This document shows, piece by piece, positions 1-55,987 of a stretch of 55,987 nt of DNA (the stretch's first letter is position 1; every line of letters begins with the position of its first letter). The notes below the pieces were generated by a model. It was given only the letters and a program-made list of their open reading frames with translations. It made no database searches and was not told where the DNA came from. The stretch spans positions 1 through 55,987 of IMG/VR virus record IMGVR_UViG_3300044675_001342, one strand, 5' to 3'. A program made the translations under genes and the position numbers. The stretch is from a virus.

Positions 1-273
1 GGTGTCAATTCCTCTGACACGTACAACGGCTGGCCAAACTACGAAACATGGCTGGTTGTGCTTTGGCTGGACAATGACTTGCGCACATACAACCACTGGC
101 GTGCAGAGGCCAGCAAACTATCCGAATGGGAGTTAGCGCGTGTGCTGGAGACATCACACAAGGATACAAGCTACGACCTAACCGGAGCCGTGGGGATGTG
201 GAATGACCTAGTAGGCGCAGCCCTCAGTCGGGTGGACTGGCAGGCCATAGCCAGACACCTGAAAGCAGAATAG
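1..273 (+). CDS. Small phage protein of the NYETW type, 5' end cut by the window
   Basis: The frame is open from base 1, so the start lies outside the window; 90 codons are visible before the stop. An internal ATG at 58 would discard the most recognisable part, the NGWPNYETW segment followed by LWLDN. That N-terminal pattern is common in small uncharacterised proteins of tailed phages, which supports reading from the edge. No catalytic residues, membrane segment or signal peptide are seen; the remainder is a helical, Trp-rich small protein. It precedes the promoter at 286-315 and so ends an upstream transcription unit. Function unknown. Confidence 0.75.
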   Translation, partial: GVNSSDTYNGWPNYETWLVVLWLDNDLRTYNHWRAEASKLSEWELARVLETSHKDTSYDLTGAVGMWNDLVGAALSRVDWQAIARHLKAE

Positions 274-284
274 TTTGTCTAATG

Positions 285-319
285 CTTGACATATCTCGGG
301 AAACTGAGATATAGTCAAG
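285..319 (+). promoter_or_regulatory. Sigma70-like promoter with an overlapping palindromic operator
   Basis: A consensus -35 TTGACA (286-291) is followed after 18 bases by TATAGT (310-315), one mismatch from the -10 consensus. The spacer contains a perfect inverted repeat, ATATCTC (291-297) and GAGATAT (306-312). It extends outward as CTTGAC and GTCAAG with a single-base bulge, so the palindrome covers nearly the whole promoter. This is the classic geometry of an operator bound by a dimeric repressor; as RNA it would also form a hairpin near the 5' end. It would drive the gene starting at 345 and probably the following early operon. Confidence 0.6.
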
Positions 320-344
320 TCACATCTTTTTATAGGAGAAGTAA

Positions 345-908
345 ATGCCTGATATACAGAGCGAACTGAGCAAAGTCTTAGACGAATGGGACAAACCCAT
401 AGAAGAAAACAATCAACCGGAGAAACAAATGGAAGCAACACCCTTGTTCAGAACAACCAACAACGTGACCCGTGCCACGTTCAACCTAGTCAGGGACAAC
501 GCGGGCATCATGCGCAGGGGTGCAGTGGCCAAGCTGGAAACCTTGGGGTACAAACCAACGTCAACGACAAGCCTTCTAACGCAGATGATGCGCCAGCGTT
601 TGATACGTGTAGAGGCCGATGGTGGGATGCACGCCAACTTCCCCGAGTACACACCACTTAAAGCCAAGCTGCGCAGGGTAATGGCGGACAAGAAACCTGC
701 AAAGGTGAAGGAGGTAAAGCGGACGTACAGCAAGCGCAGCGTTGAGTCCAAAGAAGGCATTGCCGCGTTGCAGCCGCAGGCTACCCCAGCACCCACGCCA
801 AGGACAGCCATCATCACGACCAACTTTAGCGCTGATGCCATCATCAAGAACCTGACCATCTATCAGGCCAAAGAACTGCGCGATGCCCTCAACAACTTGT
901 TCAAATAA
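345..908 (+). CDS. Early hypothetical protein with a winged-helix-like segment
   Basis: First gene after the early promoter, with a strong AGGAG six bases before the ATG. The 187-residue product has an acidic N-terminal tail. Residues about 35-100 (RATFNLVRDNAG, RRGAVAKLETLGYK, TSLLTQMMRQRLIRV) look like a winged helix-turn-helix fold. A basic Lys/Arg-rich linker follows (about 100-145), then a short conserved-looking C-terminal helix (NLTIYQAKELRDALNNLF). DNA binding is inferred from this layout, not from a recognised family. Its position makes it a candidate early regulator. No enzymatic motif. Confidence 0.75.
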   Translation: MPDIQSELSKVLDEWDKPIEENNQPEKQMEATPLFRTTNNVTRATFNLVRDNAGIMRRGAVAKLETLGYKPTSTTSLLTQMMRQRLIRVEADGGMHANFPEYTPLKAKLRRVMADKKPAKVKEVKRTYSKRSVESKEGIAALQPQATPAPTPRTAIITTNFSADAIIKNLTIYQAKELRDALNNLFK

Positions 909-912
909 CACC

Positions 913-1107
913 ATGCACAAACTACTAGCACTACTACGCGAACCATTCCGCAAGCCCAGCCCCTTGGAAGTCATCGCCACCGAGTTGGCAGAAGCCCACT
1001 TGGCTAAGCTAGAAGCAGAGACTGCGGTGGAGTACACCCAGTCAATCGTGGACTACAACGTGACCCGCATTGAGCGTTTGAACAAGCGCATGGAGGAGTA
1101 CAAATGA
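913..1107 (+). CDS. Small coiled-coil hypothetical protein
   Basis: A 64-residue protein when started at the ATG at 913, just after the stop of the preceding gene; a longer start at 883 would overlap that gene and has no ribosome-binding site. Residues 20-64 are strongly helical and heptad-like (ELAEAHLAKLEAETAVEY, then RIERLNKRMEEY), suggesting a coiled coil. No domain recognised. The stop overlaps the next ATG (ATGA), indicating translational coupling in the early operon. Confidence 0.6.
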   Translation: MHKLLALLREPFRKPSPLEVIATELAEAHLAKLEAETAVEYTQSIVDYNVTRIERLNKRMEEYK

Positions 1108-1319
1108 GACACCTGCGTGTACACGGCACTGCTGAGAAGTGGAGCGCTAAGTTGGTAGAGGACTACGACATTGACGAGAAGCACCACAAACAAGCAATTT
1201 GCGAATTGATACACGACCTAAAAGAACTGGCGGTGGTACGCAACTATTACATTGACCGCGATACCCTGCTGGAGTTATACGACAAACACATGAGTTACCA
1301 ACAAGGAGAACTGAAATGA
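1104..1319 (+). CDS. Early hypothetical protein
   Basis: A 71-residue protein preceded by GGAGGAG and overlapping both neighbours by four bases (ATGA), so clearly part of a tightly coupled operon. It is rich in charged residues with many His/Asp/Glu/Lys (YDIDEKHHKQAICELIHDLKEL). No motif, membrane segment or known family recognised. Confidence 0.7.
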   Translation: MRHLRVHGTAEKWSAKLVEDYDIDEKHHKQAICELIHDLKELAVVRNYYIDRDTLLELYDKHMSYQQGELK

Positions 1320-1531
1320 AAGACGAGATTGCAGGTACGATTTACGCCAAAGACTACACCGACTGGATGGTAAAGACCGGCGGCTTTGCAAGGGACATGA
1401 CCTTGCGTGACCACTTTGCTGCGCTTGCTATGCAAGAAATTTATCAACGTGTAGAAACAGGTGGCTTTGAACGTGTAGCAAAACTGTCTTACGAATTGGC
1501 AGACGCAATGCTCAAGGAGCGCAACAAATGA
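1316..1531 (+). CDS. Small conserved-type phage protein (MTLRDHFAA motif)
   Basis: A 71-residue product with a good AGGAG upstream. Residues about 28-40 read MTLRDHFAALAMQ, followed by a C-terminal AYELADAML-like helix (YELADAMLKERN). This pair of short motifs recurs in small accessory proteins of many phages and prophages, but no function is known to me. Coupled by ATGA to the RtcB gene, so the two are probably translated from one message. Confidence 0.7.
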   Translation: MKDEIAGTIYAKDYTDWMVKTGGFARDMTLRDHFAALAMQEIYQRVETGGFERVAKLSYELADAMLKERNK

Positions 1532-2718
1532 AACAAGTAATCCAAGACGAGGGCGCACGCCCTATCAAAATCTGGACGGACGATGTGGAAGCATCGGCCC
1601 TAACCCAGCTAAAGAACCTTGCACGCCTGCCGTTTATCAACAGCAATGGGGTGGCCTGCATGCCGGACGTACACGCGGGTATTGGCTCCACTGTGGGCAC
1701 TGTAATCGCCACGGAGAGGGCAGTCATCCCCGCCGCTGTGGGTGTTGATATTGGGTGCGGCATGAACGCGGTGCGCCTGTCCCTCAAGGCCAGTGATTTG
1801 CCTGACAACTTGAAGCCTTTGCGCGACGAGATTGAGCGGCGCGTACCGCTGGGTGTAGGTGGGGCGCACGATGACAGCACGGACATCGGGGAGGTTACTT
1901 CCATGCTGGACAAGACAGTTATTGAGCCGCTGTACAACGGCGACTACGACAAGTTCCACGCCAAGGCGGCAAGTCAGATGGGCTCACTAGGCTCGGGCAA
2001 CCACTTCATTGAGGTGTGCATCGACGAGAACCAAGACGTATGGGTGATGCTGCACTCGGGCTCACGCGGTATCGGCAACATGATTGGTACGCACTACATC
2101 GCCAAGGCCAAGCGCCAGATGGAGCAGTTCTTTATCACGCTGCCGGACGACAACCTTGCGTACTTCCCTGAGAACACCGAGGACTTTGATGACTACATGT
2201 ATGCCGTGGGTTGGGCGCAGAACTATGCGTTTGAAAACCGCCGCCGCATGATGTCTGAAGTGCTGGAGGCCATGAAGCTGCGCATCGACAAACCGTTCAC
2301 CATCACACAGGAAGCAATCAACTGCCACCACAACTATGTCGAAAGAGAAAATCACTTTGGAAGAAATATGTGGGTTACTCGGAAGGGTGCCATCCGCGCA
2401 CGCGATGGTGATCTTGGCATCATCCCCGGAAGTATGGGTCAGCGCAGCTACATCGTCCGAGGCAAGGGAGATCTTCAATCTTACTGCTCTTGCTCACATG
2501 GCGCAGGTCGCAGCATGTCGCGTGCCGAAGCGAAGAGAAGGTTTAGCCTCAGTGATCTGGTGGCACAAACAGAAGGCGTCGAGTGCCGCAAAGATGCAGG
2601 AGTCATCGACGAAATCCCAGCCAGCTACAAAGACATCGACCAAGTGATGGCAAACCAAACCGACCTTGTTGAAGTCGTCCACCAACTAAAGCAGGTACTC
2701 TGCGTGAAAGGAAACTAA
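1528..2718 (+). CDS. rtcB: RtcB-family RNA ligase
   Basis: RtcB joins RNA 2',3'-cyclic phosphate or 3'-phosphate ends to 5'-OH ends using GTP and Mn2+, in tRNA splicing and RNA repair. The 396-residue product has near-standard bacterial length and all signature blocks: MPDVHAG (45-51), VDIGCGMN with metal ligands Asp74 and Cys77, GSGNHF (His159), LHSGSRG (His176), NCHHNY (267-268), the IIPGSMG loop (about 298-304), and SHGAGR with His324 as the expected GMP-accepting residue. The C-terminal YKDID is also present. It appears catalytically complete. In an early operon of a phage that also carries tRNAs, a role in repairing tRNA cut by host anticodon nucleases is a reasonable inference. Confidence 0.95.
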   Translation: MKQVIQDEGARPIKIWTDDVEASALTQLKNLARLPFINSNGVACMPDVHAGIGSTVGTVIATERAVIPAAVGVDIGCGMNAVRLSLKASDLPDNLKPLRDEIERRVPLGVGGAHDDSTDIGEVTSMLDKTVIEPLYNGDYDKFHAKAASQMGSLGSGNHFIEVCIDENQDVWVMLHSGSRGIGNMIGTHYIAKAKRQMEQFFITLPDDNLAYFPENTEDFDDYMYAVGWAQNYAFENRRRMMSEVLEAMKLRIDKPFTITQEAINCHHNYVERENHFGRNMWVTRKGAIRARDGDLGIIPGSMGQRSYIVRGKGDLQSYCSCSHGAGRSMSRAEAKRRFSLSDLVAQTEGVECRKDAGVIDEIPASYKDIDQVMANQTDLVEVVHQLKQVLCVKGN

Positions 2719-2937
2719 ATGACTTGCTGTGACTATGGTAAATGCACCAATGGCCCAGACTGCCCCGTGCGTAAACAACGCATCAAAGAGGTGAACGATG
2801 CGTATGCCAACGGCTACAACGATGCACAGTTGGGTGACCCACTGGACGACTTGGTAGACACGTTTAAAGCCTTGCTAACAATCGTGACTGCGGTGCTAGG
2901 TGTATGGGTCGCATTTTTACTTATTTGGAGAATCTGA
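2719..2937 (+). CDS. Cys-rich single-pass membrane protein
   Basis: Starts directly after the RtcB stop. The 72-residue product opens with a Cys-rich stretch (MTCCDYGKCTNGPDCPVRK, four to five Cys) that could bind a metal. A polar region follows (NGYNDAQLGDPLDDL), then a hydrophobic helix of about 21 residues near the C-terminus (about 50-70, TIVTAVLGVWVAFLLIW). This Cys-cluster plus C-terminal anchor layout is seen in small phage proteins of unknown role. The topology is predicted from hydrophobicity only. Confidence 0.7.
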   Translation: MTCCDYGKCTNGPDCPVRKQRIKEVNDAYANGYNDAQLGDPLDDLVDTFKALLTIVTAVLGVWVAFLLIWRI

Positions 2938-2978
2938 TGAACAAACGAATTAAAGAACATTTTGGAGTTGAAGAATGA
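2937..2978 (+). CDS. Possible 13-residue coupled micro-ORF
   Basis: ATG at 2937 overlaps the upstream TGA (TGATG), has GGAG six bases upstream, and runs 13 codons (MNKRIKEHFGVEE) to a TGA that overlaps the next ATG at 2975. The double overlap and the ribosome-binding site make it look translated, either as a coupling peptide that carries ribosomes to the next gene or as the remnant of a longer gene. The last codons (GTTGAAGAATGA) recur at the end of the 2975-3205 gene. Confidence 0.4.
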   Translation: MNKRIKEHFGVEE

Positions 2979-3205
2979 AAACAGTATGGGTAATTTGTGC
3001 CACGGTGGACTTGGGCTATCACATGGTCAAGGGCTACGATTCGTATGACAAAGCAAAGGCTGAGTTTGACCGGATGTATGCCGAAGCCGTTGATGAGCAA
3101 GTGAAAAACTTGATGAAAAATTGCAACTACACAAAAGAGCAAGGCGAGGATTGGTGTGCAAGTGTTTCTTTCTATGAATTGGAAAGTGTGGAGGTTGAAG
3201 AATGA
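2975..3205 (+). CDS. Early hypothetical protein
   Basis: A 76-residue product starting at an ATG preceded by GGAG and overlapping the micro-ORF stop. It begins MKTVWVICATVDLGYHMVKGYDSYDKAKAEF, which resembles a small alpha/beta fold, with a later Cys/Trp segment (EDWCASVSFYELE). No family recognised. It ends in ATGA, coupling it to the next gene. Confidence 0.65.
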   Translation: MKTVWVICATVDLGYHMVKGYDSYDKAKAEFDRMYAEAVDEQVKNLMKNCNYTKEQGEDWCASVSFYELESVEVEE

Positions 3206-3423
3206 ACATCATTGAACTAGCAGAGCAAGCTGGGTTTGAAAGAATTAAACATACAAATGAAGATTGGGTTTGTTTCTCGGAAGAAATAGAAGCCTTTGCC
3301 GCATTGGTAGAAGCACATGAGCGTGAAGCAGCAATAACTGCAATACAAAACATCGAGCGCAAGGGCGGCTGGATAACACGCGAAGATGCAATTGAAGCCA
3401 TCACAGCAAGGGGAACAACATGA
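3202..3423 (+). CDS. Small early phage protein
   Basis: A 73-residue protein of a type common in accessory phage regions: MNIIELAEQAGF start, an acidic middle segment (EEIEAFAALVEAHERE), and a C-terminal GGWITREDAIEAI helix. Such products often precede Ea22-like modular genes, as here. No catalytic or membrane features. Coupled by overlapping stop/start on both sides. Confidence 0.65.
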   Translation: MNIIELAEQAGFERIKHTNEDWVCFSEEIEAFAALVEAHEREAAITAIQNIERKGGWITREDAIEAITARGTT

Positions 3424-4376
3424 CAGGCTTTAACAGCAAAAGAAAAGCGGCGCAGGACAAGCTAGAGCAATGGGACAACGAAGCGTTCAATGCGTGGTGG
3501 GACAGTGACTACGATGACAGCGCTAACCCATACGAAATAAACACCTTTGCTTATTGGGCATGGGCAGGATGGCAAGCAGCATTGGCACAAGCAGACATGA
3601 CAGGCTTTGACAGCAAAACAAAAGCGGCGCAAGGCGAGCTGGCGCAGCGCGTCACAGCACAACAACAACAACAGGACGGGATGCGCGGGCCACGGCCCAC
3701 GAGCAGCGGTGAGCAGACGGCACAGCCAGCGCAGGAGCCTTATGGTTATGTGTCTATCGGAGACCACCCGGTTTTTCAGAAAGAAACGCCGGAAATTGGG
3801 CGTTGGGAAACTGTCTACACCACCCCACCCGCAGCACAGCCAGCGCCTGTGCAGGAGCCTGAGTATTGGAATGTGATTGACCCCGCAGGTAATGTTGTTG
3901 CGTCCGAGACAGATGCGATTCGTGGATGGGCACGTATTGCAGGAAGTTACAAACCAACAGTTGAGGGTTTACTTGGGTTTCATGAGCAAGGATGGCGTGT
4001 TTTGCCAAAGGCGAACCCACCCCTGCCAGCACAGCGCACAGAGCCAGCGCAGGAGCCTGTATGTCCCAAATGCAAAGCAGGGGTGTTATATGAATGCGTG
4101 GCTTGTAGTAGCAACAACTACCCACCACAGGGAGCGCAGGAGCCTGTGGCGTGGATGCGCCCGAGCGAAGAAGGGTACGACTCAGCATTTCGTGACCACA
4201 GCACCGTGATGGTTTGCACAGGCAACCCGTGGACTGGTTGGATACCCCTCTACACCGCCTCACCACAGCGCCCGTGGGTAGACCTGACGGATGATGAACT
4301 GGCTGAATGCTGGACAACAAGCGCAACACAAACGTGGAAAAACTTTGAAGCCAAACTCAAGGAGAAGAACACATGA
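3420..4376 (+). CDS. Modular Ea22-like accessory protein
   Basis: A 318-residue patchwork protein. An N-terminal unit (MTGFNSKRKAAQDKLE) is partly repeated at about residues 60-76 (MTGFDSKTKAAQGELA). Several PAQEP or AQEP linkers then separate short domains: a YGYVSIGDHPVF unit, a WNVIDPAGNVV unit, a CPKCKAG...CVAC zinc-like Cys pair (about 215-235), and a VAWMRP...WIPLYTASPQ unit. A terminal module (RPWVDLTDDELAECW...FEAKLKEKN) follows. The linker and module composition is typical of Ea22/DUF551-like cryptic proteins that diversify by module exchange. No enzymatic role is known. Confidence 0.7.
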   Translation: MTGFNSKRKAAQDKLEQWDNEAFNAWWDSDYDDSANPYEINTFAYWAWAGWQAALAQADMTGFDSKTKAAQGELAQRVTAQQQQQDGMRGPRPTSSGEQTAQPAQEPYGYVSIGDHPVFQKETPEIGRWETVYTTPPAAQPAPVQEPEYWNVIDPAGNVVASETDAIRGWARIAGSYKPTVEGLLGFHEQGWRVLPKANPPLPAQRTEPAQEPVCPKCKAGVLYECVACSSNNYPPQGAQEPVAWMRPSEEGYDSAFRDHSTVMVCTGNPWTGWIPLYTASPQRPWVDLTDDELAECWTTSATQTWKNFEAKLKEKNT

Positions 4377-4636
4377 CACAAGAGACTAAGAGCGTAACTT
4401 ATAAAGAAGTTGCGGACACAATGAACGCTTTGAGAAAAGGTAATTTCAGTCAGAAGGCCGCTGCCGAAGAAGTAGGGAAACTAAAACTCTACACCGCCCC
4501 ACCACAGCGCCCGTGGGTAGGGCTGACGGATGATGAGCTGGATAATTTTCTTAAGGCGTCATGGGATCGGGGAGTGACTCCAGAACATTTTATTCAAGCC
4601 ATCGAAGCCAAACTCAAGGAGAAAAACAATGGTTGA
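4373..4636 (+). CDS. Ea22-like small protein sharing the LTDDEL terminal module
   Basis: An 87-residue protein with an N-terminal helical segment (SVTYKEVADTMNALRKGNFS) and then the same terminal module as the preceding gene: LYTAPPQRPWVGLTDDEL...IEAKLKEKN. The DNA encoding the shared module is almost identical between the two genes, so the duplication is recent. Coupled to both neighbours by short overlaps. Confidence 0.65.
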   Translation: MTQETKSVTYKEVADTMNALRKGNFSQKAAAEEVGKLKLYTAPPQRPWVGLTDDELDNFLKASWDRGVTPEHFIQAIEAKLKEKNNG

Positions 4637-4847
4637 AGTTGGCGATCTTGTTTACATCCACGAGTCATACGGGCCATTGCCTAAAGACTTGTTTGCAATT
4701 GTCACGCGTGTAGCACACCGCTTACCTGCACTGGACGACAGATACCCACCCGTAACCGTGGAGCTATGGGTATTCAATGAGAAGCCAAAAATTAGTAGCT
4801 GGTATGAACCTAAACACTTAACAATTCTGGAGAAAAAATATGCATGA
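4629..4847 (+). CDS. Small beta-rich hypothetical protein
   Basis: A 72-residue product beginning MVEVGDLVYIHESYGP, continuing with alternating hydrophobic strands (FAIVTRVAHRL, PVTVELWVF) and ending in YEPKHLTILEKK. This resembles small SH3-like barrel proteins of phages, but the assignment is only by pattern. It overlaps the upstream stop by eight bases, with an AAGGAG ribosome-binding site inside the upstream gene. Confidence 0.6.
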   Translation: MVEVGDLVYIHESYGPLPKDLFAIVTRVAHRLPALDDRYPPVTVELWVFNEKPKISSWYEPKHLTILEKKYA

Positions 4848-5040
4848 TGATGATGATGATGACACACAGGTGTACAAAGACCACGACAATTTACTGACCA
4901 TCACATACAAATCGGGGTACTACGATGGCAAGAAGGCAGCACTAGCTGGGCAGGAGCGCAACTTTTGCGAACGCTGCGGTAAGCGCACACCTGACCTGAC
5001 AACGATACACACTTGCACACCACCACAGGAGAAAACATGA
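4840..5040 (+). CDS. Small protein with Asp tract and Cys pair
   Basis: A 66-residue product that begins MH followed by six Asp, encoded by a run of GAT trinucleotides prone to slippage. Its C-terminal half has FCERCGKRTP and TIHTC, a plausible zinc ribbon of the kind found in short phage proteins. A GYYDGKKAALAG segment precedes it. Function unknown. The ORF overlaps both neighbours by a few bases, in keeping with the coupled operon. Confidence 0.6.
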   Translation: MHDDDDDDTQVYKDHDNLLTITYKSGYYDGKKAALAGQERNFCERCGKRTPDLTTIHTCTPPQEKT

Positions 5041-5252
5041 CTATCGCATGGTACGACCCCACCAACCATCACGTTAGCACGGACAAGAACGACCCACGGT
5101 TCACGCCGCTTGGTCAGTTGTGGCCTTTGGATGTTCCCCGCGAGTGGGTAGGCCTGACAGACGAGCAACGGCGTGTGTGCGTAAACACCCCATTCGTTGC
5201 AGATCAATGGGCATATATTGAAGCTAAGCTGAAGGAACTCAACAGTGCGTAA
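5037..5252 (+). CDS. Ea22-like small protein, third copy of the LTD module
   Basis: Starting at the ATG at 5037, which has AGGAG seven bases upstream and overlaps the previous stop, the product is 71 residues. Its C-terminal part (REWVGLTDEQ...YIEAKLKELN) is a diverged copy of the module that ends the genes at 3420-4376 and 4373-4636. The N-terminal part (MTIAWYDPTNHHV) is unrelated to those. Domain shuffling in this cluster is therefore visible directly. Confidence 0.65.
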   Translation: MTIAWYDPTNHHVSTDKNDPRFTPLGQLWPLDVPREWVGLTDEQRRVCVNTPFVADQWAYIEAKLKELNSA

Positions 5253-5589
5253 GTCCAATCACCACGCCGTAAGGATGCTGCTACAAAAGTATCCTGACGG
5301 GCTGACTGCCGCTGAGATAGCCGAGCGGTCAGAAAAAAGTAACACTTCTAGTAGGCGTGCGCTGATCGGAATGCCCGATGCGTACATAGACAGATGGATA
5401 GCTTACAGAAAGCAATGGGTTGCTGTATGGTGTGTTATTGTCCCGCCCGAAAACTGCCCTAAACCAAGTGAGAAACCAAATGAACCAACCAAAAGACCTA
5501 CCAAACTTTGCAGCGTGGAACCAAGAGACCTTGGCCAAGTTCTGCACGGACGCGTATCTGCGCATGCAAGCACAGCAAGAGGAAATTGA
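5245..5589 (+). CDS. Putative small HTH protein
   Basis: GTG start overlapping the previous stop, with AAGGA upstream. Residues 1-60 resemble a winged helix-turn-helix (VRMLLQKYPDGLTAAEIAER, then SSRRALIGMPDAYID), followed by WVAVWCVIVPPENCP. The last 35 or so residues overlap the next gene in another frame and look compositionally random, so the original stop may have been lost. DNA binding is inferred from the helix pattern only. Confidence 0.6.
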   Translation: MRKSNHHAVRMLLQKYPDGLTAAEIAERSEKSNTSSRRALIGMPDAYIDRWIAYRKQWVAVWCVIVPPENCPKPSEKPNEPTKRPTKLCSVEPRDLGQVLHGRVSAHASTARGN

Positions 5590-5659
5590 GCACCTCAGAC
5601 TGGACGCCAAGGCAGCACTGGAAGCAGCGCGTAGGGCGATGGTGGAAGGGAGTAAATAG
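5480..5659 (+). CDS. Small coiled-coil hypothetical protein
   Basis: The ATG at 5480 gives 59 residues, starting MNQPKDLPNFAAWNQETLAKF, then an uninterrupted helix (RMQAQQEEIEHLRLDAKAALEAARRAM) likely to form a coiled coil. The longer frame from 5420 lies within the upstream gene and lacks a ribosome-binding site. It overlaps the 3' part of that gene by about 110 bases in a different frame. Function unknown. Confidence 0.6.
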   Translation: MNQPKDLPNFAAWNQETLAKFCTDAYLRMQAQQEEIEHLRLDAKAALEAARRAMVEGSK

Positions 5660-5660
5660 T

Positions 5661-5948
5661 ATGGCAACGCCTGAGTCAAAGGTCAAAGCGAGAGTCAAGA
5701 AAAAGCTGGTTGAACTTGGCTTTTATTACTTCATGCCACCGGCCAACGGCTTCGGGCGTGCAGGGATACCGGACGTAGTGGGATGCAGAACGGATGGCCG
5801 GTTCTTTGGTATCGAGTGCAAAGCAGGCAAGGGTAAGACCACCGCGCTGCAAGACCGGGAGCTTTACCGGATACAGCAAGCCGGGGGCATAGCCCTCGTG
5901 ATTAACGAAGACAACTTAGACAAACTCAAGGAGTTATTAAATGAATGA
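5661..5948 (+). CDS. VRR-NUC domain nuclease
   Basis: A 95-residue stand-alone VRR-NUC domain, a PD-(D/E)XK-fold nuclease proposed to act as a Holliday-junction or flap resolvase. Visible are the N-terminal ESKVKARVKKKLVELG helix, the core GIPDVVGCRTDGRFFGIECKAG with the catalytic pattern D-x(n)-E-x-K, and the later LQDRELYRIQQAGGIALVI with the family's Q-x-x-R and glycine-hydrophobic strand. It starts at the ATG at 5661 after GGAG; longer in-frame starts lie inside the previous gene. It sits just before the polymerase, fitting a role in replication-recombination intermediates. Confidence 0.85.
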   Translation: MATPESKVKARVKKKLVELGFYYFMPPANGFGRAGIPDVVGCRTDGRFFGIECKAGKGKTTALQDRELYRIQQAGGIALVINEDNLDKLKELLNE

Positions 5949-6228
5949 TGAACCAATAACCGAAGAAAAATTTAAAGAAATAATTGATTCGCTGGACAAA
6001 GAAGAGCGTGATTATTTCCGCGAATGTGTTGAAGAAATGGTGCGCTGCTTTATGCCGAACACTGAAACACTGGGCGTGTTTGTTACCGCTACGCGCACTG
6101 GGTATGGCGCAAAAGTCTACGCAATGAACGCTGGCTCGACCGAGATAAAAATCATGTTGGAGTCTGTGCTGTTCAGTAAATTTGAAGACGAAGCCGCAAT
6201 GAAAGTACCCAAGGAGAAATTGAATTGA
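5941..6228 (+). CDS. Hypothetical acidic protein before the polymerase
   Basis: A 95-residue product, acidic and helical at the N-terminus (ITEEKFKEIIDSLDKEERDYF), with a possible beta core (LGVFVTATRTGYGAKVYAM). AAGGAG precedes the ATG, and the gene overlaps the upstream stop. Its own last codons carry the AAGGAG and TTG that start the polymerase gene (stop TGA overlapping the TTG start). No family recognised. Confidence 0.65.
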   Translation: MNDEPITEEKFKEIIDSLDKEERDYFRECVEEMVRCFMPNTETLGVFVTATRTGYGAKVYAMNAGSTEIKIMLESVLFSKFEDEAAMKVPKEKLN

Positions 6229-7538
6229 GCGCTCCCTACGACCGCATACTGACCATTGACTTTGAAACGTACTGGGACAGCAAAAGCTACACGCTGTCCA
6301 AGATGACAACTGAGGAGTACATACGTGACGACAAGTTCTTGGCTTTCGGAGCCTGCATACACGAGTTTGGGGATGACAGACCCACACAGTGGTATCGAGG
6401 AGGTGACGAGCTTCATAGAGTCCTATCAACATACGACTGGGGACGAACCGCAGTCTTGGCACATAACGCCCAATTCGATGTCTCCATACTCTCTTGGCGG
6501 TATAACGTCAGACCCGCGTTTATCTTTGACACGCTGTCAATGGGGCGGGCTCTTCGAGGAGTTGAGGTTGGCAACTCTCTCGCCAAACTGGCCTCCGATT
6601 ATTCCCTCCCCCCAAAGGGTACTGCTGTTTACTCCACTGACGGACTCAAAGCAATATCACAGGAAGTTGAGAAAGAACTGGCCGACTATTGCGCGCATGA
6701 CGTATATCTGTGTGAAGAAATCTTCAAGCGCCTCGTTGCGGGCTACCCTGCTTCGGAACTACGCCTCATCGACATGACGCTAAAGATGTACACGCAACCT
6801 GTCTTGCAGTTGGACAAGCTCATGCTGGTCAATGCGTTGGAAGAAGAAAAGGAAAAGCGCGAAGAGCTACTGACTAGGCTGGGTGTGACTGATGCTGCGT
6901 TGGCAAGCAATGGGCAGTTTGCAGAACTGTTGCGCACCCTTGGCGTGGAGCCGCCGACCAAGAAGAAAAAGCCCACGGCAAAAACCCCTCACCCCAAGGG
7001 TGTCAACTTTGCATTCGCCAAGACGGACGCCATGTTCCAAGCCATGCTCAACGGGAGCAACGAGGATGTGGCACTGCTGTGCGAAGCTAGGCTCAAGGTC
7101 AAGTCCACCACCGAGCGCACACGGGCGCAGCGATTCTTGGAGATTTCCCAGCGCGGCCCGTTGCCTGTGCCGCTTAGTTATTACGGAGCCTTGTCGGGGC
7201 GGTGGACGGCTTGTTTAGTTGCAGATACAGAGGTTATTGTGTATGATCGGCACAACGGCCAGTGCGTTAAACGTATCGTTGATGTACTGCCAGACGACCT
7301 TGTGTGGGACGGTATTGAGTTTGTTCAGCACGAGGGTGTTCAGTTCAGTGGGTATAAAGAAGTAATGACTTATGACGGAATCACCGGCACTCCAGACCAC
7401 AAGGTTTTTATCGACGACAACACAACCGTCAGCCTTCTCGATGCGCAGCAGAGAGGCCAGAGCATCATGGATGCAGCAGAACCCGACAGTGGGGCTGTGG
7501 CGGCTGCTAGGGCACGACTTAAAAGGCTCCGATGGTAA
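6225..7538 (+). CDS. polA: Family A DNA polymerase, N-terminal part fused to an N-intein
   Basis: The 437-residue product starts at a TTG with AAGGAG eight bases upstream. Residues 1-170 form a DEDDy 3'-5' exonuclease: IDFETY (Asp12, Glu14), HNAQFD (Asp85), and DYCAHD (Tyr155, Asp159). The chain continues into the thumb/palm up to YYGALSGRWTA (about 319-329), the conserved strand just before polymerase motif A. At Cys330 it switches to intein sequence and ends after 108 more residues. It therefore lacks motifs A, B and C, which are on the second piece at 8169-9248. The reading frame is open with no decay. After trans-splicing the exteins give 329+333=662 residues, normal for a phage PolA. Confidence 0.93.
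   Translation: MSAPYDRILTIDFETYWDSKSYTLSKMTTEEYIRDDKFLAFGACIHEFGDDRPTQWYRGGDELHRVLSTYDWGRTAVLAHNAQFDVSILSWRYNVRPAFIFDTLSMGRALRGVEVGNSLAKLASDYSLPPKGTAVYSTDGLKAISQEVEKELADYCAHDVYLCEEIFKRLVAGYPASELRLIDMTLKMYTQPVLQLDKLMLVNALEEEKEKREELLTRLGVTDAALASNGQFAELLRTLGVEPPTKKKKPTAKTPHPKGVNFAFAKTDAMFQAMLNGSNEDVALLCEARLKVKSTTERTRAQRFLEISQRGPLPVPLSYYGALSGRWTACLVADTEVIVYDRHNGQCVKRIVDVLPDDLVWDGIEFVQHEGVQFSGYKEVMTYDGITGTPDHKVFIDDNTTVSLLDAQQRGQSIMDAAEPDSGAVAAARARLKRLRW
7212..7535 (+). other. N-intein half of a split class 1 intein
   Basis: Encodes 108 residues beginning CLVADTEVIV, a canonical block A with catalytic Cys1 directly after the extein ...GRWTA. Block B appears as GTPDHKVF (Thr389 and His392 of the ORF, TxxH). 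Between them are the expected strands (GQCVKRIVDVLPDDLVW, FVQHEGVQFSGYKEVMTYDG). After LLDAQQRGQSIMDAAEP the sequence becomes Ala/Arg-rich and overlaps the HNH reading frame, so the functional fold may end near residue 420. Confidence 0.92.
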
Positions 7539-8175
7539 GTGGCGCGTAGCATGTGTCTGCCGCTGCGGCAGGTATGCGGAACCGCGTTACAAGGACTTAC
7601 GGGCAGGCGGGTCAAGAGGGTGTATGTCGTGCGTAACTAGCGACCGTATGCGTATAGAGATTGCGCAGGCACCGGACAAGTACCCTCAGACAAAGCGCCG
7701 CAACCCACCGCGAGTACGGGTGCAGGTTACCCCCTACAAAGACCATGAGCTACGTGTCGTCCGCATCTTGCAGGGGGCAAAAGCTCGTTGTACAAACAAG
7801 CTCGAACCCGCATACAAAAATTACGGCGGAAGGGGCATCAAGTTTTGTTTTGCATCGGTGCGTGAAGGAGTCTTGTGGGTCATGGAAAACTTGGGCGCTA
7901 GGCCAACGGACGCACACAGCATAGACCGTATCGACAACGAGCGCGGCTATGAGCCGGGGAACCTACGCTGGGCCACTCGTGCTGAACAGGCACGCAACAA
8001 GCGCAGCTACACCGGGCACGTTTACGGGAAGCGCCTCAAGCGGCTATTGGCACTACGTCAAGACTACACATATGAAGGGTTGCGTAAATACGTGATAGCA
8101 GGCTTCAAGGACGAAGAGATCATAAACATGCCAAAGCCCAAGGGCGGCAGACCAAAAAAGGAGAAGAAATGTTAG
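7471..8175 (+). CDS. HNH homing endonuclease between the polymerase halves
   Basis: A different frame from both polymerase parts. The most likely start is the ATG at 7471 (234 residues), where domain-like sequence begins; in-frame ATGs at 7441 and 7372 are alternatives. Residues 1-60 match the Cys-rich N-terminal module of phage HNH proteins (WRVACVCRCGRYAEPRYKDL, GCMSC). Residues about 110-180 carry the core: ARCTNK, NYGGRGIKF, HSIDRIDNERGY, NLRWATRAEQARNKR. The C-terminal part (YTYEGLRKYVIAGF, PKGGRPKK) looks like a DNA-recognition helix-turn-helix. It probably cuts intein-less polymerase alleles near the intein site. It overlaps the N-intein by 68 bases and the next gene by seven. Confidence 0.88.
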   Translation: MQQNPTVGLWRLLGHDLKGSDGKWRVACVCRCGRYAEPRYKDLRAGGSRGCMSCVTSDRMRIEIAQAPDKYPQTKRRNPPRVRVQVTPYKDHELRVVRILQGAKARCTNKLEPAYKNYGGRGIKFCFASVREGVLWVMENLGARPTDAHSIDRIDNERGYEPGNLRWATRAEQARNKRSYTGHVYGKRLKRLLALRQDYTYEGLRKYVIAGFKDEEIINMPKPKGGRPKKEKKC

Positions 8176-8246
8176 TACCTGTATACGACATCATGAACTG
8201 CGGCCCGCGCTCACGTTTTGTTGCCAACGGAAAAGTTGTGCATAAC
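8169..8246 (+). other. C-intein half, only 26 residues
   Basis: Contains block F (VPVYDIMNCG) and block G (VANGKVVHN) with penultimate His25 and terminal Asn26, followed by Ser27 of the extein. Split C-inteins of the DnaE type are usually about 35-40 residues and include an extra beta strand before VYD. That strand is absent here, so the break lies about 10-14 residues further downstream than usual. Confidence 0.9.
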
Positions 8247-9248
8247 AGCAAGGGGTCAGCCATCAACATGCAGAACTTAAAGCGCGGTTCGTTCTTGCGC
8301 AAAGCCATCATGGCCCCTGACGGGTGTCAATTGGTGGTGGGGGATTTGTCCCAAATTGAACCGCGTGTGCTGGCGTGGTTGTCTGACTACGAGGACATGC
8401 TGGACATTTTCCGATCAGGCGCTGACCCATACGCTGCATTTGGTTCGCAGATGTTCAACATCCCCGGCATGACCAAGGAGAGCCATTCTGATCTTCGCCA
8501 ATCGAGCAAGTCTGCTTTACTGGGCTGCGGCTATGGGCTAGGGTGGGCATCGTTCGCGCAGCAGCTTCTGACCGGCTTCCTTGGCGCTCCGCCCGTGCGC
8601 TATGACAAGGACTTCGCCCGCAAGCTGGGCGTGGATGCGGTGTACGTACAGAAGTTCCTTGACTGGGATGACAACGTAATCAAGATGCTGGAGATTCCCC
8701 ACGTTTGTACGGACAAGGAACTGCTGATTCACTGCGTAGCGGCCAAGAAAATCATCGACATCTACCGCAACACGGCGCATCCGGTGGTATCATTTTGGGA
8801 CATGTGCAGCGGCCTGATCGGTTCAGCGCTTGCGCAGGGCAAGGAGTTCAGGTATAAATGCCTGACCTTCAGGAAGGGTGAGATTGAATTGCCTAACGGC
8901 ATGAAGTTGCTGTACCCTGATTTGCGCCAAGTTGAAGATGACAAAGGTAGGAGCCAGTGGGTATACGGGCCAGACGCTACCAAACTCTACGCTGGCAAGA
9001 TAACGAACAACGTAACACAGGCTGTTGCGCGTATCGTTATGACGGATGGGATGCTACGCACATCGAAGAAGTACTTCGTGGCGGGCACGGTGCATGACGA
9101 GCAGATCGTCGTGGTGCCGGATGCAGAGGTTGAATACGCTAAGACTTGGGTTTTGGCGCAAATGACTATGGAGCCACGGTACATGCCGGGGATTCCATTG
9201 AACGCTGACGGTGGTGCGCATCGTCGTTATGGATTAGCAAAAGGATAG
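8169..9248 (+). CDS. polA: C-intein fused to the C-terminal part of family A DNA polymerase
   Basis: An independent ATG with a strong AAGGAG seven bases upstream; the product is 359 residues. Residues 1-26 are a C-intein (VYDIMN, FVANGKVVHN) ending at Asn26, with Ser27 as the +1 residue. The C-extein begins SKGSAINMQNLKRGS, the direct continuation of the motif interrupted in the first piece. It then carries motif A (GDLSQIEPR), motif B (RQSSKSALLGCGYG, with the Lys and Tyr-Gly of family A) and motif C (TVHDEQIVV). This half cannot polymerise without the upstream palm/thumb half, so trans-splicing or at least association is required. Confidence 0.93.
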   Translation: MLVPVYDIMNCGPRSRFVANGKVVHNSKGSAINMQNLKRGSFLRKAIMAPDGCQLVVGDLSQIEPRVLAWLSDYEDMLDIFRSGADPYAAFGSQMFNIPGMTKESHSDLRQSSKSALLGCGYGLGWASFAQQLLTGFLGAPPVRYDKDFARKLGVDAVYVQKFLDWDDNVIKMLEIPHVCTDKELLIHCVAAKKIIDIYRNTAHPVVSFWDMCSGLIGSALAQGKEFRYKCLTFRKGEIELPNGMKLLYPDLRQVEDDKGRSQWVYGPDATKLYAGKITNNVTQAVARIVMTDGMLRTSKKYFVAGTVHDEQIVVVPDAEVEYAKTWVLAQMTMEPRYMPGIPLNADGGAHRRYGLAKG

Positions 9249-9257
9249 GAGAAGTAA

Positions 9258-9575
9258 ATGGCAACAAAAGAAAAAAACCCAATTCCATGCAGGCTGCGCA
9301 TTGGGAACAAAAAGTACTCGGTTGAGATTGTCGAAGCCATGCTTAAAAAAGCATGGCAAGGTTCGATTCAGTACGACAACCATCGCATTCAAATCGCCCG
9401 CAACAGCAACGTATCGGGCCGCAGGTTTAAAGACCACGAAATGCACGCTACGTTTTGGCACGAACTCACGCATGCAATCTTGCACGATATGGATCACTCA
9501 CTGCACTTGAACGAAAAGTTTGTGGAAGATTTTTCAACACGACTGGCGCAAGCCGTAAAGACAGCGAGGTTCTAA
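9258..9575 (+). CDS. Small HExxH zincin-like protein
   Basis: A 105-residue product with AGGAG before the ATG. Residues about 70-80 read FWHELTHAILHDM, a clear HExxH metalloprotease-type motif. The downstream LNEKFVEDFSTRL contains a Glu that could be the third metal ligand, as in IrrE/ImmA-like peptidases. The N-terminal part is beta-rich (RLRIGNKKYSVEIV). Small proteins of this form are common near phage replication genes; the substrate is unknown. Peptidase activity is inferred from the motif. Confidence 0.75.
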   Translation: MATKEKNPIPCRLRIGNKKYSVEIVEAMLKKAWQGSIQYDNHRIQIARNSNVSGRRFKDHEMHATFWHELTHAILHDMDHSLHLNEKFVEDFSTRLAQAVKTARF

Positions 9576-10241
9576 ATGAAAGTAATAGCGTGGAGTCACA
9601 GTGCCCTAAAAGACTACGAGGGATGCCCCAAGCGGTATCAAGAAATCAAAGTCTTAAAGAACTTCCCGTTCACTGAGACTGAGGCCACAAGGTACGGCAA
9701 CAAAGTCCACAAAGCGTTGGAGTTTTACATCCGTGACAACACGCCAGTGCCCGAAGCCTACGCGCAGTTTGTTCCCGTGGTCGATGCGCTACTCAAAAAG
9801 CCCGGACGCAAACTAGCTGAGCAGCAGATGGCGCTGACCAAAGAACTTCAGCCGTGTGATTGGCGTGCAAAAAATGTGTGGGTGCGCGGCATTGCCGACA
9901 TGCTCATCATCGACGACGAGAACATGACTGCGTGGGTGGTGGATTGGAAAACGGGCTCGGATAAATACCCTGACCGTGACCAATTAAAACTCATGTCGAT
10001 CATGGTGTTCGCACACTACCCGCACATCCGCAAGGTTAACTCCGCGCTGTTGTTCATAGTCAAGGGCAGCATGGTCAAGCACAGCATGACGCACGACCAA
10101 GCAGACGCCCATTGGTGGGATTACCGTGAGAGGGCTGCACGCATTGAGCAAGCCTATGAGACAGGCGTGTGGAACGCCAAACCTTCGCCGCTATGTCCGT
10201 GGTGTCCGGCAACCACTTGTGTACATCACCCTAAACACTGA
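9576..10241 (+). CDS. RecB/Cas4-like PD-(D/E)XK exonuclease
   Basis: A 221-residue protein of the PDDEXK_1 type. SHSALKDYEGCPKRYQE at the N-terminus is the usual first helix with a Cys. RYGNKVHKALE supplies the conserved His, VRGIADMLIID the Asp, and AWVVDWKTG the E/D-x-K-like catalytic strand (here DWKTG), with DQLKLMSIMVF as the Q-motif helix. The C-terminal CPWCPATTC, together with the N-terminal Cys, could hold an iron-sulphur cluster as in Cas4/AddB nucleases. It likely resects or processes phage DNA during recombination and replication. Confidence 0.85.
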   Translation: MKVIAWSHSALKDYEGCPKRYQEIKVLKNFPFTETEATRYGNKVHKALEFYIRDNTPVPEAYAQFVPVVDALLKKPGRKLAEQQMALTKELQPCDWRAKNVWVRGIADMLIIDDENMTAWVVDWKTGSDKYPDRDQLKLMSIMVFAHYPHIRKVNSALLFIVKGSMVKHSMTHDQADAHWWDYRERAARIEQAYETGVWNAKPSPLCPWCPATTCVHHPKH

Positions 10242-10252
10242 AAGAAAACATC

Positions 10253-10486
10253 ATGGCAACTCGTGACTACAAAAAGGAATACAAGCAAGACTTAAAGACC
10301 GGCAAATCAGGGCCGGACTCAGACCAACATGAACGCCAGCGTGCAAGGCGTGCGTACGATGCCAAGGGTGTTGACCGCGCTGGTAAAGACATCGACCACG
10401 TTAAACCGTTGCGCAAAGGCGGTAAGTCAACACCGGGCAATTTGAGACTACGCAGCAAGAGCGCCAATCAAGGCGACAACAAATAA
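10253..10486 (+). CDS. Mini HNH-type nuclease
   Basis: A 77-residue basic protein. The N-terminal half is Lys/Arg-rich (YKKEYKQDLKTG). The core is DIDHVKPLRKGGKSTPGNLRLRSKSANQGDN, with the D-H pair, the Gly-Gly turn and the Asn of the second HNH residue; the last residue of the triad is replaced by Asn-Gln-Gly-Asp-Asn. Such short HNH-like proteins are widespread in podoviruses and may act as replication- or packaging-linked nickases. Activity is inferred. Confidence 0.7.
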   Translation: MATRDYKKEYKQDLKTGKSGPDSDQHERQRARRAYDAKGVDRAGKDIDHVKPLRKGGKSTPGNLRLRSKSANQGDNK

Positions 10487-10501
10487 TTACATGAGAAGCA
10501 A

Positions 10502-12061
10502 ATGCAAATCGTAGAAGATAAAGCCATACTGTTTAAGACACGCAACCCCGAAAAATACAGCATCATCCCAAAACACAAAATCGTCGCCGAGTACGACGAT
10601 GGGTGTGAGATTGCTGTTTACTGGGGGCTGGACGAAGTGCGCGTACTGCGTAACCTCGGAGTCAAGAACGTACCCTCCCCAATCACCAAGCGCTACAACT
10701 GGCCGGGCAAGTACAAGCCGATGGCGCACCAGATTGAGACCGCTGCGTTCCTTACGTTGAACCGCAAAGCCTTCGTGTTCTCTGAACCGGGTACGGGTAA
10801 GACACTCTCAGCGCTGTGGGCTGCGGACTATCTGATGCGCATTGGTAAGGTCAAGCGCTGTTTGATTCTGTGCCCGTTGTCGATCATGCACTCTGCGTGG
10901 TTGGGCGACTTGAACAACAGCATCATCCATCGCTCTGCCGTTGTGGCTCACCATGCGCAGGCTAGTCGGCGTATTGAAATGGTGCAGGAGAACTATGAGT
11001 TCGTGATTGCCAATTACGATGGGTTGAACCTGATAGCCAGTGAGATCGTTGCTGACGGGCGATTTGACTTGGTGATTGTGGACGAGTGCGGAGCATACAA
11101 GACACAGACTACCCGGCGCTGGAAGGTGCTCAAAGCAATCCTCACACCGCAGACCAACTTGTGGATGATGACTGGCACGCCTGCTGCACAGTCGCCAGTG
11201 GATGCATACGGACTGGCCAAGCTAGTTAACCCCGAGGGTGTACCGCAGTTCTTTACAGCGTGGCGCGATAAGGTGGTGTACAAGCTCACCATGTACAAAT
11301 GGGTTCCCAAAAAAGAAGCGAAGGACTTGGTGCATGAAGCGCTGCAACCCTCGATTCGCTTCACCAAAGAAGAGTGCCTTGACCTACCACCAGTGGTAAC
11401 CACCACACGCGAAGTTCCCCTGACCCCGCAGCAGGCCAAGTACTACAACTTGCTCAAAGAGCAAATGCTCATCCAAGCCGCAGGCGAGACAATCAGCGCG
11501 GTCAATGCAGGCGTGGCGATCAATAAGTTGTTGCAGATTTCGTGTGGCGCAGCGTACACAGACGACAAGGGAGTAGTGGAGTTCGACTCTGCCCCACGGC
11601 TGGCTGTGCTCGACGAGATATTGCAGGAGACCAGCCGCAAGGTCATCATCTTTGCGCTGTTTCGCAGCACCATCACTACGGTGTTGGACTACCTGAACAA
11701 GAAGGGCTACGCGGCGGAGTGCATCCACGGTGACGTACCGGCTTCCAAGCGGGGCGATATCATCCGGCGCTTCCAGCATGAGCCCAATCCCCACTTCTTG
11801 GTGATGCAGCCGCAGGCTACCGCCCACGGGATTACCCTAACTGCCGCCGACACGGTGGTGTTCTATGGCCCCCTGATGAGCGTGGAGCAGTACATCCAGT
11901 GTATTGCTCGTTCTGACCGTAAGGGTCAGGACTCCGACAAGGTAACGGTCATCCACATCGAGGGTTCCCCCATTGAGAAAAAGATGTTCAAGGCGCTCAA
12001 TGCAAGGGTGGACGACCACGCCTTGCTAACGCAAATGTTCGATACAGAAATTAAATTATGA
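10502..12061 (+). CDS. SNF2-type superfamily 2 DNA helicase/translocase
   Basis: A 519-residue ATPase. Motifs: YKPMAHQIETAAF (Q-like helix, about 71-83), Walker A EPGTGKT (95-101), Walker B VDECGAYK (193-200, a DECG variant of DEAH), TGTPA (motif III, 224-228), then in the second lobe CIHGDVPASKRGDIIRRF, QATAHGITLTAADTVVFY, and motif VI QCIARSDRKGQ. This is the layout of phage SNF2/DEAD-like helicases near polymerase and primase genes. It likely remodels or unwinds DNA during replication or recombination. Confidence 0.9.
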   Translation: MQIVEDKAILFKTRNPEKYSIIPKHKIVAEYDDGCEIAVYWGLDEVRVLRNLGVKNVPSPITKRYNWPGKYKPMAHQIETAAFLTLNRKAFVFSEPGTGKTLSALWAADYLMRIGKVKRCLILCPLSIMHSAWLGDLNNSIIHRSAVVAHHAQASRRIEMVQENYEFVIANYDGLNLIASEIVADGRFDLVIVDECGAYKTQTTRRWKVLKAILTPQTNLWMMTGTPAAQSPVDAYGLAKLVNPEGVPQFFTAWRDKVVYKLTMYKWVPKKEAKDLVHEALQPSIRFTKEECLDLPPVVTTTREVPLTPQQAKYYNLLKEQMLIQAAGETISAVNAGVAINKLLQISCGAAYTDDKGVVEFDSAPRLAVLDEILQETSRKVIIFALFRSTITTVLDYLNKKGYAAECIHGDVPASKRGDIIRRFQHEPNPHFLVMQPQATAHGITLTAADTVVFYGPLMSVEQYIQCIARSDRKGQDSDKVTVIHIEGSPIEKKMFKALNARVDDHALLTQMFDTEIKL

Positions 12062-12067
12062 AAGGAG

Positions 12068-12095
12068 TTGCATAGCTTAAAAAATCGTGTAGACT
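12068..12095 (+). promoter_or_regulatory. Possible internal early promoter
   Basis: TTGCAT (12068-12073) and TAGACT (12090-12095) with a 16-base spacer, in the 68-base gap before the gene at 12130, the longest gap since 345. It is followed by TTAGACAA at 12104-12111, a sequence also found in the first promoter region (as TTGTCTAA, 275-282) and near the right end. The match to consensus is moderate. Confidence 0.35.
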
Positions 12096-12129
12096 GTCCA
12101 ACCTTAGACAAACAAAACAGGAGAAGTTA

Positions 12130-12531
12130 ATGTCAGAAGAAGCAATCCCGCTGGATAAATTAGCCCTGATCTACCGAAAGATTCGGGATAAGATCGCCGC
12201 GCTGACCAAGGAGTACGACACGCAAGTGGAGTTGCTCAAGGCACAGCAAGACGAAGTTAAATTTGCCATGAAAGACCAGATGAAAGCGCTTGGCGTTAAA
12301 TCTGTTCGCACTGATTTGGGCACAGTAACGCTGACCACAAAGACGCGCTACAACACCCAAGACTGGGACTCGTTCAAGGACTTTGTTCTTGAGCATAGGT
12401 TGGTTGACCTGCTTGAGAAGCGCATTGCGCAGACCAACATGGCGACCTTTCTTTCCGAGAACCCCACCATCGTTCCCCCCGGACTCAACTCGACAACTGA
12501 GTTCGACATCACTGTAACCAAACCACGTTAA
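12130..12531 (+). CDS. Hypothetical protein with N-terminal coiled coil
   Basis: A 133-residue product with AGGAG upstream. Residues about 10-55 are a long helix likely to form a coiled coil (LIYRKIRDKIAALTKEYDTQVELL, then KDQMKALGV). A beta-hairpin-like segment follows (TDLGTVTLTTKTRYN), then a helical C-terminal part (FKDFVLEHRLVDLLEKRI). Its position immediately before the SSB-like gene suggests a replication accessory, but no family is recognised. Confidence 0.7.
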   Translation: MSEEAIPLDKLALIYRKIRDKIAALTKEYDTQVELLKAQQDEVKFAMKDQMKALGVKSVRTDLGTVTLTTKTRYNTQDWDSFKDFVLEHRLVDLLEKRIAQTNMATFLSENPTIVPPGLNSTTEFDITVTKPR

Positions 12532-12544
12532 CCAAGGAAATTAA

Positions 12545-13504
12545 ATGAGCAACATAGCTATTTTTAGCGGCGTAGCCGTCCCCGCATTTGCACGCAACAA
12601 CGAGCTTTCTGAAACAGCCAAAGCCCTGATGGGCGGCGCTGGCGGTAACACCAAGCGTATCAGCATCAAAGGCGGCGTGTTTCGTCTGGTCGCAGGCGGC
12701 AAGGAAGTCGCATCTATTGATGAACGCCACTTGGATGTCATCGTGGTCAAGGCAGCGCCTAAAGTCAGCCGCGTGTTCTACGCGGGCTCATACGACAAAG
12801 ACGCAGCCGCTGGCCCTCCCGATTGCTGGAGCAACGATGGTGAGAAGCCTGACTCCGTTGCGAAAAACAAGCAGTCCGTGACTTGCATGGCCTGCAAACA
12901 AAACGTAGCCGGTTCGGGCCAAGGCAACAGCCGCGCTTGCCGCTACCAACAGCGCTTGGCTGTGGTGCTGGCCAGCGCCCCTGAAGGTGATGTGCTCCAG
13001 TTGACCCTGCCTGCCACTTCGGTGTTCGGCAAGGAAGAAGGCGACAAGCGTCCGTTGCAAGCCTTTGTGCGTTATTTGGCGGTTCAAAATCCGCCAATCA
13101 ACCCTGAGCAGATCGTGACCCGCATGAAGTTCGACACCAAGGCCGAGAGCCCCAAGCTGTTTTTCCAACCCATGCGCTGGTTGACCGAGGACGAGTACGC
13201 CACTGTCAAGACGCAGGCTGATTCCGAGGACGCCAAACTTGCGGTGGTGATGACCGTGGCCCAAACCGATGGCGTAAAGTCAGCGCCTTTGCAGTTGGAA
13301 GGCAAGCCCCTTGCCGCTCCCGCTGAAGAAGGTGAAGAGGAAGAAGCCCCAGCCCCCAAAGCGAAGGCCAAAGCCAAGCCTACTCCTGTGGAAGCCGAGG
13401 AAGACGCTGAGCCGGAAGTACGCAAGACCCCAACCAAGATCAACGCTGTGCCTGCTGCCAAAAGCAATCTGGCCGGTATCGTTGCTGATTGGGACGACGA
13501 GTAA
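12545..13504 (+). CDS. Putative single-stranded DNA-binding protein
   Basis: A 319-residue protein. The first 230 residues are predicted beta-rich and contain a Cys cluster (CMACKQNV and a later RACRYQ) that may bind zinc. A Lys/Ala/Pro/Glu-rich flexible tail follows (about 260-295) and ends in an acidic tip, GIVADWDDE. A structured OB-like body with an acidic C-terminal tail is the signature of phage SSBs such as T7 gp2.5, where the tail contacts polymerase and helicase. The position among replication genes agrees. Assignment is by architecture, not by a defined domain match. Confidence 0.7.
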   Translation: MSNIAIFSGVAVPAFARNNELSETAKALMGGAGGNTKRISIKGGVFRLVAGGKEVASIDERHLDVIVVKAAPKVSRVFYAGSYDKDAAAGPPDCWSNDGEKPDSVAKNKQSVTCMACKQNVAGSGQGNSRACRYQQRLAVVLASAPEGDVLQLTLPATSVFGKEEGDKRPLQAFVRYLAVQNPPINPEQIVTRMKFDTKAESPKLFFQPMRWLTEDEYATVKTQADSEDAKLAVVMTVAQTDGVKSAPLQLEGKPLAAPAEEGEEEEAPAPKAKAKAKPTPVEAEEDAEPEVRKTPTKINAVPAAKSNLAGIVADWDDE

Positions 13505-13539
13505 TTAATTCGGGGGGAAAGCGGATGCTGTGCGGATTG

Positions 13540-13565
13540 CCAATTGGGGATGGATTCCCGGTTGG
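13540..13565 (+). terminator. Hairpin after the SSB gene
   Basis: CCAATTGGGG (13540-13549) can pair with TCCCGGTTGG (13556-13565) over ten positions, including G-U pairs, around a six-base loop, followed by TTTGAAAC. It lies 36 bases after the SSB stop. The T run is short, so it may be a weak terminator or attenuator, or part of the regulatory region before the HTH gene. Confidence 0.4.
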
Positions 13566-13603
13566 TTTGAAACTTAGTGCAGCGAGTACCCCCACCTAAA
13601 ACT

Positions 13604-13882
13604 ATGGCCTATTCACAACGCATCAAAGACTTGATACGGACGGCCCCGCGCACTGCGGGCAATACGCTTGGGCGTTGGGCCGTTCACTTAGAGTTTCCCG
13701 TGACAAAACTAGCTTACGCTCTTGGCGTAACTCGGCAGACCATTTATAACTGGTTTGCTGGTGGGGAAGTATTCGTCGCCTATCAACAACGCGTTGACCT
13801 GATGGTTTCCGTCATGTCAACATCAAAAACAGCAGAAGAAGCATGGAGAAGAATATGCAAGGTATACAACCTCAAACCCTGA
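13604..13882 (+). CDS. Small helix-turn-helix DNA-binding protein
   Basis: Starting at the ATG at 13604 (92 residues; a GTG at 13577 is an alternative, neither with a strong ribosome-binding site). The centre is FPVTKLAYALGVTRQTIYNWFAGG, a clear helix-turn-helix of the XRE/transposase-like type, preceded by TLGRWAVHLE. It ends with a Trp-containing helix (TAEEAWRRICKVY). It is a candidate transcription regulator of the replication operon. The preceding non-coding gap with a hairpin may hold its target. Confidence 0.75.
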   Translation: MAYSQRIKDLIRTAPRTAGNTLGRWAVHLEFPVTKLAYALGVTRQTIYNWFAGGEVFVAYQQRVDLMVSVMSTSKTAEEAWRRICKVYNLKP

Positions 13883-14031
13883 CCAACGACGAGTTGGAGC
13901 GCATGGTTTACATCACCGGCCCAGACAAACTGCCTAAAAACTGGGTAGAGGAAGTGCTGCGCCGCACGCTAGCTGACTGGCGTGAGACAAACCCCAAAGA
14001 CCCCGCCCAGCTAAAACTCGACTTCTCTTAA
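13855..14031 (+). CDS. Small hypothetical protein
   Basis: The ATG at 13855 has GGAG seven bases upstream, inside the HTH gene; the product is 58 residues. It has acidic helices (TLTNDELERMVYITG, WVEEVLRRTLADW) and a short C-terminal KLDF. It overlaps the preceding gene by 28 bases and ends 20 bases before the primase gene. No family recognised. Confidence 0.6.
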   Translation: MQGIQPQTLTNDELERMVYITGPDKLPKNWVEEVLRRTLADWRETNPKDPAQLKLDFS

Positions 14032-14051
14032 ACCATTTCCCAAGGATACCT

Positions 14052-17018
14052 ATGGAACCGCTTGAGTTTCTAGCGGAGGTACTACCACCCCCTGGAAATG
14101 GTAGATACTGTGTTGTTGAACTGCTGACAAAGAAAAAGGAACACTTTTATGTAGATACGTTGGAAGAAGCCATGCCAAAAATAGCGGCGTGGAAACAGCG
14201 GGGGTTAGATGTTTATTTTGCGCTGGGCACGTTTGGAGATTTAAACCGCCGCATTGCAACCAACGTACAAATGGTTCGCTGCATAGCAGTGGATGTGGAC
14301 TGCAATCACCCCAAGGACATACCTGACCCCGAAACGGGAGAGTTGAAAACCAAGGCGTATCCGTCAGCGCAAGTTGCGGCGCAGGCCATCATGCAGTTTG
14401 CTGATGAGGTGGGGCTGTCCGGGTTGGGCAACCCTTGGCTGGTGGCTTCAGGCGGTGGTGTGCATGCATACTGGCCGTTCAAAGAGGCCGTGGATATCAA
14501 CGAGTGGAAGCCAGTGGCCGAGGGGTTCAAGCGCCTGTGCTTTCAAAAGAAGTTGGACATCGACCAGACCATCACGGCAGACGCATCAAGGGTGCTGCGG
14601 GTCTTTGATACGGTCAATACCGGCATCAAGGGAAACAAAAAAGTACGCGAAGTTACCAACGTCAAGTTCAAAAATGCGGGCGACCATTTTGACTTTGCGG
14701 ACATCCGAGCGCTGGTAGAGCGCAACTTGATAGGCACGGCCTACGAAACCAAGGCCCCCAAGGGTGGCGATGGCGGCACTGCGCTAGCGCTGCCGGGTAA
14801 GCGGCCCAGCAAGGATACGACTTCGATCAAGCTGTTTGAAAATAGTTCGACAAAGTTTGAAAATATTTACCGGGCCACCAAGGCTGGCCGGGGCTGCGAA
14901 CAGCTTCGACACTACGCCGAGCATGCGTCCGAGGACGGTATGGAACCGCTATGGCGGGCACACCTGAGCATTGCCCAGAAGTGTGACGATGGCTCCAAGG
15001 CGGCGATATGGCTCAGTAAGCTGCATCCGTACGACGAAGACCGGATGAACACTAAGATGGCCGAAATCAAAGGCCCGTACCCCTGTACCAAATTTGATTC
15101 AGAGAATCCCGGTGTGTGCGTGGGGTGCAGCCACTGGGGCAAGATCACCAATCCGTTGTCGCTGGGCCGGGAAACGGCAGTAAGCACCGAAGCCAAGGTG
15201 GTGGACATCACCCAAGACGATGGCTCAACAGCCAAAATCCTGCGGCCTGAACCGCCACGAGGGTATGCCTACGGGCAGCACGGCGGTGTGTTCATGGAGC
15301 GTGACGACGAGGATGCCGATGGCAACAAGACCAAGCGCCAGATTATGCTGCTGCCGTTTGACCTATTCCCGCTGGACATCCTGAACATCAACGGCGACCA
15401 TACTGTGTACATGGTGGCGCTGCGCAAGTCCGGCCCGCAGGAAGTCACCCTCCCCCAACGGGCCGTGGTCAGCAAAGACGATACGCTGAAGAGCTTGGCC
15501 ACGCAGAACATCATTGCTGCCTTCGGGGCGGGCAACGACAAAAACCTGTTTGACTACGTGCGGGCCGCAGTGGAAAAGCTCAGTAGTGAACGTGCCCCGC
15601 TGGATGTGCCTGACCACTATGGGTGGCAGACTGACGGTAGCTTTGTTCATGCGGGTATGGTGTACAAGGCCAACGAGGAGCCCAACAAAATCCCGCTTCC
15701 GGGGCTGGAAAACATTGTCAAAAACACGCAGATGACGGGCACGATGGAGAACTGGCTCAGGTTCATAAATCTGCTGGTGTCGCGCAAGCTGTGGGATCAA
15801 CTAGCCGTTATTTTCCTTGGCGCTGGGGCTCCGCTGATGCGCTTTACGGGGTTGTACGGGCTGACCATCCACTGCTGCTCCACCGAGTCTGGCACGGGTA
15901 AGTCACTGGCGCTGGACGGCGCGGCATCCATATGGGGGCATCCGACCCACTACCGCGCTGGCTCGGGCACTTCTCCTGTGGCGATGCAGCACCGCCTTGG
16001 CCTGCTGCACAGCATGCCAATGATTACAGACGAGATTACAACCACCAACCACAAGGACTTTGAGTGGTTCCCCGGCATGACCATGACGGTCAGCGAGGGG
16101 CGGGGCAAGGAGCGCATGGAGTCCGGCTCAAACAAAGAGCGGTTGAACTTATCCACATGGGCCACCTTTGCGCTACTGTCATCGAACACCCATGCCGTGG
16201 ACTACATGACCGGAGCGCGTAAGCACTCCTCGGAGGGGGAACTGCGCCGAGTGTTGGAATGGATAATGGACGAGAAGCTGTCATGGAGCCCCGAAGAAAT
16301 TGAAATAATCAAATCCTTACAGGAAAATTACGCGGTAGCCGGTGATGTGTGGGCGCAGTACATGGTGGACAACGTGGATGCGGTCAAGAAAATGACTAAG
16401 GAAACCGTGACCCAGATGTACAAGGTTTACACCGCGCCCAACGATGAGCGTTTTTGGATGGCTGGGGTAGGCTGCGCAGTGACCGCCGCGCTGTGTTTTG
16501 GCAGTAAGTACGCTGGCATAGTTGACGTACCTATTGAACCTCTGATAGAGAGCTACCGCCGCAGCATCAACACGATACGCACCGCCATGAAAACGGGCAA
16601 GCGCACCGCTGAGGACATCCTTAACGGCTTCATACAGGAGCACTACGGCAAGTTCGTCATCGTGCATTTTGGCGACAAGGCTGGGCCTATGGCAAGGCTG
16701 GGGGACAGCAGCGCAGTGGACAAGAACACTACCCGAGCGCAGATCATGGGGCGCATCGAGCACGGCCTGACCGTGGGGTACGTGGACTTTTACATCGAGG
16801 AGCGCACCCTCAAGTCATACTGCTCCAATCACAGCTTTGGCTACGCCACGCTCAAGACCCACCTTGAAAAGCAGTTTGTGGTGTCGTACATCGGTAAGAA
16901 GGACATGATGGCCAAAACCAACGGCCCGCCAATGCGGGTGGGCGTCATCAAGATTTCGCGGGAAGAAGACCAGCTTGACGAAGAAATTAAAAATCCGTTG
17001 GCCTTGGCCGCAACTTAA
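14052..17018 (+). CDS. AEP-type primase fused to a DUF927-like ATPase/helicase
   Basis: A 988-residue replication protein. The N-terminal domain looks like an archaeo-eukaryotic primase/polymerase: catalytic DVDC (Asp81, Asp83) after a hydrophobic strand, SGGGVHAYWPF (133-143) with the conserved His, and later SRVLRVFDTVN. A Cys motif (CTKF...CVGC, about 350-365) may bind zinc. The C-terminal half holds a P-loop ATPase: STESGTGKS (about 610-618), AASIWGHP, Walker B-like PMITDEIT (about 655-662) and a sensor ALLSSN (about 705). These match DUF927 helicase-like ATPases. It probably primes and unwinds at the fork for the split PolA. It closes the early arm. Confidence 0.87.
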   Translation: MEPLEFLAEVLPPPGNGRYCVVELLTKKKEHFYVDTLEEAMPKIAAWKQRGLDVYFALGTFGDLNRRIATNVQMVRCIAVDVDCNHPKDIPDPETGELKTKAYPSAQVAAQAIMQFADEVGLSGLGNPWLVASGGGVHAYWPFKEAVDINEWKPVAEGFKRLCFQKKLDIDQTITADASRVLRVFDTVNTGIKGNKKVREVTNVKFKNAGDHFDFADIRALVERNLIGTAYETKAPKGGDGGTALALPGKRPSKDTTSIKLFENSSTKFENIYRATKAGRGCEQLRHYAEHASEDGMEPLWRAHLSIAQKCDDGSKAAIWLSKLHPYDEDRMNTKMAEIKGPYPCTKFDSENPGVCVGCSHWGKITNPLSLGRETAVSTEAKVVDITQDDGSTAKILRPEPPRGYAYGQHGGVFMERDDEDADGNKTKRQIMLLPFDLFPLDILNINGDHTVYMVALRKSGPQEVTLPQRAVVSKDDTLKSLATQNIIAAFGAGNDKNLFDYVRAAVEKLSSERAPLDVPDHYGWQTDGSFVHAGMVYKANEEPNKIPLPGLENIVKNTQMTGTMENWLRFINLLVSRKLWDQLAVIFLGAGAPLMRFTGLYGLTIHCCSTESGTGKSLALDGAASIWGHPTHYRAGSGTSPVAMQHRLGLLHSMPMITDEITTTNHKDFEWFPGMTMTVSEGRGKERMESGSNKERLNLSTWATFALLSSNTHAVDYMTGARKHSSEGELRRVLEWIMDEKLSWSPEEIEIIKSLQENYAVAGDVWAQYMVDNVDAVKKMTKETVTQMYKVYTAPNDERFWMAGVGCAVTAALCFGSKYAGIVDVPIEPLIESYRRSINTIRTAMKTGKRTAEDILNGFIQEHYGKFVIVHFGDKAGPMARLGDSSAVDKNTTRAQIMGRIEHGLTVGYVDFYIEERTLKSYCSNHSFGYATLKTHLEKQFVVSYIGKKDMMAKTNGPPMRVGVIKISREEDQLDEEIKNPLALAAT

Positions 17019-17049
17019 AAAAGGGCAGGGGTTCTTTATCCCTACCCTT
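17017..17049 (-). terminator. Rho-independent terminator of the late (minus) arm
   Basis: Read on the minus strand: AAGGGTAGGG, loop ATAAAGAAC, then CCCTGCCCTT and a T6 tract (complement of 17017-17022). The stem has one internal mismatch. It lies 80 bases past the stop of the polyvalent-protein gene and overlaps the primase stop codon, so it ends late transcription before it runs into the early arm. Confidence 0.8.
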
Positions 17050-17056
17050 GACCCCG

Positions 17057-17078
17057 AGCCCCTCCGCGTGGAGGGGCT
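17057..17078. terminator. Strong hairpin in the convergent junction
   Basis: AGCCCCTCC (57-65) and GGAGGGGCT (70-78) pair perfectly around GCGT. There is no T tract on either side, so termination would need another factor. Together with the adjacent terminator it forms a double-hairpin barrier between the convergent arms. Confidence 0.55.
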
Positions 17079-17128
17079 TGATAAGGCTTTGGAGTCCCGA
17101 ATTTTTAACGCGCAGTGCGTTACTTGCG

Positions 17129-20100
17129 TTAAGAACGGTCGGTTCGGTCTTTGGTTCTTTCGTAGACCGCTATCGAGCCACGGGCAATAGTAGTCTTTAT
17201 CTTGTCGAGACGTTCCAGCATCACGTCTTTTTGCTCCGTGGTCAACTTGGGGGAAGCGCGAATCATGCGCTCTTGTTTGGCCAACTCGCCAAGCTGCTTC
17301 TGTACCGCGCCCGATACCGATGTTAGGGACATTTCAGCAGCGTGTTCCTGCATGAAAGCGCGGGCTTCAGCAACGCGGCCTTTGGCAACCATATCATCGA
17401 ACGTGCCCTTGACCTGCTGGATGTACTCCATTTGGTTGTAGGCTGCGTCCAGCGTACCCCGGCCCTGCACGGGTTGGAACAGACCGCCAATGAAGGGCTC
17501 TTTGCTCATTGGTTTGGTGGGCTTTGCGACATCGGCAGGCAACTCCGTATTGAGTAGCGGGTTGGCAAGCTGCACCAAAGCGATACCCAAACCGCCCGTG
17601 TAGCCCCGGATAAGGTGGTCAATGCTGATGGCTGATATGCCCTCACGCCCCGTGAGTTTGCGGATTTCTTCAGCGCCGGTCAACTGTGCCAACAGCTTGG
17701 CCGCTTCGGTGGTGTTTTCGCGGTAACGCTCGGACGGGAGAACTTTCTTCTCACGGGCCGATTCAATGTCGCCGCCAAAGAACGAACTGCCCAACGCCAC
17801 TTCTGTTAGAGGTTTGATGGCAGCAGGTAGTTGGAATGGGTTGGACTGGTCGATCAGCGTCAGCATGCCGCCCACCGCCGCCTTGGCTTTCTCGTCACCA
17901 AAAGCTAAGTTGAACACCGCCTCGGGCAAAGACTTGAACAAGTAGCCCAATTCAAACGGCACAGGGATTTTGAGCGGTTCTTTGGAGTCGCCGACATACA
18001 CGAACCAGTTGCCGTAGCGCTCCTCGGGCTTGGCGCGTTTGTATGCCTCGTCGTCCTGCATCATGGCGGCATAGGCCATCGTGCCTGCGGCCAGCAGGAG
18101 TCCACGGGCCAACATTTTTTCGCGGATTTTTAACTGCTCACTGTAGGGCATGTCCCCCTTGAACGCCCGGTACAGCACATCCAGACCTTGAATCTGAGCG
18201 TTGAAGAACGGAATCAGCGTATTGAGCGCTTGGATGCTGGGTGATAGGCCACGGCGGTTGAAGTTCATGGACTCCAGCGTGCGCAGCAGCGCCGCCTGCT
18301 CGGACATACCCTTGTCCAACGAGTCTTTGTACACCACCGCACGGGTAGCCGCATCGCCTTGGAGCGCAAAAGCGTCTAGCCTAGCCATCCCTTTAGCCCA
18401 ACCTGTTTTACCAATGCTGATTTCCTTTAGAAACTTGGACATGTCTCGCTGATCGCCGGTAAAGACGTTGCTACTGATAGCGCCTGTTGACATCAACTTC
18501 GCTTCAGTTTCGCTGCGTCCGGCCACCATACTGGCTAGCTCCCGCATGGACGACAAGATTGGCGTGGCATCCGTGCCGGTGGTCAACCACGCGGTCATTG
18601 GGTCACGGATAACTTGGCGCACGGCGTAGGCTGGGTTGCGCACAATGAAGTTACGCAGCAGCGTGGCGGGCACACCCATCATCTGCACAATCGCAGGCAT
18701 GGTTGTCTTGATACCTTCCATGCCCTTGACGATCAAATCAGCCGGGATGCCGTACAGATCGGTGTCGATGGTGACAAAGTGCGGCACACCTTTAACTTGG
18801 AACCGCACCGTGCTAGCGTTAGCTGGCCCCGTACCTTTACCCATAGCGCTGGCAACGCCCATCTTGTGCAGCATGAAAGCGGACTCCTGCACGGATTTAT
18901 TGCGCAATGCCATGCTGGTGAGCATGAACGTGTTCTGCACCGCGCTGGTAAAGATTGGCAGAATCTGTTTGTTGTCGCCCACAAGTGCATGCAACTGTGG
19001 CTCGTCCTTGATGTTGCCGATACGAATTGCGTGCTCTTTGTCAATGACCAATTCAACATTATTGTTGCTGTTCACACGGTAGAACGGGATGTACGGCGTA
19101 CGCTTTAACTCGGCTGCACGTTCTTTGGTGAAGTACCCGGCCTGCGTTGCAAAATCTATCAAGCCGTTGTTGTACTCTTGGTACAGTCGCGCTGCTTCTT
19201 TAACCGCAGCCATCTTCTCTGGGTTAGCCCGCAACATGGCCATGATTTGCGCGTGCTCTTCTTTGACCTTGGCGGGGTTCTCGTAGTTAAGCTTTTCCCA
19301 ACCAACGACATCCGCTTTTAGCCCAGCTACATACGCAGTTAAAACTGCTTCGCCTTCCGTATCGTTGTCGAACTTGCCTTTTTCCAGCGCCTGCGCCACA
19401 TCCATCATGTTGGGGCCTTTGACGCTCTCGTAAATGTAACCGCCGCCCTCGCCTTTGCGGATACGGTTGTTTCCGTTGGTCAGCGCTTGGCCTGCAAGCT
19501 GGCTGGTATTTTGCCCAAAACGCAGGAAATACTCGGCGTTTTGCGCTTCGAGACTACCAATGGCGTTTTTCTCCACGCCTTTTTTCATGACTTCAGACAA
19601 CGCAGCATAATTGTCCACAAACTGCACACGCCCGGCAAGGCCCAAGAAGTTGCCTTTGAGCTTGTCAATAATGCCTGTTTCCTTGGCAATAAAAGAACTG
19701 CCCAGCGATGTAGGTTCTGTGCGAGTGCGGAACAGTGCCTCGCCTTCGGGGGTTTTGTACACACCCACGGTTTGGTACTCTTGGGGCCGCTTGCCTTTGA
19801 CAACGTAGCGTTTTGCATTGGCCACAACTTGCCGCACAGCGTCATCGCCGATAACCTGACCACGGAACATCTTATTGAAGAAGGTCTTGATTGCATCAAA
19901 GACTTTGCGCAGGGCGCTGCGCTCGGCTGCATTTGGCGTGGAGGTTTCGGCCATTTCGGCCAGCACTTCTTCCACCGCAACATTGCGGCTCAGGTTCTTG
20001 CTTTGCTTTAACTTGGCGTTGGCGGCATCACGCACAGCAGCATTACCGCTGTACAGGTCGTTCATGGTCTGGGCGTAGCGATCACCCATCATTTCACGCA

Positions 20101-23017
20101 AACCAAAGTGACCGGCAATCTCATGGGCCACGGTGGCCACGACATCCTCAGCGGTGTGCATCTGGTCGCCGACAATATAGGCCGTCTTGGCATCGGGGTC
20201 GTAAACGCCGGGGACTTTGTTCTCCACACCGTCCTTGATCGCTTGCTTTTTAATGGGGTCGGGCAGCGCATCAAAGTTGCGGGCAAACACAATGTTGGGC
20301 ACAATTTTCCAACTGTCCGTGATACGGGAGATCAGGCGTTTGACTTCTTCCTCACGCATCGCAGGGCCAGTATCCTCACTGACGCGGTACACCGCTCCTT
20401 CCTTCTCGGACTGGATGCCTTCTTCAAAGTCTTTAAACAACTGCTTGCTAAGTTCCCGTGGAGCGTGCCGAACTTTTTTGGTTTCCTGCGCGGTGCGTTG
20501 TTTCAGCGTCTCTTTGTACTCAGGCGTTTGGCGACCAAACTTCTTTGCATTCTCGCCTAGCTGTTTGACCGAGCTTGCTTTGTACTCTGCAACTTTCTTG
20601 TCGTCCGGGCCATATTTAGCACGTAGCGTTCCAAGGCGTTTTTGCACTTCTTTAAGCTGCGCCTTGTACTCAGGGTTCTCTTGGCCAAGCAAGACAGACA
20701 AATCCCGGAATTCTTTAGCGTTCTCTACTTCGTACTTGATGTCACCGGCATTGATACGCGCTGCGCGTTTGGCTTCGCGGAATGGCCCGGCTGCACCGGC
20801 TTCACGCATGATGCGTGCGCTTTCGGCGGCTTTCTCGGCCCGGACAGAAACGGCTGGTGGTGCAGGCTCAATTGTACGGAACTGCTGGTGCAGCGCAATT
20901 ACTTTTTGCTTGGCCGGTTCAACATAGGTGCTAACCAGACGCTCATACTCTTTGGCCAACGTACCCATACGCCGCTGTGCGTAGGCTTTTTGCATGTTGG
21001 TTGTTTGCGGAGCCTCAAGGCTGTCGGTTAACGTGGTGTGCTCGTCCGCAATTTTGTACAGCTTATCCAAAACCGATGTGCGTGCATTACCTTGCGGCTT
21101 TTCAATCTTGTTCTTTTCCGCTTGAATTTGTTCAAGCAAGCGGTTGTAGTCCCCACCTTCCATTTCGGTGCGAGTAACCTTTGTGCCCTCAAGATTCAAG
21201 CGCTCGTCCAAGGACTGAATCAGTTTTTCATTGTCCAGTTTTTCTTGGTCACGGGTTTTGTAAAGCTCTTGCCGTTTTTGTTGCTCGTACGCCTGCGTTA
21301 TGCGTTTAACTACCGGCGCATCTTGGTTTTGGATTGCCGTGTTCAGTAGGTTGTACTCCCCGAACAAGTCAAATTGCACTGGTGCAGAAACCGGTTTTCC
21401 TACTGCGGGTTGTTCCGTCACAGCAGGGGCTTCAACGGCTTGCGGTGTTGTGGGCACAGGTGCTTGGGCTGCGGTAAACAAATCGCGGGTCTGTCCGCGC
21501 TGGGTCAAGTTGGCCTGCTTTTCAACCAGCGCCCCACTACGTTGGGTGTAGTCCTGTATCTGATCTTCGCGTTGTTTTTTCAGCGTATCCAAAGTCTGGG
21601 AGTGTTTTTCTCCCGCATCAAAATCCGCACTTTGTGCGGCGTCCATCAGTTTTTTGTGCGCAGTGGTGATCTTGGTGTCCAGATTGGACAGCGCGGCTTG
21701 GTGTTTGGTTTCCAGTTCCTCGGGGGTAATCGTAGTGCCGCCAAGCTGCTCAATCAAATTGGACGAGTCGGTGATCTTGCTCTGCAAGTCTTTGATCTGG
21801 GGGCCAAGGGTGCGCACGGCCTCGGTGTCCTGCTGCTCAGCGGCAGCGGTGTACTGGGTCAACAAGGGGTCAAGCTGCTTGGCCAGCAAGTCATGCTGCT
21901 CCATTGAGCGTTGCAAGTTGGGGGCTTCGGGTGCGGGGGTTGGCTCGTCATACCCGATTTGCAGCGGTTCACCCGCAGGCTGCGCAGCAACGCCTTGGTC
22001 ATACCCAAGACGCAGTAATTCTTCAGGGGGTGGTGCAACGGGTGTCTGTTGTTGCTGCGCTGCGCTTTTTTCACTGAAACGGCCAGCGGCTCCGAGGGGA
22101 GCTAACAGGCCAACTTGGTACGCAGTCTCACCGTACTCCCGCAAGGCGTCTTCACTACTCAAAGACAATCCGGCCTGCGCCCGCTCCAACATTTGTTGGG
22201 TAATCTCAGTGGGAATTTCTGCCAGTGCGCCAGTGGCCGTGCCTTTGGCCAGCGTGGTGAGCAGTCGCTCGTTGGCAATTTTTTCCGCTTGGGCCGCGCT
22301 CTTGCCAAATAATGCGCCAGTTGGAATCCCCGTCAGCTTGGTGATTAACTTGCCGCCAAACGGAATAAACGTACCGGCAACGTCCAAGACAGTTTGCGGA
22401 ACCGCAGCGGCACCGGCTGCACCGGTATCAATGGAAAGCGGCTGACCACGCTCAGCTTGCTCTTGCGCTTGGCGCTCGACGTTTCCACCGAACTGCTGCA
22501 CAAGGGAGGGGAGTGCTGCGCCTGCAAGACCGCCTACAACCGTACCAACGGGGCCAGCCAAAGAACCCAGCGCAGCGCCAGCACGCGCACCACCAAACAT
22601 CGTAGCCAGTTGAGGCGCTTGTTCAGCTATGGCGTAGGGGATTTGACTTAGCGCTTCACCCGCTGCGGGCAGTACACCTCGCTTTTCGTACGCTTCCTTG
22701 ACTTTATCAAGGCTTACTTGGTCAGCATACTTGCGGCTAATGCCTTCTTGCCTTTGCTGCGCCTCTACTGCGGCTTCCTCGGGAGAGCCAGTTAAAGCCC
22801 CAAAGGCAGTGCGCCCGCTGGAGATTAAAGACTCAATCCCTTTGCCAACCGCAGCACCAAACCCCTTTTGTTGTGGGGCAGCAGGTTCTTCCGGGGTGGG
22901 GGTAGTAATACCCAAATGCTGTTGCAGTGCAGCAATTACCTGCTCTTGACTTGCGCCGTCCGGCCCTTGTATGTCGTAGATACGCCCATTTGGGCCTTGA
23001 ACGCTGTAAATGCGCAT
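17129..23017 (-). CDS. Large polyvalent virion protein (LPD38-like region, HEIAGH motif)
   Basis: At 1962 residues this is the largest gene, last in the late arm, with AAGGAC before the ATG. Residues 1-40 (MRIYSVQGPNGRIYDIQGP) form a short entry module. Residues about 100-290 contain Gly/Ala-rich, possibly membrane-active helices. Residues about 330-950 are charged coiled coil. Near residue 965, VAHEIAGHFGLRE is a zincin-like His/Glu motif followed by NVAVEEVLAEMAE. Residues about 1430-1850 (NPAYAVRQVIRDPMTAW, RGLSPSIQALNTLIPFFNAQIQGLD) match large polyvalent-protein domains packaged in virions and injected with DNA. It probably acts as a T7 gp16-like ejection protein with added effector domains. 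Confidence 0.8.
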   Translation of the reverse strand: MRIYSVQGPNGRIYDIQGPDGASQEQVIAALQQHLGITTPTPEEPAAPQQKGFGAAVGKGIESLISSGRTAFGALTGSPEEAAVEAQQRQEGISRKYADQVSLDKVKEAYEKRGVLPAAGEALSQIPYAIAEQAPQLATMFGGARAGAALGSLAGPVGTVVGGLAGAALPSLVQQFGGNVERQAQEQAERGQPLSIDTGAAGAAAVPQTVLDVAGTFIPFGGKLITKLTGIPTGALFGKSAAQAEKIANERLLTTLAKGTATGALAEIPTEITQQMLERAQAGLSLSSEDALREYGETAYQVGLLAPLGAAGRFSEKSAAQQQQTPVAPPPEELLRLGYDQGVAAQPAGEPLQIGYDEPTPAPEAPNLQRSMEQHDLLAKQLDPLLTQYTAAAEQQDTEAVRTLGPQIKDLQSKITDSSNLIEQLGGTTITPEELETKHQAALSNLDTKITTAHKKLMDAAQSADFDAGEKHSQTLDTLKKQREDQIQDYTQRSGALVEKQANLTQRGQTRDLFTAAQAPVPTTPQAVEAPAVTEQPAVGKPVSAPVQFDLFGEYNLLNTAIQNQDAPVVKRITQAYEQQKRQELYKTRDQEKLDNEKLIQSLDERLNLEGTKVTRTEMEGGDYNRLLEQIQAEKNKIEKPQGNARTSVLDKLYKIADEHTTLTDSLEAPQTTNMQKAYAQRRMGTLAKEYERLVSTYVEPAKQKVIALHQQFRTIEPAPPAVSVRAEKAAESARIMREAGAAGPFREAKRAARINAGDIKYEVENAKEFRDLSVLLGQENPEYKAQLKEVQKRLGTLRAKYGPDDKKVAEYKASSVKQLGENAKKFGRQTPEYKETLKQRTAQETKKVRHAPRELSKQLFKDFEEGIQSEKEGAVYRVSEDTGPAMREEEVKRLISRITDSWKIVPNIVFARNFDALPDPIKKQAIKDGVENKVPGVYDPDAKTAYIVGDQMHTAEDVVATVAHEIAGHFGLREMMGDRYAQTMNDLYSGNAAVRDAANAKLKQSKNLSRNVAVEEVLAEMAETSTPNAAERSALRKVFDAIKTFFNKMFRGQVIGDDAVRQVVANAKRYVVKGKRPQEYQTVGVYKTPEGEALFRTRTEPTSLGSSFIAKETGIIDKLKGNFLGLAGRVQFVDNYAALSEVMKKGVEKNAIGSLEAQNAEYFLRFGQNTSQLAGQALTNGNNRIRKGEGGGYIYESVKGPNMMDVAQALEKGKFDNDTEGEAVLTAYVAGLKADVVGWEKLNYENPAKVKEEHAQIMAMLRANPEKMAAVKEAARLYQEYNNGLIDFATQAGYFTKERAAELKRTPYIPFYRVNSNNNVELVIDKEHAIRIGNIKDEPQLHALVGDNKQILPIFTSAVQNTFMLTSMALRNKSVQESAFMLHKMGVASAMGKGTGPANASTVRFQVKGVPHFVTIDTDLYGIPADLIVKGMEGIKTTMPAIVQMMGVPATLLRNFIVRNPAYAVRQVIRDPMTAWLTTGTDATPILSSMRELASMVAGRSETEAKLMSTGAISSNVFTGDQRDMSKFLKEISIGKTGWAKGMARLDAFALQGDAATRAVVYKDSLDKGMSEQAALLRTLESMNFNRRGLSPSIQALNTLIPFFNAQIQGLDVLYRAFKGDMPYSEQLKIREKMLARGLLLAAGTMAYAAMMQDDEAYKRAKPEERYGNWFVYVGDSKEPLKIPVPFELGYLFKSLPEAVFNLAFGDEKAKAAVGGMLTLIDQSNPFQLPAAIKPLTEVALGSSFFGGDIESAREKKVLPSERYRENTTEAAKLLAQLTGAEEIRKLTGREGISAISIDHLIRGYTGGLGIALVQLANPLLNTELPADVAKPTKPMSKEPFIGGLFQPVQGRGTLDAAYNQMEYIQQVKGTFDDMVAKGRVAEARAFMQEHAAEMSLTSVSGAVQKQLGELAKQERMIRASPKLTTEQKDVMLERLDKIKTTIARGSIAVYERTKDRTDRS

Positions 23018-23036
23018 GGCGAAGTCCTTATATCTG

Positions 23037-24776
23037 CTATTTAGCTGGGCGATCCCCTACAACAGTAAACCCGGAACCGCCCGCTTGCGGCATTGTATCC
23101 TGACCCACAGCGGCACGGTATGCGCTCATGAAGTTCTGAACTGTAGGGTATTTAGCTTTGAACTCTTCGCCTTTGGTCATATATTTGCCGCCCAACGATG
23201 GTGCTTGGTCGCCCGCCATCTGTTCGTACTTTGCAAACAACTGCGGTGCCGCAGCTTCTTCTTTGGTTGCACCAAAACCTTTTGCAACATCCCCAGTAGG
23301 GTTTTTACCCATTTCGCGGTACAGCGCCAGTGGGTCGGGGCGTAGCTGCGCAGCAAGGCGTGTCTGAGCCAACGTGTTTTCTCGGTTCAGTCTATTTTCG
23401 CCGGACTGGAACTGCTGTGTTGCAACTTCACGCTGGTTAGCCACGATGCCGCTGTAGATAGTACGCGCATCGTCCTTGCTGACGCCCCAGCTTTTCTCGT
23501 ACGCGCTGATACCCATTTTTTCGGCTTCGGCAAAAGTGTCGCCAATCTCACGTTTGTACTTGCGCTTGTCCTTGGCGTTTAGGGTCTGCTCGTTGCGACG
23601 GTACTCCTCAATGCGGCCAAACGCATCGTTTAGTTTGTCCTTTGCGCCTTCAATTTTGTCCAGACCTTCTTGGTAGGACTTCATGCCAATGGTAGCGCCA
23701 GCGCCAATGTTTGCCAGCGCGTGTGGGGAAGTTCCGCTCATCATGGCAAACCCAGCCTGCATCAATGCCATTGCGCCAAGGTCTTTTTCCTGCGCTTCAA
23801 CACGGCCTTGCTTTGCTTTGAGCCGCGCTTCTTGATCGGAGAAAGCTGTACCCCGAGCCTCAATGTCTTTTAAGCGTTGCTCTTCTTCCTCGTTGAGCCC
23901 CGCACGTTTAGCGTAGCCGTAGTCGTCCATGCGCTTTTGAAGTTCTGGCGGCACTTCGACTTTTTGTTGAGCTTGGATGTCGGCCAGTTGTTGTGCAGCT
24001 TTTGTCGGGTCAGTCACTAACGAGGCAATGCCAGTCCCCGCGCTGGGTGCGGCTGCTGGGCCTGCTGCCAAAGCTCTCGGTGCTGCCGGAGGCGGGGGTG
24101 GTGGAGGTGCTGTTCCATCGCCTGCCGGTACTACGCGTGGCGGCATAGAGCCACCGGGCATGAAGCCCTGTTGGTTCGGTGTTTGCAATCCCGATGTCAC
24201 CGCAGGAGGGGGTGGTGGAAGGGGAGCCGTAGGAGCCATTGCCGCAGGGTTGTTTGCATTGCGGTTGGAGTAGTCCGACATTTTTTGCATCAAGTCCGAC
24301 AAACCCATTTTTTTCTCGGTCTTGTCAACAGGGACTTTTACCACTCGTCCAGAAGGATCGCGCACATACTTGTACTCGACATCACCACCGTCAGCGTATC
24401 CCGCGATCCCACCGTCAGCCATGCCCTGCATATTGGGCGCAGGTATCTGCGCAATGCCTTGCTGCTCAGGCAGTTGTTGCTGGGGTGGTGGCTGCTGCGG
24501 TGCGCCTTGGGGCATGCCCTGCGGGGGCATCATGGGTTGCGGTTGTGGCGGAGGTGGGTTGATGCCCGCAATGGCTTGATCGACCACCTTGGGTTGGGGC
24601 ATCTGCCCAGCCTGCCCTTGCTGCGCGGCACGCAGTTTCTTGCGGCGGTTGCTCTCGCTCATGGCCAGCGACATCACATACGGGTCGTCCTTGTGCATCT
24701 GCGCATACTGTTGCAACGCAGGGTCAGCCATCAGCGCAAGGCTGTCCATCACATCTTGTGCTTGTCCCATGTCCAT
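23037..24776 (-). CDS. Pro/Gln-rich internal virion-type protein
   Basis: 579 residues. The N-terminal 60 residues are helical (MDMGQAQDVMDSLALMADPALQQYAQ). A Pro/Gln/Met-rich low-complexity region follows (about 70-115), then two ADGG motifs in MADGGIAGYADGGD. A second Pro-rich stretch runs about 175-240, and a long coiled-coil helix about 260-470. The C-terminus ends GSGFTVVGDRPAK. Placed between two other low-complexity virion genes and the polyvalent gene, it is probably an internal core or ejection protein. No enzymatic domain recognised. Confidence 0.65.
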   Translation of the reverse strand: MDMGQAQDVMDSLALMADPALQQYAQMHKDDPYVMSLAMSESNRRKKLRAAQQGQAGQMPQPKVVDQAIAGINPPPPQPQPMMPPQGMPQGAPQQPPPQQQLPEQQGIAQIPAPNMQGMADGGIAGYADGGDVEYKYVRDPSGRVVKVPVDKTEKKMGLSDLMQKMSDYSNRNANNPAAMAPTAPLPPPPPAVTSGLQTPNQQGFMPGGSMPPRVVPAGDGTAPPPPPPPAAPRALAAGPAAAPSAGTGIASLVTDPTKAAQQLADIQAQQKVEVPPELQKRMDDYGYAKRAGLNEEEEQRLKDIEARGTAFSDQEARLKAKQGRVEAQEKDLGAMALMQAGFAMMSGTSPHALANIGAGATIGMKSYQEGLDKIEGAKDKLNDAFGRIEEYRRNEQTLNAKDKRKYKREIGDTFAEAEKMGISAYEKSWGVSKDDARTIYSGIVANQREVATQQFQSGENRLNRENTLAQTRLAAQLRPDPLALYREMGKNPTGDVAKGFGATKEEAAAPQLFAKYEQMAGDQAPSLGGKYMTKGEEFKAKYPTVQNFMSAYRAAVGQDTMPQAGGSGFTVVGDRPAK

Positions 24777-24779
24777 GAT

Positions 24780-26312
24780 TTACCCCCGGCTCATTTGATA
24801 CATTGCCAAATCGGCTAGGCCCGCGCCTGACTTTTGTTTGATGCGTCCGCCCTTGGCTTTACCAAAGAGTTTAGAGGCTCCCGTAAGTGCCGTCCCTACG
24901 CCCGCTGCCTGACTGATAAGCGATGGGGGTGGGGTGTACACACTGGAGCCCACTTGCGAAACCGGGGCACGGTTGACAATATCGGACATGAAGCCAACCA
25001 TCTTGGGCTGGTAGTTCATTTCGTTGGCATAGTTCTGCTGGCTCACATCCAACATGTTCTGGCCTTGTTGTTGCTGCTGCGTGCCAAACGCATTTTGCAA
25101 TTGTAGGTTGCCCGTGGTCTGGCCGTACAGGTTCTGCCCTTGGGAGCCCAACGCGCCGTAGCCCTGCATGCCTGCTTGTAGACCTTGCAAACCTAAGTTG
25201 GCACCGAACTGTTTGGAGCGCTCAGTTTCTTGCTGACCGGCCAGCCCATATTGAGCACCCAAAGAGGCAGCTTGCATACCCTGCCCGGCACCGAATTGAC
25301 GCGACTGCTCTTGTTGCTGCTGCGTGGTCAGGCCCGCTTGCTGGTTTGCCAATGCTGCTTGCATCGCTTGTTGGGCACTCATGCCCTGCATTTGAAGTTG
25401 CGCTGCTTGGTTTTGCACGGCTGCTTGCTGTTGGTTCGACAAGTTGGCCAGCGAAGTTTGCAACCCAGTTTGCGTACCCAGTTGCTGAATGCCAAGATTT
25501 GCCGCCAAGTTTTGTGACCCTGTAGTGAGCCCCGCTTGTTGGTTGGCTTGCTGTGCTTGCAACCGTGCTTGTTGCTCGGCGTTAAACTGTTGCTGTGCTT
25601 GCTGGTATGCGTTTTGTGACCCTTGCGCTTGGATGTCACCCATTTGTTGACCAAGGTTGCGCTCACGTTCAGCACGCATGATGGCATCACGACCCCCACC
25701 AAAAGCCCCGGCCTGCGCTGCTTGCGCCTGCTGCTGAGTACCTTGGATGCCGGATTGCCGCGCCGCTTCGCGTTTTTGAATGTCCACCACACTTTGCATG
25801 TAGGGATTCATATACGCATCTGCTGATCCGGGCTGGGCAAAACTCTGCGTGCTTACACGCTCGGCAGGCCCCATTTGGTAGTTTTGCAACTGGGGGCCGT
25901 AACCGGTCTGGGCAGCGCCCATCGTGGGTGCATTTTGTGCATCCGCTGCTACCTGCTGGTAGTTGAATTGGCCGGGTTGGTAAGCGCCGGGAGCTTGAAA
26001 TTGGTTGCCAAACTGTGTGCCAGCATAGTTAAGATCGCCAGCCCGTTGGGCTAGCGCTTGAATGCCTTGAGCCGATGTTTGCGAGTACGGGTCTTGGCCA
26101 AGACCTTCAGCGCCGGTAAATGCTTTTTTCTGTAAATCAGTAAATGCTTGAACTTGGTCGCCAGTTAAACCACGTTCTTTGGCCCAGTCAGCGTAGCTTT
26201 TGTAGTCTTTACCCACAAGGTTGGCTGCTTGGCCTAGTACGCTTTCTGCATATGGTGCAATTACAGGGGCAAAGCCCTGAATGTTTGTCGTTGTTACGGT
26301 GCTATCAGCCAT
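24780..26312 (-). CDS. Gln/Ala/Gly-rich virion protein
   Basis: 510 residues with AAGGA before the ATG. The N-terminal 110 residues have ordinary composition (GFAPVIAPYAESVLGQAANLV, YADWAKERGLTGDQVQAF). The middle, about 130-430, is dominated by Gln, Ala and Gly in degenerate repeats of the type QQAGLTT/QFGANLGLQ, probably long helices. The C-terminal segment has KLFGKAKGGRIKQKSG, a basic GG motif like those of neighbouring proteins. It resembles structural or internal proteins of podovirus-like phages; role inferred from position. Confidence 0.65.
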   Translation of the reverse strand: MADSTVTTTNIQGFAPVIAPYAESVLGQAANLVGKDYKSYADWAKERGLTGDQVQAFTDLQKKAFTGAEGLGQDPYSQTSAQGIQALAQRAGDLNYAGTQFGNQFQAPGAYQPGQFNYQQVAADAQNAPTMGAAQTGYGPQLQNYQMGPAERVSTQSFAQPGSADAYMNPYMQSVVDIQKREAARQSGIQGTQQQAQAAQAGAFGGGRDAIMRAERERNLGQQMGDIQAQGSQNAYQQAQQQFNAEQQARLQAQQANQQAGLTTGSQNLAANLGIQQLGTQTGLQTSLANLSNQQQAAVQNQAAQLQMQGMSAQQAMQAALANQQAGLTTQQQQEQSRQFGAGQGMQAASLGAQYGLAGQQETERSKQFGANLGLQGLQAGMQGYGALGSQGQNLYGQTTGNLQLQNAFGTQQQQQGQNMLDVSQQNYANEMNYQPKMVGFMSDIVNRAPVSQVGSSVYTPPPSLISQAAGVGTALTGASKLFGKAKGGRIKQKSGAGLADLAMYQMSRG

Positions 26313-26322
26313 GATTTATTCC

Positions 26323-28794
26323 TTATGCGGGAAGGTATTTTTCAGCACGGCTGTTTGCCGCAACTTTGTTTTTGCCTACTGTCTTGGTGCGTGCCTTCTG
26401 AACCCTGTCCATCATTGCGTACAGCTTGCGTGCGCCAGCTTCCGTGGAGCCGTTGCCCAACTCAGAAACGATACGTGCAGGTACTACAAACTCACCGTCA
26501 GCTAAACGTGCGGGTTGCTTTTCCCCGATTGTGGCAGGAATATCGTCAGATACGCCATCACCCGGCCCGCGCAGCAGTCTGCCGCCATCCGAGTAGGAGC
26601 CGAGGTTGTACATGCCGCCATCAGCCAGCGCAGTAATACCGCCTGCTGCAAACGCAGAGTATTTCATATCAGCATTGGGGTTAATAGCTTGGTTTGTATT
26701 TTCAATCATCGAACTGTAGCCGTTACCCATGCCGTAATTCATATCACCTTGCGCAGCGTTATATCCTGCGGGCATTTGCGTTTGTTCATACATTCGTGAA
26801 TCACCGCCATTAAACGCTGTAGACCCACCAAACTGATTTGTTCCTCCGCCCTGAAGCCCCAAACCATACCGCGAACCGCCCATAGTGCCGCCAAATGCGC
26901 TAGGTTGTTGCTGTGGCTGGAACTGCTGTTGGTATTCTTGCGCGTAGTTCTGGAAGTTTTTGTAATCAGCGCTATTTGTAAAGTCTTGCTGTGCTTTCTG
27001 CATAGATTGGAAACCGGGTAGGCTATTCATCTGTTGCTGCAAGAAATTAGGGCTAGGCTGGCTCATTCCACCTTGCATTTGCGGCCCAAAGTCACCACGA
27101 CCATTTGATCCTTGGTTAAGTAAACCGCCAAGACCGCCACCCATACCACCGCCTTGGCCCACAGGCTGATACTGCCCGCCGCCAAAGCCACCGCCTCCGC
27201 TACCACCCCCTCCACCTTCACCACCTTCACCACCAATATTGATGGGAACGTGCAAGTCAAGGCTACCGCTGCCCGTAGTTCCGCCGTCAGCAAAACCACC
27301 ACGGGTTCCGCGATCACCACCGCCTGATGCGTCACCATCACGCCCACCAGTAGCAGCGCCGCCATCCCCACCGCCATAACCGCCACCGCTGTTTCTACCT
27401 TCGTTGCTGTAGTTGTCGTTTGAGGGTAAATCCGAAGTAGTAATGGGGCTGTACGTTACAGGGGTTGAAACTGCTGCGGCTTGTTGGGCTTGCTCTGCTT
27501 GGGCTGCGGCTTGTTGGGCTTGCTCTGCTTGGGCTTGCTGCAAGGTTCTGTATTGCGCGTACTGGTTAGCCATAGCTTGGTTCTGGGCAGACGCAGCTTC
27601 TGCAACGCTGCTGTACCCCGTGGTATCCACAATAGGCGCAGGGACAGCCTGCTGCCCTAGAAGGGCTGGCAATATTCCGTTTGTGTAGCTATTTACATCA
27701 GGGTTATAACCGGTTTGAGTCGAACCCCCAAGACTTGCAATACCGCCAAAGTCATCCGCACCCCTACTATTACCACCGCTACGTTGTTCTTGTTGTTGCT
27801 CAACTACTTTGGCAATTTCTTTGGTGGCCTCTGCGGCTTTTTCAATTGGGTTTACGACCGGAGCTTTACTGTAAAACAGGAACGGGTTTGGCCCCTCACC
27901 CATTAAGTAGCGTTGTGCTTTTTCAGAATCCGAGCGCCGGTCGTTCAGGTCGCGCCCAGTTAAATCTGGTGCGGAAACGCCGCCCCATACTGGAACACCT
28001 TTTTTAATTTCGTCCGTGGTTGTGCCGCCATCAGCATAACCCTGCGGTTTTGGAACGCCACCCCACTCAATTCCAGGCCTGCTGCCCCACTCGTCAGCCT
28101 TGACTGCTTCGGTCTGGTACGAACGGCCTGTTACGGGGTCTGTCTTAAATTGGCGGATGTAGCCCGGATGAATTTTTGGGGCACCGGAAGTAGGTTGGTC
28201 ATCATAAACGCCGGAGATTGCTGGGGCTGCGGCAAAGCCAAGGTTCATCATGTTGCTTTTCATGAAGTCTGTGGGGGCGCTCATTGCCGTATTAGCCCCG
28301 GCTTGTAGACGGGCGGCTGTAGCAGCAGGGTTTGTTTCTGCGGCGGCGCTTATGCCCGCATCTCTAGCCGCTGATGCCGCATCCATACCTGCGCTTGGAG
28401 CCCCAGCAGATGCCAAACTACCACCAATACCGGCCCCACCGTACGCCCCCATCCCGGCCATGAGGCCTTTGCTCAAATCGCCAGATGCCAACGCCGTGGC
28501 TCCGCCCACTGCAATTGCTGTGCCTGCTGCGCCGCCCAGACCGAACATGCCGCCCACTGCTTGGCCCAAACCCGGCGCAAAGGTATTCAATGCAAACCCG
28601 GCCAGTGCGGGTAGGAGACTGTCCAAGAACCCCGCTTCGGGCAAACCGGTCTGGGGGTTGATCGTCAGCGTGCCGCCGTTGGCCATTGCCAAGGCTTGCA
28701 GCCCATGAACTTCACGAGGCGACATGTGGACAAGCGTGGAATCAGGGCCGCGCCCTGTTGCTGCCATGTGGTTGGCAAGTACGTGTAGGCTCAT
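26323..28794 (-). CDS. Gly-rich virion protein with repeated ADGG motifs
   Basis: 823 residues. The start VHMSPREVHGLQALA is followed by Gly/Ala-rich probable membrane-active helices (about 60-130). ADGG or SDGG occurs at about residues 254, 502, 724 and 735. A Gln/Ala repeat lies at 421-440, and Gly-rich tracts at 470-565. The C-terminal 80 residues are ordered-looking: DDIPATIGEKQPARLADGEFVVPARIV and STEAGARKLYAMMDRVQ, a block that also occurs in other phage virion proteins. Likely an internal or tail-tip component. Confidence 0.65.
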   Translation of the reverse strand: MSLHVLANHMAATGRGPDSTLVHMSPREVHGLQALAMANGGTLTINPQTGLPEAGFLDSLLPALAGFALNTFAPGLGQAVGGMFGLGGAAGTAIAVGGATALASGDLSKGLMAGMGAYGGAGIGGSLASAGAPSAGMDAASAARDAGISAAAETNPAATAARLQAGANTAMSAPTDFMKSNMMNLGFAAAPAISGVYDDQPTSGAPKIHPGYIRQFKTDPVTGRSYQTEAVKADEWGSRPGIEWGGVPKPQGYADGGTTTDEIKKGVPVWGGVSAPDLTGRDLNDRRSDSEKAQRYLMGEGPNPFLFYSKAPVVNPIEKAAEATKEIAKVVEQQQEQRSGGNSRGADDFGGIASLGGSTQTGYNPDVNSYTNGILPALLGQQAVPAPIVDTTGYSSVAEAASAQNQAMANQYAQYRTLQQAQAEQAQQAAAQAEQAQQAAAVSTPVTYSPITTSDLPSNDNYSNEGRNSGGGYGGGDGGAATGGRDGDASGGGDRGTRGGFADGGTTGSGSLDLHVPINIGGEGGEGGGGGSGGGGFGGGQYQPVGQGGGMGGGLGGLLNQGSNGRGDFGPQMQGGMSQPSPNFLQQQMNSLPGFQSMQKAQQDFTNSADYKNFQNYAQEYQQQFQPQQQPSAFGGTMGGSRYGLGLQGGGTNQFGGSTAFNGGDSRMYEQTQMPAGYNAAQGDMNYGMGNGYSSMIENTNQAINPNADMKYSAFAAGGITALADGGMYNLGSYSDGGRLLRGPGDGVSDDIPATIGEKQPARLADGEFVVPARIVSELGNGSTEAGARKLYAMMDRVQKARTKTVGKNKVAANSRAEKYLPA
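27474..27534 (-). repeat. 30-bp tandem repeat encoding QAEQAQQAAA twice
   Basis: The DNA repeats exactly with a 30-base period across about 61 bases, giving two identical ten-residue Gln/Ala/Glu units (residues 421-440 of the Gly-rich virion protein). Identity at third positions shows a recent slippage duplication. Confidence 0.8.
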
Positions 28795-29090
28795 GTTTTT
28801 ACTTTCAAAACGTTACTAGCCGATGTGTCGTAGTATATATCCCCCACCCGCAAATTGGCTAAATCTGCTTGTGTCGGTAGGCTTGGCGTTGTTGAAGTTC
28901 CCGTAGGAAAAAAGCTCAGGCCCGCAATAATGTCTGTGCCGTTGCGTTGTGTGCTAGCCACCATTGGCCCTGCGTTATCTAGCTGATTAAAGTAAATACG
29001 CAATACGTTTGCTAACTGGTTTATGAGCGCGGGGTCGTATTGCTGCGTTGCAACAGGCAGGCGGGGAGCGGTTACGTTTTTCTGTGCCAT
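28791..29090 (-). CDS. Small virion-associated hypothetical protein
   Basis: 99 residues overlapping the next gene by four bases (ATGA). It has a helical centre (PALINQLANVLRIYFNQLDN) and a C-terminal NLRVGDIYYDTSASNVLKV, a pattern common in phage structural or fibre-associated proteins that recognise a fibre base. It sits between the gp10-like tail protein and the internal proteins, so a tail or neck role is likely. Confidence 0.6.
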   Translation of the reverse strand: MAQKNVTAPRLPVATQQYDPALINQLANVLRIYFNQLDNAGPMVASTQRNGTDIIAGLSFFPTGTSTTPSLPTQADLANLRVGDIYYDTSASNVLKVKT

Positions 29091-29092
29091 AT

Positions 29093-31462
29093 CTACCGCC
29101 TCCCATCAGGACGCAAATCGAGTCTAGGAGCGCCAAGCTGCCACTGCGTACCAAGCGTATTTGAAGTGATTTTCATCTGCATTTGGCGACCACGAACGCG
29201 AATGTAAATCTGCCCCGTGAACTCATCGACATTGATAGCTGCGGGTACAGGCCCTGTGTGCGTAACCCCGGCGTTGCCGGACTGGGTAATACCTGAGCCT
29301 GAGTTGTTCAAACCTTGTAGGTACATAGTCACAGCAGGCGTCGTGCCTTCGGTAGACCCACTAAATGTCAAGTCAGGCAGCATGCGATACACAAAGGCCA
29401 TGTTATGCCCATCCCCAATATCAAACTGGGAAGATGTGATGGATGCAGCAATAGCTGTTGCGGGAGAAGAAACCCCATCGTTAACACCGTTTTCATGTTC
29501 AACAATGTTGTAGCTGTAAGTAGCTGCAAGTGGGTAGTCACGTAGGCTGGTATCTAGCCAAGCGGTGCGCCCCATTGTGCCGTATTGCCAAATATCTTCG
29601 GTGTAGTTATATATGACGTACTTATCAATGACAGTGCTGCTTGACGAGCAATAGAAAAACCAGACCTCATTGAAGCCTTCGTTAGTACTAGCAAATACTT
29701 GCAGTGCTTGTTGGCGGTTTATGTCGTTATAAACATATCGAAGCAAGTCACAGCGCAACGTCTGTACACGACCATCATATTTGTAGAACTTATCCACCCC
29801 CATCCAATAGCTGACACCAGAGGCCATTGCTGCTGCATTTGGGCCAAGGATAGAAATATTGTCCGCAAGAAGCTGTGTACCCCAGACATATGGTGGGCCA
29901 AGGTACTGCAATGAGTACAGCGATGAGTCTGTCCACACCAAAATCTCTTGGCGACTTTGCAGGGTGGTAATAATTTCAGACCCATGCGACAAACGTACAC
30001 TACCTGCCTGATTGGTAATAGCGGGGAACCATGTAGTCAAAGACTCTTGATCCGACCAGCGGATAAGCATCGGGTCAAGCGTTGTGCTGCCGTAGTCGTT
30101 TGTGCCAAACACAATTAGGAACCGGCTGGCATCCGAAATAGTAAACGTGTTTTGGTACAGCGGGCACGAGCCGTCAGACCCAGCAAGGCTAGACAACAAA
30201 ATGCCCCGAGGGGAAACAACTTGTGTACCTGACTGCGTACCGGAAGTATTAATGGTCGTTGATAGGGTGTAAGTAAGCCCTGTTGGAGTGCCCGCCGTGG
30301 TTGTGACCCCCGAACCCCCCGCAGTGGTGGACAGGGTGAATGTTGTGGAGTTGTTAGTGGCAATGATGTAGTACGTAGTGGGGTTTACATATCCCGTAAT
30401 AGACCCAGTACCGCCGTATGCGCCACTAATTGTGAGGGACTGCCCAACTGCCAAAGGCGTACTTGAAGCGGTACAACTAAACTGCCCTGCTATGCCTGTA
30501 ATAACTACGCCCGATAGTGTTGCGCTTGCAGTAGCCGATGTAGCTAAATTAAACGTACTGGAAGTCAGATACTTAACGTAGTACGTAACTCCCGGCAACA
30601 GCCCTGTTGGCAGCGCACCTGTTGTAGCCAGTGTAATGGGGGTTAAATCCGCAAAAATAACGGTAGTGCTTGAAACAACGCATGGAGAAGCAACGGTCAT
30701 TGTTACCGTTACGTTTTGATACCCTGTATTGGCATCCCAGTAATACAAAGGAAAACCTCGTGGGCCATAAACTAGGTCTTCACCCCAGTTCAATTGGTTC
30801 CAAATACGAATACCCGCATCTGCGGGAGCAACTGTTCCGCCAACACCCCACACACCGCTACCCCAAGTGCTTGCCCCCCACCCATCCAATGGGGTGTACG
30901 TAGAGGAACCAACCGTAACTTGGTAGACAGCGTAAACCGTACCACCGCCAGTAGTAGAAGAAGATGCAGTGCCTAAAACACTGATAGTGTACGTGGACGC
31001 ACTTATATAGGTAAGTTGGTATTCCCCCGACACAGTAACCCCACCAACAGCAGTGCCGCCATAAAAAGTAACGTAATCTCCATTGGCAAACCCCGGAGTT
31101 GCCGTTACTGTTACCGTTGTGTACCCACCAGAATTTGTTGCTGTGCTTGTAGTAAACGGGTTAGTTAGTGTGTCACTTGTACGGATTGGGGTGATGTCGT
31201 AGTACGCACCGCCGTTTTCAATATAAAACTTTTCAGAAGTTCCAACCCCCAGCAAGTTCTGTCCTGCCAGAGTTATCCAGTTCCACAAGGAACGACAAAC
31301 CCCCAAGAATGTAAACGCCGAAATACGCTGCCAGCCGCCTATCTTTTCGGGCGTGCCTTGACGAAATCGCACCTTGTCGGACTCATACCAACCGCCTTCG
31401 TTGGTATACCGAGTGTTTTCTCTATTTACGCCACTTTTTAGTGTCAATTTTTGCAAAGTCAT
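29093..31462 (-). CDS. Tail nozzle/stabilisation protein (P22 gp10 / T7 gp12-like)
   Basis: 789 residues. The opening MTLQKLTLKSGVNRENTRY and the block WYESDKVRFRQGTPEKIGGW are characteristic of the large tail-hub proteins of short-tailed phages (P22 gp10 stabilisation or T7-like tail tubular protein B). Between about residues 80 and 400 there are inserted beta-rich Ser/Thr modules with recurring GVTYYV/TTYYII strands. The C-terminal half contains SWTDSSLYSLQYLGPPY-type beta-propeller-like blades. It likely closes the tail tube. Its start codon abuts the promoter of the opposing GIY-YIG gene. Confidence 0.75.
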   Translation of the reverse strand: MTLQKLTLKSGVNRENTRYTNEGGWYESDKVRFRQGTPEKIGGWQRISAFTFLGVCRSLWNWITLAGQNLLGVGTSEKFYIENGGAYYDITPIRTSDTLTNPFTTSTATNSGGYTTVTVTATPGFANGDYVTFYGGTAVGGVTVSGEYQLTYISASTYTISVLGTASSSTTGGGTVYAVYQVTVGSSTYTPLDGWGASTWGSGVWGVGGTVAPADAGIRIWNQLNWGEDLVYGPRGFPLYYWDANTGYQNVTVTMTVASPCVVSSTTVIFADLTPITLATTGALPTGLLPGVTYYVKYLTSSTFNLATSATASATLSGVVITGIAGQFSCTASSTPLAVGQSLTISGAYGGTGSITGYVNPTTYYIIATNNSTTFTLSTTAGGSGVTTTAGTPTGLTYTLSTTINTSGTQSGTQVVSPRGILLSSLAGSDGSCPLYQNTFTISDASRFLIVFGTNDYGSTTLDPMLIRWSDQESLTTWFPAITNQAGSVRLSHGSEIITTLQSRQEILVWTDSSLYSLQYLGPPYVWGTQLLADNISILGPNAAAMASGVSYWMGVDKFYKYDGRVQTLRCDLLRYVYNDINRQQALQVFASTNEGFNEVWFFYCSSSSTVIDKYVIYNYTEDIWQYGTMGRTAWLDTSLRDYPLAATYSYNIVEHENGVNDGVSSPATAIAASITSSQFDIGDGHNMAFVYRMLPDLTFSGSTEGTTPAVTMYLQGLNNSGSGITQSGNAGVTHTGPVPAAINVDEFTGQIYIRVRGRQMQMKITSNTLGTQWQLGAPRLDLRPDGRR

Positions 31463-31488
31463 GTTATAATCTCCATGTCTACAAGGAG
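31462..31488 (+). promoter_or_regulatory. Extended -10 promoter and ribosome-binding site of the GIY-YIG gene
   Basis: TGTTATAAT (31462-31470) is an exact extended -10 element (TG-N-TATAAT); no convincing -35 lies 17 bases upstream, as is usual for this class. AAGGAG at 31484-31489 follows, then the ATG at 31495. The mobile gene thus carries its own plus-strand promoter within a minus-strand operon. Confidence 0.6.
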
Positions 31489-31494
31489 AACACT

Positions 31495-32313
31495 ATGTAC
31501 GTTTATGTTTGGAAATCTAAAGAAGGCATCCCATTTTATGTTGGCATGAGCCAAAACATACGCCGCCCAAGCCCAAAAAGTGTGGGGCATAGAAACAAAG
31601 CCTGCGCTTTGATGGTTCAAGACGTTGGCGCGGACAATGTAATTATTGAGCTTCATACAGTGCCCGATGCTACTACCGCAAAACTTTTGGAGCAATCTCT
31701 TATAGCCCAGTACGGGCGTTTGGTTAATGGCTCTGGCACACTAACAAATATATCTGTTGGGGGAGAATTCCATGAAGTAGGAGACACTACAAAAACTTTA
31801 TTAAAAGAATTGTGGAGCAATCCCGCACATCGGGTCAAAACAGTAACGGCACGTGCAGGAAAAAAACGCTCTTTAGCTGAAACAACTAAGGCGGCACTGC
31901 GCCAAAACTTAACCAACAACCTCGCCATGAAAGGCTGGTCTGAACGCAACGGAATAGACCCTGACTTTGATGCCAAGCGTATTGCAGGCATTAAAGCCGC
32001 CCAACCCAAAAGAGCAGAAAAGATGCGTGACCCGGTTGCTTTAGCGCAGCGTAAAGAACGATTAAAAGCAACCATGAATTCTCCTGAGTACAAAGCTAAA
32101 CGCGCCCTGTGGGACACCCCAGAGTACCGCGCAAAGTTGTCAGAAAATAAAAAAGCATATTGGGCTAAGCGTAAGGTCGAGTCCCGGATGCATCAATTAT
32201 TAACACTTGTTTGCGCGGAGTTGCACCCATTGTATTTGGGACAGAGATGTGTGTCCATCCCCCTCCGTTTGGCTTTGCAAACTCGCGGATTAACTGGTCG
32301 AAGGGTAGTTTAG
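31495..32313 (+). CDS. GIY-YIG homing endonuclease inserted against the late operon
   Basis: The only plus-strand gene in the late arm. The ATG at 31495 has AAGGAG upstream; 272 residues. Residues 1-80 form a GIY-YIG-type nuclease: YVYVWKS...IPFYVGMSQNIRR supplies the two short strands and the Arg, and LLEQSLIAQYGR the catalytic Glu. The middle and C-terminal part (about 95-225) has Lys-rich repeats (SPEYKAKRALWDTPEYRAKL, ENKKAYWAKRK) resembling NUMOD3 DNA-binding motifs. The last 45 or so residues are antisense to the 3' end of the endolysin gene, so its original stop was probably near 32175 and has been lost. Confidence 0.82.
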   Translation: MYVYVWKSKEGIPFYVGMSQNIRRPSPKSVGHRNKACALMVQDVGADNVIIELHTVPDATTAKLLEQSLIAQYGRLVNGSGTLTNISVGGEFHEVGDTTKTLLKELWSNPAHRVKTVTARAGKKRSLAETTKAALRQNLTNNLAMKGWSERNGIDPDFDAKRIAGIKAAQPKRAEKMRDPVALAQRKERLKATMNSPEYKAKRALWDTPEYRAKLSENKKAYWAKRKVESRMHQLLTLVCAELHPLYLGQRCVSIPLRLALQTRGLTGRRVV

Positions 32314-32608
32314 CAGCTATCACTGCTTTTACAACCTGATCTGGGGTCACGCCGGGAACGCGAATATCAGCAGCGCAACCTATCCGGTGCTGAGAGGTGT
32401 CTTTGGAGCCAACCGCGTCATTGACCTGCTTAGATCGGAAGGCGGAGTTGACCATGATGGGTTTACCTCCAAGCGCCACCTTGACCAACTCCAGTAAGCC
32501 AGCCAGTCGCACCAGATTTGCTCGTTCTGCTTCATTAGGTGTGTTGTCAAACTCACGGTGGTCTGTGGTAGTTAGCTCTTCAAGGGTGAAGTGTTCAGTT
32601 AGGTTCAT
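32165..32608 (-). CDS. M15-family endolysin (D-Ala-D-Ala peptidase type)
   Basis: 147 residues of Peptidase_M15_3 type, cutting peptidoglycan cross-peptides. The start HFTLEELTTTDH is typical. Catalytic zinc motif: NSAFRSKQVNDAVG...SQHRIGCAADI (SxHxxGxAxD) and the distal WTHIS His. It is preceded by holin genes in a standard lysis cassette and overlaps the holin stop by four bases. Its last codons (about the final six residues) fall where the opposing GIY-YIG gene enters, so its C-terminus may have been altered by that insertion. Confidence 0.9.
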   Translation of the reverse strand: MNLTEHFTLEELTTTDHREFDNTPNEAERANLVRLAGLLELVKVALGGKPIMVNSAFRSKQVNDAVGSKDTSQHRIGCAADIRVPGVTPDQVVKAVIAAKLPFDQLIREFAKPNGGGWTHISVPNTMGATPRKQVLIIDASGTRPYA

Positions 32609-33012
32609 TTTGATGCCTTGTCTTGTAGCTTCTCAGCCGTACGCAAACCACCAAGGCCAAGCATCCCCAGCAGTAGCGGCATCATGGTTCCGGTGTCCAT
32701 CTGGGGGAACTTGACGGGATGGCCTGCCAGCGCAGCGCCCCACTCAGCCAGCGGGCCGATGACGAACTGGACGGCAAAGCCTGCACCACACACCCAGCCG
32801 ATGCTTGGACGCCATCCACTGACGAATAGGCTGGAGCTTGCCGCCTCTACCTTGTTGATGTCCATCTGCCCCGTAATCTGGGCCAATTCTCCGTTCTGCT
32901 GGAGCTTCATCAACTCCAGCTTGGCTGCGGCCTGCTGGGCGGGGTCAGGCAATACGCGGTCTAGGACTTTGCTGCCGACTTCAAACAATGCGGATACGGG
33001 ATCAAGTGCCAT
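32605..33012 (-). CDS. Holin of the 3TM superfamily
   Basis: 135 residues. The N-terminal half is amphipathic helix (ALFEVGSKVLDRVLPDPAQQAAAKLELM). GWRPSIGWVCGAGFAVQFVIGPL (about 66-88) is the signature first membrane segment of the Holin_3TM family, and MMPLLLGMLGLGGLRTAEKL (about 109-128) the second. It precedes the endolysin with an ATGA overlap. Holins permeabilise the inner membrane to trigger lysis. Confidence 0.85.
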   Translation of the reverse strand: MALDPVSALFEVGSKVLDRVLPDPAQQAAAKLELMKLQQNGELAQITGQMDINKVEAASSSLFVSGWRPSIGWVCGAGFAVQFVIGPLAEWGAALAGHPVKFPQMDTGTMMPLLLGMLGLGGLRTAEKLQDKASK

Positions 33013-33232
33013 CTGGGGCTCCTTTGTTGGTGCGGATATCTACGATGCGCTCGGCAGTCTTACCGGCAAAGATGGCGGTAATCACAATAATCATTGCTTG
33101 GCCCAGCAGGTCAACATACGCGCCCCGAGTCTCCATTTCAAAGACGGACAGCAGCGCGAAAAAGAAGTATGAAAACAGTAAAAAAATTACCGTCACCGGC
33201 TGGATGTTTTTGGCTAACCATGATTCGTTCAT
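33002..33232 (-). CDS. Two-TM membrane protein, second holin or holin-like
   Basis: 76 residues with two predicted transmembrane helices: VTVIFLLFSYFFFALLSVF (about 13-31) and GQAMIIVITAIFAGKTAERI (about 44-58 hydrophobic). A short charged C-terminal tail follows. It overlaps the 3TM holin gene by 11 bases. The location and topology suggest a class II holin, antiholin or accessory lysis protein. Confidence 0.7.
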   Translation of the reverse strand: MNESWLAKNIQPVTVIFLLFSYFFFALLSVFEMETRGAYVDLLGQAMIIVITAIFAGKTAERIVDIRTNKGAPDGT

Positions 33233-33537
33233 CTTGCCTTCTCCATAATCTTGGCCCGCAGTGCGGGGCTATCTGAAGTACCTGCCCACTCAGGTAGGGC
33301 ATTCCAAATTAAGACGTAATCATCCCCACTGCACTTTGCCCCATCTAGCCACGCCAGCATAGCTTTGTGCCGCTCCAAAGGGTCGTGCATTGTTAAACCA
33401 ATAACGTACAACTCCTGTACCGCGCAGCTTGTCTGCTTTGGCCTTTCTTGCCTTCTTGGGGGCTCCGTAGACAGTATGAGCTTGTCCCCTGCCGAAGCCG
33501 CTGAAAACAGCAGCACAAAAACCAGAAACAAGCGCAT
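33229..33537 (-). CDS. Secreted small protein in the lysis cassette
   Basis: 102 residues beginning MRLFLVFVLLFSAASAG, a signal peptide with likely cleavage after Ala-Ser-Ala. The mature part contains two Cys (SCAVQELYVIG, GAKCSGDDY) that could form a disulphide. Overlap with the holin-like gene and position suggest a periplasmic lysis accessory (spanin-like role is speculative; no lipobox or coiled coil typical of Rz/Rz1 is seen). Confidence 0.6.
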   Translation of the reverse strand: MRLFLVFVLLFSAASAGDKLILSTEPPRRQERPKQTSCAVQELYVIGLTMHDPLERHKAMLAWLDGAKCSGDDYVLIWNALPEWAGTSDSPALRAKIMEKAR

Positions 33538-33591
33538 TCATGGCCTAACTCTTGCCTATCAAGTAGCGTACAGGGTCTATCTCTGGGGAAT

Positions 33592-33855
33592 TCATTTTGG
33601 ATACTTAGCTTTAACTGCTTGGCAGTCAGCAATGTACTTTGCAATTTGCGCCTGATCGCTTTTCACCACCCCGTCAAGGTAGTCGGTGTACGGCGGGTAT
33701 TCAGCAGCACGCTTTTCGGCGTAGGTTGGTGTATACACAGGGCGTAGTGCTTCAGCTTCTTCGTCCGTGATCTGGACAGAGCCTTCTGGGAGCAGATGCG
33801 CGTAGGCATCATCATCAAGGAAGTGCAAGGAGTTGTCTGGGGCTTTGTAGTGCAT
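33592..33855 (-). CDS. Small fibre-associated protein (XkdW-like pattern)
   Basis: 87 residues. The N-terminal half MHYKAPDNSLHFLDDDAY...ITDEEAEAL and C-terminal YTDYLDGVVKSDQAQIAKYI...VKAKYPK match the layout of short proteins encoded just after phage tail fibre genes (XkdW or tail-fibre chaperone type). It follows the tail fibre at 33866-35944 and precedes the lysis genes. Probable role in fibre assembly; not proven. Confidence 0.65.
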   Translation of the reverse strand: MHYKAPDNSLHFLDDDAYAHLLPEGSVQITDEEAEALRPVYTPTYAEKRAAEYPPYTDYLDGVVKSDQAQIAKYIADCQAVKAKYPK

Positions 33856-33865
33856 GATTTATCCT

Positions 33866-35944
33866 TTAGCGGAGTTCCCACCAAGTTGCAAGAGTCGCTG
33901 CGGCAGCAGAAACCACGTAGCTAGCCCCAACTGGTACGGTAAAATTAAATGTTGGGTTTGTTACTGCGGATGCGTTATATGCGGTAATAATATTTACCGC
34001 GCTGCCGCAAGTAACGGTAACATTTCCACTACCTGTTTGGTTGCCACTAACTGCGATTTGTATTGGTTTTCCAGTGGTGTTGTAATAAGTAGTGCCAAAT
34101 GCCCTGCTGCCGGTAACATTCTGCCAAGTCTGTCCATATCCCAACGAACTCATAGCAGTCAGGGCATTGCCGCCAGCGCCTTGGATAGTTGATGGGGCAG
34201 TAGCCCAAGTACCAGCAGTGGCTTGAGTGGATTCAACGTAGCCAACAACACGGAACGGCACCGATGTGCGCGCTGTGGTGGAGTAAATAACATTATTTGA
34301 GTCTGCCGTCACACTAAGTGCCGTGGTGCTGATTAAGGTTGTTTCATCAAGGTTATTACCACCAGCGATATTTACCACCGCCAATTCAACCGTACCGGCG
34401 TTATCTATGGCGAGAACAATAATGCGAGATTGCGTAGCATTTACTGTTCCTAATGTAGCTGTAGAAGGTACAACCACTGATATTGCAGAACTAACCGTTC
34501 TACGATTAACCGTACCACTTGTTAAAGTAGAACTACGAAAATCTAATGCTATAGGATTTAAAGTAGCTGTTAAAGCACTAGAAGCAACTGATGCAGTTAT
34601 AGGCAGTATTTCATACTGCGCTGTAGGCGCAGTGCTTGCCCATGTTGTTCCGTTGCTGGTAAGCACATTGCCTGATGTACTGGGGGCTATTGCTTGAAGT
34701 GCTGAAGTCCCATTGCCTAGCAGCACATTGTTTGCTGTCAAGGTCGCCGCACCCGTACCGCCAGAAGCGACTGCAAGGGTAGCCGATAGGCCCGCAGCAG
34801 TTCCAGTCGTATTTTGGTTGAGCGTAGGAACATCCGCCGCAACAATCGCCCTAAATGTGGGCACTCCGGCTGCTCCGTTAGGCGCTGCTAAAACAAAATT
34901 TGCTGTCTTAGAAGCATATGGGTTTTGTGTATCGCCATACGAAGCTGCCAAGCTAATAACAGGTGTTGTTGTCCCCGTTGCAACACTGACGGGGGATGTA
35001 CCTGTGACCGATGTTACTGTGCCGCCTGTACCAGTGGCATTAATTGTGATAGCTCCTGACGCATTTGTAATTGTGACCCCAGTACCAGCAGTCAGAGTGG
35101 CGCGAGTAAAACCCGTACCGTTACCGATGTCCAATGCGCCGTTTGCTGGAGTAGTTGCTAACCCTGTACCGCCGTTGGCAACAGGAAGCGTACCGGTAAC
35201 GCCGGTAGAAAGTGGTAGGCCCGTCAAATTGGTGGCTGTGCCAGATGAAGGCGTACCCAATACGCCACCATTTACTACGACTGCACCCGCAGAGCCTACG
35301 TTTACGCCGAGAGCAGTGACCACACCCGTACCAGTAGTTGTAGTAGCAGGAGCTACGCCCGCGCCACCCCCTAGCACCAAAGCGCTAGCGGTCAATGCCG
35401 CCGAACTTGCAATTGTTCCGGTTGCCGAATAGTAGGGCACGCCACCTGATGTGCCGGAAGTAAGTCCTGTGCCACCATTAGCAACTGGAAGTACGCCGGT
35501 CAAGTTGGATATTGTGCTTGACGCAATTTTTACGTAGTCAGTGCCGTTCCAAGCAACAATTGCTTTCTCTCCATCAACCAGCGTGATGCCGGTAGTGGCT
35601 GCGCCTTTGACGGTGAGCAAAAATCCACCAGTAGCGGCGGTGTTGTTGATGATGTAGTAACGGCTGCTGCTGGGTACGATCAAATTGCGGGCGGCTGTTT
35701 TGGCCCCGCTGACGTTTATGATGGCGTACTGCGCTGTCGTTGAAGTGATCCCCGTTGCAGCGCTTGTGCCTTGTGTGAGCGTGAGCGTGACATCTGCCGT
35801 TGTAATAGCTACTGACAGGCCCCCGGCAATGGCGATGTCCAGGTAAGCTGTGATGGCGTTGTTTACGTCATCACCCCAAGTGCCTGATTCCGTCCCAGTG
35901 ACTGGTAGGCCAAGGGCTAGGTTGGTTGTGTAATTAACAGTCAT
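33866..35944 (-). CDS. Tail fibre protein
   Basis: 692 residues. N-terminal anchor region NYTTNLALGLPVTGTESGTWGDDVNNAI is the usual attachment motif of phage fibres. The shaft contains PVANGGTG repeats (about 155, 255) and VASGGTGAATLTANNVLLGNG (about 395), a hallmark of trimeric fibre shafts. The C-terminal third is Ser/Thr/Ala-rich beta sequence ending TWWELR. It likely binds the host surface. Confidence 0.85.
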   Translation of the reverse strand: MTVNYTTNLALGLPVTGTESGTWGDDVNNAITAYLDIAIAGGLSVAITTADVTLTLTQGTSAATGITSTTAQYAIINVSGAKTAARNLIVPSSSRYYIINNTAATGGFLLTVKGAATTGITLVDGEKAIVAWNGTDYVKIASSTISNLTGVLPVANGGTGLTSGTSGGVPYYSATGTIASSAALTASALVLGGGAGVAPATTTTGTGVVTALGVNVGSAGAVVVNGGVLGTPSSGTATNLTGLPLSTGVTGTLPVANGGTGLATTPANGALDIGNGTGFTRATLTAGTGVTITNASGAITINATGTGGTVTSVTGTSPVSVATGTTTPVISLAASYGDTQNPYASKTANFVLAAPNGAAGVPTFRAIVAADVPTLNQNTTGTAAGLSATLAVASGGTGAATLTANNVLLGNGTSALQAIAPSTSGNVLTSNGTTWASTAPTAQYEILPITASVASSALTATLNPIALDFRSSTLTSGTVNRRTVSSAISVVVPSTATLGTVNATQSRIIVLAIDNAGTVELAVVNIAGGNNLDETTLISTTALSVTADSNNVIYSTTARTSVPFRVVGYVESTQATAGTWATAPSTIQGAGGNALTAMSSLGYGQTWQNVTGSRAFGTTYYNTTGKPIQIAVSGNQTGSGNVTVTCGSAVNIITAYNASAVTNPTFNFTVPVGASYVVSAAAATLATWWELR

Positions 35945-35953
35945 GTTTTACCT

Positions 35954-36190
35954 CTAAGTGGTCGTGTCGCCCTGCTCAGGCGGTGTGGAATATTCTACCC
36001 ATTGTTGCTCGGTTTGGCTCCATGACCAATTACCTTCTGGCTGTACTGGACGTACTACCCATCCCGGTGGATACCACCATACAACCTCATATCCTTCTGC
36101 AACAGGATTTGGGGGATAGCCGACTTCAATCCAGCCTTCAGTGCCATCTGTTTCGGTTTTTGGAATTGAGCCAAGTTTTGAATAAAGCAT
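35954..36190 (-). CDS. Small Trp/Pro-rich fibre-linked protein
   Basis: 78 residues, notably Trp- and Pro-rich (EVVWWYPPGWVVRP, GNWSWSQTEQQWVEY). It lies between two receptor-binding candidates and may be a tail-fibre assembly factor. No known domain; the small size and aromatic content are the only clues. Confidence 0.55.
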   Translation of the reverse strand: MLYSKLGSIPKTETDGTEGWIEVGYPPNPVAEGYEVVWWYPPGWVVRPVQPEGNWSWSQTEQQWVEYSTPPEQGDTTT

Positions 36191-36195
36191 AATTT

Positions 36196-37680
36196 TTACT
36201 GATTAGGAAATGCTTGCTGTGGCGCGGTAAAGTTTGCTGTGTACCTAGCCACGCCTTTAGTGATACGCAGATCGTCAATGTAGCCGTTAAAAAAGTTCGT
36301 TATTAATGCGCCACCACTATAACTGGCTGCAATAAAAGTAGTTGAAGCAAGATATGTAGTAGCGTCTGTATATGTAACACCTGTTTGTGTTCCATTAAGA
36401 AACATTTTTGTTGAACCACTACTGCGACAAATTGCAACATGATGCCAAGTGTTACTTGATACAACAGAACTTGTTATTCTGTCAGCAGAACTAACATAAA
36501 GACGAATAGTCGCATCGTTATTTAAATAAATTAATGGATACGCCCCATTTGTTGATGGTGGTCTTGTATCAAATAATGTTACTGATGATCCTGCGGCGGG
36601 TATTTCATATGCAAGTATCCAAAATTCAATTGTAAAGTTGTTAGAACCAAAAGCACTAGTTGAAGTATTCGGAGCACTCAAATAGCTATTTGTTCCATTG
36701 AATGATATTGAACCAGTGCCATATTTAAATAAACCAGTGTTAATTTGAGCACTACCTGACGTTAGCAAGTTATTTGCCATAGCATTATCAATAATGCCGG
36801 CATTGGTAAATCCAAGTAACAATGATGTGCCTGATATAGCGGTTAATGGATTAGTAGGAGGTGTAAAAGCCGATGTGTAGACCGCTGTGCCTTTGACAAT
36901 ACGCGCATTTGATACGTACCCGTTGTAGTAAAACGCCGTTCCTGATGTCTGCCTTCCAATAGAACCTGCACCTGTTGACCCTAAGTTCTGTGTCACCGCG
37001 CCAGCGCTCGTCGCCGCTACCGCTCCGTTAATATATAACTTTAAATTGCCAGTGGCAGAACCAGACCTAACAACCGCGATATGGCTCCATGCATTTAAAG
37101 ATACCGATGATGCAGAAGATATGTTTGCAGTTGCAATAGCAGTAGTTGCATAAAAAAATTGCACTAAACCCGCAGAACTTATAAACAATACACATTGACC
37201 AACAATAAAACTTCCACTCACATTGCTATAAAAAGCAAAAAAAGCTGACCCCGATGCGCCATAAGCACGCGGGTAAATCCAGCATTCCCATGTAAAATCG
37301 CCAGTGGTATAACTAAATGCGGTATTAGCCGGAATAGATAGGTAGTCTGAAGTGCCATTAAAGATGGCAGACCCACCACTAACACTTACTGAATATGGAG
37401 CAATTGCAGTAAAAGGACTATACGTACCTTGTGTAGCCGTACCATTTCTAGTTATAGTAAAAGCATTCGAACTGCTATCAATAAACGTATTGTTTTGCGC
37501 TCCAGCAGTTCCATCACCGTGCAGTAGCATAGACACACTTGTCCAATATGGGTCGTTAACGGGCCAAAAATTATTAATAAGTTGCGCTACTTCAGATTGT
37601 TTCCAAAGCCCATACGCCGCCGTGCTAGACGAAGCAGCCGCAGTAGAGGATAGGATTGAACCTTTGTAACGGGTAGACAT
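36196..37680 (-). CDS. LamG/concanavalin A-like adhesin, probable receptor-binding protein
   Basis: 494 residues. Two LamG-like lectin domains: about 95-250 (YLSIPANTAFSYTTGDFTWECWIYP...WSHIAVVRSGS...NLKLYINGAV) and about 325-485 (NNFTIEFWILAYE...HHVAICRSSGSTKMFLNGT...FNGYIDDLRITKG). Each ends with the typical RIVKGTAVYT/RITKGVARYT strand. Such proteins bind sugars on host surfaces. The gene looks clearly more AT-rich than its neighbours and uses many A/T-ending codons, suggesting recent acquisition of host-range sequence. Confidence 0.85.
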   Translation of the reverse strand: MSTRYKGSILSSTAAASSSTAAYGLWKQSEVAQLINNFWPVNDPYWTSVSMLLHGDGTAGAQNNTFIDSSSNAFTITRNGTATQGTYSPFTAIAPYSVSVSGGSAIFNGTSDYLSIPANTAFSYTTGDFTWECWIYPRAYGASGSAFFAFYSNVSGSFIVGQCVLFISSAGLVQFFYATTAIATANISSASSVSLNAWSHIAVVRSGSATGNLKLYINGAVAATSAGAVTQNLGSTGAGSIGRQTSGTAFYYNGYVSNARIVKGTAVYTSAFTPPTNPLTAISGTSLLLGFTNAGIIDNAMANNLLTSGSAQINTGLFKYGTGSISFNGTNSYLSAPNTSTSAFGSNNFTIEFWILAYEIPAAGSSVTLFDTRPPSTNGAYPLIYLNNDATIRLYVSSADRITSSVVSSNTWHHVAICRSSGSTKMFLNGTQTGVTYTDATTYLASTTFIAASYSGGALITNFFNGYIDDLRITKGVARYTANFTAPQQAFPNQ

Positions 37681-38072
37681 TAGCTTATCGCCTCATACGA
37701 TGTTGTAAAGGTAATCGAATTTGCTGTACCCGAAGTTACAGATATAGATGTGCCTTCTTGTAAATAGAACGCCGTGCTTTTGTCTACCACTACAACAGCA
37801 GAGTTTCCGGGAACAGGTATTTGAAAAATAATTGGGTACGCTGTGCCGCCAGATGGTGCAGAACCTTGTGCAACAGCGCCATTGGTGTAAATAGAAACCG
37901 TGGCAGTCGCGGTAACAGCCGTCACGTTTGCCGCCACCACGTTATCAATTTTGTTAACCACACCAGATGCAGCAGCGTTAGGTAGTAATACAACAGCAGT
38001 TGTTACACTAGGTGTGTAATAGGTTGTGTTACCTGTGATTGAGCTTGCATTAATAAGATTTGGGTTTGCCAT
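37680..38072 (-). CDS. Tail-associated beta-rich protein
   Basis: 130 residues, Thr/Val/Ala-rich beta strands (TPSVTTAVVLLPNAAASGVVNKI, FQIPVPGNSAVVVV, STAFYLQEGTSISV). Its stop overlaps the adhesin start by one base. The pattern resembles small minor tail or adhesin-base proteins. No specific family recognised. Confidence 0.6.
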   Translation of the reverse strand: MANPNLINASSITGNTTYYTPSVTTAVVLLPNAAASGVVNKIDNVVAANVTAVTATATVSIYTNGAVAQGSAPSGGTAYPIIFQIPVPGNSAVVVVDKSTAFYLQEGTSISVTSGTANSITFTTSYEAIS

Positions 38073-38074
38073 AA

Positions 38075-38419
38075 TTAATATCCAAAAACAAGCGACATAA
38101 CAATCGCTCGGTTAAAAGGCACTGCTCTTGCTGCGGGGTAGGTTACAAACACGTTTTTTGTGCCTGCTGCAAAATTGACTAACGACCCCGCATTACTAGA
38201 AGAAATTACGGTGGTTCGGGAAAGCGTAGTGCCCGACGACGTGTACGTACCAATTCCAACCTCCCACTCTGCCCCACCTTCAATGGTGTAGTAGGTAGAG
38301 TTGCCGTTACCAACGGCAGCAAAGGTTTGATACCCGGTTGCTGCACCGGCAAGCGTAACAGTGCCCGTACCAGTCGTAATGGTAGTTTCTTGAACCCGAT
38401 CAGCTAAGACAAGTGCCAT
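38075..38419 (-). CDS. Small tail protein with typical VQETT start
   Basis: 114 residues. MALVLADRVQETTITTGTGTVTLAGAATGYQTF is a widespread opening of small phage tail proteins, continuing with YYTIEGGAEWEVGIGTY and SRTTVISSSN. It likely decorates or connects fibres. Overall fold expected to be a beta sandwich. Confidence 0.7.
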   Translation of the reverse strand: MALVLADRVQETTITTGTGTVTLAGAATGYQTFAAVGNGNSTYYTIEGGAEWEVGIGTYTSSGTTLSRTTVISSSNAGSLVNFAAGTKNVFVTYPAARAVPFNRAIVMSLVFGY

Positions 38420-38427
38420 TTAAACCC

Positions 38428-39381
38428 CTACGTTGCGTTGTCAACCAGTACCCAGTTTGCTGTTTGGGTATTTTGGATTGTAGACCAGTTTGCGTTTTGG
38501 CTGTCATCAATTAGCTGCCAATACACAGGAACCGAAGTCCCGACAGAACCCGCCGCAGAAACGCCGGTTATAGCTACGACACGACTAGACACTAATAAGC
38601 CAACTACGCCGCTTGCAGTAGCGCTTGGCAGTGCCACTTGTACGCTCTTAGTTACATTTTCGACAGTGCCAAAAGCGGAAATGCCGGTGATAACAGTACT
38701 GCTATCTTTATCGAAAACAGTACCCGCCGTACCCTCCGCAGAAACGCCTGTTACGGAGTTAGTGCGGCTTAAAGTAATTGCCCCAAGTAACCCACTTGCA
38801 GTAGTGCTTGTGAGCGCACGGCTACGCTCCGCTAGAGTTACTGTACCTACTGCACCGGAGGCCGATACCCCACTAAGGGCTACCGTTACATCAGGCGTCC
38901 CAACATGCCCTGCGGCGGAGACCCCCGTAAGCGCAAGGCTACGAGCCGCTAGAGTTACTGTACCTACTGCGCCGGAGGCAACGCGGCCTGTTATAGCAAA
39001 TGAACGCGCACCGCCCGATACTGTACCTACTGCGCCGGAGGCAACGCGGCCTGTTATAGCAAATGAACGCGCACTGACCGCTGCCGTGCCCGCTAAGCCT
39101 GCTGCACTGACCCCCGTAAGCGCAAAGCTACGAGCCGCTACAGCTACTGTACCTACCGCACCGGAGGCCGATACCCCACTAAGGGCTACCGTTCTGCTGG
39201 CCGTGACTGAACCTGTGTTGCCGGAAGCAGTTGCCCCTGTTAAAGCCGCCGTTACATCGGTCGGCCCTCCCCATAGACTAAACCCCCAAGTGGAATAGCC
39301 CCATGTTGCAGGGGCCGGGGCTACAGTAGTTTCACCAGCAGCGCCAAAAGGCGCTCCAGCAAATGGGGTTATACCAAACAT
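38428..39381 (-). CDS. Repeat-rich tail protein with twelve ~21-residue units
   Basis: 317 residues. After an N-terminal Gly/Trp region (WGYSTWGFSLWGG), residues about 43-285 consist of about twelve units of the form (A/S)(L/I/V)(T/S)G(V/A)(S/T)A(S/A)G.(V/A)GTV, each about 18-21 residues. The C-terminal part ends in two related SQNANW/NTQTANW segments. The protein likely forms a beta-solenoid or elongated stalk. Two adjacent units are almost identical at the DNA level (see the repeat entry), so unit number probably varies. Confidence 0.7.
   Translation of the reverse strand: MFGITPFAGAPFGAAGETTVAPAPATWGYSTWGFSLWGGPTDVTAALTGATASGNTGSVTASRTVALSGVSASGAVGTVAVAARSFALTGVSAAGLAGTAAVSARSFAITGRVASGAVGTVSGGARSFAITGRVASGAVGTVTLAARSLALTGVSAAGHVGTPDVTVALSGVSASGAVGTVTLAERSRALTSTTASGLLGAITLSRTNSVTGVSAEGTAGTVFDKDSSTVITGISAFGTVENVTKSVQVALPSATASGVVGLLVSSRVVAITGVSAAGSVGTSVPVYWQLIDDSQNANWSTIQNTQTANWVLVDNAT
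38956..39074 (-). repeat. 63-bp tandem duplication in the repeat protein
   Basis: A 56-base identical block occurs at 38956-39011 and 39019-39074 (period 63), encoding two copies of RSFAITGRVASGAVGTV. Identity including silent positions indicates recent duplication by recombination or slippage. Confidence 0.85.
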
Positions 39382-39412
39382 GGTTTATACGGCGTATAGC
39401 CGCCCCCAACTA

Positions 39413-39904
39413 TTAAGTTGTTGCCAAACGAATTAACGCAGTAGTCGTGGTGTTGGACGGCATGGTCAGTGTAAACGTACCCGCCGTGATGGTTTGGGAA
39501 CCAAACGTGTGAACACTGACCGCCTTATTACTCTGGGTAGAGTTATAAATCAACACCGTATCAAACGCAGTGGCTAGTGTCACGGTTGTGTACACAATGC
39601 TTGCGGAAGGAGTCCAATACCCAACACCCGCAGTTGCAGATGCGTTTGTAGATGTCGGGGCAGTTGCGTTGGTTACCGTCACGCCGCCAGCCGTGTAATT
39701 TGTACCAGAAACTTCGCCGGTAACTGTGTACACCGTAGTCGCAGCATTGATCGTGGCCGAGGCAAGATATAGCGCCGCTTTTACTGTATCCGTAGTAGGC
39801 GCAGTTAAGCTGCCACGAGAAACAATAGTAGAAGTGCCAAACTGGTGTTGGCCCAACATCAGTTCACCAAGGAACGATGTACACATTGATTGAGTATTTG
39901 CCAT
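39413..39904 (-). CDS. Minor virion protein, paralogue of 40102-40518
   Basis: 163 residues, starting MANTQSMCTSFLGELMLGQHQFG and carrying TDTVKAALYLASATINAATTVYT, EVSGTNYTAGGVTVTN and TFTLTMPSNTTTTALIRLA. These blocks align one for one with the protein at 40102-40518 and identify tandem paralogues. The family occurs in tail or neck regions of several phages; exact role unknown. Confidence 0.65.
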   Translation of the reverse strand: MANTQSMCTSFLGELMLGQHQFGTSTIVSRGSLTAPTTDTVKAALYLASATINAATTVYTVTGEVSGTNYTAGGVTVTNATAPTSTNASATAGVGYWTPSASIVYTTVTLATAFDTVLIYNSTQSNKAVSVHTFGSQTITAGTFTLTMPSNTTTTALIRLATT

Positions 39905-39913
39905 GATATTTCC

Positions 39914-40105
39914 TTAAAAAGTAGCAACTTCAGCACCGGCAAATCCCGGCATTTTTTTCAACGTCACATGCGCTGATCGGTGAACCAACTCGCCGTCAAG
40001 CCAATACTCGACCCATGATGTCAGTTCATTTTCATTATCGACTGTGCCTTCCCGCTTCTCAAGCTGGGAATCGTCCATGTCGCCTTTGGTGGTGGTAACA
40101 ATCAA
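39914..40105 (-). CDS. Small hypothetical protein between paralogues
   Basis: 63 residues, acidic N-terminal half and LTSWVEYWLDGELVHRSAHVTLKK. The start overlaps the upstream stop by four bases. No motif recognised; context suggests a structural accessory. Confidence 0.55.
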   Translation of the reverse strand: MIVTTTKGDMDDSQLEKREGTVDNENELTSWVEYWLDGELVHRSAHVTLKKMPGFAGAEVATF

Positions 40106-40518
40106 TTTGAACTCCTAATAAGTGCAGTGGTTGAGGTATTAGCTGGCATGGTGATTGTAAACGTGGTGGTCGATGTTTTGTCAGACCCAAAGTCCAAAAC
40201 CGCAACAGACTTGTTACCCTTGGAGGCGTTGTAAATTAAAGCACACCGGGCGGTCAAAGCCGCCGTCCAAGACGCATTGTTCCAGTTCGCATAGGCTACA
40301 TAGCCCGACGAACTAATAGCTACCCCCGTCATAGTAACCCCGCCAGCCGTGTAGCCTGTACCTGAGACTTCATTGGTGGCACTGTAAACCGTAGTAGCCT
40401 CATTCAAATCCGCATTACCCGTATACAGCGCAATCTTGATCGTGTCTGTGGACAAGTCGTGGATAGCCTGATACAACTCCTTTTTGAAGCTGGTGGTCTG
40501 GGTTTGGACTATGCTCAT
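40102..40518 (-). CDS. Minor virion protein, paralogue of 39413-39904
   Basis: 138 residues. TSFKKELYQAIHDLSTDTIKIALYT, LNEATTVYSATNEVSGTGYTAGGVTM and TFTITMPANTSTTALIR correspond to the same blocks in the neighbouring paralogue; the middle carries NWNNASWTAALTARCALIYNASKGNK. Coupled by overlap to the adaptor gene upstream. Probably a neck or tail component. Confidence 0.65.
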   Translation of the reverse strand: MSIVQTQTTSFKKELYQAIHDLSTDTIKIALYTGNADLNEATTVYSATNEVSGTGYTAGGVTMTGVAISSSGYVAYANWNNASWTAALTARCALIYNASKGNKSVAVLDFGSDKTSTTTFTITMPANTSTTALIRSSN

Positions 40519-41198
40519 GTAACCGCCTGTCTATATTGACCGCTACGGTACGCATCTTGGCGCTCCATACCATCACCCAGACGTTTAGCCAGTGCAAGGG
40601 CTTCCTTGTACTTGGTGTCATACACCGTAATCAAATCGGCTTCACCCTTCATGAACGTGTAGGCTTCCACCAACGAGCCATACAACAACACTGTGTCGAA
40701 GTTATCACCCAGCCAAGTAGTCAAGGCAGTGGTGATTGACTCTGGGTAGTAGTAATAGTGAAGCTCTACTGAGTACGCGGTGTCTGGCGTAGGGCCGAGG
40801 ATAAAACTCAACTCGTTGGTGATGGTGGCCCCGGAAACAGTGGGGCCGAATAGCGCGTAGTATTTTGGTGTCCCCGTATCAGTAGGGCTAGGATACGCCT
40901 CACGCATGAAGTTCACATCTTTGTTAAGAAGATATGTATAGCTTCCACCGCCATAAGGGTAAATAGCCAAAGAGTAAGGCGCTAAAAAATCATCAGGGCA
41001 AGACAAGTACTTGTTGTTGCCTGTGACTGTCCCAGTCACGTTCTTACGCAATGAGGGGAACTGCACCGAGTTATAGATGCGCTGCTCTGCCTGTGTAATG
41101 AACCGATTAATCTGAGCCGTCGAAGATACCGTAGACGAGTCCGCAAGGGTAATCGCCGGAAAATTGTTTTCTGTATAGGTCTGAATTGAGGAGACCAA
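40515..41198 (-). CDS. Head-tail adaptor / tail tubular A-like protein
   Basis: 227 residues. QTYTENNFPAI, STAQINRFITQAEQRIYNSVQFPSLRKN and LSCPDDFLAPYSLAIYP are typical of adaptor proteins forming the ring below the portal in short-tailed phages. The second half (YYYYPESI..., NFDTVLLYGSLVEAYTFMKGEADLITVYDTKYKEAL) has the terminal helices of the same family. Likely the T7 gp11-like tail adaptor. Confidence 0.75.
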   Translation of the reverse strand: MVSSIQTYTENNFPAITLADSSTVSSTAQINRFITQAEQRIYNSVQFPSLRKNVTGTVTGNNKYLSCPDDFLAPYSLAIYPYGGGSYTYLLNKDVNFMREAYPSPTDTGTPKYYALFGPTVSGATITNELSFILGPTPDTAYSVELHYYYYPESITTALTTWLGDNFDTVLLYGSLVEAYTFMKGEADLITVYDTKYKEALALAKRLGDGMERQDAYRSGQYRQAVT

Positions 41199-41213
41199 AG
41201 CACTGTAGTCGAT

Positions 41214-41492
41214 TTAAGCCACCATTTCCAAAGTAAACTTGCCAGCTACTTTGCCTTTCTGCTTAACTGCGTTACAAACGCTCGTGCGTAGCACACCAAA
41301 AAATTCAGCCGCTGCTTTCTGCGACTGGAAAGAACATTGAAGTTCTGGGCAGTATACCGGTTTCCACTTTGCTTGCGCCACTAACATTCGCCCGATTGCG
41401 GGGTCACGTTTTTGCACGGGCTGACGTGTCTGCCCCACATACTGCTCACCAGTATGTTTGTTAGTTGCAATGTAGATTGAGCCGTAACGCAT
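41214..41492 (-). CDS. Internally deleted GIY-YIG homing endonuclease remnant
   Basis: 92 residues. The N-terminal MRYGSIYIATNKHTGEQYVGQT is the first strand pair of a GIY-YIG nuclease. The catalytic region with Arg and Glu is missing; sequence passes directly to FQSQKAAAEFFGVLRTSVCNAV and GKVAGKFTLEM, a NUMOD1-like DNA-binding helix module. The frame is intact, so the deletion of perhaps 60-80 codons was in frame or selected. It cannot cut as it stands but might bind DNA. Confidence 0.75.
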   Translation of the reverse strand: MRYGSIYIATNKHTGEQYVGQTRQPVQKRDPAIGRMLVAQAKWKPVYCPELQCSFQSQKAAAEFFGVLRTSVCNAVKQKGKVAGKFTLEMVA

Positions 41493-41497
41493 TGTAT

Positions 41498-41761
41498 TTA
41501 GGCCATCGGGCCTCTTGCCATCAGACCTTTGGTAGCCGCACCAGTACCACGGATTTTAATACCGCTAGTTTTTGCGGGCTCGTCACCGGCAGATTTACTA
41601 ATGCCGCCGATGCTGACATCGTAAGTGTCTAGCTTGCTGCGGTTTGGGTCTTTGCCGGGGTTGCCAGAAATCTTCATGGCCTTACCGTCCATCGTGTGTG
41701 GTGGTGCGTAAAGGCTGGCAGGGCCAACTTCCTTGCCGTCTCGTTTCATACTGTAAGCCAT
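41498..41761 (-). CDS. Small basic virion-region protein
   Basis: 87 residues, MAYSMKRDGKEVGPASLYAPPHTMDG and KISGNPGKDPNRSKLD, with a C-terminal GIKIRGTGAATKGLMARGPMA. The final part is common among small basic proteins of head-tail clusters in marine and freshwater phages. Role unknown. Confidence 0.6.
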   Translation of the reverse strand: MAYSMKRDGKEVGPASLYAPPHTMDGKAMKISGNPGKDPNRSKLDTYDVSIGGISKSAGDEPAKTSGIKIRGTGAATKGLMARGPMA

Positions 41762-41764
41762 GAT

Positions 41765-41956
41765 TTACCCCGTTTTCTGGTTAGCTGCGCGGGACAGATT
41801 ACGACCCATACGCATACGGTCATCCGTAGTAGGGCCACCTTTTTTGAGCTTTAGGGATGTGCCCTTGCCGCCCATATGTTTTTGAGCGTCATGTTGCTTG
41901 AACGCCTTTTTAATCATGGCCTTGTCTTGCGCCGTGTCCATTTTTTCTTTAGCCAT
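41765..41956 (-). CDS. Small Lys-rich virion-region protein
   Basis: 63 residues from the second ATG (AGGAG six bases upstream). Lys/Met/Gln-rich (MAKEKMDTAQDKAMIKKAFKQHDAQKH) and ending TDDRMRMGRNLSRAANQKTG. It probably packages in or binds the virion as a small basic protein; unproven. Confidence 0.55.
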   Translation of the reverse strand: MAKEKMDTAQDKAMIKKAFKQHDAQKHMGGKGTSLKLKKGGPTTDDRMRMGRNLSRAANQKTG

Positions 41957-41965
41957 CATAAACTC

Positions 41966-42349
41966 CTATGAAACCGTTACTGTGCCAATACTTGTGGTTC
42001 CAACCAAGTAATTTGGCGTTAGAACCGTATCAAAAAACCGACTTCCGCCCACCGGAGCCCAGCCCCACTGGATGTCCCTTGAACCTCCCGTGAGGTTACC
42101 CGAACTGTTAACCCCCGCCGTTATGTACGTAGTGTCATGCCGAGGATTACGCACTGCTTGCGGATCGTCAACCGGGTACATACCCAATTGCAACTGTGGC
42201 TGATCTGGATCCCAACAAGAACCACATACAAGCAAATTGTACGTCTTTGTCTTGATAATTTCCTTGCGTAATTCCGTTAATTTAAACCGAGCACCACACC
42301 TATCGCACATGGCAATACTGTTCTTGCCGGATGCAAACCTATTACCCAT
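41966..42349 (-). CDS. Zinc-ribbon structural protein
   Basis: 127 residues from the ATG at 42349, one base past the upstream stop. A four-Cys zinc ribbon (MCDRCGARF...LLVCGSCWDP, about 14-48) is followed by QLQLGMYPVDDPQAVRNPR and a beta C-terminal part. This cysteine module with the DPQAVRNPR motif appears in small proteins beside head-tail connectors. Metal binding is inferred from the Cys spacing. Confidence 0.7.
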   Translation of the reverse strand: MGNRFASGKNSIAMCDRCGARFKLTELRKEIIKTKTYNLLVCGSCWDPDQPQLQLGMYPVDDPQAVRNPRHDTTYITAGVNSSGNLTGGSRDIQWGWAPVGGSRFFDTVLTPNYLVGTTSIGTVTVS

Positions 42350-42350
42350 G

Positions 42351-43280
42351 TCACGTTCCGCTTCCGATATAGGCCTGACGCGGCACAAAGCGCACAGATG
42401 CCTTCTCGCGGTCTTCGTCTGATGCTAACTGCCAAGCCTCATCGTACTGAGCTTTAAGTATGTCTAGCCGTTGCCCACCATTGGGGACTTTAAGCGCCAG
42501 ATAGTACGCCAGCCCAGCCACCATGCAGGGCAAGAACCGAAATGGTACATCCATCGTGTTTACACCACCGCCAACATCATCAATACGGCGCAAGCGCCAG
42601 TAAACGAACTGGTACGTCTGTGAGTTATCGGGAGTTGGCCAAACAGTGATAGCAGGGAGGTTCTGTACGTACACCCCGTCCCCCACAGTGTGGGCCGCAG
42701 CAGTCGTGTTGTTTTGGCCCCGGACGCAGTTATATAGGGTATTCCCTGATGCGTAACCGTACCCAATGGTTTCTGAACCCACCAAAATAAAGCCGGTAGA
42801 GGGTAAGCCTGCGGCAGAAGTGACTGCAATTGTGGTGTCCGTGGCAGTGATTGTTGTGCTGATCGTGGTTCCCACCGCCGAAGTCTGCCCATCCAAACGC
42901 TGAATCCACACTTGAATGGGGCGGGCTTGTTGCAGCTTATTTGGGATGGTGGCGTAGGTAGACACGCTTATGCGCGTGATGGTCAGATCGGCTTGGGTGG
43001 ATGCATTGCCCGCGCCTGTGCGTATTACGTGTTCAAGCAAGTCCACCGTGTCCGTTGGTAGTGGGTAGGTGTTCTGCCCCGGAACCAAGTTAATAGTCCC
43101 TTGATCGAACGTCCACATGTTGACGCCACGGTTGGCCCAATCAGCAAACAACAGATTGAGTGATCGGCGGGCAGTGCGCAAGTCATAGCCAGTGCGAAGT
43201 TCAGAGCCCGCACGTTCAAACGCTTCCTCCACAATCTCCGTGAGGTCAAGGTTGAAAGTAGCGATTCCCGAAGTAGCCAT
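42351..43280 (-). CDS. Head-closure / tail tube adaptor-like protein
   Basis: 309 residues. LTEIVEEAFERAGSELRTGYDLRTARRSLNLLFADWANRGVNMWTFDQG is the helical domain of P22 gp4-like or tail-tube adaptor proteins. The middle (about 125-205) inserts a Thr/Ala-rich beta module (TTISTTITATDTTIAVTSAAGLP). The C-terminal third returns to helices (MVAGLAYYLALKVPNGGQRLDILKAQYDEAW). Probably part of the connector between portal and tail. Confidence 0.75.
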   Translation of the reverse strand: MATSGIATFNLDLTEIVEEAFERAGSELRTGYDLRTARRSLNLLFADWANRGVNMWTFDQGTINLVPGQNTYPLPTDTVDLLEHVIRTGAGNASTQADLTITRISVSTYATIPNKLQQARPIQVWIQRLDGQTSAVGTTISTTITATDTTIAVTSAAGLPSTGFILVGSETIGYGYASGNTLYNCVRGQNNTTAAAHTVGDGVYVQNLPAITVWPTPDNSQTYQFVYWRLRRIDDVGGGVNTMDVPFRFLPCMVAGLAYYLALKVPNGGQRLDILKAQYDEAWQLASDEDREKASVRFVPRQAYIGSGT

Positions 43281-43528
43281 TATCTAAACCCTGCTGTTTT
43301 CTTTGCTATGGTTTTGGGCTGTGCCACAAACTGTTTACCCGCCGCCTTACCTGCACGCTTTGCTTTGGTGGTGGCTGCGTACTCAGCCGGTGACAGAGAT
43401 TTTATAGCAGCTTCAGGTAAATATCGCTCACCTGTATCAGAAGATTTTTTACCACTCTTGGTTGTCCAAGATTGTTTGCCCCAGTCCTTCAGGGATTGCT
43501 GGGGTTTTTTAATCACGATAACCCCCAC
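43280..43528 (-). CDS. Small basic virion-region protein
   Basis: 82 residues, very basic: QSLKDWGKQSWTTKSGKKSSDTGERYLPEAAIKSLSPAEYAATTKAKRAGKAAGK. It resembles the short Lys-rich proteins found between capsid and tail genes of podovirus-like phages. The motif YLPEAAIKSLSPAEYAATT is the best landmark. Role unknown. One-base overlap with the adaptor gene start. Confidence 0.65.
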   Translation of the reverse strand: MGVIVIKKPQQSLKDWGKQSWTTKSGKKSSDTGERYLPEAAIKSLSPAEYAATTKAKRAGKAAGKQFVAQPKTIAKKTAGFR

Positions 43529-43784
43529 CAGAAGCCTTGTACTTCTTGGCTACAAGCTGGGCTTTTCTCGCGCTCCACTGCCCTGCGCCAGTACCTTGGG
43601 TAGCCGCTGCTTTTACTTGGGCCACGATTCGCTTGCGCATTTCGGGCTTGGTGTAATTTCCTGCGGCATTAACTGAGCCACCCTCTTTGTACTGCGTGAA
43701 GTCAGTGTCATCCCGGCGGGGCAACTTCTTGCCCTTTGGCATCTTGGACGGGGAAATATCGCCCATACCCCGGCTTGCCATCAT
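43509..43784 (-). CDS. Small basic protein with WSARKAQ motif
   Basis: 91 residues. GDISPSKMPKGKKLPRRDD is basic; YKEGGSVNAAGNYTKPEMRKRI contains an EGGSV motif seen in related virion proteins; the C-terminal GTGAGQWSARKAQLVAKKYKASGGGYRD is a recurrent phage block. Possibly DNA-binding inside the virion. Overlaps the following gene by 20 bases. Confidence 0.65.
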   Translation of the reverse strand: MMASRGMGDISPSKMPKGKKLPRRDDTDFTQYKEGGSVNAAGNYTKPEMRKRIVAQVKAAATQGTGAGQWSARKAQLVAKKYKASGGGYRD

Positions 43785-43788
43785 GGTC

Positions 43789-44142
43789 TTAGCAGGTTTT
43801 GCCGCCCATTTTCATCTTAATCATCGTGCCTTTGGTCTTACCTTTTACTGCAATACCGTCGCGGCTGGGGGCAGCAGTTTTGACTTTACCCATTGATGTC
43901 ATGCCGCCAGAAGCCATTTTCTTCATGGGCTTTCCTTTTGCTTCGTCTTTTTTCTTAGCAACCATTGCCATGAAAGGATTCATCTTAGCCATAGTATCAC
44001 CACCTTTAGAAAATTTGCGGCCCTTGTCCGCAGTTGAAAAATCTTTGCCCACGGACTGTGGGACTCCTACCTTCTTGGCAAACGATGGGTTGTGGGCCAC
44101 CGCCGCCATGAAATTGTGTTGCTTCTTACTGGTTGATGGCAC
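43789..44142 (-). CDS. Small basic virion-region protein, GTG start
   Basis: GTG at 44142 overlaps the upstream TAG by one base with GGAG nine bases before it, giving 117 residues; the longer ATG start at 44226 would overlap the coiled-coil gene and is unlikely. KKQHNFMAAVAHNPSFAKKVGVPQSVGKDF resembles the DUF3008-like QxxFM motif of small phage proteins. GG motifs follow (FSKGGDTMAKMN, MASGGMTSMGK), and a Lys/Met-rich tail. Confidence 0.65.
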   Translation of the reverse strand: MPSTSKKQHNFMAAVAHNPSFAKKVGVPQSVGKDFSTADKGRKFSKGGDTMAKMNPFMAMVAKKKDEAKGKPMKKMASGGMTSMGKVKTAAPSRDGIAVKGKTKGTMIKMKMGGKTC

Positions 44143-44381
44143 TACTTGCTCCACCAGTGAACGATCTGTACGATCCCCGCTCCAAGGGTGCCGCTGGCAC
44201 CGCCCACAAGCATCAAGACTTTCCATCCACCTCGGGCTTCAGACAGCGTTTTGTTGATTTCAGAAAGCGTCTTTTGCATTTCGGTTACGCTAGCAACCAG
44301 CTTGTCCATATCTTTTTGTAAATGCTCAATATCTGCTGCATGGGTAGCAAGTTCGCGGGCGGTTTGTATTGCATCAGTCAT
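44142..44381 (-). CDS. Coiled coil plus C-terminal membrane anchor
   Basis: 79 residues from the ATG at 44381. A coiled coil (HAADIEHLQKDMDKLVASVTEMQKTLSEINKTLSEA) precedes a hydrophobic segment (WKVLMLVGGASGTLGAGIVQIV). The layout resembles XhlA or similar membrane-associated lysis/structural proteins. It sits away from the lysis cassette, so a virion role is also possible. Confidence 0.65.
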   Translation of the reverse strand: MTDAIQTARELATHAADIEHLQKDMDKLVASVTEMQKTLSEINKTLSEARGGWKVLMLVGGASGTLGAGIVQIVHWWSK

Positions 44382-44382
44382 A

Positions 44383-44634
44383 TCAACACTTCCATCTAGC
44401 AAGAGCAGCCGCCTTACGGGTAGGCTTGCCCTTTTCGTCTTTCATCGGCCCCGGCATACCCGACATCCGCGCACAAAATGAGTCCTTGCGTGCGCCGCCT
44501 TGGGGCTGAGGAGCTTTGAGGTTGCTACCCGTTGCTGCGTTGTACTTAGCACGGCCTTTGGCAGTCAACCCCGCCCCCTTAGAGACCGGCAACTTCTCAC
44601 CACGACCAACTGCAAGGGATGGGGTTTTCTTCAT
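44383..44634 (-). CDS. Small conserved-type basic phage protein (DUF6321-like)
   Basis: 83 residues. KGAGLTAKGRAKYNAATGSNLKAPQPQ and KDSFCARMSGMPGPMKDEKGKPTRKAAALARWKC are landmarks of a small protein recurring in many podovirus-like genomes; I link it only tentatively to DUF6321. It overlaps its neighbour by ATGA. The conserved Cys-Ala-Arg-Met-Ser block suggests a specific but unknown function. Confidence 0.7.
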   Translation of the reverse strand: MKKTPSLAVGRGEKLPVSKGAGLTAKGRAKYNAATGSNLKAPQPQGGARKDSFCARMSGMPGPMKDEKGKPTRKAAALARWKC

Positions 44635-45395
44635 ACCGCTGGCCCAATACTCTGCCCGTTATTGGCAATTAGCACCCCTTCAAAGATGGTACCGATAGCC
44701 AGACCTGCACCACTGGACTTGAACTGGAATTGAACGTCTGTTTTTTCAGTAAAGTTCAAAGGGAACTGCGCCGCAAACTCAAAGGTGTTCAGGAACGGTG
44801 CTTGTGAAACTATGTACTTGGTGCCCGCAGGTGACAGGGTTTGCGCACGGAATGTTGCGTAGACTCCAGATGTAACTGAAGTTGAAGACCACGCGGCAAC
44901 GTGAGTACCATGCAGCGTGTAACCCGCTGGTACGGTATAGACTGACATGTTACTCTGCCCTGTATCAACCGCTATTTGCCCGTAAGTCACACTGTTGTTC
45001 TTAGCAGTGATGACACCAACTGGGTTTACGCTATTGGGCAAAACGTCCAACTGGTTTACACGGAAAAACAAAGTGGTCGTAACAACAGGCGTTGTGCCAT
45101 TAAGAGTGACCGTCTGATTAATCGGGTTGTAGTTGGCATCAAGGCCGTAAATAATAATTTCTACTGCCGTATCCGAAGCTGATGTGCTAACAATACTCAT
45201 CGCCACAGCGGAAGCTGGGTAAGTGTACGCGGCGGTGTTTTCCCACGCAGGGATAAACGCAGCGTTAGTAATAGACGCACTGTAACCAAACAAGAAAACG
45301 GACTTATGCCCTGTAATTTGCCCACGACCTACTTGTAGGTCAAACGGTTCGTATGTGCCAGTGCGTGTGACCGAAGAAACAACTGATGTTGCCAT
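44631..45395 (-). CDS. Beta-rich virion protein
   Basis: 254 residues from the ATG at 45395, which has AGGAG seven bases upstream (a TTG at 45401 is weaker). Composition is Thr/Ser/Val-rich beta sheet throughout (EPFDLQVGRGQITGHKSVFLFGYS, VEIIIYGLDANYNPINQTVTLNG, STKYIV-like strands near the C-terminus). It lies between tRNA/hairpin locus genes and small basic proteins; likely a head or neck decoration protein. Confidence 0.65.
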   Translation of the reverse strand: MATSVVSSVTRTGTYEPFDLQVGRGQITGHKSVFLFGYSASITNAAFIPAWENTAAYTYPASAVAMSIVSTSASDTAVEIIIYGLDANYNPINQTVTLNGTTPVVTTTLFFRVNQLDVLPNSVNPVGVITAKNNSVTYGQIAVDTGQSNMSVYTVPAGYTLHGTHVAAWSSTSVTSGVYATFRAQTLSPAGTKYIVSQAPFLNTFEFAAQFPLNFTEKTDVQFQFKSSGAGLAIGTIFEGVLIANNGQSIGPAV

Positions 45396-45414
45396 AATCA
45401 ATCTCCTGTTATGA

Positions 45415-45430
45415 GGGGGCCGAAGCCCCC
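45415..45430 (-). other. UUCG-tetraloop hairpin in the late message
   Basis: On the minus strand GGGGGC-TTCG-GCCCCC, a very stable six-pair stem with a UUCG loop between two virion genes. It lacks a T tract, so it may act as an mRNA stabiliser, attenuator or processing site rather than a terminator. A related hairpin follows the capsid gene. Confidence 0.6.
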
Positions 45431-45438
45431 AAGATTAA

Positions 45439-45942
45439 TTACTGCTGTGTAGCGGTTGGGTTGGCGGAACCGTCAGAGTCACGAACGATGTACTCAACAG
45501 TGACAGTAATCGTACCGGCAGTAGCATCCGCAGTAGCTGCGGTAAACGTACCAAAGATGATCGCATCAGTTGTGCCAATGCTGTCATAAACGCCTGAAGT
45601 AGCCGCAGCGATGGTAGCGGGGGAAGTCTGAACCGCTGAAGTGCCGGTGTTAACCGAAGCCATATACAAGTTGGCAGTGCCGCTGCTACCGATGGTAACG
45701 CCGCAGTTTGTTGCGCCAGTCAGAGCAACATTGACTTCAAGGCCAAAACGAACAATCTTGGCTCCTGCGGGCAGGACAAACATCTGTACTGCGGTGGGGG
45801 ATGCCAAAATAGTGGCTGTGGCTGCGGTATAGGTCTGGGCAACGATAGTTGCGCCCATGTTGCGGATGGTTCCAGCAGTAGTGCCTGTGGTGTTTTTAAC
45901 CGTGCCAAGCAGCCAAGGGCCAAGGTGAGTTGCGAATCCCAT
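45439..45942 (-). CDS. Beta-rich virion/decoration protein
   Basis: 167 residues. GFATHLGPWLLGTVKNTTGTTAGTIRNMG is followed by Thr/Ala-rich strands (VQMFVLPAGAKIVRFGLEVNV, TAGTITVTVEYIVRDSDG). The VLPAGAKIVRF motif is frequent in small capsid-associated proteins near MCP genes. Likely head decoration; role inferred from position and composition. Confidence 0.65.
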   Translation of the reverse strand: MGFATHLGPWLLGTVKNTTGTTAGTIRNMGATIVAQTYTAATATILASPTAVQMFVLPAGAKIVRFGLEVNVALTGATNCGVTIGSSGTANLYMASVNTGTSAVQTSPATIAAATSGVYDSIGTTDAIIFGTFTAATADATAGTITVTVEYIVRDSDGSANPTATQQ

Positions 45943-45966
45943 GATAATTCCTTACATACAAGTGAA

Positions 45967-46021
45967 GTGCATCAATCGGTATGTCGTCTGCCGGGACAGT
46001 TTGATGCACCGGGAACCCCGG
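45967..46021. repeat. Inverted repeats downstream of tRNA-Tyr
   Basis: GTGCATCAA (45967-45975) and TTGATGCAC (46001-46009) pair perfectly around 25 bases; CCGGG (46009-46013) and CCCGG (46017-46021) form a second small hairpin. Together they may form a processing or termination structure between the tRNA genes and the virion gene. Confidence 0.5.
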
Positions 46022-46066
46022 AGTGGCTCCAATATATCACGGTTTTGCAGGTGGTGCAAAAATATT

Positions 46067-46153
46067 TGGTGGAAGTGGAAAGATTCGAACTCTCTCACCC
46101 TAACGAGAACGGGGTTACAGCCCGTTGCGCCTCTCCAACTGCGCCGCACTTCC
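46067..46153 (-). tRNA. tRNA-Tyr (anticodon GTA)
   Basis: 87 bases. Acceptor GGAAGTG pairs with CACTTCC. D stem GCGC/GCGC, anticodon stem ACGGG/CCCGT with loop CTGTAAC (anticodon GTA), a long variable region typical of bacterial tRNA-Tyr, T arm with TTCGAAT, and an encoded 3' ACCA. Positions 8-9 are CG instead of the usual TA, a mild oddity. It may supplement translation or replace cleaved host tRNA. Confidence 0.93.
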
Positions 46154-46173
46154 GTGCGGTCAATATCGTTGAT

Positions 46174-46251
46174 TGGTCTGTGCGGCAGGATTTGAACCTG
46201 CGACCCCTCGGTTCCAAACCGAGAACTCTGACCAGACTGAGCTACGCACAG
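46174..46251 (-). tRNA. tRNA-Pro (anticodon TGG)
   Basis: 78 bases. Acceptor CTGTGCG/CGCACAG, D stem GCTC/GAGT, anticodon stem CTCGG/CCGAG with loop TTTGGAA (anticodon TGG), T stem GCAGG/CCTGC with loop TTCAAAT, and an encoded 3' ACCA. All arms are intact. It lies 20 bases upstream (in transcription order) of tRNA-Tyr. Confidence 0.95.
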
Positions 46252-46587
46252 TGATCTTGGGTCGCGGGAGGGATGGGGTTTTCATGATGGGCGGAGTATA
46301 CAGGTTGTTGGTGTGGGGTAGGTTCTCGTGGGTTGACCTCTTCCCCGAACGGCGCAGACATAGCCCTGCACCCGGCGTGTACCTTCGTCTTTCGTTCTGT
46401 ACACCAACACGCATGGGGACTGGTTTGTCAGACTTTGTGTCTGCTGGTCACCGGCAGCTTTCCCGATAAGACCAACCCCCATGCGTGTTGGCTCAAGGTC
46501 GCCCTCCCCCCGATACTTTGTCCCGAATTTCACGGGCTTGGCCTACTTCACCAGTTCAAGACCGATTACAGACCTCTGACTCCGCAA
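46252..46587. other. Non-coding region between HNH gene and tRNAs
   Basis: 336 bases without a convincing gene; ORFs here are short and lack ribosome-binding sites. Its main content is a nested set of inverted repeats (46377-46491, separate entry). The remaining sequence is G/T-rich on the plus strand. It would be transcribed as a leader of the tRNAs or serve as a structured DNA site. Confidence 0.6.
46377..46491. repeat. Nested inverted repeats, possible structured RNA or DNA element
   Basis: An outer perfect 15-base inverted repeat, CCAACACGCATGGGG (46404-46418) and CCCCATGCGTGTTGG (46477-46491), extends inward with TGGT/ACCA after two mismatches. Inside are CAGAC/GTCTG (46429-46443) and CTGCTGG/CCGGCAG (46441-46457), which overlap and so are alternatives. 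Just outside, GTGTAC/GTACAC (46377-46404) forms another hairpin. The set could fold as a branched RNA or act as a recognition or replication site. Confidence 0.65.
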
Positions 46588-47172
46588 TCATACCAGTTTG
46601 TTGGACTTTTTTAGGTTTTCTTCTTGGGTGATGACCTCCATGTTCCAAGGTACATGAAGGCCGCAGACACCCTCTCCTTGTAGTGGGATGATGTGGTCTA
46701 CCGCATGGGGTATTTTGGTTGCGCGACTCAAGGCAATTGCCATCCGGTAGTGAAACCGAATCTCCAACTTTTGCTCTGTTGTCAACCACTTAGGCGTAGC
46801 GTCCCGAAACCGACGCCGCCGCACGTTCACCAGTTCTTTGTACAAATCCGGGTTTGCCGTTTTATGATTTTTACGATGAAAATGTTTCTCCTTAGTAGGC
46901 CTAGCTTGCGCACGCGCCTTGACTGCTTCTGTGTTTCTGGCGTAGTAATCTTGCTTGGCTTTGACGCCTGCGGATGATTTGTTGTAGCTAGCGTAGTAGT
47001 CTGCCCGCTTTGCCAACGCTTCAGTCCATTCGACCTTTAAGCACTCTACGCAGGCCCCCTTGGTTTTGCGGGGGGCTACATGCCCATGTTTGCAGGGCTC
47101 TCCCGTAAAATAATACTTGGCTCCCTGTGCTTTGGCTTCAGCACGAGTCTTAGGTAGGTTTGTGGTGTCCAT
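46588..47172 (-). CDS. HNH homing endonuclease next to tRNAs
   Basis: 194 residues from the ATG at 47172 (AGGGG upstream). The N-terminal part (YYFTGEPCKHGHVAPRKTKGACVECLKVEW) has a Cys-His cluster likely to bind zinc. The C-terminal nuclease core is AVDHIIPLQGEGVCGLHVPWNMEVITQEENLKKSNK, an HNH family with D-H, central Gly-Leu-His-Val-Pro-Trp-Asn and the final N-x-x-K-S-N. Such genes are free-standing mobile endonucleases in phages. It lies between the capsid gene and the tRNAs. Confidence 0.88.
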   Translation of the reverse strand: MDTTNLPKTRAEAKAQGAKYYFTGEPCKHGHVAPRKTKGACVECLKVEWTEALAKRADYYASYNKSSAGVKAKQDYYARNTEAVKARAQARPTKEKHFHRKNHKTANPDLYKELVNVRRRRFRDATPKWLTTEQKLEIRFHYRMAIALSRATKIPHAVDHIIPLQGEGVCGLHVPWNMEVITQEENLKKSNKLV

Positions 47173-47207
47173 GTTAGCCCCTGTGTTACGATACAGGTAT
47201 TGTACAC

Positions 47208-47239
47208 TCAAAAGAAAGGGAGCCGAAGCCCCCTTTCTT
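47208..47239 (-). terminator. Terminator after the major capsid gene
   Basis: On the minus strand AAGAAAGGGGGC-TTCG-GCTCCCTTTCTT followed by a short T run: a 12-pair stem with one mismatch and a UUCG loop. A smaller hairpin, AACCC/GGGTT (47242-47260), precedes it. It would partly end transcription after the capsid gene, so the capsid message is favoured over downstream genes. Confidence 0.75.
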
Positions 47240-47271
47240 AAAACCCGTTTTTAGTGGGTTATTTGGTCGTT

Positions 47272-48189
47272 TTAAGACGAACCGGGCGAACCGAACATGC
47301 CTAGCGGATCACTCCAGCCAAACGAATAACGCTCGCGAGCTTTGTATCGCACGTTACCGGTGTCGAAGTCACCATCCATTGAGTTAGTCAGCGCAGTACG
47401 CTCGAAGTGCTTCATGCCGTTAGGAACGTCGGTGGTCAAATACCAGCCGTTCGTATCGGTAAAGAAGTTGTTAATGGCATAACCTTCAGGGATCGAACCA
47501 TTGTTCTTCAGTGCGTTGATATCGTTGTCGGTAGTGCCAACACGCAGGCTGGTCTCCAACAGACGGGTAGCAACGAATTGCAGAGCAGGCGGAATAAGCA
47601 ACTTGCGTGGCTTAGCCGCAATCAGCAGGCCGCGCTCATCAGTCCAAGCTGCGATCTGAATAACTGCGTTTTCCAACGAAGTCTCATTCAGGTCAGCATT
47701 GGTAGATGGACGGTTGCTGTTGGTTCCACCAGAGACCAAGGGGTGCGCGGTAGAGAACAAAGGCACGCCATCGCCACCGTAGTACACGGAAGAGTTGGTG
47801 AAGCCGTTGTTGATAACCGATGCAGCCTTAACTTGCTTGGTGTAAGCCATAGCACGGGCCAAAGCCTTGGTGTAACGAGCCGACAGGGAGTCGTACAAGT
47901 TATCTTCCACAGCCTCTTCCGTGATGGAGAAGCCCAAGGCAATGGTTTCGTGGCTGTACCGAGCGGTGAACGCTTCCTGCGCATTGTCATAAGCAATAGC
48001 AGAGCCCTCGTTCTTCACTGGTGCAGCACTGAAGCCGGACAGCTTGGTTTCTTCTTCAAAGCTACGCTCCGATTTCTCGGTTTCGTAGATTTCCTTGTGT
48101 TGCTCACCGTAGCGTGCGTACTCCAAACCGAACAATGCGTTCAATCCGGGTAGCAACTCTTTAAGCAGTTGTGCGCGTGAAATAGCCAT
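47272..48189 (-). CDS. Major capsid protein (Mu T / HK97-fold type)
   Basis: 305 residues. Recognisable blocks: LLPGLNALFGLEYARYGEQHKEIYE, FGFSITEEAVEDN-like helix (LGFSITEEAVEDNLYDSLSARYTKAL), GGDGVPLFSTAHPLVSGGTNSNRPST, AKPRKLLIPPALQFVATRLLET and KHFERTALTNSMDGDFDTGNVRYKARERYSFGW. This is the layout of the Mu-like head subunit family with HK97 fold. Position after the scaffold and decoration genes and the dedicated terminator agree. Confidence 0.9.
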   Translation of the reverse strand: MAISRAQLLKELLPGLNALFGLEYARYGEQHKEIYETEKSERSFEEETKLSGFSAAPVKNEGSAIAYDNAQEAFTARYSHETIALGFSITEEAVEDNLYDSLSARYTKALARAMAYTKQVKAASVINNGFTNSSVYYGGDGVPLFSTAHPLVSGGTNSNRPSTNADLNETSLENAVIQIAAWTDERGLLIAAKPRKLLIPPALQFVATRLLETSLRVGTTDNDINALKNNGSIPEGYAINNFFTDTNGWYLTTDVPNGMKHFERTALTNSMDGDFDTGNVRYKARERYSFGWSDPLGMFGSPGSS

Positions 48190-48199
48190 GATTTACTCC

Positions 48200-48826
48200 T
48201 TACAGGCCAACTGCGTTGGTGTGGCTGTGATAGCCGGGGTTGAGTTTCACAAGGATGTCTGTGAAGGCATCGCCTACAACAGAGAAACCTTGCATGTTGA
48301 CAAAACCAACAACGCGGAATGCGGCGGTGGTAGTGACAGCGCTTGAGCCTGCTACAACAGATGCGGTGGAGTTGCCAGTAGAAGTACTACCGGTTGCCAC
48401 TGCGCCAGTCGAGAAGAACACGTTTGCGCCCAAAGCAGCTTGCGTGACAGAGCCAGCAGACTGAACTTGGAACACAACGCCGGGATCGCTTACCACGTAG
48501 GCATTAATCACGCCAGTCGTACCCGTGGGGTAATACTGAGCATAAATCACTTGGCCTTGTGCGTTGATATACGAACAGCCAACAAACACACCAACGATAC
48601 CGGTATTAGCCGTACCTGTGGGGAGTCCGTTAGTCGTCGCGTCAGCGCCGGTTGCGGTTGCTACTGCCAGATAGCCGTTTGCATTTACATACACGGGCGA
48701 ACCGTTGTAAATACTCGAAGCTGTACCAGCGGGGTCGATGAGATAGGAGGTGGTTGCACCTGCATAAGGTGTACCACCCAACTCATTTACGGCTCGTAGG
48801 CCGTAGGGGGATGCTACTGCTGCCAT
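48200..48826 (-). CDS. Capsid-adjacent structural protein (cement-like)
   Basis: 208 residues starting MAAVASPYGLRAVNELGGTPYAG, with SYLIDPAGTASSIYNGSPVYVNANG and a Thr/Ser/Ala-rich C-terminal beta region (TAAFRVVGFVNMQGFSVVGDAF). Proteins with this opening are found directly upstream of HK97-type capsid genes in podovirus-like phages, probably decorating or stabilising capsids. Assigned from position and composition. Confidence 0.65.
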   Translation of the reverse strand: MAAVASPYGLRAVNELGGTPYAGATTSYLIDPAGTASSIYNGSPVYVNANGYLAVATATGADATTNGLPTGTANTGIVGVFVGCSYINAQGQVIYAQYYPTGTTGVINAYVVSDPGVVFQVQSAGSVTQAALGANVFFSTGAVATGSTSTGNSTASVVAGSSAVTTTAAFRVVGFVNMQGFSVVGDAFTDILVKLNPGYHSHTNAVGL

Positions 48827-48840
48827 TTAAGGACTCCTAA

Positions 48841-49302
48841 TTACTTAACACCATTTCCAAATCCACCGCGAGTTACTGAAGACTTGCGGTCTGCAAATAA
48901 CGGCATGCGGGGGTCATTTTGTCGCAAAAAGCTATTGTCCACCGAGTCCATCTGGTTTTGAGCTTCACCGTTGTAATACTCAGCCATAGCTTCTGCCTTC
49001 TCGGTAAGAATCTTGCAAAGCATGAGTCCACCAATTTCAACATTACCTGTCTTTTCATTACCAACGATCATAAGCTCTGGATGATCCTCTGCCTTTACCG
49101 GGACATACCCATCACGCAGTTTGCGTGACACGTTAGGCCGCATTACTTCTGAGTTGCCGTGTACAGCAGTCGCTATCCAGCGATATGTGTATCCGGGTTC
49201 AGGAGTAGGGTCGGGCAAAGAACTCGACGGTTTATAAACATAGCGAACAGATTTATCGCGTGAGGTTAAATCACGATTTACACGGTTTTGCACTTCAGCC
49301 AT
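48841..49302 (-). CDS. Head-region hypothetical protein
   Basis: 153 residues. Acidic/basic mixed chain with EPGYTYRWIATAVHGNSEVMRPNVSRKLRDGYVPV and IGGLMLCKILTEKAEAMAEYYNGEAQNQM. It starts inside the 3' end of the scaffold-like gene (ATG overlap of eight bases). Probably a minor head protein or scaffold partner; no named family recognised. Confidence 0.6.
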   Translation of the reverse strand: MAEVQNRVNRDLTSRDKSVRYVYKPSSSLPDPTPEPGYTYRWIATAVHGNSEVMRPNVSRKLRDGYVPVKAEDHPELMIVGNEKTGNVEIGGLMLCKILTEKAEAMAEYYNGEAQNQMDSVDNSFLRQNDPRMPLFADRKSSVTRGGFGNGVK

Positions 49303-50242
49303 TTTGATTCTCCAATCGAGCTACTTGAACAGCGTATTGCTGTGGGGTTAAACCGAATTTCTTTGCTAACGCCACTTGCGTGGTAGTCAGCCGAACTTTA
49401 CCTCCGCTCGTAGAACGAGACGCAGAAGCAACCACGGTAGTAGGCCGTTTGGAAACCTCACCGGACGTAGGCCTATCCTTGGCTCCACCGAATAATTCGG
49501 GGAACGAAGACTTCATGCGAGAATCAATTTTCTCGAAATAATCATCAGAGCGAGGATCAACCCCGTTTTGTACTAGCTTTTTGTGCAGCCCTAGTGCGTA
49601 GCTGGTGTATTCCTCAAAACCTTCCGATCCGTACCACTGGTTTCTTGCCTGCCAGCGCAGTGATTTTTCATCCGGTACAGGGGGTCTTGTTTGGACTTGG
49701 GGCGTTTGTACCTCAAATTCTTCCTGCTGTAAAGGGGGTGGACGAAAATTTTTCGTCTGTTCCATCCGAATTTTGGCATCCATCACCGCTTCTTGGGCCT
49801 CAAGGATGGCGTCGTTATCGAACGCTTCCTGTGCTGCCTTTAGATTGCGACGGGCCATTTCAAGTGCGGTCTCCGCCTTTTGCTGTTCACCAGCAATGAC
49901 GGCTTCGTGCCCTTTGTATACGTTGTTTTTGAGGTTTTTGTTCTCGGCCAGCAACTGTTGTGTAAAACGCTCAAGCTCTTGCTTTTCCCGCAAAACGGCT
50001 TCCTTGTTCCGGCGCTCGTCGTGACGGGCGTGGGTAAGTTCCTTGATGCGGTTTTTTACTTTGTCGGAGTACGACTCAATTTCGTCGTCGGTGGGGTCAG
50101 CCACTTCCCGATCCAAAGGCTTGCGGCCTCGGTCACGTTCAGGGGTGTCGTCCTCGATTTCAACTTCAAGATCAACATCGCCTTCAATTTCAATGTCGAT
50201 TTTCTTTTCGTCCAGTTCGTCTGGAAATTTAAATGCGTCCAT
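49295..50242 (-). CDS. Scaffold-like head assembly protein
   Basis: 315 residues. The N-terminal 55 residues are very acidic (KIDIEIEGDVDLEVEIEDDTPE). Residues about 60-165 form a long charged coiled coil (DKVKNRIKELTHARHDERRNKEAVL...). The C-terminal part has a short basic hook-like end (TTQVALAKKFGLTPQQYAVQVARLE). Acidic start, coiled coil and helical C-terminus between portal and capsid genes are the signature of internal scaffold proteins. Confidence 0.75.
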   Translation of the reverse strand: MDAFKFPDELDEKKIDIEIEGDVDLEVEIEDDTPERDRGRKPLDREVADPTDDEIESYSDKVKNRIKELTHARHDERRNKEAVLREKQELERFTQQLLAENKNLKNNVYKGHEAVIAGEQQKAETALEMARRNLKAAQEAFDNDAILEAQEAVMDAKIRMEQTKNFRPPPLQQEEFEVQTPQVQTRPPVPDEKSLRWQARNQWYGSEGFEEYTSYALGLHKKLVQNGVDPRSDDYFEKIDSRMKSSFPELFGGAKDRPTSGEVSKRPTTVVASASRSTSGGKVRLTTTQVALAKKFGLTPQQYAVQVARLENQNG

Positions 50243-50252
50243 ATATACTCCT

Positions 50253-50687
50253 TTAAGCGCGGGTTAAACCGCGAGGGTCTTGCACAACAGCATCAACTTG
50301 GTCGTCGTTGATGAGACGGAACTCTTTTCCAAAAATCTTAAAGCGTGTACCTGAATAGGTACGTACCAGCACGAAGTCACCTTCTTTGCACCACGCTCCG
50401 GTTGGGAACTTGGCTTTATCGGTGTATGCATCGGGGCCTGCACGTATCACAAATAGCACCGTAGTGGCGTGTTCTTCTTGGCGCAAACTTGCTGTATCTC
50501 GGACGAGATCAAGCGATGTCCCTGCGATTTTCTGATCGACTTCAGGCACTACGCACAGTAGCTTCCAACCCGTTGGGATAGGTAGCGCTCCAGCTTTTGT
50601 TTCTTCACTAGCATCCGCATCCGGTGTTTCCATCGGCTGGATGTGGTTGGGCAAACTAATGCCCGGTGGCAGGATGATTTCACTCAT
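50253..50687 (-). CDS. GroES-like co-chaperonin
   Basis: 144 residues from the ATG at 50687 (overlapping the upstream stop). The GroES fold is visible as PTGWKLLCVVPEVDQK (first strand), a mobile-loop-like region SLDLVRDTASLRQEEH, VLFVIRAGPDAYTD, GAWCKEGDFVLVRTYSGTRFKIFGKEFRLINDDQVDAVVQDP. Phages such as T4 (gp31) use such proteins with host GroEL to fold the capsid protein. Its place beside portal and capsid genes supports this. Confidence 0.82.
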   Translation of the reverse strand: MSEIILPPGISLPNHIQPMETPDADASEETKAGALPIPTGWKLLCVVPEVDQKIAGTSLDLVRDTASLRQEEHATTVLFVIRAGPDAYTDKAKFPTGAWCKEGDFVLVRTYSGTRFKIFGKEFRLINDDQVDAVVQDPRGLTRA

Positions 50688-50874
50688 TGGATTTTTCAAC
50701 TTTCTCAAGCAGGTCAAGTAGATGGCGCTCTGCAAGTGCTAGACCTGAGATAGTCCCGCAGAGTTTTTGGTAATCTTCAAAGTTGCGACACACACCCGCA
50801 GCCAAGTCATCGGCGTAGTTGTTCATGTCGGTGCGTATTTTTTCGCGCAATACGCGTGCGAAGTCTTGGATCAT
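50680..50874 (-). CDS. Small head-region protein
   Basis: 64 residues, helical (DFARVLREKIRTDMNNYADDLAAGVC, GLALAERHLLDLLEKVEK). Overlaps both the portal and co-chaperonin genes by a few bases. A similar short gene often sits after the portal in related phages; role unknown. Confidence 0.6.
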   Translation of the reverse strand: MIQDFARVLREKIRTDMNNYADDLAAGVCRNFEDYQKLCGTISGLALAERHLLDLLEKVEKSNE

Positions 50875-53390
50875 TTAGTTGGTTTCTCCGATGTTTTGGC
50901 AATCTGTGCTAAGAACTGCTGTTGCTGGTTGTGAGCTTGGTCTCTGCTCTTGGCAACGTCGATGCCCATACGAACACCGTCTCGTTGTTGTTGCGCGGCT
51001 AACTGGGCCTCGTTGTTTTTGGTTTGCATTCCAACTTTCATTGCTTCTAACTGCAAGTTGCCCGAGACTTTTTTCTCTTCCAACTTGAGCTTGTCCGCGT
51101 TGAGCGCTGCGTCCGCAGCTATCTTGGCCGCTTTGAGCTTGAGGTCTTCCTGCTTTATCTGGTTGACCCCGGCCTTGATTTGCAACTCTTGCTGCTGCAT
51201 CTGAATCACCGGGTCTTGTGCCTGCTGCTGGGCTTGCGCCTGCGCGGCTTGTGCTTGGTTCTGCTGCATAACTTGCTGCGCTGCTTGAGCCAGCATGCCA
51301 GACAAGGCCACTTCGATTTGCGGAGGGAGCTTCTCGTCTTCGGGAGGCATAGGCATACCCAACTGCTGCTCGATTTGCTGGCGCATTTTGTACCCAACGT
51401 GCTCAGCGATGTGCGCAGTGATGGCCCCCATGATCTTGGGAGCCTGCGGATTTTGGCCAATCATTTGCTGAATCAGCGGGTCTTGCAGCAGCATCATGTG
51501 GACTTGCATGTGCGCGTCATGGTTCTGGTACATGAACGCTTTCACAGGCTTGCCATTAAGCGTTGCTTGGTTCTCCGACACAGGATCGGTGGGCTTCATG
51601 TCCTCTTCGATTGGCACCAACTTTTCAGCGTTTTTGATGCCCAAAACATCCAACATCCCACGGTGCAACTGGGGCAAGTCGTAGATGTCGGGGGCCATCT
51701 GGGCCATCTGAATGACCGCTTGGTATTGGATGACGCGTTGGCTCAGGGTGGCTGCGTTGGGGTCAGAGACGGGGATGATGTCCACCAAGTCGTAGTCACC
51801 GCGCTTTGCTTTCTTGTTGCCGTACTCAGGGTTGTATGTGTAGTCCGGGTCGGTGTAATCGCGGATGATTATTTTGAGCAGCTTTAACTCTTGCTTGAGG
51901 GCGTAGTGGACGCGGGCCTGTACCGCCGACATCACTTTAAGCTGGCGCTCCAGCAGCGCTAGTGTCGTGCCCACCGGGGCATTGGCCGACATGTCAGACA
52001 CCTTCATATCCGCCGTGGACGCAAACCTGCGGCCCTCATCAACGATCTGGCCCAGCAACGCCATCAGAACTTGGCTTGGCTCCTTGTATGGCAGGGGTAG
52101 GATACTGTCGCGGATGTTGCCGCTTGCCACATCGGCATCACGCCACTCGCCCGGAGCAATCGGAGTGTCATCACCCTTGATGCGCAGGCCACGGGATTTC
52201 AAACCACCGGGCAAGTTGGACAACGTACCCGCGTCCACAAGCTGGCGCATGAGGGAGGTGGCCGACTTAGCATAACCACCAATCAGGTGAAATAGGCCAA
52301 AGCCGTAGGCCCCAAAGCCGGGGATGTACTGGTAGTGAACAAAGTGCTGGCGCTTGAGCCGGTACTCGTCGTCTTCCAACCAGTTACGGCGGATGGACAG
52401 CACATCGTTGGTTCCTTTTATTAGGGTTACTACGTAGGGAAGCATGATTCCCGTAGGCTCGTCCTCGTCGTCCTTGTCCTCGTACCCTTCCAAATCCAAG
52501 TCCACATGGCACTCGTACAGGGTGTACCGGTCGTCGTTCAAATCGTTAAACCCGGTTTCCTTGTCCTTGGCTTTTTGAATGTCCGTGCGATCTTTGGGCG
52601 CGTCGGGCAACTCGATGTCCAGATAAAACCCAGCCTGCTGGAGCTTGATGATTTCGTTCTTGGTCTTGCGCATGACATGCGTGATGCGGTGGCAAGTATC
52701 CAAGTCGGTCGTACCGTAGGGCAGGAGGATGTCCTCGGCTGGAATAAACATCGACACCTGACGGCCAAGGCTTGGGTCGTAGTACACTTTTTTGAACGCC
52801 GAACCAGTGGCCGGAAGGCTCCACAGCATGCGCTCATGCTCGGGCCGGAACTCCGCCATCGTTTCAGTTAATTCAAAGTTCATGTCCTCCTGCACCCGAG
52901 CAGCGGCTTCTTTTACCTGTGGAGTGTCCAGTCCGATGATCTTGGTTTTGACCGGCCCAGCGGCAGGAAACGTTTCAGTAATCGTTTCACTTTGGAACCT
53001 TACAACGGCCTCGGTAATCATCGGATGGAACACACCGCAAGCACCTTGCCACGGCTCCGTGCGCTCCTCAATCTGAAGGCCCAGCAATTTAAGCCCGTCC
53101 ACGTAGGCTTTCTCCCACTCCTTGCGTGAGGACTTGTCGTTGCCGATGTCCGAGTCCAAATCCCCCGCCATGCTCTGCATGTCGCCCTCGTTCATATACT
53201 CGGCCAAGTTGTCGCTAAAGCCTTCCTCGCCTTCGTCTTCACCGGGCTTTAGGCTAATTTCCAAGCCATCCATACCAATGTTGACTTCCTCCGGGTCAAT
53301 AATCTCAATCTCCAGCGGTGACTCATCTTCTGCAAGCGCGTCAATCCCCATTGGTTGCTGGTATAGGGCTTTGTCTACATTGGTGGCCAT
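50871..53390 (-). CDS. Portal protein (P22-like, large)
   Basis: 839 residues. After an acidic N-terminus, SRKEWEKAYVDGLKLLGLQIEERTEPWQGACGVFHPMITEAVVRFQSETITETFPAAGPVKTKIIG is the characteristic portal opening of podovirus-like phages. DLDTCHRITHVMRKTKNEI and HYQYIPGFGAYGFGLFHLIGGYAKSATSLMRQLVDAGTLSNLPGG lie mid-chain. The C-terminal 200 residues are Gln/Ala-rich helix (barrel-like). The portal forms the dodecameric DNA channel and packaging motor base. Confidence 0.92.
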   Translation of the reverse strand: MATNVDKALYQQPMGIDALAEDESPLEIEIIDPEEVNIGMDGLEISLKPGEDEGEEGFSDNLAEYMNEGDMQSMAGDLDSDIGNDKSSRKEWEKAYVDGLKLLGLQIEERTEPWQGACGVFHPMITEAVVRFQSETITETFPAAGPVKTKIIGLDTPQVKEAAARVQEDMNFELTETMAEFRPEHERMLWSLPATGSAFKKVYYDPSLGRQVSMFIPAEDILLPYGTTDLDTCHRITHVMRKTKNEIIKLQQAGFYLDIELPDAPKDRTDIQKAKDKETGFNDLNDDRYTLYECHVDLDLEGYEDKDDEDEPTGIMLPYVVTLIKGTNDVLSIRRNWLEDDEYRLKRQHFVHYQYIPGFGAYGFGLFHLIGGYAKSATSLMRQLVDAGTLSNLPGGLKSRGLRIKGDDTPIAPGEWRDADVASGNIRDSILPLPYKEPSQVLMALLGQIVDEGRRFASTADMKVSDMSANAPVGTTLALLERQLKVMSAVQARVHYALKQELKLLKIIIRDYTDPDYTYNPEYGNKKAKRGDYDLVDIIPVSDPNAATLSQRVIQYQAVIQMAQMAPDIYDLPQLHRGMLDVLGIKNAEKLVPIEEDMKPTDPVSENQATLNGKPVKAFMYQNHDAHMQVHMMLLQDPLIQQMIGQNPQAPKIMGAITAHIAEHVGYKMRQQIEQQLGMPMPPEDEKLPPQIEVALSGMLAQAAQQVMQQNQAQAAQAQAQQQAQDPVIQMQQQELQIKAGVNQIKQEDLKLKAAKIAADAALNADKLKLEEKKVSGNLQLEAMKVGMQTKNNEAQLAAQQQRDGVRMGIDVAKSRDQAHNQQQQFLAQIAKTSEKPTK

Positions 53391-53399
53391 GATCTGTCC

Positions 53400-54941
53400 T
53401 TAGTAATAAGCCGCCGCTCTGCGACGGAACAATTTGGGTTCGTCTTTCTCATCCGTGTCCAACGTGATAAACCCGCCTTGGCGAAACCGCATCAGCGCTT
53501 GGCTGGTTGTGTCCACGTAATCGTCATTATCACCGTTGGGGAAGGCCGCGACCTCCTCAATAACTTCCCGCGCCCAGCGCGTATCCGGTGCCCACACTCT
53601 ACCCGAAGCAAACAAATCGGCAATGGCGTTGACCCGCACGATCTTGTCGTTGCCCCGGCTGGGACTGAACTCCTGCACCGGGATGCCCATAACCCGCAGT
53701 TCTTGGATCAGCGGTGCCCCAGCGGCTTTTTTCTCCACAATGATGGAGTCGGGCTCCCACTCCTTGTAGTGCTTGAAAGCTATGGCCTTGAGTTCAGGAA
53801 ATTCCATCCGGTCTTTGAACGCGTCCAGCAGTATGATTTGCGCTTCGTCGCGCTCATTTTCGTTGTAGAACACGCCCCATGTGGTGCAGGCTGAATAGTC
53901 GGCCCTGCTCTTGGCTTCAAAGGCCGTGTCCCACGACTGGATGATGTACTCACACTTGGGCGGCTCCTCGGGCTCCCATATGCGCCAGAGCTTGCGGGAA
54001 ATTATGGCGGCGGCGTTGCTTGTGGGCTGTTGCATGTACTGGGCGTTCCAGTACTGGGGGTCGATGGATGCCTTGGTTGTCTTCAAGGTGGCCAGCGGCC
54101 ACTGCTCTGGCCAGAGGGATTTCTCGTCCTCGGTGCCATCGTTCAAGATGGCCGGAAGCTCCACAATCTCCCACGGCAGGGAGTCCGGGTTGCGGCTTTG
54201 GTAGTCAATCAGCCGCCCGGTCAGGTCAAGCTTGCCCCAGCGCGTCATCACAATAATGATTGCCCCTCCGGGCATCAGGCGCTGCAACGGGCCAGTCTGG
54301 AACCAACTCCATGCCGTGTCAAAAGCTAGGCGGCTGTTGGCCTTTACGTCCTGCTCCGAGTGCGGGTCGTCGATCACAAACAAGTCCGCGCCACGACCGG
54401 CAAGCGCACCGCCCACACCCGCAGCGTAGTACTGGCCCCCTGCGGCGGTACTCCATTTACCCGCAGCCTTTTGGTCGTCGGCCACCACCGTCTTTGGAAA
54501 AATCTCACCGTAGTCTTCGCTGTCGATCAAGTTACGCACCCGGCGACCAAAGTCCTCGGACAGTCCAGCGGTGTGGGTGCCCATGATGATTTTCTTCTCG
54601 GGGAACTTGCCAAGGAAGTAGGCCGGGAACAAGTAGCTGCTAAATTCTGACTTACCCATACGCGGGGCGATGTTGATGATGACGCGTAGTTTGCGCCCCT
54701 CAATCACGTCTGTGAATATTTTGGCCAGCTTTCTGTGGTGCGGGCCGCTCTTAAACCCCGGATACACCGAGTTGGCAAACCCAATCATGTTGTTCTGCGC
54801 GGCCAACAGCCGGGCTCGGCGCTCACGTACCTCCAAGTCCTCAAACAACTCCATCTTCTCGGCCAACGTCATGGTTGGCAGAGCCTTCACAAGTGCGGCA
54901 ATCTCAGCTTTTGTCAGCGTGGTGATGTTTTCAAGCTGCAT
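53400..54941 (-). CDS. terL: Terminase large subunit
   Basis: 513 residues from the ATG at 54941, which lies inside the small terminase 3' end (a 54992 start overlaps further). ATPase: NIAPRMGKSEFSS Walker A (about 90-102) and LFVIDDPHSEQ Walker B (about 187-197). Nuclease: SWDTAFEAKSRADYSACTTWG with the first Asp (about 332), DSIIVEKKAAGAPLIQEL with the Glu region, and a later DTTSQALMRFRQGG Asp. It cuts concatemers and pumps DNA through the portal. Confidence 0.93.
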   Translation of the reverse strand: MQLENITTLTKAEIAALVKALPTMTLAEKMELFEDLEVRERRARLLAAQNNMIGFANSVYPGFKSGPHHRKLAKIFTDVIEGRKLRVIINIAPRMGKSEFSSYLFPAYFLGKFPEKKIIMGTHTAGLSEDFGRRVRNLIDSEDYGEIFPKTVVADDQKAAGKWSTAAGGQYYAAGVGGALAGRGADLFVIDDPHSEQDVKANSRLAFDTAWSWFQTGPLQRLMPGGAIIIVMTRWGKLDLTGRLIDYQSRNPDSLPWEIVELPAILNDGTEDEKSLWPEQWPLATLKTTKASIDPQYWNAQYMQQPTSNAAAIISRKLWRIWEPEEPPKCEYIIQSWDTAFEAKSRADYSACTTWGVFYNENERDEAQIILLDAFKDRMEFPELKAIAFKHYKEWEPDSIIVEKKAAGAPLIQELRVMGIPVQEFSPSRGNDKIVRVNAIADLFASGRVWAPDTRWAREVIEEVAAFPNGDNDDYVDTTSQALMRFRQGGFITLDTDEKDEPKLFRRRAAAYY

Positions 54942-55554
54942 CTGGGGCTGGCGTTGGGTTGTCCGTAATGATTCTGGCCGTGGGGATGTCAATATCTATG
55001 TCAGTGACCTCAACGGCGTCCACCACCCCCATGAACTTGGCCAACTTGTCCTTGATGCGCTGGTCAAGCTCGTTGTCGGTGAGCGCTTCCTTCTTGATTT
55101 CAATCTTTTCGGTGAACAACCCCACCTCGGTGACTTTACCAAGCGCTGTAAGAGCCTTGAGCCGGATACTGGCGTTGGGGTTCTTGGTTTCCTCCACCAA
55201 CTGGGCCACACAGTAGCCACGCAGTTGCTGCGCTTGGTGAATAAACTCCCAGTCGTAGGCTGTCAGCATGCTTACTAAGTGCTGGACAGCGGCGGGAGCC
55301 TTAATGTTGCTCAGGGAGCTTTTTGTCAGTTCGGTTGGCTGGCCGGTAATGATGTTGGTAAATGCCGCACGGGCAAAAGTGGCTTGCGCTTGATCCACTA
55401 CCTCGTCTTCGTCCACTGCGCCCAGACTTTTGAGCCAGTTGGCCGTCTCCACCTTGGCGTCCACGACCTGATTCACCCCCGCTTTGTTCAGCGGTGTGTA
55501 GGGTTCATCGAAAAGCTCGATGTCCGGCTCGTATTCAATTAAATGTTCCAACAT
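54931..55554 (-). CDS. Putative terminase small subunit
   Basis: 207 residues. Acidic N-terminus (LIEYEPDIELFDEPYTPLN), then helices FARAAFTNIITGQPTELTKSSL, KAPAAVQHLVSMLTAYDWEF and RLKALTALGKVTEVGLFTEK, followed by an acidic C-terminal tail. It is the first late gene, overlapping terL by 11 bases, which is the expected place for TerS. Recognition helices are not clear, so assignment rests mostly on position. Confidence 0.75.
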   Translation of the reverse strand: MLEHLIEYEPDIELFDEPYTPLNKAGVNQVVDAKVETANWLKSLGAVDEDEVVDQAQATFARAAFTNIITGQPTELTKSSLSNIKAPAAVQHLVSMLTAYDWEFIHQAQQLRGYCVAQLVEETKNPNASIRLKALTALGKVTEVGLFTEKIEIKKEALTDNELDQRIKDKLAKFMGVVDAVEVTDIDIDIPTARIITDNPTPAPDAA

Positions 55555-55583
55555 GCGTAAGCCCTTGCAGCCTCGTTGGGGGA

Positions 55584-55613
55584 AGTATATACTCAGTTCC
55601 GGTGATTGTGCAA
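55584..55613 (-). promoter_or_regulatory. Late-arm promoter
   Basis: On the minus strand TTGCAC (55608-55613) and TATACT (55584-55589) with an 18-base spacer, about 30 bases upstream of the small terminase ATG. Two direct copies of TTGTGCA(A/T)TT sit at the -35 region on the plus strand (55607-55627), a possible activator site. It would drive the entire virion arm. Confidence 0.65.
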
Positions 55614-55661
55614 TTTTTTGTGCATTTGCTTCTCCCTGAGTGGGCCTGACGGCTCATTTTT

Positions 55662-55692
55662 AAACCCTTGGTTTGCGCCGAGGGTTTTTTTT
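55662..55692 (+). terminator. Rho-independent terminator on the plus strand
   Basis: AAACCCTTGG (55662-55671) pairs with CCGAGGGTTT (55678-55687) over ten positions (one T-G), with a T8 tract at 55685-55692. It would stop plus-strand transcription just outside the late promoter. No plus-strand gene ends here in this window, so it may insulate the early arm or end antisense transcription. Confidence 0.8.
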
Positions 55693-55987
55693 ATGGGTAT
55701 TTGTCAATAGTTAGACAAGGGTTTACCCTAATTTTTGTAGTAGTTTTTGGGGGTGACGTTGTTTTTCGGAGACGGGGGGTGTTCTGGGATTTTTAAAATT
55801 TTGATTTGCGGGTGCTAAACACTGTTATGTCGGAGCGGCGGCGGTGACGGCCTAATAGGGCTTCCGGGGGTACGGTGGGGTCGCCAAACCCCCGTTTTCG
55901 GGGTCAATTTGCCCTCAATCCGGTGCCAACTTGGCTATCAAACCATGCCATCCGGATAATGGATATTGTCAGTGGGGCTTTCCCCTG
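55693..55987. other. Non-coding end region
   Basis: 295 bases with no convincing gene. Seen: TTAGACAA (55711-55718) inside an inverted pair TTGTC...GACAA, runs of G and T, and a short hairpin CCCCG-TTTT-CGGGG near 55893-55905. It may be the intergenic zone between the late and the next transcription unit or a genome-end region; nothing decides between these. Confidence 0.45.

Follow-up and report, generated by a model that had tools for sequence, protein, structure and literature searches.

A leader hairpin in a modular phage RNA cassette as a candidate gate for tRNA-like modules

The tRNA cluster of phage T4 contains the stable RNAs C and D, which are not tRNAs. Phages and prophages also carry the structured RNAs GOLLD and ROOL, for which Rfam profiles exist, and GOLLD linkers sometimes contain tRNAs, as described in PMC12286853. 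Here we analyze an RNA element centered on a hairpin, termed H, in a window of 55,987 nt (virus record IMGVR_UViG_3300044675_001342 over its positions 1 to 55,987). Of the known kinds, the nearest is that of the structured phage RNAs associated with tRNA islands, GOLLD and ROOL among them; like the H units these are phage RNAs of unassigned function, often near tRNA islands, whereas they are single large RNAs and the H units are short, modular, exchangeable and strand-sharing (PMC12286853). No model in Rfam 15, those of GOLLD and ROOL included, matched the H and module sequences at gathering score, and with the window element none matched even at E values of up to 5. The H units resemble T4 RNAs C and D as non-tRNA RNAs in a phage tRNA setting, and no module is known to be common to the two. 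A search of the article texts in the open PMC literature returned no description of the H family, and the exact motif letters occurred in no paper. The family is thus apparently undescribed, with an unnamed candidate possible in large RNA screens, and both Rfam 15 and annotation appear to lack it. The Pas sRNAs were considered and set aside, being other prophage sRNAs with no link to H in the available part of PMC13192938.

The element lies on the minus strand in the gene order capsid (47272-48189), HNH, RNA element, tRNA-Pro, tRNA-Tyr and a gene for a 167-aa protein (Table 1). A preliminary description had reported a perfect 15-base inverted repeat with an inward extension, internal hairpins and an adjacent hairpin, and all of these were confirmed: the arms fall at 46404-46418 and 46477-46491 with a 58-base spacer, the extension brings them to 21 nt at 90%, and the adjacent hairpin, GTGTAC/GTACAC, proves to belong to a separate module, M3. 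The start given there, 46377, is no natural boundary, and the unit backed by evidence spans 46307-46574 on the minus strand. No other perfect 15-bp inverted repeat with a loop of 100 nt or less occurs in the window, and 200 dinucleotide shuffles of its entire sequence produced 2 altogether, so the repeat is real and not a product of chance. Folding of a 241-nt stretch around H is stronger than that of shuffles on both strands (z = -3.3 for minus and -2.7 for plus).

Table 1 Positions of the RNA unit and neighboring features in the window.
Feature	Position	Strand	Basis
tRNA-Tyr (GTA)	46067..46153	-	tRNA scan
tRNA-Pro (TGG), next gene downstream of H unit	46174..46251	-	tRNA scan
Module M3	46307..46408	-	alignment of 10 rows, pairing vs shuffles
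M3 closing stem GUUGGUGU / ACACCAAC	46408-46401 / 46314-46307	-	alignment
Shared strand GUUGG (part of R')	46404..46408	-	two inverted repeats, two-state energies
Hairpin H	46404..46491	-	inverted repeat, fold vs shuffles, 136-hairpin family (108 loci + window)
H 3' arm (R')	46424-46404	-	inverted repeat
H variable tip, two small hairpins	about 46425-46470	-	fold
H 5' arm CCAACACGCATGGGG	46491-46477	-	inverted repeat
Module M5, upstream, ends at H	46492..46574	-	alignment of 11 rows, pairing vs shuffles
HNH / endonuclease VII-like gene, independent neighbor	46588..47211	-	PHROG endonuclease VII, E 1.1e-14
Terminator-like hairpin after capsid gene, upstream of HNH + RNA unit	47215..47235	-	terminator scan

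The proposal that H is a target, a scar or a partner RNA of the neighboring HNH nuclease draws on their adjacency, which is seen in the window only. Among 80 loci with HNH homologues H is present at 2, both of them the window's own sequence, and the preliminary suggestion of a nuclease target or scar is left unsupported. We compared the locus with syntenic sequences, of which 78 of 81, the window included, had both the capsid and the 167-aa flanking genes. The interval between these genes is shorter than 250 bases in 55 of the 78; at the same place HNH occurs in nine, H in two and tRNAs in one, the window. H and HNH co-occur in the window alone, since the locus L082 has H at the syntenic place with no HNH and eight relatives have HNH with no H. 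On this comparison of syntenic relatives the HNH gene is unrelated to H, the two occurring independently, and we regard a link between them as scarcely credible. Phages L346-L349 encode an identical 167-aa protein yet lack H, and the absence of H from close relatives, some with an identical neighbor protein, indicates that the element is accessory and was recently gained or lost. The interval as a whole (45943-47271 in the window; also L346-L424) is an accessory-gene hotspot, mostly empty (<250 bases), which in some relatives contains HNH, H units or tRNAs, or else other inserts, of up to about 1.3 kb. In L082, H and another module stand directly behind a hairpin with a T run that trails the capsid gene, and this hairpin, just 5' of H, resembles the terminator-like site at 47215-47235. 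The latter call is weak by itself, since the region contains 2 such sites and shuffles are expected to contain 2.0.

The H 15-mer matches at least 120 viral contigs, and among the matches listed 108 of 120 contigs carry the full hairpin, which with the window gives at least 136 hairpins. Family members share a 5' arm CCAACACGCATGGGGATTG and a 3' arm CAGTCCCCAGCCGTGTTGG separated by 20-110 nt of unlike sequence, and most have an internal loop that sets CAU against AGC (100 of 136) or against AGU (22 of 136). The window hairpin is the single case out of 136 in which CAU stands fully paired against AUG in place of the usual CAU/AGC loop, and it is an unusually stable, perhaps locked, variant. Tips are exchanged between stems, as 29 nt of the window tip recur unchanged in L030 on a different stem. 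Tandem arrays of two or three copies are found in 23 of 109 records (window included), at a spacing of 46-257 nt that leaves no room for an ordinary gene. Degenerate H units, read by eye, occur in L010 after 2110 and L033 after 1777 (CCATCACGCATGGGTTT... and CCAACACGCATGGGCC..., respectively), with the outer arms kept and a weak inner stem. A direct DNA search with 339 bases of the window against isolate phages returned two records, both short chance-level matches. The 19-base H arm has one match in 84,980 prokaryote genomes, which we judge to be chance because by our own reading it is located inside a recA-like reading frame.

The preliminary claim that no coding gene accounts for H was confirmed: the lengths of the 136 hairpins are evenly distributed over the three frames. 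H as a coding sequence was rejected in the same way, as open reading frames overlap it mechanically but the lengths of hairpins and of linkers spread over all frames. Mechanical reading frames of at least 90 aa overlap H at 40 of its 93 loci and the alpha module described below in 43 of 119 copies. In the window ARAGORN reports only tRNA-Pro and tRNA-Tyr and does not score the element as a tRNA, and it finds no tmRNA in the window or in 50 H loci scanned. A tag-frame test for tmRNA likewise gave a linker length with no frame preference.

Two modules border H, M5 on its upstream side and M3 on its downstream side; homologues of both were aligned and their pairing was compared with shuffles. In M3 (10 rows, 8 distinct; nine relatives and the window) 92.5% of cells are paired over 30 pairs, 9 of which have changed on both sides, and in M5 (11 rows, 10 distinct) the values are 96.5%, 23 pairs and 12; none of 500 shuffles reaches either result, the folds having been predicted from the very alignments tested, which somewhat favors each fold. 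Shifting the partners by 1-3 columns abolishes the support in both modules. Many of the changes are G-C to G-U steps. The strong compensatory changes in the homologues of M3 and M5 identify a structured RNA, which supports the preliminary suggestion of a small structured RNA. In the closing stem of M3 most changes fall on one side of a pair, and a single pair has changed on both sides. M3 also has inner arms, and the last arm continues directly into the 3' closing strand in the fashion of a tRNA. The closing stem and this contiguous last arm are the two features that suggest a tRNA-like fold for M3, a second module rarer than alpha.

A commoner second module downstream of H, which we call alpha (TGAATGCGCAGGCTGATGCGC ... 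GCCGGAGATCAGCACCGGC), matches 173 of 50,697 isolate phage records, and beneath most of the listed matches there is no annotated feature. It is composed of a closing stem of 7-8 bp, a 2-nt AA linker, a D-like arm and a T-like arm that leads directly into the 3' closing strand, and its D-like and T-like loops form a six-base (6-bp) loop-loop contact. Among 119 distinct alphas 38 were short enough to align and 33 were aligned; in these rows 22 pairs, the loop-loop contact included, are paired in 96.3% of cells, which 0 of 500 shuffles attained, and 12 pairs and 70 cells have changed on both sides. The 7-bp closing stem has both-sided changes at six pairs. The layout of a tRNA, with an acceptor stem, D- and T-arms and an elbow contact, was found in alpha only; the evidence for an elbow contact and for a 2-nt linker concerns alpha and not M3. 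Alpha resembles a tRNA, or the tRNA-like domain of tmRNA, in its closing stem, D- and T-like arms, D/T loop contact and a slot common with tRNA; it differs in having no anticodon arm, with 26-160 nt of unrelated sequence at that position, in the letters of the T-loop and in the rarity of an encoded CCA (10 of 119, no claimable enrichment). A search for an Rfam identity of the P1 unit gave only chance-level matches, among them tRNA-Sec at E 3.5.

When H and alpha of mEp460 served as the query, 1726 of 5426 complete genomes of E. coli gave a full or partial match, which in 435 of them covered more than 80% of the query length. Many alphas, for example the UUGGAUG group, have no upstream H. Gene-free stretches that hold an H+alpha unit, 3.3 kb in Klebsiella phage UPM 2146 (L205 1397-4731) and 2.1 kb in IME11 (L210 473-2557), are possibly whole RNA arrays, and the annotated hypothetical proteins mEp460_036 and mEp460_037, which overlap the alpha module at L203 2202-2755, are probably non-genes. 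Known phage small RNAs are present in phages with H or alpha, namely isrK (L203 77-153) and int-alpA (L017 5427-5494). Another module, GGGTTAGCGCC ... CACTGCTTTATGTGAGC in this form or a closely similar one, recurs in L002, L028, L038, L045, L051, L053 and L082 (2450-2535 in the last), placed in different outer stems as an upstream module, an H tip or a second module. A short hairpin type, GACGCCGGA..CGTAACCGGCAC, lies upstream of or near H in several proteobacterial phages (L206, L212 and L205).

The positions of H and alpha relative to other genes bear on whether H might instead be a cis-acting leader of the antitermination or attenuator type, acting on transcription or on the downstream gene with no tRNA-like RNA involved. 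The gene downstream of H is co-directional at 72 of 84 loci (from 93 distinct H loci). In HK620 the late promoter and the qut site stand immediately ahead of alpha and the late terminator lies beyond it, and in PAJU2 alpha is located between a Q-like gene and the endolysin, a lysis gene. However, other members stand beside tRNA genes, as in P1, where alpha lies between tRNA-Thr and tciA, or upstream of tRNAs, as in Aeromonas ST4, Klebsiella UPM 2146 and IME207; the downstream genes are mutually unlike by their first residues, and no terminator-like site was called on either strand at 46300-46580 in the window. We therefore consider such a leader to be distinctly unlikely.

The slot behind H can also be filled by a tRNA. 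In the prophage of E. coli ETEC4085 the feature behind an mEp460-type H is an annotated tRNA-Arg, which starts within the H match and occupies the exact place of alpha in mEp460; the overlap between the hairpin match and an annotated tRNA-Arg is found in prophages of two E. coli strains, of which ETEC4085 is the one inspected. At default settings ARAGORN calls a tRNA that starts inside the H arm in L037. Loosened settings give matches starting in the slot in L033, L034, L037 and L040, and are unusable because reversed sequences gave 141 matches. What fills the slot thus depends on the phage: it may be an M3-like module or the tRNA-like alpha, and in at least one case it is an annotated tRNA. 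Co-directional tRNAs behind H in the window, together with the hairpin directly 5' of tRNA-Arg in E. coli, lend support to the earlier idea of a tRNA-array leader, and the presence of a tRNA in 5 of 50 H loci scanned indicates that the linkage to tRNA is loose in this set. None of the observations suggests the replication site that the preliminary description also named.

The anatomy of H also recalls the attC sites of integrons, DNA-level sites with the core RYYYAAC/GTTRRRY that border gene cassettes and are served by a cognate integrase. These sites likewise have two conserved arms, an internal loop, a variable tip and tandem copies, and H could by analogy be a DNA-level recombination site whose folded single strand inserts cassettes. 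Integron sites border gene cassettes, whereas the H copies have no ordinary genes between them, and the letters of the H arms, read by eye, do not appear to fit that core consensus. The G-U-keeping changes and the loop-loop pairing within the modules indicate RNA, and an annotated tRNA is able to fill the slot. This makes an attC-type site very improbable.

The feature that connects H with its modules is a strand that belongs to both: the 3' arm of H also provides the 5' side of the stem that closes the next module, and the two pairings therefore compete. Three strands are involved, namely R in the 5' arm of H, R' in its 3' arm and a second R at the 3' end of the module, and the two pairings are mutually exclusive. 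In the window GUUGG can pair either with the 5' arm of H or with the 3' closing strand of M3. As the H arms are nearly invariant within the 15-mer set, support for the pairing comes from the diverged H+alpha units. We tested 116 of the 119 distinct alphas (3 had no upstream sequence), and in 61 the strand ahead of alpha has a pairing partner in an upstream arm at z<-3; in 60 of these 61 the pairing shares 3 nt or more with the closing strand of alpha. The pairing reaches -22 kcal/mol in 72 of the 116, compared with 14.4 in shuffles. Of 58 distinct units, 49-54 are capable of either pairing at each position from -3 to -6; toward the end of the alpha closing stem, at -7 to -9, this overlap fades. 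When one unit is kept per distinct 7-mer (n = 16), 9 are capable of either pairing at all four positions, compared with 3% and at most 19% in permutations. Individual pairs between R' and the 5' arm come from an optimised duplex, and the evidence for them consists of these shuffle, permutation and two-way figures only.

Two-state energies were calculated for 88 units, the 136 hairpins less 33 with no module end recognized by pattern and 15 with a repeated tip. The median difference is 2.8 kcal/mol in favor of H, and 49 of 88 units lie within 3 kcal/mol; these are model energies with no tertiary contacts. In the window H is favored over the alternative pairing by 9.0 kcal/mol, a gap that suggests its hairpin may be locked and not switching.

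The R repeats could also be recombination borders for the swapping of RNA cassettes, with no switch and with R' complementary merely in order to close H. A single H+alpha unit distinguishes two P1 records: where one reads hairpin-alpha-hairpin, the other has just one hairpin, continuing straight into the module that follows. The loss of this unit fits recombination between repeats. The letters of the 5' arm and the 3' strand agree at 81% of compared positions, and tips and modules are shuffled among phages. However, the border sequence changes many times with both pairings kept, and the fading of the overlap at -7 to -9 is what is expected if both helices matter. Recombination borders are therefore unlikely as the whole account, though an alternative to be taken seriously.

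Our preferred reading, to which we assign a probability of roughly two in three, is that H is the leader hairpin of a minus-strand phage structured-RNA cassette and gates the folding or processing of a tRNA-like module. Comparison among phages reveals the structures, the modular exchange and the shared strand, and from these we infer a sequence of events. The cassette, which in the window is ordered M5, H, M3, tRNA-Pro and tRNA-Tyr, would be transcribed as one RNA, and during its synthesis H would fold first and sequester the acceptor-like strand. The emerging 3' strand of the module would then displace the lower stem of H, or alternatively a nuclease such as RNase III might trim H. The freed tRNA-like module could then fold and be processed, so that H would serve as a folding or processing gate, or chaperone hairpin, for tRNA-like RNAs. 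Since the module is accessory and quickly exchanged, we offer the guess, more likely wrong than right, that once released it is a tRNA mimic occupying a host factor.

More broadly, it is possible, with the odds somewhat against it, that tailed phages share an undescribed modular RNA class in which a leader hairpin and an anticodon-less tRNA-like module are joined by an R-R'-R switch and moved like tRNA genes, that is, leader-gated viral tRNA mimics. The structured RNA family itself is present in many cultured phages and prophages, including the laboratory phages P1, HK620 and mEp460. If such a class exists, it would be common enough to matter, given the 173 isolate phage records and the unit parts in 1726 of 5426 E. 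coli genomes, and it would be relevant to phage-host conflict over the translation machinery or to tRNA-targeting defence. If the tRNA-like reading is true, the family would provide a naturally occurring strand-exchange switch made of RNA, available in many sequence variants, and would prompt the question of why phages should keep tRNA mimics next to genuine tRNAs.
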